A stretch of DNA of 27,657 nucleotides from a virus: positions 1 to 27,657 of the IMG/VR virus record IMGVR_UViG_3300025147_000035. The stretch is one strand, 5' to 3'. The notes beneath the pieces are model-generated. The model ran no database searches and was not told the origin of the DNA. It saw only the letters and a list, made by a program, of their open reading frames with translations. This document shows positions 1-27,657 of this stretch, one piece after another; position 1 is the stretch's first letter, and each line of letters opens with the position of its first letter. The position numbers and the translations under genes are program-made.

Positions 1-6
1 CTCCTT
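1..6 (-). promoter_or_regulatory. Ribosome binding site of a gene beyond the window edge
   Basis: On the minus strand these bases read AAGGAG, a full Shine-Dalgarno sequence that overlaps the TAA stop of the tail fibre gene (TAAGGAG). A translationally linked gene, most likely a tail fibre assembly protein or another late gene, should start a few bases past the window edge. That identity is inferred from position only. Confidence 0.6.
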
Positions 7-1744
7 AAAAGGTGTATTCGGAAAGAGCGACAGCAAAGTTGATGGTCCCGGTGCTAGCTGAGTCCACGTAGTAAATTGTCTGAGGGGTTGTGATTGGTAT
101 CTCATGGAAGGGCGCAACAATGCCGCCGCCCACACCGGTGTTAGAGATCGCCAGCGTCAGGGTTCCGATGGAAGCGCCAGACCCTCCAATAGATGCCGCC
201 AAGTTTGACCCGGACGCGCTAGATGTAATGGTTAGCGTGCCATGGCACGATTTCGCATTTAGCGGCGCGTAGGTGCTGATATTCAGTGCGGTAGCCGTAC
301 CTTGCTGGGTAGCCGTGCTGAGTACAGTTGTAAGGACGGTAAATACAGTCCTGTCCGTCTGATAACCTATCGTGAATAAGCTGCTGGCAATTCGCTGCAC
401 GCTGACAAGGGCGGACGCTGTATACCCAGCGGGCATATTTGCGCCACCGTAAACCTCTGGCGCCGCCGTCGAAGTTGCGTTAACGGAAAGTAATGCTGAT
501 ACCCCTGTTGTCGGGTTGTAGATAGCGTATACGGCAATATATCCAGTAGCCGGAACGACGCCTGTATCCATCCCGCCAACACCGGAGCCCGCAAGGTTTA
601 TCGTCTTGCTGAAGTTGCTGAGCAGCCATGGAGCGCCGCCGAGAGCGGACTTCACCGCCACCTCGTCAGCAGTAAATGTCGCTGTTGCGCTGGCAGCCGC
701 AATCGACATTTTGCCATTGCGAATACCGCCGACAACTGCCGCCATCTGTTGGAGCTGAACTGCATGCTGGGATTGAGTTGCCGGACCAACCTGCTGGGCG
801 CCACCAGTACAGCCAAGCAAGACCCAGGAGTTGAGCGTCGAGTGCCACATCACCTCGGCCTTACCGCCTGCGACGAATTCGCCGCCCTGCAACGGAGAGT
901 GAGATCCGCCAATAATCGCGTTAGGTCCGATACCATTGGGGCTGAAAGTCGCGGTCGTAGGGTTCGCGGTCTTTACCTCGAACTCCAGCACCATGCCGTC
1001 AGTCAGTGTGGTGATTGCTGGAAAATAACTGCACTTGTAAACGCCTGCGGTGCCGAAATCTTTCGCATACCCCATGTTGTTGGCTTGGATAGCTGGAACA
1101 AGCCCAGCAGGAAGCAGCGGAGCTGATGCGTACTGCGCAATGCTTGCCGATGTGATCGTGGTTTGCCCGTAAGCCACGGTGACCACGTATAGGCCGACAT
1201 AGCCGCTATCCGGCGCGGGCGTGACTTGGCTGCCAGTGGTGGCCATAACGCCAGCTTTGGCCTGAACAACAACCGCGCCCTGACGCGACGTATTCTGCGT
1301 AAGCCCGTTATTCCCAAGCCCGCTGAATGGGGCGGAAGGGTTCGCGCTGTTGTAGTAGGGCAAAAGAACGGGGATTGCGTCCACGTCCTGGTATGCAGCT
1401 TCGATCAGGTAGTTGATGGACTTGCCTGACGTGCCCGGGGCGGCGCAGGTCAGGGTGACCGAATCAAGAAGTACACCCTGCTTTACGATTGAGTGAGTCG
1501 TATCTGCGGCCAGGCTTGAATAGGCAGTGGAGTCGATGTTGGCTGAGGCATATATTTCGCCTGGCGCCACAACGACCTGAAGCGATGCCGGGCCGGTAGG
1601 CGTTACCGCAAAGCCGTTGGCAATCGTGCTGGTGCCGAGCATGGATGCCGAGAGCTTGGCCAGGCCGATCATGGAGTCCTTCGCTATTTGCAGCAAGGTT
1701 GTCTCTGGCAGAATCTGGCCAGGGTAAACGATCTGTCTGTCCAT
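5..1744 (-). CDS. Tail fibre / receptor-binding protein
   Basis: A 579-residue protein at the distal end of a Mu-like baseplate operon, where such phages carry the fibre that contacts the host surface. The N-terminus (MDRQIVYPGQ, then 'TLLQIAKDSMIGLAKLS') is probably the baseplate-binding part. The rest is rich in Gly, Ser, Thr and Ala with alternating hydrophobics, as in beta-structured fibres. A region near residues 230-320 (FSPNGIGPNAI... ending SWVLLG) resembles repeats seen in Pseudomonas phage fibres. The frame is open back to 1771, but the chosen ATG at 1744 has GGGGA six bases upstream. The upstream alternative would lie inside a terminator hairpin. It is separated from the preceding baseplate gene by that terminator, so its expression probably needs readthrough or antitermination. 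The receptor cannot be told from sequence. Confidence 0.82.
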   Translation of the reverse strand: MDRQIVYPGQILPETTLLQIAKDSMIGLAKLSASMLGTSTIANGFAVTPTGPASLQVVVAPGEIYASANIDSTAYSSLAADTTHSIVKQGVLLDSVTLTCAAPGTSGKSINYLIEAAYQDVDAIPVLLPYYNSANPSAPFSGLGNNGLTQNTSRQGAVVVQAKAGVMATTGSQVTPAPDSGYVGLYVVTVAYGQTTITSASIAQYASAPLLPAGLVPAIQANNMGYAKDFGTAGVYKCSYFPAITTLTDGMVLEFEVKTANPTTATFSPNGIGPNAIIGGSHSPLQGGEFVAGGKAEVMWHSTLNSWVLLGCTGGAQQVGPATQSQHAVQLQQMAAVVGGIRNGKMSIAAASATATFTADEVAVKSALGGAPWLLSNFSKTINLAGSGVGGMDTGVVPATGYIAVYAIYNPTTGVSALLSVNATSTAAPEVYGGANMPAGYTASALVSVQRIASSLFTIGYQTDRTVFTVLTTVLSTATQQGTATALNISTYAPLNAKSCHGTLTITSSASGSNLAASIGGSGASIGTLTLAISNTGVGGGIVAPFHEIPITTPQTIYYVDSASTGTINFAVALSEYTF

Positions 1745-1756
1745 GAAATCCCCAAT

Positions 1757-1779
1757 AAAAAGCCCGCTCAAGGCGGGCT
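1757..1779 (-). terminator. Rho-independent terminator before the tail fibre gene
   Basis: On the minus strand AGCCCGC, a 5-base loop (CTTGA) and GCGGGCT form a perfect 7-bp stem followed by TTTTT. It lies in the 55-base gap between the I-type baseplate gene and the tail fibre start. It is an intra-operon terminator or attenuator that sets fibre expression apart from the rest of the tail. Confidence 0.8.
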
Positions 1780-1799
1780 GAAGTGTGATTTGGTTTGAG

Positions 1800-2462
1800 T
1801 TAGCTGGTGATGCGGTACCAGACCGTTGTCGCTATAGGCTTGGCTGCCTCGATAGCGGCAACGATGTCGGCATCTGTCACTTGTGGAGAAATCTGCGAGG
1901 CTGGAGCCAGTCCGCCGGTTCTGGATAGGCCGAACCAATTCGTGCGGATGCCGGGCCAATTTCCAGCGCCCGCGCCGAGCGGCCGATAAACCGTGACAAA
2001 GGCCTGATAGGGCGACACCACAGACCCAAGCAGTCCGGGCCCGGAGCTGCCCAGATAGAAATTAAGGCCCAGCCCGCCAACGTCTTGCGGGCGGGCAGGC
2101 TCGATAACCAAGGGGCTGCGCCCGGTCAGGTCAAACAACACCTGTTCCATGCCATGGCGCGTTGTCCGCTCCCTGAAAATATTGATCAGAATGCGATTCA
2201 GGTAGCTCTGATCAGCCTGAGCCGAATAGCGCACCAGACCACTACCGAAGAAGTCCAGCGCGATCAGGTCGAGCCAGCTATCCGAAGCGGTCTTTATCCG
2301 AGTCTGGGCCTTTGCATATAGATAGAGGGCGTACCCCCAGGAGATTGACTGGGCGTACCCCCACAGAAGCGCATCGAGTAGAGGGTTGCTGTCGCTAAAC
2401 CAGCCGACGGGCAGCAGGCTCTTCAGCCGGCCGAACATGTCCGTTTGATCACCGACACTCAT
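1800..2462 (-). CDS. Baseplate / tail protein, Mu gp48 or P2 gpI type
   Basis: A 220-residue protein directly after the J-like wedge gene (TAA then ATG with no gap). It occupies the position of P2 gpI and Mu gp48, which join the baseplate rim to the fibre. The N-terminal half is helical (DMFGRLKSLLPVGWF, then a Trp/Tyr-rich helix near residues 33-55). Residues 60-110 carry the pattern typical of the family: LDLIALDFFG, an SYLNRILINIF helix and TTRHGMEQVLFDLTG. The C-terminal half is Gly-rich. The assignment rests on gene order plus this pattern; homology is recalled, not searched. Confidence 0.75.
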   Translation of the reverse strand: MSVGDQTDMFGRLKSLLPVGWFSDSNPLLDALLWGYAQSISWGYALYLYAKAQTRIKTASDSWLDLIALDFFGSGLVRYSAQADQSYLNRILINIFRERTTRHGMEQVLFDLTGRSPLVIEPARPQDVGGLGLNFYLGSSGPGLLGSVVSPYQAFVTVYRPLGAGAGNWPGIRTNWFGLSRTGGLAPASQISPQVTDADIVAAIEAAKPIATTVWYRITS

Positions 2463-3590
2463 TTAGGCCACCGTGATTGCGCCAGGTCGAATGACCTGCT
2501 TTTGGGTTGCGGCAATGTCTGCCGTTGATCCGTTGAGCAGGACCGCTGACACGTTGGTGATGGCTGGACTGACTGCGTAGGCAATGGCTGCCAGCTGTGT
2601 GTAGGGCAGGATTTGCCCAAGCTTGAGGCTGGCGATATACGACTGGATCGCAGTGGTCACCAGAGCCACCACGACGCTATGCGTCACCGATGAGTCGGTA
2701 GTGATGACCATTCCGGCGCTCGCAGATACCAGCGAAGGGCCGAACACCCCATAGCGACTGGTGAATGGTCGCGCCGTCTCGATAGCGGATGCTGCTGATG
2801 CCAGAAATGTGCTTGAGGGTGCTCCGCTGCCGTCGTCCACCACCGCATAGAAGTAGCCATACAGCGTGTTGCCGCTGTAGTCCTGATTCTCGGTCAGCGT
2901 GTAGGTGACACCCTGCTGCATGGATGCCAGCGCGTAACCGATGGCTGCTTTCGTGCCCTTCGACAGCGACTGCACCCAAAGAATGAAGCGCGCGCGGAAG
3001 GCCGTGTCAGACTCAGGGTCGACGCCATTGGCGAAGACCGTAGCGTTCGTGACTGTATCGATACCGCTGATGCTGCCGACGATCACCGTCACCATGCCGA
3101 CCAGCGCGTTGCCTGCTGATCCCGCCGTGAGCGCAATGACCGGCACCGTTACCGACGAGGTGCCGGCCGGGATCAGATAGCCGCCGAGCGTGGCGTTATA
3201 AAGGGCGTTCGTAGTGTCGATTGTTACCGTGAATTGCTGCGAGCCATCAGCCGAAGCAACCAGAGCGCCGACAGGGACCATAGCGGCAGTGGTCGCCGTG
3301 AACCGTGAGTAAGTGACGCTGCCAGTAGCAAAGTTGGCCGACAGCCGAGGAAAGCCAAAGTCCGCCATCCAGCTGTCAAGGTCGGGACCTGCACAGGTCG
3401 AGGCGCGCGTATTGATCAGCAGCGTGACGATCAGTTGCTGGAGCCATTGCAGGGCGCTGGCGTTACTTTCTGCGCAGGACCGAAGGATCGAGCCGATGGT
3501 GAAGTCAACAAGGCCTGCCGCCCTCCCCTGTATAGCTGATACCTGATCGCGCACCAGGTCAGTGAAGCTCTTGATATTGAGCGATGCCAT
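2463..3590 (-). CDS. Baseplate J-like wedge protein
   Basis: A 375-residue baseplate wedge subunit of the P2 gpJ / Mu gp47 family. It forms the periphery of the contractile-tail baseplate with gpW and gpI. It shows the family's start (SFTDLVRDQVSAIQGR, then DFTIGSILRSCAESNA) and the long beta-rich middle. The signature near residues 190-215, with GVDPESDTAFRARF followed by QSLSKGTKAAIGYA, is close to the usual 'ETDEALRARL...G' motif. A conserved C-terminal region follows with a helix ending in LKLGQILPYTQL. It starts at an ATG one base after the stop of the gp25-like gene (TGATATG). Confidence 0.92.
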   Translation of the reverse strand: MASLNIKSFTDLVRDQVSAIQGRAAGLVDFTIGSILRSCAESNASALQWLQQLIVTLLINTRASTCAGPDLDSWMADFGFPRLSANFATGSVTYSRFTATTAAMVPVGALVASADGSQQFTVTIDTTNALYNATLGGYLIPAGTSSVTVPVIALTAGSAGNALVGMVTVIVGSISGIDTVTNATVFANGVDPESDTAFRARFILWVQSLSKGTKAAIGYALASMQQGVTYTLTENQDYSGNTLYGYFYAVVDDGSGAPSSTFLASAASAIETARPFTSRYGVFGPSLVSASAGMVITTDSSVTHSVVVALVTTAIQSYIASLKLGQILPYTQLAAIAYAVSPAITNVSAVLLNGSTADIAATQKQVIRPGAITVA

Positions 3591-3591
3591 A

Positions 3592-3957
3592 TCAGCGATT
3601 TACCTCAAATGAGAGCGTTACCGGCTCGCCAGATGGCGCATCGGCGTAGCTGACAGCTACGGCCAGAGTGTCGTTCTGCGCCGACACCCGAATTACCGGC
3701 GCCGGAGTTTTCGTGACGCAATCCTCGAGCAGGATCTGCCCGCGAATCAGCGCGATGACCTCGGGGATATTGATCAGCGCGCCGACGTACCGGCCAAGCC
3801 CCGCGCCATACTCGGGATGGAACAGGTAATCGCCGGGGTTGGTGATCAGCCTGCGCAGAAGTCGCTGCTTGCCGCGATCCATCCCGGAGACGGTCGATAG
3901 ATCGCCGGTCGGCGATAGCGAAAGATCGCCGTCGACGTAGTGGTTCAGGTCATTCAT
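3592..3957 (-). CDS. Baseplate wedge protein, gp25/gpW-like (Mu gp46 type)
   Basis: A 121-residue member of the T4 gp25 / P2 gpW / Mu gp46 group, the wedge component that touches the sheath's first ring. Typical features are a short beta start (DLSLSPTGDLSTVSGMDRGKQRLLRRL), the loop 'TNPGDYLFHPEYGAGLGRYVG' with the family's PEYG-type turn, and a helix 'EVIALIRGQILLEDCV' followed by a beta tail. Length and position between spike and J-like genes fit. The ATG overlaps the stop of the spike gene by four bases (ATGA), indicating coupled translation. Confidence 0.88.
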   Translation of the reverse strand: MNDLNHYVDGDLSLSPTGDLSTVSGMDRGKQRLLRRLITNPGDYLFHPEYGAGLGRYVGALINIPEVIALIRGQILLEDCVTKTPAPVIRVSAQNDTLAVAVSYADAPSGEPVTLSFEVNR

Positions 3958-4511
3958 GGGACTGGTACCAAGGAAGTGTCGCTGCCGGACTGAACGCCGC
4001 TGGTTCTGTGCGTTTTCAGGCTTATGGTGTCCGCTACAACGTCGCCACCGGTTACCGTCAGCGTGTGATCCATCGCAACGGGACCACCTGTAAAGTTGTG
4101 CTGCGGCGCGTCATAGCTGATGGATACGCTGGAATGCAGCGATACCGTGCCGTCATTCTTGAATTTGAGCAGCGAGCCGCTCTGATGCATGATCCATGTC
4201 TCGCCAGAAGGCACGGCTGGCGGTGGATTTGCGTCACTGAAATAGCGCCCAGTGACATGCCCCAAGTTCAGATCGCCACCATCAAACGAGACGGCCACCT
4301 CATCGCCAAGCTGCGGCCCGGTCAGTACGCCCCAGCCATTGCCCACGCCCAGCGCCGAAAGCTGAATCCATCCGGTGTCGAACCCTTCGGGCTGAACCGT
4401 CACCTTCACGCTATGGCTTGTTGGGTCGTAGCCGGAGATCGTGCCCTTGCGCGGCGCCGAGCTTCCGTCGCCCCGGTGTAGCCGGAGCGCGTTGGTCAAT
4501 TGTCCGATCAC
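3954..4511 (-). CDS. Baseplate spike / assembly protein V (Mu gp45-like)
   Basis: A 185-residue protein in the position of the membrane-piercing central spike (P2 gpV, Mu gp45). Residues about 15-90 form the OB-like domain pattern: GTISGYDPTSHSVKVTVQPEG, DTGWIQLSALG, GPQLGDEVAVSFDGGDLNLGHVTG. The C-terminal half has short repeated beta stretches (GSLLKFKNDGTVSLHSSVSISYDAP), as in a beta-helical needle. I see no HxH metal-binding tip. Translation begins at a GTG that overlaps the previous stop (GTGA). Confidence 0.85.
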   Translation of the reverse strand: MIGQLTNALRLHRGDGSSAPRKGTISGYDPTSHSVKVTVQPEGFDTGWIQLSALGVGNGWGVLTGPQLGDEVAVSFDGGDLNLGHVTGRYFSDANPPPAVPSGETWIMHQSGSLLKFKNDGTVSLHSSVSISYDAPQHNFTGGPVAMDHTLTVTGGDVVADTISLKTHRTSGVQSGSDTSLVPVP

Positions 4512-5611
4512 GGCAGCACCATCGAATTAGGGTTATGGTTCTTGGCCGTCAGGCTCATCGTGTAGCCGCTTTCGAAGCTCATCGAGCGCCGAACCGAGTC
4601 GGCGTAATACAGCTGATCGAAAGTCGAGTCGGTGCCTTCTATGCGTACGATCGTGTTCGGCGCTAGCAGGTTGTCACCCGGCATCGACGCGCTCATGCGC
4701 ATTTCGTGGGCGGTGATTTGCTTATGGGTGGCCTGGGCCAATGCCTGCGCGCCCTGCCGATCTAAGCCACTGCGCACGATGCTGTACACCTGACGCTTGG
4801 CGACGGCTTGCCCCGGAGCTATACCTTTGGCGCTGCTGTTTGGGTAGGTTTCGGTGTAGGCCTTGCCGTTCTTCCACGAACGAACCTCGACCGTCACGCC
4901 CTTAGCCAGGGTCAGGTCGCGTTCAAACTGCAAGGTTTCCACGTTGCTCTGCGGGAATGCGGTCAGGTTGGCCGCATGCCAGTGGATGACGTACTGATCA
5001 GTTAGGGCGGGATCAAGCGCTGGCTCGTAATGCAGTTCGTTGCCGGTCACGTAGACCTGAAAGCCATCGATTCCGGCGAAGTAGGACAGCAAATCCCACT
5101 CGGTGCGCTCGTCCGTGACGTGCGTGTGATCGTATTTGGTGATCGCGCCGACGTTGTTCTTGGTTGCCGTGACGACTGGTGTCAGGCCGTGCCGCTTGGC
5201 CAGAAGTGTCGCCACTTGGCTGGTGGTGTAGTTGGAAAACTTCTCGCTGGTCTTTGTGTCGATAAACTTGCTGGTGTAGTCGCGACCCTCGGCGGTGACT
5301 TCGAACTTGGCTGGGTCGAAATGCCACTTATCCACGCCGCCGAGTATCAGGTTTTTCGTGTCCCAGGCGTTCTGGCCGATGATCGTGGCGCTGATTGATA
5401 TCTCGATATCGGTCTGCGAACTCCACCAGTTCAAGGTGCCCATATCAATCGGCATGGCCGACAGCGCGAACACGATAGAGAATGTGTCAGCCGAGTAGAA
5501 CGAGTTCTCATCGACATCCCACGACACAAATGGCACCGCTACCCCTGCGAGCAGGACGTAGCCCTCAACTTGCCGCGCCTCGGAAGGCGCGAACGGGTCA
5601 TTGACGTCCAT
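4508..5611 (-). CDS. Baseplate hub protein, Mu gp44 / P2 gpD-like
   Basis: A 367-residue hub subunit on which the spike sits, related to T4 gp27, Mu gp44 and the P2 late control D family. Features are an N-terminal beta domain (PFVSWDVDENSFYSADTFSIVFAL), a second beta domain with 'AKFEVTAEGRDYTSKFIDTK', and a helix 'YTTSQVATLLAKRHGLTPVV'. A conserved stretch 'ERTEWDLLSYFAGIDGFQVYV' is characteristic of Mu gp44-type hubs. The C-terminal end contains 'GTDSTFDQLYYADSVRRSMS'. The ATG is preceded by GGGG and lies three bases after the stop of the previous baseplate gene. Confidence 0.88.
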   Translation of the reverse strand: MDVNDPFAPSEARQVEGYVLLAGVAVPFVSWDVDENSFYSADTFSIVFALSAMPIDMGTLNWWSSQTDIEISISATIIGQNAWDTKNLILGGVDKWHFDPAKFEVTAEGRDYTSKFIDTKTSEKFSNYTTSQVATLLAKRHGLTPVVTATKNNVGAITKYDHTHVTDERTEWDLLSYFAGIDGFQVYVTGNELHYEPALDPALTDQYVIHWHAANLTAFPQSNVETLQFERDLTLAKGVTVEVRSWKNGKAYTETYPNSSAKGIAPGQAVAKRQVYSIVRSGLDRQGAQALAQATHKQITAHEMRMSASMPGDNLLAPNTIVRIEGTDSTFDQLYYADSVRRSMSFESGYTMSLTAKNHNPNSMVLP

Positions 5612-5614
5612 GAA

Positions 5615-6598
5615 TTACCCCTGCGGAAATTTGACGGTTTGAATGCCGGTGATTTGCGGGTCGGTGATGCTGTTCGCCGCCGCAACCTTGGTCCATTGCG
5701 ACTGGTCGCCGTACTGATCGGCTGACAGGCGCTGCAGACTGGTGTTGCCGGTGGTTACGCTCACCGTGCCGTTGGCCAGCGGGCCAGACAGGACGTTTTT
5801 CTGTAGTCGCCCGAGGACGCTCTGCATCTGGTACAGCGGCGCCAGTTGAGTAACAGCGTTCGCCTGCCGCAGCAGGTTGTTCGCAGCATTCGATACCGGG
5901 TTGCCGGGGATAAGGCCGCCCAAGGTGGTGATGTCCGACACCGAGGCGCCGACCTGGGCAATCACCGACTGGACCATCTGCTGCGCTGCGACGATTGGCC
6001 GGATAACCGACTGGATCGTCTCGACCGTCTGGTTCGCAAAGTCCTGCACTTGCGCCACGGAAGCCTTCACCGTGTTGATGGTGTCGGTAATGGCCGAGAC
6101 GTTGATGATCTTGGCCAAACCTAAGGACTTGCCGATATCGCTATTGATCAGTCCGTCAAGCGAACCAGACATAGCGTTTTTCGTGACTGGCGCATCGAGG
6201 CGCTCTACCACCACCAGCTCAATGGTGTAGAAGCGCCGGTACTGGTGCTCGAAGCGCGGCACAAACGAGGCGACGACGACAGAGAAGTAGTACTCGCCAA
6301 GGTTGAAGTCCACCGCATTGCCGGTGTCGCGCATAGTTTCCAGCTCTTTAACCCTGGCCCCCGCCGTCGCACCAACCATCCAGCCAGACCACGACAAGTT
6401 GTCGTAATCCACGCCCAGCACGTCAACGGTCCGCTTTCCGCCGACCAGCTTGTGAATCACCGTCTGCTGCTTGCCTGCGCCCGGCGTTGCCGACTCAGGA
6501 ACCTCAAGCCCTGCGAATTCGACACCACCCACAATCAGGCGCGTTGCGTACGGATCGCCGCCCGGCGCGAAGTTATCTAAAAAGCTCATGAAGCCCAT
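5615..6598 (-). CDS. Baseplate / DNA circularization-type protein with LysM-like C-terminus
   Basis: A 327-residue protein between tape measure and hub, where Mu gp43 (DNA circularization N-terminal family) and similar tail-tip genes lie. The first 120 residues form a compact beta domain (ATRLIVGGVEFAGLEVPESA, then 'NLSWSGWMVG'). The middle is a long helical part rich in Val, Gln and Asn (about 130-260). The C-terminus 'TSLQRLSADQYGDQSQWTKV' resembles a LysM-like baseplate motif that binds neighbouring proteins rather than cell wall. The first ATG is preferred because AAGGGG lies eight bases upstream; another ATG is three codons further in. Confidence 0.72.
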   Translation of the reverse strand: MGFMSFLDNFAPGGDPYATRLIVGGVEFAGLEVPESATPGAGKQQTVIHKLVGGKRTVDVLGVDYDNLSWSGWMVGATAGARVKELETMRDTGNAVDFNLGEYYFSVVVASFVPRFEHQYRRFYTIELVVVERLDAPVTKNAMSGSLDGLINSDIGKSLGLAKIINVSAITDTINTVKASVAQVQDFANQTVETIQSVIRPIVAAQQMVQSVIAQVGASVSDITTLGGLIPGNPVSNAANNLLRQANAVTQLAPLYQMQSVLGRLQKNVLSGPLANGTVSVTTGNTSLQRLSADQYGDQSQWTKVAAANSITDPQITGIQTVKFPQG

Positions 6599-6601
6599 CG
6601 G

Positions 6602-8569
6602 TTAACCCCTTCGATAAACGGCGCTCGGCGTTCCGGGCATTACCGGGTTGCGGAGCAGGTCGAAGCCTTGGGCTCCCGTGAGCGGTGCGGAAGCGGCTCT
6701 GGCCATGCGCTTAACGACCACATCAGTCAGTTGCTTGCCATCCAGAAAGAACTGATAGCTGTTGTTTCCATAGTCGTCCCTTTTTCCCGGCACAGGCACA
6801 ACCAATGGATCTTTACGTCCCCACTCAGTGCGAGGCTTATCACCGAAGTGAAACTTCTGCATCTGGAATGCCGCCGGGAGAATCGTATTCATTCCGGCAA
6901 TCAGGGTGTTAAACAAGGTTTGCCAGTACAGCAGAAAGACACCCTTGAACGTCTGGAATGCCCCGGCTATGTCGCCATGGAATAGCTGGACGATGCCGGT
7001 CTTTATGTCGCTCCATATAACCTTCAGCGCGCCGCTGATTTCCTTCCAGTTGTTCCACACCGCATAGGCTGCAAGAGCGACACCGGCGATGGCCAGGCCG
7101 ATCGGGTTGGCCAGAAGAAAGATTTTGCTCAGTAGAAGAAACCCGCGACCGGCAGCAATGACCATGTTGATCAGGCCGCCAGTGATCAGGAAGCCTGAAA
7201 ACAGCGCCAGAGCGCCAACTACGTCCTTTATCTGCTGCGGGTGCTTTTCAGCGTATTGTCCGGCGACATCAAGCCAGTGCGCGAGCTTTTCAAGTCCTCT
7301 AGTTACAACCGGCAGATATACCGTACCAATAAGGGCAAGGAAATTCTTCCATGCCTCTCCAGCAGCCAGTTCGGCACCTTCCGGAGATTGCCGGTACATC
7401 TGATAGGCCTGGCCGAAGCCCATCGATTTGCCGAAAATTGCCGCATCCTTCTCAAGTTTCGATCCGCTCAATACCAGAGGACCAAGGAGCTTTGAGGTTC
7501 CCCTGTTGAAATACTTCGCTTCGATCTCGGCAACCTGCTCATTTGACAGGTCCTTGCCGAATACCCGCCGAATCGCAGGAACAAGGACGCTATCGCTAAA
7601 TAGATCAGGCCTGCTTGCGTACATCGACAGGTACTTTTCAGAGAGTCCGCCAGTAACAGGCATCATTGCAACCATCATCTTTTTAGCGTCTTTTACCGAG
7701 AGATGAAGCTTGTCGACCGCTTCTCTGGTTAGCTTTACCTGCTCCGGACTGACGCCGACCTGTAGCAGGCCAAGCTTTGCCAAAAAGCCTTTTGCTTTGT
7801 TATCCATATGGCCGCCAACGAGCGAGCTGAACGAGGTCATCAGCGACGTGCCCGCCGAATCCCCAGACTGCGTTGACATGTATCCGGCGAATTGACCGTA
7901 CAAAAACTCTTTATCAAGTAGCGCGTAAGACATGCCGCCCGTCTTAGACGCCTTGTAATATTCGTTTGGATTAACACGGCCCTTGGAGCCGAAGTAAACT
8001 TTCGACATCCTGCCAAGCTCGTCCTGAAACTCATCCGGATGCATCATTACTTTGTCGCCGCGGTGCTCGAGAGCTTTTGCAGCATTCATTACCAGGCCGT
8101 CAACATCCTTCCCGCCATTGCGGATTCTTGCCGCAATCGAAAACTGCGAGAAAGCCGGGGCATTCTCAAGTGCGTGAGGTAGATTCCCCATCGCTGTATG
8201 CAGGTCTTGGATTAGTTTGATGTTGTCGGTAATGCTCATACCCAGATTTTTATGGGCATTCATTGAGGCTGCAGCGAATACTTTCTCGTTCTCAGCGGCA
8301 CTCAGGTTTAGCGTTGAAAAATCAGCTTTCGCCTGAGCAAGCTTCTTCGCTTCGTCAAGCGGGGCCTTAAGCAGTCCCGCTATCGCTAATCCAGCACCAA
8401 ACATGGCTGCGCCGATAGCCGCCTGCTTCCCAATAGACATAAGCTTGGAGTTCAGCTTGTCCGCATCCATACCGGCATGGTTCAGTCCTTTACTGATCGA
8501 GAGCAAGCCGGGCGTAACATGGTTGATCAATGACACCTTGACGGCGACCGCATATGATTCGATCGACAT
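6602..8569 (-). CDS. Tail tape measure protein
   Basis: The largest gene of the window (655 residues) encodes the protein that sets tail length and fills the tail lumen. It has a helical N-terminus (residues 1-100), a hydrophobic segment near 50-70 (AAIGAAMFGAGLAIAGLL) and a long soluble middle. Two strongly hydrophobic stretches follow near 455-480 and 490-510, typical of tape measure proteins that form a pore in the host membrane. I start it at ATG 8569. The frame is open to a TTG at 8578, but the ATG has AGGA upstream. Its first codons overlap the promoter of the plus-strand gene at 8600, so the two transcription units compete here. Confidence 0.9.
   Translation of the reverse strand: MSIESYAVAVKVSLINHVTPGLLSISKGLNHAGMDADKLNSKLMSIGKQAAIGAAMFGAGLAIAGLLKAPLDEAKKLAQAKADFSTLNLSAAENEKVFAAASMNAHKNLGMSITDNIKLIQDLHTAMGNLPHALENAPAFSQFSIAARIRNGGKDVDGLVMNAAKALEHRGDKVMMHPDEFQDELGRMSKVYFGSKGRVNPNEYYKASKTGGMSYALLDKEFLYGQFAGYMSTQSGDSAGTSLMTSFSSLVGGHMDNKAKGFLAKLGLLQVGVSPEQVKLTREAVDKLHLSVKDAKKMMVAMMPVTGGLSEKYLSMYASRPDLFSDSVLVPAIRRVFGKDLSNEQVAEIEAKYFNRGTSKLLGPLVLSGSKLEKDAAIFGKSMGFGQAYQMYRQSPEGAELAAGEAWKNFLALIGTVYLPVVTRGLEKLAHWLDVAGQYAEKHPQQIKDVVGALALFSGFLITGGLINMVIAAGRGFLLLSKIFLLANPIGLAIAGVALAAYAVWNNWKEISGALKVIWSDIKTGIVQLFHGDIAGAFQTFKGVFLLYWQTLFNTLIAGMNTILPAAFQMQKFHFGDKPRTEWGRKDPLVVPVPGKRDDYGNNSYQFFLDGKQLTDVVVKRMARAASAPLTGAQGFDLLRNPVMPGTPSAVYRRG
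8530..8558 (+). promoter_or_regulatory. Sigma70 promoter of the plus-strand moron
   Basis: On the plus strand ATGACA (8530-8535), a 17-base spacer and TATGAT (8553-8558) match the -35 and -10 consensus at five of six positions each. The start would be near 8565, about 35 bases before the ATG at 8600. The promoter is embedded, antisense, in the first codons of the tape measure gene. Such an autonomous promoter is typical of moron genes expressed from a silent prophage. Confidence 0.7.
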
Positions 8570-8599
8570 ACTGGGCAAATCCTATTGTGGAGTTTTTGG

Positions 8600-8832
8600 A
8601 TGGCAAGGAAAGGGCGAACTTTCGAGTGGCATGGAAACAAGGTTTACGAGGATGCTGCAGAGCCAAAAAAAGACAGCGCCAAGAAACCAGAAGACCAGGG
8701 TCGGTCAAAAAACAAACTTTAGGCGCTCTAGATGCGCTCGCGCTTTTCACCTTCAGCAGCGTCCTGATGGTTTTTTCTGGTATCGCGCTGTTTGCATTTT
8801 TGTTCGCGGTGTTCGCGGTTATTTTTGGATAA
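8600..8832 (+). CDS. Plus-strand moron: 40-residue protein, or 77-residue membrane protein by -1 frameshift
   Basis: Not a family I recognise. The zero frame runs from ATG 8600 (GGAG seven bases upstream) to TAG 8722 and encodes 40 residues, basic and hydrophilic (MARKGRTFEWHGNKVYEDAA..., ending SKNKL). Codons 36-38 are tcA AAA AAC, a perfect X XXY YYZ slippery heptamer at 8707-8713. A -1 slip enters a frame that continues to TAA 8830-8832. That frame adds 39 residues, nearly all hydrophobic (LALFTFSSVLMVFSGIALF..., ending FAVIFG): a membrane anchor. The frameshifted product would be about 77 residues, a soluble head and one or two membrane spans. It has its own promoter and terminator. Alternatives are two overlapping genes or a decayed gene with a one-base indel in the A run. 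Confidence 0.6.
8707..8713 (+). promoter_or_regulatory. Candidate -1 frameshift site A AAA AAC
   Basis: The heptamer AAAAAAC is in the correct phase (A-AAA-AAC) for tandem -1 slippage, three codons before the zero-frame stop. An AGGG lies about six bases upstream. A small GGCGC/GCGCT hairpin (from about 8724) lies downstream, a modest stimulator at best. The same heptamer, in the same phase, occurs at the tail chaperone gene of this phage. Confidence 0.5.
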
Positions 8833-8837
8833 CAAAA

Positions 8838-8857
8838 AGCCCGCTCAATGGCGGGCT
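8838..8857. terminator. Bidirectional terminator between convergent accessory genes
   Basis: AGCCCGC, loop TCAATG and GCGGGCT form a 7-bp stem flanked by AAAAA on the left and TTTTTT on the right. It can end the plus-strand moron transcript (stop at 8832) and the minus-strand transcript of the gene ending at 8879. Confidence 0.88.
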
Positions 8858-8878
8858 TTTTTACGGTGTGACAACAGA

Positions 8879-9559
8879 TCACTTTATGAAGCAGTCCTCA
8901 GCAAGGACATTCATCATTAGCCCCTTTACCCGGCAAACCACGGTGAGCTTTTGCCCTTTGCGCAAACTGCCAAGCTGCTGATTCATGGAGTCATCAAAAA
9001 AAGCCTGGACGGTAGGTAGCTCATACAGCGCGCCAGTACCAAGGGTCACATAGAGGTTGTCAGTGAAGTCTTTTTTGATATCTCCAACAGCCCCTGTGAC
9101 CTGAATCAGTCGCCCCTTATATCGATTGTCCGCAGCCACCTCATTGCCTTTGTAGTCCGACAATATCTGACCGATCCCAACTTGCACAACCTGCTCTTTA
9201 GCTGGTTCGGCGGCTGGAGCAGAAATCGACGAAGATGTCGATGCACTGGATGTACTGGTAGAGCTGCTAGCTGGCCCACCTTGCATGGCGAAAAGAAGCA
9301 CTGACAGGGCTAGGTAACCAAAAGCCATAACCCTAGACTTCGTGGTGCGCCCGCGGCTAAGAGTAAACCAAGCAAAGACGATGGGGAGGACGAGTATCCC
9401 AATGACAAGCATGAAGCCAACCGGCCGAACAGCCTTATCTCGGAGACCTGCATCTATCTTTGGAATGGGTGCTCCGTGCGCCGGCCGTCCGCAGTTCGGG
9501 CATGACGGAGCTGAATCTGAAATTTCTTTGCTGCAATCCGGGCATTTAACAATTGCCAT
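8879..9559 (-). CDS. Zinc-ribbon, two-span membrane, OB-fold protein (moron)
   Basis: A 226-residue protein unrelated to tail structure. Residues 6-23 form a zinc ribbon (C6-x2-C9 ... C20-x2-C23). Membrane spans follow near 46-67 (VGFMLVIGILVLPIVFAW) and 76-94 (VMAFGYLALSVLLFA). Next comes a Ser/Thr/Ala-rich linker (about 96-120). The C-terminal domain 'GQILSDYKGNEVAADNRYKG' followed by IQVTGAVGDIKKDF and YVTLGTG resembles the tRNA_anti-like OB-fold family. The start has a purine-rich GGAAGGGAA upstream. It sits between tape measure and tail genes and is bounded on its 3' side by a strong terminator. A role in host or superinfection physiology is inference; the biochemical function is unknown. 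Confidence 0.8.
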   Translation of the reverse strand: MAIVKCPDCSKEISDSAPSCPNCGRPAHGAPIPKIDAGLRDKAVRPVGFMLVIGILVLPIVFAWFTLSRGRTTKSRVMAFGYLALSVLLFAMQGGPASSSTSTSSASTSSSISAPAAEPAKEQVVQVGIGQILSDYKGNEVAADNRYKGRLIQVTGAVGDIKKDFTDNLYVTLGTGALYELPTVQAFFDDSMNQQLGSLRKGQKLTVVCRVKGLMMNVLAEDCFIK

Positions 9560-9611
9560 GCGGAGTTCCCTTCCTTTATCTGCTGTCTGCGTTTTGGCTC
9601 AAGGCCTTTGC

Positions 9612-9626
9612 GCAGATTCTATCTGC
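9612..9626. repeat. Short perfect inverted repeat upstream of the zinc-ribbon gene
   Basis: GCAGAT, TCT, ATCTGC is a perfect 6-bp palindrome with a 3-base centre, 53 bases upstream of the zinc-ribbon gene start. On the minus strand its centre reads TAGAAT, a possible -10 element, but I see no good -35 at the right distance. It could be an operator or a chance hairpin. The 114-base gap 9560-9673 shows nothing else I can name. Confidence 0.3.
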
Positions 9627-9673
9627 CTTGCTATTTCGCCGCTACGCCATGTGATGTAAATAAGCCATTATCC

Positions 9674-10159
9674 TCACGCCTCCCCGTCATACCCCAGCGA
9701 AGCATGAATAGCCTGCCCGCCGATCAGTCCAGATACGGCGGCATGACCAATAGTCTTTTTGATGTACTCCTTGTTGCTGAATACTGCCGGCCCCATCACT
9801 GCTCGCGACGGCATCTTATCTGTGCCGAATTCGTGATAGACAATCTTCGGATCTTTCGAGCCGATAATCGCTTCAAGCCCGTGCGTCTCATGGGAAATAC
9901 TGTCACGCATCTCTCCGGTAGCCAGGAGCGGCGCATCAGCAGGGTAGCCCTTGCGCGCCTTTTCTGACTCGGTAGATTCGGCCAGATCAGCCCACGCGGC
10001 GAAGGACCCAATGCCTGACTGGTAATGGCCGATCTCTTCCTTTGCTGTCTTCTCGATGCGTACGGCGCACTTCTCAAGGCCGTCGTGAAGGTGTTTCAGT
10101 TCGGCAGCCTCAAGCGCCAAGAAATGCAGCGCAAGGCTGCCAAGACTGTTGAACTCCAT
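9674..10159 (-). CDS. HK97 gp10-like / virion morphogenesis protein
   Basis: A 161-residue protein with the C-terminal signature of HK97 gp10-type tail completion proteins: 'IVYHEFGTDKMPSRAVMGPA' followed by a helix (FSNKEYIKKTIG). Such proteins connect head and tail or complete the tail. The N-terminal half is helical (LKHLHDGLEKCAVRIEKTAKEEI). I use the ATG at 10159, which overlaps the stop of the frameshifted chaperone product (TGATG); a GTG one codon earlier is possible. It lies after the chaperone, not among the head-tail genes where this family is usually found. Confidence 0.62.
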   Translation of the reverse strand: MEFNSLGSLALHFLALEAAELKHLHDGLEKCAVRIEKTAKEEIGHYQSGIGSFAAWADLAESTESEKARKGYPADAPLLATGEMRDSISHETHGLEAIIGSKDPKIVYHEFGTDKMPSRAVMGPAVFSNKEYIKKTIGHAAVSGLIGGQAIHASLGYDGEA

Positions 10160-10733
10160 CACTTTTGCTCCTTGAACTTCATTGAGGACCAGTCGAATTC
10201 CGCACCTTCAAATTCTGAGAAGGTGACGGACATGGCCATGCGCTCGTACTCGTTCAGGCTGTCGCACTCAAAAACCAGATGGAATGGAACCCCGCTTTTC
10301 ACCAGCCAACAGCGCTGCTTAAAGTCGGGGTTCGTGCCTAGTTTTTTGCTGCGGCCTGCTCTGCGCTGAGCGCAGCCTTTTCGTGCTCGGACTTGAGGGC
10401 TTCGTACTTGGCCATCAGGTGCTCATTGATCGCGCTCATGCCTTCGTTGCCGAGCTGGGCAAGCATCACCTCGACCTGCTTGATGCTCGACGGGAAGCCG
10501 AAGAAGTCATCGTCAATGTGCGCAACCATGGCGGCCGGCAGTGCGAAGCCGTTCATCCAGGTGCTGTTCTGTGAAACGTCGCCGCCCACACCCATCACCA
10601 GGCGCGATTGCTGCATTGGGTCGAGCTGGCGCAACTGAATCGTGCGACCCAGGCTGTCAGTGATGGTTTCAAATTTCGGCTTTTTCGGTACGTCGATCTG
10701 TTCTACGTTTTCTTTCACTGTTACGCGGGACAT
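10159..10733 (-). CDS. Frameshifted tail assembly chaperone (lambda GT-like)
   Basis: A -1 slip at A AAA AAC (10341-10347) avoids the TAG and continues for 60 codons to TGA 10159-10161, giving about 191 residues. The added domain begins LGTNPDFKQRCWLVKSG and ends DWSSMKFKEQK. It uses codons naturally, with no internal stop and no ribosome binding site suited to separate translation of its whole length. In lambda the equivalent gpGT binds tape measure and tail tube while gpG does not. The extension's stop overlaps the next gene's start, which confirms that this frame is coding. Confidence 0.8.
10338..10733 (-). CDS. Tail assembly chaperone, zero-frame product (lambda G-like role)
   Basis: A 131-residue protein immediately after the tail tube gene and before the tape measure region. 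In nearly all long-tailed phages this place is taken by the two chaperone products that coat the tape measure protein during assembly. It begins MSRVTVKENVEQIDVPKKPK, contains a conserved-looking middle (DSLGRTIQLRQLDPMQQSRL) and ends in an Ala/Lys-rich helix. The last codons are GCA AAA AAC TAG, so the gene ends directly on a slippery site. SD AGAGGAA lies upstream of the ATG. Function is assigned by position and by the frameshift. Confidence 0.82.
   Translation of the reverse strand: MSRVTVKENVEQIDVPKKPKFETITDSLGRTIQLRQLDPMQQSRLVMGVGGDVSQNSTWMNGFALPAAMVAHIDDDFFGFPSSIKQVEVMLAQLGNEGMSAINEHLMAKYEALKSEHEKAALSAEQAAAKN
10341..10347 (-). promoter_or_regulatory. Programmed -1 frameshift site A AAA AAC of the tail chaperone
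   Basis: On the minus strand the zero frame reads gcA AAA AAC TAG. The heptamer allows both tRNAs to re-pair with AAA AAA, and the stop codon follows immediately, which favours pausing and slippage. The matching -1 open frame downstream is 60 codons long. Confidence 0.82.
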
Positions 10734-10766
10734 GGGTAATTCCTCTGGTCATTGAGTCGTCAAAGA

Positions 10767-10815
10767 GCATGGCGTGCGGGGTGACGAGATCCCGCGCCCT
10801 GCCGGGCTGCCATGC
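10767..10815 (-). other. Structured region between tail tube and chaperone genes
   Basis: GCATGGC (10767-10773) pairs with GCCATGC (10809-10815), and inside it GCGGG (10776-10780) pairs with CCCGC (10791-10795). On the minus-strand RNA this gives a nested stem-loop just after the tube gene's stop. No U-tract follows, so it is more likely an RNA-stability or translation-spacing structure than a terminator. Confidence 0.4.
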
Positions 10816-10823
10816 GAACAGGG

Positions 10824-11252
10824 TTACGAGACTTTCAGGCGGCGCTTTGCAGTGAATGCCATCGACTGCTTGATGGTTTTGTCGCCTTCCTTGTCGCCTG
10901 CGTTTTCCAGCTTCAGCTGAACGGAGACGTACCGGTAGGTGCTGACGCTGCCGTCTGGCTCGTTGAAGGTCTCGGTGATAGTCGAGGGCGGCTGAGATAC
11001 TCCGGCGTAGTAGTCGCTCTCCCACTTAGCCCAGTAATCGTCAATGGTTGAGTCGGTGCGCTCAATGTCGAACGACCCGGTCCAGCCTTTGGGGATGTTC
11101 AGTTCGTCGGTCTCGCCGGAGAGCGGAGTGACCTCGGTACTGGCGATCTTCGGCTTGCTCTTGAAGTTCATCAGTTTCGGGATTTTGATCGGGCCGTAAG
11201 GGCCGTTGATGTCAATCGAGACATCCTTGCCCGTGTTGTATCCACCTTGCAT
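10824..11252 (-). CDS. Tail tube protein
   Basis: A 142-residue protein directly after the sheath gene, the invariant place of the inner tube in contractile tails. It begins MQGGYNTGKDVSIDINGPYG and contains a beta-rich core: KSKPKIASTEVTPLSGETDE, 'GWTGSFDIERTD' and 'STITETFNEPDG'. It ends in YRYVSVQLKLENAGD and a basic tail. The pattern (a helix between two beta sheets, ending in QSMAFTAKR) fits Mu gpM-like tubes of about 120-150 residues. GGAGA lies six bases before the ATG. Confidence 0.85.
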   Translation of the reverse strand: MQGGYNTGKDVSIDINGPYGPIKIPKLMNFKSKPKIASTEVTPLSGETDELNIPKGWTGSFDIERTDSTIDDYWAKWESDYYAGVSQPPSTITETFNEPDGSVSTYRYVSVQLKLENAGDKEGDKTIKQSMAFTAKRRLKVS

Positions 11253-11267
11253 GGCGTTCTCCAGAAT

Positions 11268-11295
11268 GAAAAAGGCCCATCACTTGGACGGGCCT
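11268..11295 (-). terminator. Terminator between sheath and tube genes
   Basis: Minus-strand AGGCCC and GGGCCT enclose an 11-base loop and are followed by TTTTT. It lies in the 63-base gap after the sheath stop. It probably acts as an attenuator or as a 3' end for sheath mRNA, since the tube gene follows in the same direction. Confidence 0.72.
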
Positions 11296-11315
11296 ATTGA
11301 AAGGGTTGACGCCTG

Positions 11316-12866
11316 TTAGCGAGGGCTGGCGGATACGACAACGGTGACTGACTGGCCGGCTTCCAAATTGATCAGGAAGTAACGGACCACGGACAGGTAC
11401 TTGACCTGTACGTCTGCCTGCATGTAGCCCAGAGCAGCGCGAGCGTCGGGGTTGTTACTGGCGTCGATCTGGACAGAGAACGACGGACCGCCGTTCGGGT
11501 CGCCAATCATTCCTTGGTCGAACAGGGTCTGCAGGAAGCTTTCAATGGTCGACTTCGTGGAGCGGCGCAGATCGATGGTCTGGAGCTGCCCAACCACGTA
11601 ACCGAACGATGCCGCCAGCGTCAGCGAGACAAAGTTCGTCATCCGCGTGTAGTTGTCGCCGTTGACGGTCGGATTACTTGCGCAGTTCAGGCCGGAGCGA
11701 TGACCGAAGTAGCTGCCGCCCGGGCATGGATTGGTGATCACGTCCAGGCGGGAGGTGTTGATCGAGCCGATTTCCGGAAGGCTGTACGGCTGCTGCGCGA
11801 GGTTGCGCTGCGTCGATACGGCATTGGAGAGCGGCTTGTTCAGCGCTGACTGGTGCGGTGCAAGCGCTGCAATTTCGGCGGCAGAGAACGTGGCGGGTGC
11901 CACCATCCGCTGCTTGCCGTTCACTTGGTCGTACCAGTAAACCCAGTCGCCCACCAAGACCTTCAGCGCGTAGCTGTCACAGCCGGCAGTGGTCAGGCTG
12001 GTCGACACAGTGGCGTACGAAGCGCCGGCCGGCCCCTGCGTAACCATGTAGCAGCCTTCGGACAGGCCGTAGGTCAGCATGGTTGGCCACTGGGTCGAGT
12101 CGCTCAGGTCAACAAGGTTCGCTACCTGCGCACCAGTACCGCGCAGGGCGTACATGCCTTTGCGGACTGCGCCTGCCCCGTCAACGCCAACCAGAACCGC
12201 GTCAGTGATCGTGGTGGCGCCGTCAGTACCAGCCGTGAAAGCGATGGTCTGGCCGACAGCGACTGGCGCGAGAATGGATATGCCGACAGTGGCGATCACC
12301 AGCTGCGAAGCGCCGCGAATGCCGGACTGGCCGCTGTTCACCGCGCTGACGATGCTCTGCCAGAGAATGAGCCCGCTACCCGTGATGTTATCGAACACTT
12401 CCGGCGATACGCCTGGCAGCGAGATGACCAGCTTCCAGCTTGAAGGCGCGGTGCCCGCAGACAGGGTTGCGCTGAGCGAGTTGCCGAGGGTGCCGGTATA
12501 GAAGGCGGTCAGGGTTGCACCAACGGCTGCGGCCGTATCCTTCAGCGTCGACGTTGCGGCGATGTCAGTGCCATCGCTCACGCGGACAGCGCGGATGTTC
12601 GAAGCACCCAGGCCGATCGATATAGCGACGGCGGTGGCCAAATCGTACTTTCGAACCTGTTGTGCGCCGATCTTCTGCGCTGCATCACCGGGCGAGCCGA
12701 TCAGCATAGGGCTGCCCACGGCACCCCACGACGCAACGCCAACGATGCCGAGAATGTCGGTCGCCACGCCATTGATGTAGCGAGTCTTTGGTTGAACGGC
12801 CTGGATGTATAGGTCGGGGGCCGTGAGCGCTGCCGTGTTCAAGCCGCCTGCCGGATAAATGGGCAT
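11316..12866 (-). CDS. Contractile tail sheath protein
   Basis: A 516-residue sheath subunit whose polymer contracts to drive the tube through the envelope. The N-terminus (PDLYIQAVQPKTRYINGVATDILGIVGVASWG) is the classic sheath pattern, with strand exchange followed by a 'G(I/V)VG.A..G' turn. The C-terminal part 'VKYLSVVRYFLINLEAGQSV' forms the conserved interaction domain. Residues about 110-250 form a variable surface domain. The start is ATG 12866, with GGAGG five to six bases upstream; the frame is open to a TTG four codons earlier that overlaps that site. It is preceded by a terminator. Confidence 0.93.
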   Translation of the reverse strand: MPIYPAGGLNTAALTAPDLYIQAVQPKTRYINGVATDILGIVGVASWGAVGSPMLIGSPGDAAQKIGAQQVRKYDLATAVAISIGLGASNIRAVRVSDGTDIAATSTLKDTAAAVGATLTAFYTGTLGNSLSATLSAGTAPSSWKLVISLPGVSPEVFDNITGSGLILWQSIVSAVNSGQSGIRGASQLVIATVGISILAPVAVGQTIAFTAGTDGATTITDAVLVGVDGAGAVRKGMYALRGTGAQVANLVDLSDSTQWPTMLTYGLSEGCYMVTQGPAGASYATVSTSLTTAGCDSYALKVLVGDWVYWYDQVNGKQRMVAPATFSAAEIAALAPHQSALNKPLSNAVSTQRNLAQQPYSLPEIGSINTSRLDVITNPCPGGSYFGHRSGLNCASNPTVNGDNYTRMTNFVSLTLAASFGYVVGQLQTIDLRRSTKSTIESFLQTLFDQGMIGDPNGGPSFSVQIDASNNPDARAALGYMQADVQVKYLSVVRYFLINLEAGQSVTVVVSASPR

Positions 12867-12881
12867 GGCTTCCTCCAAATG

Positions 12882-12903
12882 AAAAAACCGCCTCTAGGGC
12901 GGT
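12882..12903 (-). terminator. Terminator before the sheath gene
   Basis: Minus-strand ACCGCC, loop CTAGA and GGCGGT followed by TTTTT form a compact rho-independent terminator in the gap between the 62-residue gene (stop at 12927) and the sheath start. It divides the head-tail joining genes from the tail genes. Confidence 0.82.
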
Positions 12904-12926
12904 CTCTTTGTGTGTGATTTCGCGGT

Positions 12927-13115
12927 TTAGGCGGCGGTTTTAAGCACGTTTGCTGCGTTTTCGCCTTCCAGTACGGCGGCAACTTCGGCTGCGTCCGTGA
13001 TCTGCTCGCCAACCTGGTAGTCGGCGAAGGCGAACTTGACGGTCAGCTTGAATGGCGACGTGACCATCTTGCCGAATGCCTGGGTTACGGGAGCGTCTTG
13101 GGTGTCGGAATCCAT
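12927..13115 (-). CDS. Small conserved-type phage protein before the sheath gene
   Basis: A 62-residue acidic protein (MDSDTQDAPVTQAFG..., then 'PFKLTVKFAFADYQVGEQIT' and an Ala-rich helix). I do not recognise a family. In Mu-like phages a small gene often precedes the sheath gene (compare the small gene near Mu gpL), so a structural or assembly role is plausible. The ATG has GAGG seven bases upstream, eight bases after the previous stop. Confidence 0.62.
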   Translation of the reverse strand: MDSDTQDAPVTQAFGKMVTSPFKLTVKFAFADYQVGEQITDAAEVAAVLEGENAANVLKTAA

Positions 13116-13123
13116 GTCAGGCC

Positions 13124-13945
13124 TCAGGGGTTGCTGGTTGATACAGGAAGCCCGGTCTGGGCGTTGACGATGTTCAGCGCCGGAGCGATAGCCTCGGCGA
13201 ATTGCTGTGTCTGGGTTGTGGCGTAATCGACGCTGTAAATCAGGTCGCGACGGTAAAGTCCGGCCTTTTCAAGCTGATCCGTCTGAAGCGTCTGTGCGTA
13301 GCGGATGATCCCGGCCGACCCATCAGGCAGCGCCATGTTGGTGGCGTCGGACAGGATTGAATCGATCTGCTTGGCTGTAGCGTCCCGAGTGGCTGGAGTC
13401 GGCGCCCAGACCGTGATCTGGAACTGCTGCTCCTGTCGCTTGGTTTCCTTGATCGAGGTGCCGATTCCGCCGACTCGCGCAAAGACGCTGTGTGCGCCAG
13501 TGAGCGTGACGACCGGCCCGGAGCTGGAAGCGCCAGGGATAAGCGATGCAAGCCCGGTAGCGGCGGTTGTGAGCGTGTCATTCGCCTGCATGGCGTAGAC
13601 GTAGCCCGTACCGTTCAAGCTGACCAGCAAGTTCTGCGCACTGACGGCGCCCGATAGCGTTACGACCGCACCGGCGACTGTCATCGTGACGGTGTGCACT
13701 GGCGCAGTGATCGGAACCCATGACCGCCCGAGGTAGCGCGTGGTTTTCCGGTCCGGGCCTCTTGGGTAGACGCTGATGTGCGCCTTCCCTGCCTTCAGAT
13801 CGGCTTCAAGCACGTTCCCCACGGGCCAGCCGGGGTAAATCTTGGTCGGGATGCCGCTGATACTCGGCTGCCCTGAGCCGCCCGGGTAAACGATTGTCGC
13901 CACCCTTGCGGCGAGTTGATTCAGCACATCTGATAGGTCGGCCAT
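13124..13945 (-). CDS. Tail completion / terminator-like protein with inserted beta domain
   Basis: A 273-residue protein between head-tail joining genes and sheath, where the tail terminator lies in contractile phages. The N-terminal helix (DVLNQLAARVATIVYPG) and the later part (TSIKETKRQEQQFQITVWAP, then a helix DATAKQIDSILSDAT) match known tail terminator patterns. Residues about 83-160 look like an insertion. They start 'HTVTMTVAGAVVTLSGAV', continue with 'YVYAMQANDTLTTAATGLAS' and end VVTLTGA, the pattern of a repeated beta-sandwich domain found decorating phage tail proteins. Its stop is separated from the next gene by eight bases. Confidence 0.62.
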   Translation of the reverse strand: MADLSDVLNQLAARVATIVYPGGSGQPSISGIPTKIYPGWPVGNVLEADLKAGKAHISVYPRGPDRKTTRYLGRSWVPITAPVHTVTMTVAGAVVTLSGAVSAQNLLVSLNGTGYVYAMQANDTLTTAATGLASLIPGASSSGPVVTLTGAHSVFARVGGIGTSIKETKRQEQQFQITVWAPTPATRDATAKQIDSILSDATNMALPDGSAGIIRYAQTLQTDQLEKAGLYRRDLIYSVDYATTQTQQFAEAIAPALNIVNAQTGLPVSTSNP

Positions 13946-13946
13946 G

Positions 13947-14585
13947 TCACACCTGTGCTTGCATGGCGGTCATGCGCCAGCCCATATCGGTCAGTTCGGC
14001 GCTCGAAATCACGTATTTGCGACCAAGTTCATCAAGGATGATGTCGCTGGTGCGCAACACGATGCCGGGCCAGGCAGGCATCAGAATCGCCCACCACGGC
14101 GTGCGTACGTCGCCCGGTAGATTGGTCGGGTTAGCCTCGCCTTTAGTGCCCTGGAGCACGCTGGCAGGCCAGCCAGTCATCAGCGGAGCCTCGGTGGCTG
14201 GCGTATCACCGCCGTAGTCGCCGAGGCCCACCCCGTCATCCATGCTGACGCGCAAGACTGAGATGGTCCGGTTCGTCTGCACGCAGTAGATAGGCAGCGT
14301 TGACTGCATGGCGGCGATGAAGAATGTGCCGCCCTCGCCCACCATGATGTCGCCCGGCGCACACAGTGTTGCGTCAAACAGGCCGAGCCAAGCGGCTTGA
14401 CCGTACTTGTTTGGAGCGCTGTAGCTGAAGTTCGTGGTAAACGAGGCAGATAGCGTCTGCAGCGGATTCGAGTTCAGCGGGTTATTGGCGCTGGTAGCGC
14501 GGAATTGCTGGTAGTCGAAACCGATACGCTTGGCTGCCTGCCCGTAACCTTTGTAAATCTTGAGCTGAAGCTTTGTGCCATCCAT
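13947..14585 (-). CDS. Putative head-tail joining or neck protein
   Basis: A 212-residue protein with no recognised family. It begins MDGTKLQLKIYKGYGQAAKR and has a middle with many aromatic and Gly residues (NKYGQAAWLGLFDA). A central segment contains 'GDIMVGEGGTFFIAAMQSTL', and the C-terminal part ends 'RKYVISSAELTDMGWRMTAM'. The C-terminal half resembles in outline the beta-barrel neck proteins, which carry a 'D.I....G..Y.V......G' pattern (DIILDELGRKYVISSAEL). I chose ATG 14585, one base after the previous stop (TGACATG). The frame is open further upstream, but only inside the neighbouring gene. Confidence 0.65.
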   Translation of the reverse strand: MDGTKLQLKIYKGYGQAAKRIGFDYQQFRATSANNPLNSNPLQTLSASFTTNFSYSAPNKYGQAAWLGLFDATLCAPGDIMVGEGGTFFIAAMQSTLPIYCVQTNRTISVLRVSMDDGVGLGDYGGDTPATEAPLMTGWPASVLQGTKGEANPTNLPGDVRTPWWAILMPAWPGIVLRTSDIILDELGRKYVISSAELTDMGWRMTAMQAQV

Positions 14586-14586
14586 G

Positions 14587-14979
14587 TCAGCCCCTTGCCA
14601 GGCTAATGCCGCCGTCGCCCAGCGATGGGCCAGCAGGCACCCCAAGGAATCCGCATAGCTCGCGGCGCCAGATCCGGTAAAGATTCATCCGGTCTCTGAC
14701 CTCGTTCTTGTTGTGCACCCAGACGGCCGCCTGATCCGTATCGAGGTTACCGGTCGCAGACAGAACATCAGCCTCCAGTCCAGCCAGCTTGGTCAGAAAC
14801 GAGGCCATCGTGACCGCCTCTTCTGGCCGCAGGCTGTCCAGCCGATGATTCAGCGTTTGCCAGATCATTGGCGCAACCCAGCCCCACGCAGTGTCGCGCC
14901 GATCATCGAGCGTCACGTCACCCTGCATTGGGTAGCCGGCATAGCGTCTGGCGTCCGACTTTTGCTGATCAGTAAGCAT
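14587..14979 (-). CDS. Putative head-tail connector protein
   Basis: A 130-residue, mostly helical protein downstream of the coat gene. It begins MLTDQQKSDARRYAGYPMQG and continues with 'ILP'-free helices (WVAPMIWQTLNHRLDSL, then EEAVTMASFLTKLAGLEADV). It ends in 'RDRMNLYRIWRRELCGFLGV' and a Gly-rich tail. Size, helicity and location fit a connector or adaptor that docks under the portal; the family cannot be named. AGGAG lies seven bases before the ATG. Confidence 0.65.
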   Translation of the reverse strand: MLTDQQKSDARRYAGYPMQGDVTLDDRRDTAWGWVAPMIWQTLNHRLDSLRPEEAVTMASFLTKLAGLEADVLSATGNLDTDQAAVWVHNKNEVRDRMNLYRIWRRELCGFLGVPAGPSLGDGGISLARG

Positions 14980-15020
14980 GCTCGGCTCCTGCTACCTTTT
15001 GTTTTCGCCGGCTTGGCGTA

Positions 15021-15185
15021 TTACTGCGAATTCTTGCCGTCACCCGAGGATTTTTTATCCTTGGCCGGCTGATCCTTCTCAACAAACAGCGTGTGAACGC
15101 TTTCGTCGAAGTTTTCTTTATCGATCACGACGAAATCGCCCTGCCCCTCACCCCACGGCTCAACTTTCAAAGTCTTGTCGTTCAT
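15021..15185 (-). CDS. Small acidic protein following the coat gene
   Basis: A 54-residue gene, ATG 15185 to TAA 15021-15023, with GGAG six to seven bases upstream. The product begins MNDKTLKVEPWGEGQGDFVV, continues IDKENFDESVHTLFVEKDQP and ends in a Lys/Ser/Gly-rich tail. It has no recognised domain. Its place between coat and connector genes and its good ribosome site support translation. It could be a minor head or decoration protein, by position only. Confidence 0.65.
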   Translation of the reverse strand: MNDKTLKVEPWGEGQGDFVVIDKENFDESVHTLFVEKDQPAKDKKSSGDGKNSQ

Positions 15186-15208
15186 GTGTTTCTCCAGAAA
15201 TTAGCGAA

Positions 15209-15228
15209 CCTGAGGCCGAAGCCCCAGG
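15209..15228 (-). other. Hairpin with UUCG loop at the 3' end of the coat gene
   Basis: Minus-strand CCTGGGGC, loop TTCG and GCCTCAGG form an 8-bp stem (one G-U pair) closed by a stable UUCG tetraloop, just past the coat gene stop. No clear U-tract follows. It probably protects the 3' end of abundant coat mRNA or acts as a weak terminator. Confidence 0.6.
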
Positions 15229-15236
15229 CGCAGTTA

Positions 15237-16391
15237 TCAGCCGAGCAAAAGCGAGCAGTGCTCAGGCTTAACCATTGCAACGCCCCAGGCCACGGCGACT
15301 TCGTACTGGATCTGACGGTATTGCTCGTAGATCGAGATTTCGAAGGTCAGGCCGCTCACCGGGTCAGTGATCAGCATGCGGTCCTTGGCGCTGTCGCCGC
15401 CGGCCGGCAGTGCTGGCGCGCGGGTAGCCAGCGCGATTGCCGACTTGGCGAATGCCATGTTGCGGGTACTGGCAGCAACGATGGTGATTGCAGTAGCGGA
15501 CGCTGGGATCGCCTTGCGCAGGCCTGGAGCCGCCAGGGTGATGGTGCCGCCGTTGGAGGCGTCTGTGTCGCCATAGGCGAGCACGTATTTGTTGGTGTCG
15601 CCAGCAAAAGCAATGGCGTCACCAGCCAGCAAGGTGCCGGTACCAGCCACGGCCAGGGTGATAACAGTGGCGCCAACGGCGTACCCGGCGGTGTTGGTGG
15701 TGGCAGAGGCGCCCGTACCAGCAGCCACGGTCTTGACCTGAGCGGACTCGCGGATCGCGAAGCCGTGGATGTCCAGCAATACGCCGCGGCGCAGCATGCT
15801 GGTGTCGTCGGCCTCATTGGCCTTGGTCAACTGAGCCAGGGTACGCATGTTGGCGCCGGCCGAGGTGTCGATGACCAGTTGCAGGTCGCTCATCGGGGAG
15901 CCGTTGTCGGCCAAGATTTTGCGCATCTGCGCTGGATCGGACAGGTTCGAGGCGAAAGGCGTCGAGCCGGCAGTGCCGTACGCGCGAGAGGCCTTGAGGT
16001 GCAGTCCGGCGAGGTCGGCTTCCATCTCGTTGACCAGAGCCCGCATGGCCTGAGTGAACTGGTCACGCAGGATGATGTTGTACGACGCGCCATTGTTGTC
16101 CAGCCCGCGCTTTTCCTCGCCGTTCCAGCGTACCGGTACCCGGCGAGCCTTCTGGATGGTCATCGACACGGAGCCGATGGTCTGATCACCATCGTTCGGC
16201 GGAGTCACTGCCGGAGTGATGTCGGATGCGGTTGCAGCCGGCGCCACAGGCGAGGTAACGGTTTGGCCCACGGCAGCGCGGTCAAAGGTCATGTCGGACG
16301 ATACGGCTGGCACGAAGCCGACCAGTTCGCGGGACACTTTGTCCATCGCGTTGTAGATCGTGGTAGTCAGGCCGGTAAGGGAGTTGCTCAT
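15237..16391 (-). CDS. Major capsid protein, P22 coat-like
   Basis: A 384-residue coat protein that forms the icosahedral shell with help of the scaffold encoded upstream. It begins MSNSLTGLTTTIYNAMDKVS, has 'VPVRWNGEEKRGLDNNG' near 85-100, and ends 'GLTFEISIYEQYRQIQYEVA' then VAWGVAMVKPEHC. That ending is the P22 coat family type: a last beta strand with an aromatic-rich E-loop-like stretch. Residues about 225-300 (AGYAVGATVITLAVAGTGTL, then a 'GDAIAF' turn) look like a compact inserted beta domain comparable to the I-domain of P22 coat. AGGAG precedes the ATG by seven bases. Confidence 0.85.
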   Translation of the reverse strand: MSNSLTGLTTTIYNAMDKVSRELVGFVPAVSSDMTFDRAAVGQTVTSPVAPAATASDITPAVTPPNDGDQTIGSVSMTIQKARRVPVRWNGEEKRGLDNNGASYNIILRDQFTQAMRALVNEMEADLAGLHLKASRAYGTAGSTPFASNLSDPAQMRKILADNGSPMSDLQLVIDTSAGANMRTLAQLTKANEADDTSMLRRGVLLDIHGFAIRESAQVKTVAAGTGASATTNTAGYAVGATVITLAVAGTGTLLAGDAIAFAGDTNKYVLAYGDTDASNGGTITLAAPGLRKAIPASATAITIVAASTRNMAFAKSAIALATRAPALPAGGDSAKDRMLITDPVSGLTFEISIYEQYRQIQYEVAVAWGVAMVKPEHCSLLLG

Positions 16392-16407
16392 GGATTGCTC
16401 CTAGGGG

Positions 16408-17184
16408 TCATTCGGTCAAATCACCGCCTGCGGAGATGTGTGCATGCCTGCCCTGAGGGTCAAGTGCATCAAACTGCGCGCGCGTGATGGTTTTTTTGCC
16501 TTGGCCGCCATTCCCATTACTGTTCGAGGCGCCAGAGCCGGAAGCCCCGGTGCCTTTCAAGATGTGATCGCGGTGCGGGTATTGCTCAACAAGGGTTTCG
16601 ATTGCTTCATCGAAGTCGGCGATTTCGCCTGGACGAGTGCGGCTGTAGACTTTCTGGCCGTGCTGGTCGTAAGCGATGGTTTTGCCATCCTCGACTTTGA
16701 AGGCGGCGCCGAATTTGGACTGGACCATGTCTGCGGGGATTGCCAGCTTGTCCGTGATGTACTTGGAACGACTGAATGCACCGCCGATCTTTTCTTCATA
16801 GAGTTGCTTTTCGAAGGCTTGTGCCTTGGTAGACCACTCATCAACCTGACCTTGGAAGGCCTTGCTGATTTCGTTGCGCACCACATCGATCTCGCCGGCA
16901 TCCACCAGCTTTTTCTGATCGAGTTTCGACACAGTTTCCAGTGCATGCCTTGCAGCAGACGGGTCAGCGATCCCCTCAAAGGCTTTCAATGCAGTTTCAG
17001 CTGCATCCTTGCCTTCACGATGGGTCTGAGCTTCTCTGTTCAGTCGGCTGATAGTGGTAACGGTGCCGGCCGCATCGAATGCGACCTCTTTACCGTCGTC
17101 ATGCACATACACAGGCTTGCCGTCTTGCAGAACCGCATGGCCTTGGTCATCCAATTTCAGTTTCAAGGTGATATCTCCAGGCAT
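16408..17184 (-). CDS. Head scaffolding-like protein (DUF6651 type)
   Basis: A 258-residue protein between portal and coat, the usual scaffold position. The N-terminal 45 residues are beta-rich (ITLKLKLDDQGHAVLQDGKP), followed by a long charged helical region (about 45-140). A Gly/Ser/Asn linker comes near 215-230, then a basic C-terminal patch (KKTITRAQFDALDPQGRHAH) that could contact coat protein. This layout matches phage scaffold proteins annotated DUF6651. No protease motif is seen. The only in-frame start is ATG 17184, with the weak site GGGCGG. Confidence 0.72.
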   Translation of the reverse strand: MPGDITLKLKLDDQGHAVLQDGKPVYVHDDGKEVAFDAAGTVTTISRLNREAQTHREGKDAAETALKAFEGIADPSAARHALETVSKLDQKKLVDAGEIDVVRNEISKAFQGQVDEWSTKAQAFEKQLYEEKIGGAFSRSKYITDKLAIPADMVQSKFGAAFKVEDGKTIAYDQHGQKVYSRTRPGEIADFDEAIETLVEQYPHRDHILKGTGASGSGASNSNGNGGQGKKTITRAQFDALDPQGRHAHISAGGDLTE

Positions 17185-17244
17185 CCGCCCATTTGTTGAG
17201 CCATCCGGCCCGCAGCGGCGCTATCCATCCGGAATCGCGCCCAT

Positions 17245-17268
17245 AAAAAACCCCGGCGGCTGCCAGGG
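17245..17268 (-). terminator. Terminator between portal and scaffold genes
   Basis: Minus-strand CCCTGGC, loop AGCC and CGCCGGGG form a 7-bp stem (one G-T pair) followed by TTTTTT, 18 bases after the portal stop. It separates packaging genes (TerS, TerL, portal) from the highly expressed head genes. Confidence 0.82.
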
Positions 17269-17285
17269 CTGTATTCGGTGTTCGG

Positions 17286-18683
17286 TTATTGCTGGGTAGG
17301 CGCTGGCGGCTCGATCTTCACGGGCTGAGTTGCGACCTTGGCTTTCTCGTCTTTCCAGTCGAGCTCGTCACTGAGCAAGCCGCGGCGCCGCACTTCCTCG
17401 AACAGACTCTGATCGGAAAGAATTCGCGCCTTATTCAGGCTTAACAGGAAAGGCATCGTGGTTTCAGGGCTGAAATCAACATCGAAGTTGCCCTTGACCT
17501 TGACGTGACCGCCATCATCAAGCTTCATCCAGAGCGCGAAGTAATGGAGCACCTGATCAAGCGCATCCTCGAGCTGTCCGCTCATGGCTTGCAGTGGGCT
17601 CATCTCCTGGGCGGCTTCTTCCTCGGACTGGGAGGCTGTTTTTACGGCCTGCTTTTCCTTCTGGAGCAGCTTGGCGCCAGCGAGGCGCATATCCTCGACC
17701 AGATCCAGCAGCGACTGTCGCCCTGCCTCGATGGCCTTGCCAGAATGCTCGACCCACTTCATGTCGCATCTTTCCGGGAGCCTGGTAGCGGCCCCGGCGC
17801 CCACCGTGATCGACGCACCCTCTTCCAGTCCGATCACTGCTAGCATCGGCACTCTAGCGACGTGCAGGATGTTGTCCTGATCGCTCTGAGACTGCCAATG
17901 CTTGATGTTCATGTTGCCAAGCTCAAGGAGCGGCGGCGTAGCCGTGAGGAATCCAGTGCGCTTGGTATAGAAGGTGGTCAGCGGGATGACTGAAAGACTG
18001 GTCAGGCCCTCGTCATTTATCTGCCATGTCTTCTGACCCTTGCCGTCATCGACTTCTATGTAGGTGGCCCAGCCGCCCGGCACCAGTACACGGATCTGGT
18101 CAACCGACTTGGTGCCAAACGCCCCGTCGTCGACCTCGACGCATTCCATGTACCGGAACTGCGTCAAGACCTGTTCACCGCCCTTGTTCGCAGACCTCCA
18201 GCCCAGCACCTGGCCAGGCTTGATGACCATCGCGTAAGGGCGAACCCCTGCTGACTTCTCGTCAGCCTTGGTCTTCAACCCCTCAGCGCGCGGGTGATCC
18301 ACTAGTACATGGAATAAACCGTGCGACAGGCCGCCACTGAACAGAGACTGAGCCCAGACCTGCAGGTTATTGCCTTGAAGGTCGAAGTCCTCGGCCATTT
18401 CCTTGATCTGGTCTGGCACGTCATCAGTGAGCGTGATCGGGTCGGCAAAGACGCGGCCGGTCATGTTCTGCACCGTTTCGCTCAGCGCCGGGAGCAGCGT
18501 CGAGGTATTAAGGCGCGACTGATAGGCGTCCGGTTCTTCTTTTGGCCACTTCGGAAGGAACTTGATGTTCGCCGCCCGCATCGCCCTGGTGCCCCCCATG
18601 AGCACGTCGATGATGGCCCAATCTTCGCGCATATCATCGACGACCTTGAGCGTTTTGCTTGGATCGTCACTGCTCATATTCAC
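17286..18683 (-). CDS. Portal protein, DUF4055 family
   Basis: A 465-residue protein immediately after TerL, the position of the portal ring through which DNA is packed. Typical DUF4055 features are an early helical stretch (VVDDMREDWAIIDVLMGGTR), 'FLPKWPKEEPDAYQSRL', and 'ALSETVQNMTGRVFADPITL'. A later segment has 'LELGNMNIKHWQSQSDQDNI' and 'VPMLAVIGLEEG', and a long C-terminal helix follows (about 320-375). A GTG at 18683 overlaps the TerL stop (GTGA); an ATG two codons later is an alternative start. Confidence 0.88.
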   Translation of the reverse strand: MNMSSDDPSKTLKVVDDMREDWAIIDVLMGGTRAMRAANIKFLPKWPKEEPDAYQSRLNTSTLLPALSETVQNMTGRVFADPITLTDDVPDQIKEMAEDFDLQGNNLQVWAQSLFSGGLSHGLFHVLVDHPRAEGLKTKADEKSAGVRPYAMVIKPGQVLGWRSANKGGEQVLTQFRYMECVEVDDGAFGTKSVDQIRVLVPGGWATYIEVDDGKGQKTWQINDEGLTSLSVIPLTTFYTKRTGFLTATPPLLELGNMNIKHWQSQSDQDNILHVARVPMLAVIGLEEGASITVGAGAATRLPERCDMKWVEHSGKAIEAGRQSLLDLVEDMRLAGAKLLQKEKQAVKTASQSEEEAAQEMSPLQAMSGQLEDALDQVLHYFALWMKLDDGGHVKVKGNFDVDFSPETTMPFLLSLNKARILSDQSLFEEVRRRGLLSDELDWKDEKAKVATQPVKIEPPAPTQQ

Positions 18684-20164
18684 ATTCTCAGAGGTTCTTG
18701 GCGTGCGGTGCGTGCACGCTTAGTCTTCGCAACAGCGAAGTATCTGAAGCCGTCAGCGCCGTGCGATGTCTTGTCGTGCAGTGGCTTGTCTTTCCAGCAA
18801 CCGCGCTTGTCGTCCCACTCCTTGCGATAGTTCTCGAGGTGGCTGATCCCTGTTTCGCACTTGGAATCATCGAACACGCAAAGCGGAAGGATCTCCCGAG
18901 CAGCTTCAATGCCGTCGTCGACACCGATCTTCGGAACTACCTGGAATCTCATGCTGTATTTCTGTCCGTCGATCTCGTAGCCCTCACGGGCGATCTCGCG
19001 CCGAGTCTTGGCATCGCTACCAAACTCTCGGTTATCGATGTCATGCGGCCCCCAGTGCTCGGAGTAGGTGTAACCCTTGTCCTTGAGCACCTTCATGTAA
19101 TGCCGCAGGCCTTCGCCGGAGTTCTCGTAGTAGTCGATAACGTGGTACTGGGTGCCGATCAATCGTACGAACCAAATAGCCGTGGAGTCGCCGACACCGA
19201 TGTCCCAGAAGGTCATAACCGGCTGGTGACTGTTATCAGGGATCACGCCGATGCGCTGACTGGCGTAGAGCTTGGTGAATTGCTGGGCGTAGTACGCGCC
19301 TTCAATCGACTGCTGGAATGCCTCGGCCGGTATCGACGGGTATTCCCGCTTCATGTCGGAGCCGAGCGTCTTTTCCTTGGCTGCGTACCAGGCGCGCTGA
19401 CCGTCGTTCGTGACGATCCTGTGCTTGGCCTGTAACTCGCCGAAGTAATCGGTCAGGCGCTGCGGGATCGTTGCGCCAGTCGGATCGAGCCAGTAGTCTT
19501 TGTTTTTCCACCAACTGAAGAAGAAGAACTTCCAGTCCAGCAGGCCCAGGGCTGTACCGGCCAGTTGCTGCCGCTCAGCGCCCTGCGAGTAATCGAAGAA
19601 ATATCCCGCCCGACCCTCTGCCGTCGACTCGATGGTGACGAAGCAGTCAGTGGCGACCGCCTCGAATGCCCCGGTGACGATCTCTCTTGCCTTGTGGGGG
19701 AACTTGGCGCAGATCTTCCCGAACTCGGATACGTGCAGATACCGTAAAGTCCCGCCTCGGAAGGACGTGGACACGTAGAGCGATCCGCCCTTGCTGAACA
19801 CAAGCTCGCCAGCAGCATCGTTAGAAGCAGGGTTGGCAGCGCGAATCTCAGCAGGAAGGTTGTCATAGGCGTACTTCACTTTCTCCCGGAACAGGCGCTT
19901 GGCGTCGTTCAAGGTGTGAGCGATCAGGGCGCACTTGGCCGACTCGAACAGAGCCGCGTCCAACTGGATGATGCAGCACTCAGTGGTGAAGCCAAGCTGC
20001 CGGGCCTTCAGGATGATGTTGCGGGTGTGCATCCCATCGAAGTACTCGATCTGCTCGTCCGTCATCCGGAAGCGGACCTTCTTGCCTGCTTTGTCGGTGA
20101 TGAAGTAGAGATTGTTCAGCCTCCAACGCTTGTCCCGGAGCAGCTTCAAGTGCTCGAGCTTCAT
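18680..20164 (-). CDS. terL: Terminase large subunit
   Basis: A 494-residue packaging motor. The ATPase domain has a variant P-loop KARQLGFTT (residues 53-61) and a Walker B-like LRYLHVSEFGK (140-150) with the catalytic Glu at 147. The C-terminal RNase H-like nuclease shows FWDIGVGDST (Asp 321), the GPHDID stretch near 373-377 and SHGADGFRYF (Asp 471), the three acidic positions expected for two-metal cleavage. It starts one base after the TerS stop and overlaps the portal start. The family with this 'ARQ.GFT' P-loop occurs in many Pseudomonas prophages; whether it is a cos or pac enzyme cannot be told here. Confidence 0.95.
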   Translation of the reverse strand: MKLEHLKLLRDKRWRLNNLYFITDKAGKKVRFRMTDEQIEYFDGMHTRNIILKARQLGFTTECCIIQLDAALFESAKCALIAHTLNDAKRLFREKVKYAYDNLPAEIRAANPASNDAAGELVFSKGGSLYVSTSFRGGTLRYLHVSEFGKICAKFPHKAREIVTGAFEAVATDCFVTIESTAEGRAGYFFDYSQGAERQQLAGTALGLLDWKFFFFSWWKNKDYWLDPTGATIPQRLTDYFGELQAKHRIVTNDGQRAWYAAKEKTLGSDMKREYPSIPAEAFQQSIEGAYYAQQFTKLYASQRIGVIPDNSHQPVMTFWDIGVGDSTAIWFVRLIGTQYHVIDYYENSGEGLRHYMKVLKDKGYTYSEHWGPHDIDNREFGSDAKTRREIAREGYEIDGQKYSMRFQVVPKIGVDDGIEAAREILPLCVFDDSKCETGISHLENYRKEWDDKRGCWKDKPLHDKTSHGADGFRYFAVAKTKRARTARQEPLRM

Positions 20165-20165
20165 G

Positions 20166-20690
20166 TCAGGCTTCCTTCGATAGATCGTCCATCAGGCTTG
20201 CAAGGTCGGAAACTGTCTTGTCTCCAGTCTCGGTGTCTAGGTTGTAGGCCTGGCGCTCACCCTTGATGACCTTGAGCTGTGCGTCTACACCGGCATTCAG
20301 GGAGCGGGCGAAGTCGCCGTGGTTGTCGGCGGTCACATCCATATCCGACAGGACGTCACTGAGCTTTCCAGCAATGCCACGCCACTGAGCCAGGCCTGAC
20401 CGGTGAGCCAGGATGACGGCAGCAGCTTGATCGGATGCTTCCTCGATAATCTGCTCATCGGTTCGCGGTTCAGACTGCGAACCATTGGTGCGAACCTCAG
20501 TGCGAACCACCTTTGCTTTCGCTGCGGCCCTGACCTGATCTGTCAGGTCTCTGGCCCACCCAAGCTTCTTGGCCTGCTTGCGAATGGCGGTGTCGCTAAT
20601 GCTGTATTGCTCAGCTATGGCGCGAACAGAAAGCAGCCCAGCCCGGTACAGGCTATGAATTGCCTCCCAGTCGGGTTGCTTGGTTGTCAT
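20166..20690 (-). CDS. terS: Terminase small subunit
   Basis: A 174-residue DNA-recognition subunit directly upstream of TerL. Residues about 5-50 form a helix-turn-helix: IHSLYRAGLLSVRAIAEQYS followed by ISDTAIRKQAKKLGW, a typical TerS motif. The rest is helical and would form the oligomerisation ring (DQAAAVILAHRSGLAQWRGI). The C-terminal stretch (VSDLASLMDDLSKEA) probably contacts TerL. The ribosome site is weak (CGAGAT). The 75-base gap upstream contains the promoter of the divergent plus-strand gene. Confidence 0.9.
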   Translation of the reverse strand: MTTKQPDWEAIHSLYRAGLLSVRAIAEQYSISDTAIRKQAKKLGWARDLTDQVRAAAKAKVVRTEVRTNGSQSEPRTDEQIIEEASDQAAAVILAHRSGLAQWRGIAGKLSDVLSDMDVTADNHGDFARSLNAGVDAQLKVIKGERQAYNLDTETGDKTVSDLASLMDDLSKEA

Positions 20691-20706
20691 GGTGATCTCG
20701 ATTTAC

Positions 20707-20735
20707 TTGAAATAGTGGCCGGTTGCCGGTATTGG
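20707..20735 (+). promoter_or_regulatory. Weak promoter candidate for the plus-strand gene at 20766
   Basis: TTGAAA (20707-20712), a 17-base spacer and TATTGG (20730-20735) lie 30 bases upstream of the ATG. The -35 is good; the -10 matches only in its first half. It is the best candidate in the divergent gap between the terminase gene and this moron. Confidence 0.35.
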
Positions 20736-20765
20736 TGGGGATCAATCAATGCAAGGAACATCTGA

Positions 20766-21086
20766 ATGCCGCACCCAAAGGCAGACATAGTTATATTCAA
20801 CGGATCAGAAGAGCCGATTAAGCTTTCTGCCATTCCTTACCAGTACACCCCTGGCGAGCGCACCCTCGTCACCGGCGCCCTTATTCATAGGGCCGGAAAA
20901 CTTGGCCTTCAGGCTGAAGCATTCGCGGGATGGACTGGTACTTACATAATTGACCTAACCGGCACCAGCGGCCGAGATGGCGACTACACGTTCGAGGTGA
21001 AAAACAACTTCAACCCACCAAGACAGGAAGGAGAATGGCTATGGTTTGACGTAATGCCAAATGCCGTCCGACCATACAGCGATTAG
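20766..21086 (+). CDS. Plus-strand accessory (moron) protein, unknown function
   Basis: A 106-residue gene on the opposite strand to all its neighbours, between the lysis-region small genes and terminase. The ATG has AAGGAA eight bases upstream. The product begins MPHPKADIVIFNGSEEPIKL, is beta-rich ('GWTGTYIIDLTGTSGRDGDY') and ends in PYSD. It has no signal peptide or membrane span, and I recognise no family. The first third uses ATA, TTA-like and other rare codons more than the surrounding phage genes, which suggests recent transfer. Late transcription from the other strand runs through it as antisense, so it should be expressed mainly in the lysogen. Confidence 0.68.
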   Translation: MPHPKADIVIFNGSEEPIKLSAIPYQYTPGERTLVTGALIHRAGKLGLQAEAFAGWTGTYIIDLTGTSGRDGDYTFEVKNNFNPPRQEGEWLWFDVMPNAVRPYSD

Positions 21087-21121
21087 CCAACCACGCCATC
21101 TTTGGAGGAAATGGTCGTCAT

Positions 21122-21316
21122 TCACTTCACCATGCTATTAGTCTGCATCAGCGCGTGACCATGAAGAACAGATACGACAAAACCTTGTGGCAGGCCGGCA
21201 GCCTTTGCGGTATCGATCGCCTGAGCGATGGCCATATCGAACGCCTGACAGGTCTGCGTCACCACCAAGCTGATAGCAGGTGGAGCGGCTTTCGGTGTTC
21301 TTGGCTTGGCTGCCAT
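21122..21316 (-). CDS. Small phage protein of the lysis-to-packaging region
   Basis: A 64-residue product: MAAKPRTPKAAPPAISLVVT, then QTCQAFDMAIAQAIDTAKAA and GLPQGFVVSVLHGHAL. The basic Pro/Ala-rich N-terminus precedes a helix and a short strand. GAGG lies eight bases before the ATG. Comparable short proteins occur upstream of terminase in Pseudomonas phages; no function is known to me. Confidence 0.6.
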   Translation of the reverse strand: MAAKPRTPKAAPPAISLVVTQTCQAFDMAIAQAIDTAKAAGLPQGFVVSVLHGHALMQTNSMVK

Positions 21317-21325
21317 TGGATTACC

Positions 21326-21460
21326 TCAGATGATTGTGCATTCCGGCCAGATCGACCGCGCAAACTCCAGCGCCCCAGCATGATCGAGCGCTTCTTCCAG
21401 CAGGATCATCGGGAATGGCTTGTAACCTGGAGTGGTGATTGACCAGTTTTTCTTGGTCAC
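21326..21460 (-). CDS. 44-residue protein, coupled small gene
   Basis: GTG 21460 overlaps the stop of the 30-residue gene (GTGA). The product reads MTKKNWSITTPGYKPFPMIL followed by LEEALDHAGALEFARSIWPE and CTII. The well-formed 'W.ITTPGY.PFPMI' start and helical middle look like a conserved small phage protein, not random sequence. No domain or function recognised. Confidence 0.62.
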   Translation of the reverse strand: MTKKNWSITTPGYKPFPMILLEEALDHAGALEFARSIWPECTII

Positions 21461-21549
21461 GGTAGGCAGCTAGCGAGCGTTGGCTGCTGGCTCACCCATG
21501 CGCAAAGGGCTATTAGGCCGATGAGCAGGTGTTGAGCGCTGATGGTCAT
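21457..21549 (-). CDS. 30-residue membrane peptide
   Basis: ATG 21549 with GGAGA seven bases upstream; TGA at 21457-21459. The product MTISAQHLLIGLIALCAWVS plus ten residues has one hydrophobic segment (residues 7-19). It follows the two holin-like genes, so a lysis-related membrane peptide is possible. There is no proper lipobox, which argues against an Rz1-type lipoprotein. Confidence 0.5.
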   Translation of the reverse strand: MTISAQHLLIGLIALCAWVSQQPTLASCLP

Positions 21550-21564
21550 GAGCTATCTCCAATG

Positions 21565-21602
21565 TCGCGACACAATTCGTTATCTCGCAAAACGTGTCGC
21601 GA
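21565..21602. repeat. 9-bp inverted repeat in the holin-region gap
   Basis: TCGCGACAC (21565-21573) and GTGTCGCGA (21594-21602) are perfect complements around a 20-base centre. The left arm is also part of the palindrome TGTCGCGACA. It fills the gap between the 107-residue membrane gene and the 30-residue gene. It could be an RNA hairpin controlling the downstream small genes or a protein-binding site. No U-tract, so not a standard terminator. Confidence 0.6.
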
Positions 21603-21603
21603 G

Positions 21604-21927
21604 CTATTGGTTCTTCCCGCCACGATTCGAGCATTGCTCGCAGTGCAGGTACTTGCAGATCCATGCCTTCACGCGCACCCAGTGGGTGACGAGGAAGTAA
21701 TGCCGTAGTCCGGCCATTGCGAGCCCCGCGTGAAAGGTGATCCCGGCAACGCTCGGGCTGAAGAAGATGTTTTCGGTGCGGGTGACGATGGCGTAACCGG
21801 CAATGGCGATCACCGCGTAGATGATCTTGCCGAACACGCCGTCTCTGACCTTGCAGCTCAATACGCACCAGATCGCCCAGGCGGAAATGGTGCCGATGAA
21901 TGCTGTACTCAGGATTTCAGGAGTCAT
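21604..21927 (-). CDS. Second holin-like / lysis-region membrane protein
   Basis: A 107-residue protein starting MTPEILSTAFIGTISAWAIW. Hydrophobic segments lie near 5-26, 37-54 (IIYAVIAIAGYAIV) and 64-84 (SVAGITFHAGLAMAGL). The C-terminus is basic and Cys-rich (YLHCEQC). It overlaps the previous holin-like gene by four bases (ATGA), so both are made from the same message. It may be a second holin or an antiholin; there is no direct evidence of which. The frame is open further upstream, but that would lie inside the other gene. Confidence 0.65.
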   Translation of the reverse strand: MTPEILSTAFIGTISAWAIWCVLSCKVRDGVFGKIIYAVIAIAGYAIVTRTENIFFSPSVAGITFHAGLAMAGLRHYFLVTHWVRVKAWICKYLHCEQCSNRGGKNQ

Positions 21928-22250
21928 GGGGTGCCTCCCCCGAACTTCGAGCGAATCAACGCCCAAAGGTCAGCTGCTTTGATGGCTCGGTTGACGGCCG
22001 CCATCAGCGAACCGCCAAAGGTGCCCAGTAGGAAGCCGACTCCAGCTACGTTGCTCGGGTCGACAATACCAAGGTAGGTGCTGACCATCCCAGTCAGGTA
22101 CAGAGAGCACGCTACTCCGGTAACCATGAAGATGGCCCACGCCTGCTTGCTTGTCAGATCGTCCTTGTGCCACCAGCTGGCGACAATGGCCCCAATGAGG
22201 CCCGCTACTACCAAGTCGATCTTTTCGAGCAGGCGATGAAAGAACTCCAT
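21924..22250 (-). CDS. Putative holin
   Basis: A 108-residue membrane protein beginning MEFFHRLLEKIDLVVAGLIG. It has hydrophobic segments near 12-26 (LVVAGLIGAIVASWW), 36-60 (AIFMVTGVACSLYLTGMVS) and 67-85 (VAGVGFLLGTFGGSLM), and a charged C-terminus. Three spans, small size and location at the start of the late operon are typical of class I holins that time lysis. The frame is open to 22427, but the ATG at 22250 has AAGAGG eight bases upstream. The longer form would run through two terminators. Confidence 0.7.
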   Translation of the reverse strand: MEFFHRLLEKIDLVVAGLIGAIVASWWHKDDLTSKQAWAIFMVTGVACSLYLTGMVSTYLGIVDPSNVAGVGFLLGTFGGSLMAAVNRAIKAADLWALIRSKFGGGTP

Positions 22251-22274
22251 GCTCGGACCTCTTGGGTTATGGAT

Positions 22275-22295
22275 AAAAAAGGGTGACTGCCACCC
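22275..22295 (-). terminator. Terminator in front of the holin gene
   Basis: Minus-strand GGGTG, loop GCAGT and CACCC, followed by TTTTTT: a short but GC-rich terminator 25 bases upstream of the holin start. It is the third terminator between the putative late promoter and the first late structural gene. Confidence 0.65.
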
Positions 22296-22410
22296 AAACG
22301 AAAAGGCGCCTCCGATTTGCGCATGCCAGAAGGCAGAGGCTTGGAGGTCTTCGGGAAACCGGCACATCCGGGAAAACGTCAACTTGGGTAGCGGCTTTCC
22401 TCGGAGGTAC

Positions 22411-22441
22411 AAAAAAGCCCGAAACATGTCCGGGCTTTTTT
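22411..22441. terminator. Bidirectional terminator after the exported-protein gene
   Basis: AAAAAAGCCCG, a 9-base loop and CGGGCTTTTTT: a GC core of five pairs extended by A-T pairs, with T-tracts for both directions. It lies 19 bases past the stop of the 99-residue exported protein. The stretch 22296-22410 between it and the holin terminator holds no gene that I can support. Confidence 0.85.
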
Positions 22442-22459
22442 CATTGCTACCAGGCGTCT

Positions 22460-22759
22460 TCAGCAGTGCGAGATGCCCGCACCAACACCAACACCAACAG
22501 GCTCATGTTTGGCCGACGCCATCACGAAGTGGTTGCTGGATGCGAGCAGATTGGTCTTCAAGGCTTCGTCGGAGGTTTGGCTGCCCGTTCGCCACATGGC
22601 GAGGGTCAGTTCCAGACGCTTGAATGCGACACCCTGCGGCTCAGCACTGACGAATGCAGTGCGATACGCAGTGACGACCGGCTCAGCCATCGCCGAGAAG
22701 GAGAAACAGGACAGGCATGCGGCGAGCGCAAACCCCAAGTACATGGTGAATCGCTTCAT
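22460..22759 (-). CDS. Small exported protein in the late leader
   Basis: A 99-residue protein with a clear signal peptide: MKRF, hydrophobic core YLGFALAACLSCFSF, and cleavage site SAMA before EPVV (residue 25/26). The mature part (VVTAYRTAFVSAEPQG, then 'AFKRLELTLAMWRTG') is about 74 residues. It ends in a Val-Gly repeat and a final Cys. GAGGA lies seven bases before the ATG. The gene is enclosed by terminators on both sides. It may be a periplasmic accessory protein of the lysogen or a lysis-related product; I do not recognise a family. Confidence 0.7.
   Translation of the reverse strand: MKRFTMYLGFALAACLSCFSFSAMAEPVVTAYRTAFVSAEPQGVAFKRLELTLAMWRTGSQTSDEALKTNLLASSNHFVMASAKHEPVGVGVGAGISHC
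22481..22498. repeat. Three tandem copies of a 6-base unit (ACCAAC)
   Basis: ACCAAC is repeated three times near the 3' end of the exported-protein gene and encodes the repeated Val-Gly stretch. Copy-number change by slippage would keep the reading frame. Confidence 0.7.
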
Positions 22760-22795
22760 GCGGCATTCCTCGTTGGTTTGGTTTTCTTTGGACGC

Positions 22796-22821
22796 AAAAA
22801 ACCCCGCTCGAAAGCAGGGTT
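22796..22821 (-). terminator. Terminator after the early operon (tR'-like)
   Basis: Minus-strand AACCCTGCT, loop TTCG and AGCGGGGTT form a 9-bp stem with a UUCG-type tetraloop, followed by TTTTTT. It lies about 35 bases downstream of the predicted start of the promoter at 22863-22892. A late transcript would therefore stop after some 60 bases unless antiterminated. Confidence 0.9.
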
Positions 22822-22831
22822 AGTGGAGCAA

Positions 22832-22846
22832 TTTGCCGCAGGCAAA
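22832..22846 (-). other. Hairpin in the late leader RNA
   Basis: Minus-strand TTTGCC, loop TGC and GGCAAA form a perfect 6-bp stem that would lie about 10-24 bases into the transcript from the promoter at 22863-22892. It may be a pausing or antitermination element; this is inference from position. Confidence 0.5.
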
Positions 22847-22862
22847 CTACTCAGCAGGGGAA

Positions 22863-22892
22863 ATAGTACCTGCCAGCCGTGCGGGAAGTCAA
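22863..22892 (-). promoter_or_regulatory. Candidate late promoter (pR'-like)
   Basis: Minus-strand TTGACT (22887-22892, five of six matches), an 18-base spacer and TACTAT (22863-22868, four of six). The -35 includes the TGA stop of the last early gene. A start near 22855 gives a leader that meets a hairpin and then a strong terminator, as at lambda pR'. All downstream lysis, head and tail genes could be driven from it. Confidence 0.6.
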
Positions 22893-23107
22893 TCTTTAGT
22901 GATCAAGATAAAATCTGCCTTCGGAACCTTATTTTCTCGGCCTAAATATTTGACTGGAATACCCATAAATTGACTGTTATTGAACTCTATACTTCGATGG
23001 ATCTCGTTGACCGCCTGCTCTGACCAAAGATGAATCTCAAGGACTGGCTTTCCGTCCTGCTGAGACTGAGCAATAGCATCCAAAATCCGTTCTTTCATGC
23101 TGATCAT
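22889..23107 (-). CDS. 72-residue protein at the end of the early operon
   Basis: An alpha/beta-looking small protein (MISMKERILDAIAQSQQDGK, then PVLEIHLWSEQAVNEIHRSI and KVPKADFILITKD). No family is recognised. The ATG overlaps the stop of the Q-position gene by four bases; a second ATG is three codons in. Its stop codon lies within the -35 box of the late promoter. The gene is AT-richer than its neighbours. Its place next to the late switch makes a regulatory role possible. Confidence 0.62.
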   Translation of the reverse strand: MISMKERILDAIAQSQQDGKPVLEIHLWSEQAVNEIHRSIEFNNSQFMGIPVKYLGRENKVPKADFILITKD

Positions 23108-23685
23108 GCCGCTTCCTTTATTTTATAAATGACGCCGCCAATCGGGCTTAGCGCTTTCCGATCGATATCTTGGCACGCATCGAAACAGAATTGCACAAAC
23201 GGCACCCATTCACGCGACCATGCTGATGAAGCAAGCTTGATCTCGTACTCGGCATCCATCCATTTGCGGAACGCTTCGGGATTGATCAATAGGTCTGGAT
23301 TCGATGACTGACCACCCTGGTGCATGTAGCGATATCGGCGAAACACACCCTTGGCAACGTATTCAGCTCGCTCCCGCTTGCTGGCAGTCATGCGCTCAAC
23401 CCGCGAGTAGGCCAGATTGAATACTGCCTCTTCCGCCTCTTCTTGATCATCATCGGTCGGGTCTGCTGCGTACATGGCGTTACCGAAGGCGCGGAGCTGC
23501 GCGTTAAGCTTGGCGATGGCCGACTGAATGTGACCGGCCAGCGCGCCGTGTATCGCATGATCAGCTGTCGGCCCGCGCTCGGTAGCTTGCACCACCACGC
23601 CAAGCTCTACGACATCCGAAGTCTGGCCTGGAGCCGGGTTATATTTGCAGTCGTGCCAAGCCTGGCGCGCGCCGAAAAGTTTCAT
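23104..23685 (-). CDS. Protein in the position of a late regulator (Q-like candidate)
   Basis: A 193-residue protein directly after NinG and just upstream of the late promoter, the place of the Q antiterminator in lambdoid phages. It begins MKLFGARQAWHDCKYNPAPG. It has an acidic stretch (DPTDDDQEEAEEA), a basic helical part (ERMTASKRERAEYVAKGVFR) and a Trp/Cys-containing C-terminus (WVPFVQFCFDACQDID). I cannot place it in a named Q family and see no zinc finger. Function is inferred from synteny and from the terminators that late transcription must cross. Start overlaps NinG (ATGA). Confidence 0.55.
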   Translation of the reverse strand: MKLFGARQAWHDCKYNPAPGQTSDVVELGVVVQATERGPTADHAIHGALAGHIQSAIAKLNAQLRAFGNAMYAADPTDDDQEEAEEAVFNLAYSRVERMTASKRERAEYVAKGVFRRYRYMHQGGQSSNPDLLINPEAFRKWMDAEYEIKLASSAWSREWVPFVQFCFDACQDIDRKALSPIGGVIYKIKEAA

Positions 23686-24269
23686 GCCGCTTCCCCTTTC
23701 TTCAATTCTCTGGTCAGTGCCCGGTACCTGGCTTTGATCTCTTGCAGCTGATCCACGGTGTGCTTTCGTGGAGCCTGATCAGCCTCCAGCGCCTCAACCG
23801 CCTCCAGCCCGATCCGCTCAATCAGCCCGATCCGGTAATCCACCGCATTACCCGACAGGAACCGGTTGTCGGCCTTGCTTTGTGCATGGCAGTTGCGCTC
23901 ATCGAATCTGAGGTGTGGTGCTGAGCCAACGCTGCGGTAATGGCCTGCATCTACGGCGTTACCGCTCCAGTCCAATGGCCGACCGCTGGAGATGCACGCG
24001 TGCCCCGCTACCTGATCGCGCCACCGGATGAATTCGTTGAAAGCCTGCTGACATTCGCGGACGTGATCACCGCGGCTCTTCAGCTTCTCCTTGCGAACCT
24101 TGATCTCCCGGCGCTCGCGCTGATCGATGGCCTTGACCGCCTTGTCCTGATTCGCTGGGGCGATGGCCAGACCGCACGCCCAACCACAAACCTTCTGGCC
24201 GAGCTGTGACGGAACAAACTGAGTGCCGCACGCATCGTTCGCGCAGATCTTCTTCTTGCGGGCGATCAT
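23682..24269 (-). CDS. ninG: NinG (Rap) recombination protein
   Basis: A 195-residue protein of the lambda NinG/Rap family, a nuclease that cuts branched recombination intermediates such as D-loops and Holliday junctions. It has the N-terminal cysteine cluster (C9, C14, C28, C32) and a central basic helical region (ERREIKVRKEKLKSRGDHV). The family's conserved core follows: 'CISSGRPLDWSGNAVDAGHY', then SVGSAPHLRFDERNCHAQ and NRFLSGN. The order NinB ... NinG repeats the lambda nin region. ATGA overlaps on both sides. Confidence 0.93.
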   Translation of the reverse strand: MIARKKKICANDACGTQFVPSQLGQKVCGWACGLAIAPANQDKAVKAIDQRERREIKVRKEKLKSRGDHVRECQQAFNEFIRWRDQVAGHACISSGRPLDWSGNAVDAGHYRSVGSAPHLRFDERNCHAQSKADNRFLSGNAVDYRIGLIERIGLEAVEALEADQAPRKHTVDQLQEIKARYRALTRELKKGEAA

Positions 24270-24592
24270 TCCGTCATCCCCGATTCGTAGTGCTCGCCGC
24301 CATTGCCGTTCTGTCCGATCACATCGATGCGAACTTCATCGGCCGGCCATTCGACGGGGTGCACCCTGCTGCAGTCCTCAGAGATCATCTGCAGTGCACG
24401 ATGAATTGAGTCGGCCGCCTCACGCAGATCTTTTTCGTAATCCTTGGCGCCGCGGTTGCCAGCGCAGAGCAGCTTCTTCGTGGCGTGCTGAATGCATGGG
24501 TTGGCCACATTGAACAGTTCCAGAACCCGGTAAACATCGAGCTCTTTGATGTGCGACACGTCTTTGAAGTAATGCGAGTGCTTGCGGCTCAT
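24266..24592 (-). CDS. Small early protein with 'HYFKDVS..DVYRVLELF' motif
   Basis: A 108-residue protein starting MSRKHSHYFKDVSHIKELDV, then YRVLELFNVANPCIQHATKK and 'EADDSIHRAL'-like helices. The pattern His-x-x-His/Tyr-Phe plus 'CIQHA.KKLL..G.R..K' is shared by small early phage proteins often named only as hypothetical and is reminiscent of DUF3310-type proteins. The ATG at 24592 overlaps the preceding stop (ATGA); an earlier ATG at 24616 is possible but would overlap by 28 bases. Biochemical role unknown. Confidence 0.68.
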   Translation of the reverse strand: MSRKHSHYFKDVSHIKELDVYRVLELFNVANPCIQHATKKLLCAGNRGAKDYEKDLREAADSIHRALQMISEDCSRVHPVEWPADEVRIDVIGQNGNGGEHYESGMTE

Positions 24593-24675
24593 GACTGCTT
24601 CTCCAAACAGAACCACGAAAACAGGATCAGCAGGGTCAGGGCCTGCATGAAGTCGACAAAATTGAAGTCAGCCAT
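24589..24675 (-). CDS. 28-residue membrane peptide
   Basis: MADFNFVDFMQALTLLILFS then eight more residues, from ATG 24675 to TGA 24589-24591. It overlaps the upstream stop by one base (TAATG) and the downstream start by four (ATGA), so it fits the tight spacing rule of this operon. A single hydrophobic helix (residues 10-23) suggests a membrane peptide. Too short for a family call. Confidence 0.5.
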   Translation of the reverse strand: MADFNFVDFMQALTLLILFSWFCLEKQS

Positions 24676-24917
24676 TAGTAACCACCCTTCATGCGGCGCT
24701 CGCGGGCTGCACGCTTCTTTTCGCCCTTGGTGCGACCGCCACCCTTGAATGGATCTTCGCTTTCAATGGCAAGTGTTCTGAGCTGTACGAAGTCCTCGTA
24801 CGCTACGAGCTTGACCTGCATTACAGGTCCCGCCATCACATCTCTGGCGCGACGCAGGCATGCAATGAGGTTCGCGACATCTGCCGACGAGTTGCCGCCG
24901 ATGATTGCAATTCTCAC
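24675..24917 (-). CDS. 80-residue basic early protein
   Basis: Starts at a GTG that overlaps the previous stop (GTGA). The sequence opens MRIAIIGGNSSADVANLIAC, a beta-strand and glycine turn followed by a helix. The C-terminus is very basic (GGGRTKGEKKRAARERRMKG), which suggests nucleic acid or RNA binding. Not recognised. Confidence 0.62.
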   Translation of the reverse strand: MRIAIIGGNSSADVANLIACLRRARDVMAGPVMQVKLVAYEDFVQLRTLAIESEDPFKGGGRTKGEKKRAARERRMKGGY

Positions 24918-25054
24918 AACCCCATCCCCACCTGAAACTCAGCCGGAGTAACCGGCATCTGATAAGCGCACTCGGCGAGGACGACGAGGCGGATTGCGAC
25001 CCGAATGAGGGCCTCTGCGAACGCTGGCAAAAATTGCCATGGTTGGATTTTCAT
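24914..25054 (-). CDS. 46-residue small early protein
   Basis: From ATG 25054, overlapping the NinB stop (ATGA), to TGA 24914-24916, overlapping the next GTG. The product opens MKIQPWQFLPAFAEALIRVA and continues IRLVVLAECAYQMPVT, an amphipathic to hydrophobic helix. It may associate with the membrane. Both junctions follow the operon's overlap rule, which is the main support. Confidence 0.5.
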   Translation of the reverse strand: MKIQPWQFLPAFAEALIRVAIRLVVLAECAYQMPVTPAEFQVGMGL

Positions 25055-25521
25055 GCGGCCTGCTCCCCAAGCAAATCACTGAAAAACACGCCCTTCGCTG
25101 CGAAGTCGGAAACGATTCGGTCTGTGTAGGCAATGCCTTGGGCGCGATTGAACAGGCGAGTCACTGGGAAGCCGTCGGGGCCGAAGATCGCGCAAGGCCC
25201 CATCAGCTCCAGCTTTTGCTCATAGGTAAGGTGTAGGAACATCCGATTCCAGCCGTCTCGAAAGTCGGCATCGTCGGCGCGTACGATCGGCACACCGAAA
25301 TGCAATTTGCAGTACCGGCGAGCGTCCTCGACATCACCGATCTGCGTCATCTGGGCGATGCGCTGGTACAGGGCGAACCACAGCGCGTTTTGATCGAGCG
25401 TGCGGTCCTTGCCAGGACGCAGGGAGACGACGACAAACTTTCGCTCGCGGAACATGGCGGTCAGGCTGGTGATTGCCTCTGCGAGCTTGGCTTGGCAGTT
25501 GACGCTGATTTTGTCAGTCAT
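25051..25521 (-). CDS. ninB: NinB (Orf) recombination mediator
   Basis: A 156-residue member of the lambda NinB/Orf family, a mediator that replaces RecFOR-like functions and binds single-stranded DNA in phage recombination. Conserved family parts are 'SLRPGKDRTLDQNALWFALY' (the QN.L.W motif near residues 60-70), EDARRYCKLHFGVPI and 'WNRMFLHLTYEQKLELMG'. A C-terminal stretch includes 'GFPVTRLFNR'. Length is close to lambda's 146. Start and stop overlap neighbours by four bases. Confidence 0.92.
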   Translation of the reverse strand: MTDKISVNCQAKLAEAITSLTAMFRERKFVVVSLRPGKDRTLDQNALWFALYQRIAQMTQIGDVEDARRYCKLHFGVPIVRADDADFRDGWNRMFLHLTYEQKLELMGPCAIFGPDGFPVTRLFNRAQGIAYTDRIVSDFAAKGVFFSDLLGEQAA

Positions 25522-25733
25522 GGTTGCACCGCCGTGACTGCCGTATCGTCAACACGGCAGTAGTCCCGCCAAAGGTGGGTACAGGTCTTCCATGTCGACC
25601 TGGAGCCGCGTCCAGCCCAGTAAGGCCGCAGGTACACGCTATCCGCTTCCACGATGTCGATTTGATACATCGACCCGCTGCGCATTTTTCGGACGATCAT
25701 CCCGACCTTCGGTGTTTCAACATGGCCGGTCAT
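25518..25733 (-). CDS. 71-residue early protein, unknown
   Basis: MTGHVETPKVGMIVRKMRSG, then a beta-rich part (MYQIDIVEADSVYLRPYWAG) and 'TWKTCTHLWRDYCRVDDTAV'. It resembles small SH3-like beta-barrel proteins common in phage early operons, but I cannot name a family. Overlaps upstream (ATGA) and downstream (ATGA) genes. Confidence 0.62.
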   Translation of the reverse strand: MTGHVETPKVGMIVRKMRSGSMYQIDIVEADSVYLRPYWAGRGSRSTWKTCTHLWRDYCRVDDTAVTAVQP

Positions 25734-26227
25734 GACAGCTCTCCTTTGCCCATGGCGGCGTCGATGGAATCGATCAGCTCCTTGCGCTTGGGGTGCCGGT
25801 GCGAAACCTTGTCATGCTCATCGAGGAAGCCGCGAACCTCTGCCTCATGCATGACGAAGTCACGCGAAGCAGTCAGCGCAGCCCGCAACCCTTCGCACTC
25901 AGCCTTGAGCTGCTCAGCCTCAGCCTTCAACTCAATTTCCTGTTTTTTGAGTTGAGCGTTCTCAGCCTTGAGGGTGTCGCGCTCGGTCACCGCAGAGAAA
26001 ACACCAGCTACCGACAGCAGATCCATGATCCGCTTGTTGGCCTCGTCCAGTTTTGCAATCAGCCCCAGCACTACCGCTGGATTGGTGGCAGCGATGAACT
26101 CGGCGTCTGGCGCCCCGGCGCTGAGCAAGTGCTGCAAGCAGTCAGCCGTATACCAAGCCGCCTCGCCGATGTTGTCGCTTTGCTCAATTGCAGCCTCAGC
26201 CAGCGCCTTCAATTCAGAATTATCCAC
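25730..26227 (-). CDS. Ea22-like early protein with coiled coil
   Basis: A 165-residue protein of the Ead/Ea22 type. The N-terminal helical part (LKALAEAAIEQSDNIGEAAW, then FIAATNPAVVLGLIAKLDEA) is typical: 'FI.A..P..VL.LI..L' occurs in Ea22-like proteins. A coiled coil follows near 80-118 (LKAENAQLKKQEIELKAEAE) and then a charged C-terminus. Lambda Ea22 affects the lysis-lysogeny balance and host replication; here the role is unknown. It starts at GTG 26227 with GGGAGG eight bases upstream and overlaps the TraR-like gene by eight bases. Confidence 0.75.
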   Translation of the reverse strand: MDNSELKALAEAAIEQSDNIGEAAWYTADCLQHLLSAGAPDAEFIAATNPAVVLGLIAKLDEANKRIMDLLSVAGVFSAVTERDTLKAENAQLKKQEIELKAEAEQLKAECEGLRAALTASRDFVMHEAEVRGFLDEHDKVSHRHPKRKELIDSIDAAMGKGELS

Positions 26228-26435
26228 GGCGAACGCCTCCCAGTTTCAGCGCAGCCCTTTCAGCGCGCGCCACGCAAGTCTTCACGCCCGGTACAGCCAC
26301 ACGCCGCGCCTCGGGGATCTCGTCGCCGCATTCGCACTCATAGGCGCTCTGGCCGGTATAAATCACCCGAGCAGCGAGCTTTGATGCCAGTTCGGTTTCG
26401 ATGCGGGTTTGGGCGAAGTCGATTTCGTCGGCCAT
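26220..26435 (-). CDS. TraR/DksA-family RNA polymerase regulator with altered zinc finger
   Basis: A 71-residue protein of the TraR/DksA type, which enters the RNA polymerase secondary channel and mimics ppGpp plus DksA. The N-terminus has D3, D6 and A8, the DxxDxA tip motif of F-plasmid TraR. The zinc-finger region reads C34-x-C36-G..IPEARRVAVPGVKTC54-x2-R57. The usual CxxC-17-CxxC is broken: the first Cys is shifted by one place and the last is Arg. The rest of the fold signature (IPEARR, PGV..C) is intact. It may bind zinc poorly or not at all. Overlaps both neighbours. Confidence 0.87.
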   Translation of the reverse strand: MADEIDFAQTRIETELASKLAARVIYTGQSAYECECGDEIPEARRVAVPGVKTCVARAERAALKLGGVRRG

Positions 26436-26668
26436 TACTTAGCCCTCCGGTAAGCCAGAAATGCAGCCCAGAGAGCGAGCAGCAGGGAATACGTGAACAC
26501 GGCAATCAGCACCGACTCGGTCACGCTAAAGCCGAGAGACTTCACGTAATTCAGGGTGGCAATGGCTACAGTCCCAATGCAGCCTGCTACCACTACGCAC
26601 AGAGCAATAAACCCCAGCGTCTTAAGGAATTCCCTGGCGGCCTTCTTGAGTGGATTGCTGATCTTCAT
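26435..26668 (-). CDS. Two-span membrane protein
   Basis: 77 residues with a basic N-terminus (MKISNPLKKAAREFLKTLG), a first span near 18-38 (FIALCVVVAGCIGTVAIATL), a second near 50-72 (SVLIAVFTYSLLLALWAAFL) and a basic end (YRRAK). A small early-operon membrane protein; superinfection exclusion or host-membrane modulation is possible, but there is no motif for it. ATGA overlap upstream, TAATG downstream. Confidence 0.7.
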   Translation of the reverse strand: MKISNPLKKAAREFLKTLGFIALCVVVAGCIGTVAIATLNYVKSLGFSVTESVLIAVFTYSLLLALWAAFLAYRRAK

Positions 26669-26823
26669 GCCTTCACCCCACTCGCCCGCTTCTGACTCCC
26701 ATCCGTCCGCACAAGCCGGCTATCTGCACCCTTTTTCATGGCGATGAAGTCCTTGTGCTTGGCAGTGATTGAGAAGCCTTGGAGCTGGAGTTCGGAGACT
26801 TTGGATTTTTGGGCGGGGGTCAT
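26665..26823 (-). CDS. 52-residue early protein
   Basis: MTPAQKSKVSELQLQGFSIT, then AKHKDFIAMKKGADSRLVRT and a basic tail, from ATG 26823 to TGA 26665-26667. It overlaps the P-like gene (ATGA) and the next gene (ATGA). The helix plus 'GF.I......I.M.KG...RLV..DG' beta hairpin looks like a small conserved phage fold, common after replication genes of Pseudomonas phages. Unknown function. Confidence 0.65.
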   Translation of the reverse strand: MTPAQKSKVSELQLQGFSITAKHKDFIAMKKGADSRLVRTDGSQKRASGVKA

Positions 26824-27545
26824 GACGCATTCCTTTTGCCAAACTTCGCCATCAGCAGTTCGCGGGCAGACTTTCCGTCGGCCGGGATCCCTTGCTTGGC
26901 GATTCGTTCTTGGGTCTGGCGGTCGGCCAGTTCGTTAGCCAGTTCCAGTTCGGTCTTCTGGCTGTCGTGGCCAATGCCGGTCAGGATCTTGCCGTCGAGT
27001 GGTTGGCCGGATTGAGCGCGGCGCAGGACGATTTCGTAGTTGCGTTCAAAACGAGCGCGCATCGCCTTGTCATCCTGCTTGGCCTTCGCCAGATCGAACT
27101 TTCCGGTCGCATTCGCAGCGATTCGCACCGCTTCGTGGCTGGCGGTGCCCATTAGGGCCTCCATCCATGCCTCAGGAGCCGCTGGCATGCCGTAAGCCTC
27201 ATATCCGGGCGTACACCAGCCTATGAACTGACCGATGCTTGGAGCGAACGGTGAGCCGCTTAGGCGACATTGCTCGATACCGAATTTAACTTGGTCGAGG
27301 CTGTTGACTCCTGCGGCCATGAAACCCTTGGTCCAGCTTCGGCGAGCAGTCATCAGTGCCTTATCGTCCGGCCAAGCCTGTTTCCACGCTGGAAAGATTG
27401 CCTGCAACTGCCTGAAAATCTTTTCAACGACGGCGCCGGTCTGGTCATCAACGGTACCAAGCGGACCCTGCGTGATAGGTAACCCCACAGAACCGCTCAT
27501 GACGGCGGTTGCGGCGCCCCTGGTGAGCGAGCGGACGGTCCTCAT
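26820..27545 (-). CDS. Replication protein P-like helicase loader
   Basis: A 241-residue protein of the lambda P type, which brings the host DnaB helicase to the origin-initiator complex. It is close to lambda P in length (233). The family pattern is visible: 'VEKIFRQLQAIFPAWKQAWP', then ARRSWTKGFMAAGVNSLDQV, 'GIEQCRLSGSPFAPSIGQFI' and GWCTPGYEAYGMP. The middle segment (SPFAPSIGQFIGWC) is the most typical part. It overlaps the upstream replication gene by four bases (ATGA), as lambda O and P nearly do. Confidence 0.88.
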   Translation of the reverse strand: MRTVRSLTRGAATAVMSGSVGLPITQGPLGTVDDQTGAVVEKIFRQLQAIFPAWKQAWPDDKALMTARRSWTKGFMAAGVNSLDQVKFGIEQCRLSGSPFAPSIGQFIGWCTPGYEAYGMPAAPEAWMEALMGTASHEAVRIAANATGKFDLAKAKQDDKAMRARFERNYEIVLRRAQSGQPLDGKILTGIGHDSQKTELELANELADRQTQERIAKQGIPADGKSARELLMAKFGKRNAS

Positions 27546-27657
27546 AGGTCATCGTCCGTGTTGCGGCGCCACGACGTATCGTCGAAATTGGGGCCGCTCG
27601 ATGGCGCAGAGGAAGTGCGAGCAGCCTGAGCGAGGCGGTTGGCGATCCAGTCGGCCT
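27542..27657 (-). CDS. C-terminus of a phage replication initiator (partial)
   Basis: Only the last 37 codons are inside the window: ADWIANRLAQAARTSSAPSS, then GPNFDDTSWRRNTDDDL and TGA. Its stop overlaps the P-like gene's start. By position it is the origin-binding or replisome-organizer protein (lambda O-like or DnaT-like). The short 'FDDTSWRR' ending fits such proteins, but the domain part lies beyond the edge. Confidence 0.65.
   Translation of the reverse strand, partial: ADWIANRLAQAARTSSAPSSGPNFDDTSWRRNTDDDL

Follow-up and report, generated by a model that had tools for sequence, protein, structure and literature searches.

A small gene divergent from the tape measure gene

The window, a 27,657-base virus record from IMG/VR, carries its late genes on the minus strand. 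Beside the tail tape measure gene lies a small unit of the opposite orientation, whose features are given below together with the neighboring genes that are relevant to its interpretation.

6602–8569, minus strand: tail tape measure gene, the divergent neighbor (PHROG 28; N-terminus alignment)
8530–8558, plus strand: candidate sigma-70 promoter ATGACA-17-TATGAT, matching the consensus at 10 of 12 positions, inside the tape measure gene
8589–8592, plus strand: Shine-Dalgarno-like GGAG, 7 nt before ATG 8600
8600–8722, plus strand: frame-0 open reading frame of 40 codons, from ATG 8600 to TAG 8720–8722 (sequence and family profile)
8665–8671, plus strand: A7 run at which the family frame changes (alignment to L003); reads A AAA AAA in phase with frame 0
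8671–8832, plus strand: −1 frame with the family linker and predicted C-terminal transmembrane helix, to TAA 8830–8832 (profile match)
8707–8713, plus strand: A AAA AAC, in phase with frame 0; two Lys codons in the family frame
8834–8861, both strands: bidirectional intrinsic terminator with a 12-bp hairpin (−17.6 kcal/mol, z −4.0), flanked by A and T runs
8879–9559, minus strand: convergent gene for a zinc-ribbon and tRNA_anti-like membrane protein (PHROG 8545, PF12869)
10733–10338, minus strand: tail-chaperone gene, ending GCA GCA AAA AAC TAG, with the heptamer A AAA AAC at 10342–10348

The promoter, GGAG, ATG 8600, the 40-codon frame, A AAA AAC, the open −1 frame (39 nearly all hydrophobic codons, through 8829) and the terminator had all been pointed out in the original prediction, and each is present where it was placed. 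The coordinates and strands also bear out that the unit opposes the late operon and that its candidate promoter falls within the tape measure gene. Since it has both this promoter and a terminator hairpin of its own, the unit appears self-contained, as had been proposed. The slippery site described there does exist at 8707–8713, while the second in-phase heptamer at 8665–8671 had been overlooked.

The tape measure gene most likely starts at ATG 8569 (MSIESYAV, with the N-termini aligned), with 8578 as the alternative. In a 2.5-kb scan, three promoter-like sites of the quality of 8530–8558 were found versus 1.9 expected, so the match is weak when taken alone. It is a consensus match only. The same position is GTGACA-17-TATGCT (9/12) in L003 and L005, and other relatives have an extended −10 element (TGCCATAAT) 13 bases further downstream. 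At the other end of the unit, the 27-base stretch 8831–8857, which overlaps the terminator, is repeated with 93% identity at 1754–1779, near the end of the gene range 5–1771.

A family of small membrane proteins and its partner genes

When the joined (frame-fused) product was used as the query, the relatives first found were L003 and L004, each of which has one unbroken frame. Profiles built from the first relatives, with L012–L014 among the matches, extended the set to 22 loci, and when residues 1–50 of the tape measure protein served as the query, 59 usable loci with a related tape measure N-terminus were obtained. The small gene is directly divergent from the tape measure start in 48 of these 59 loci and unbroken in 47; L005/L033 adds one unbroken homolog, which gives 48 other IMG/VR contigs with one intact frame. 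The records total 50, including L005/L033 and the source record, and they represent about 41 distinct intact proteins of 62–90 aa (the copies in L064 and L065 are intact and 80 aa long). The only other broken copy, that of L031/L072, has an additional G (GGGG versus GGG) in TGGGGTGAATGG, where L027 has TGGGTGAATGG; this break is far from any slippery run.

Nearly all members begin with MA..RT(Y/F)xW (as in MA..RTYQW) or a close variant. The linker is usually basic (Lys/Arg-rich) and variable in length, being reduced to a few residues in L022, L025 and L030. It leads to a C-terminal block of about 32 uncharged residues, which is preceded by basic residues and has at most one basic residue beyond it. 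AlphaFold predicted a single long helix for the L003 protein (residues 43–76), with pLDDT above 90 over most of it. The membrane anchor of the original prediction is retained in that the full-length product is predicted to be held in the membrane by this one C-terminal hydrophobic block, and from the positive-inside rule we infer a single-pass protein with a cytoplasmic N-terminus.

The original statement that no described family resembles this protein held when it was compared with Pfam and PHROG profiles, none of which scored above the cut-offs. Likewise, tblastn of the small protein and two partner proteins against annotated phages gave no match, and two scans of genome contigs for relatives of the small gene found none. 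What emerges is a family of small membrane proteins that had no annotation and whose genes accompany the tape measure gene in about 50 phage contigs. This family, which bears no Pfam or PHROG label, is a more lasting result than the question of the frame. A differently sequenced small open reading frame occupies the same divergent position upstream of the tape measure gene in L007, L089, L090, L091 and L092. It runs opposite to the tape measure gene, has one hydrophobic stretch (MGYLRRVHEWAADKGWAQYP...) and may represent either a second family or a relative at great distance.

In about 40 of the 50 records, a second gene begins a few nucleotides downstream of the small gene. The partners are of several kinds, namely 155-aa secreted proteins, 102-aa secreted GEYGCED proteins, zinc-ribbon membrane proteins and lipoprotein-like proteins, and their exchange behind a constant small gene is seen in L003, L004, L012, L013, L014 and L017–L033. 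Those partners that were scanned with Pfam and PHROGs gave no match beyond zinc ribbons and PHROGs of unknown function. The source record is without a plus-strand partner and has the terminator and the convergent gene there. This gene (8879–9559), which stands where the relatives have the plus-strand partner, encodes a product that matched PHROG 8545, "superinfection exclusion Sie-like" (E 8e-23), and PF12869 (E 1.6e-19).

Position and nature of the frame break

Codons 1–24 of the frame-0 open reading frame correspond to the family N-terminus (MARKGRTFEWHGNKVYEDAAEPKK), and its last 16 codons are out of the family frame. The profile of the relatives matched the −1 frame with an E-value of about 1e-27 and the N-terminal frame with one of about 6e-9; judged from this match, the −1 frame is clearly coding and a chance origin is ruled out. 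The joined protein aligns without gaps to that of L003, the closest intact relative, with 68% identity, provided that the switch of frame is placed at the A7 run, directly behind EPKK. The source copy is one nucleotide short of L003 at this run, 42 bases upstream of the 8707 site. Read in the family frame, 8707–8713 is GTC AAA AAA CAA and corresponds to GCC AAA AAA GAA in L003. The right phase of A AAA AAC at 8707–8713 arises because these Lys codons are seen one base out of frame, and A AAA AAA is in phase at the A7 run because two Lys codons are read out of frame after the loss of a base.

The hydrophobic part might also need no shift at all if translation began in the −1 frame itself, which is open from ATG 8554 (ORF 8554–8832, 92 codons). 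However, this ATG falls inside the −10 box, the spacing of GGAG fits ATG 8600, and the relatives begin at the homolog of ATG 8600, all of which makes such a start extremely unlikely.

A programmed −1 shift at 8707–8713, as originally predicted, or at 8665–8671 would give rise to a soluble 40-residue form and a membrane-anchored 77-residue form. The presence of both slippery heptamers in phase, the full preservation of a −1 frame that evolves as coding sequence, a GAGG about 13 nt before the A7 run and a fold directly after this run in one of two window sizes (z −2.3 in 59 bases) are consistent with such a switch. However, no relative shares the phase break; the search for homologs instead returned 48 loci with unbroken frames, and the break maps to the A7 run and not to 8707–8713. 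In the relatives, in-phase slippery heptamers are few and at differing places, and frame 0 there already yields the membrane form. Neither A run is conserved, because the variable linker, in which both are situated, nearly vanishes in L022, L025 and L030. Downstream of 8707, the RNA folds no better than expected by chance (z 0.03; about 0 in two windows), and the structure after the A7 run is lost in the longer window (z −0.07 in 89 bases). A programmed shift, and with it the proposed switch between the two forms, is thus very unlikely, and we remove the site from the candidates for programmed frameshifting.

The tail-chaperone gene of the same record, which has a −1 extension of 60–62 codons (60 in the source record, in the 10240–10348 region), looks quite different in this respect. 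Its heptamer, extension and strong downstream hairpin (z −2.8 in the source) are kept in every relative examined, and by these sequence features it is a genuine programmed frameshift of a known kind. The −1 frameshifts of tail chaperones are well known and have been reviewed (PMC5009743). Whereas the small gene resembles the lambda G/GT-type tail assembly chaperones in having A AAA AAC, at 8707–8713, conservation of the heptamer, of the hairpin and of the −1 extension is seen for the chaperone gene and not for the small gene.

The sequence A AAA AAA G is intrinsically slippery, and it is plausible that some full-length product is made; spontaneous slippage in vivo is usually rare (PMC9307594). 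A survey that sought functional slippage at nine-base A or T runs inferred it at runs of eight in some species (PMC1088944), so the A7 run is short for transcriptional slippage, which was considered at this site. It seems hardly probable that slippage at the A run, whether ribosomal or transcriptional, or a reversible lengthening and shortening of the run acts as a newly evolved switch, in this lineage only, that controls how much soluble form is made relative to the membrane form. In the unbroken small gene of L005/L033 (L033:5001–5255), the linker contains an in-frame A9, a slippage-prone length.

The break is most likely either the loss of one letter or a sequencing (homopolymer) error, the two being about equally probable on the present data. 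In the helix part of the −1 frame, the differences from L003 are distributed over the codon positions as 7/8/21, with a bias to the third position; those in the 17-codon linker (8/2/5 in the −1 frame) are too few to assign selection to either frame. As the membrane part is intact and its differences favor third positions, a real break would have to be recent. A near-identical copy, by which the break could be dated or compared with a second assembly, was sought among viral contigs with DNA patterns across the A run (A6 to A9) and the helix region, and none was found.

An error of sequencing or assembly, by which the record of an unbroken phage gene lost one base in the A run, is a substantial possibility, though short of an even one. 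No A run in the gene is longer than the one where the break falls, the membrane part is conserved throughout and shows no decay, and the family copy in L031/L072 also has a homopolymer difference. On the other hand, the late genes that were compared with their relatives contain no further frame break, which speaks mildly against a generally noisy record, and apparently intact genes contain two more A/T runs of 7 bases. The chance is close to even that a true recent frame mutation occurred in a moron undergoing decay, perhaps once the partner had been lost and a zinc-ribbon gene had been inserted or inverted next to it. The lack of the plus-strand partner and the convergent gene in its place fit this course of events; however, no partner was detected in L032/L056 and L078–L085, and the small gene is still intact there.

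Possible role of the small gene

As a whole, the locus is very probably a reverse moron that encodes a member of an unlabeled family of small membrane proteins, with the source copy frame-broken at the A7 run. Transcription of the small gene would start within the tape measure gene and run counter to the late operon, and its product would consist of a soluble N-terminus, a Lys/Arg-rich variable linker and one long C-terminal hydrophobic helix. In most relatives it is the first gene of a two-gene unit, the second of which encodes an interchangeable exported or membrane protein. In the source record, the second gene is absent and the first is broken by one nucleotide at 8665–8671, whether through a recent indel in nature or through a homopolymer error of the record. 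Given a real break, the chief product would be a soluble fragment of 40 residues, and any membrane form would arise only by incidental slippage.

The moron reading is plausible, and we infer, besides the membrane topology, that the gene is expressed in the lysogen and that its product acts at the cell envelope. From position, topology and analogy, superinfection exclusion would be the most plausible such role, though taken by itself it is less likely than not. HK97 gp15, a moron, is described as a predicted protein of the inner membrane that prevents DNA from being injected (PMC10883804). Its gene product is likewise small (62 aa) with one hydrophobic helix, and the gene has its own putative terminator and adjoins the tape measure gene in the tail operon; gp15, however, is on the late-operon strand and its helix is N-terminal. 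Comparison of the family with gp15 by hhalign gave a probability of 0.2%, with no detectable sequence similarity, and homology was rejected on this ground. The "reverse moron" HK97 gp23 is, by its annotation, also a small gene that opposes the late operon and has a putative terminator to itself; it occupies a different place in the tail operon. Owing to its usual swappable envelope-protein partner, the family may be regarded as a candidate modular, lysogen-expressed exclusion unit.

Elsewhere in the window, a P22-coat-like major head protein (15237–16391, minus strand), 78% identical to its counterpart in Acinetobacter phage vB_AbaS_qsb1, is combined with a contractile (sheath-bearing) tail module.
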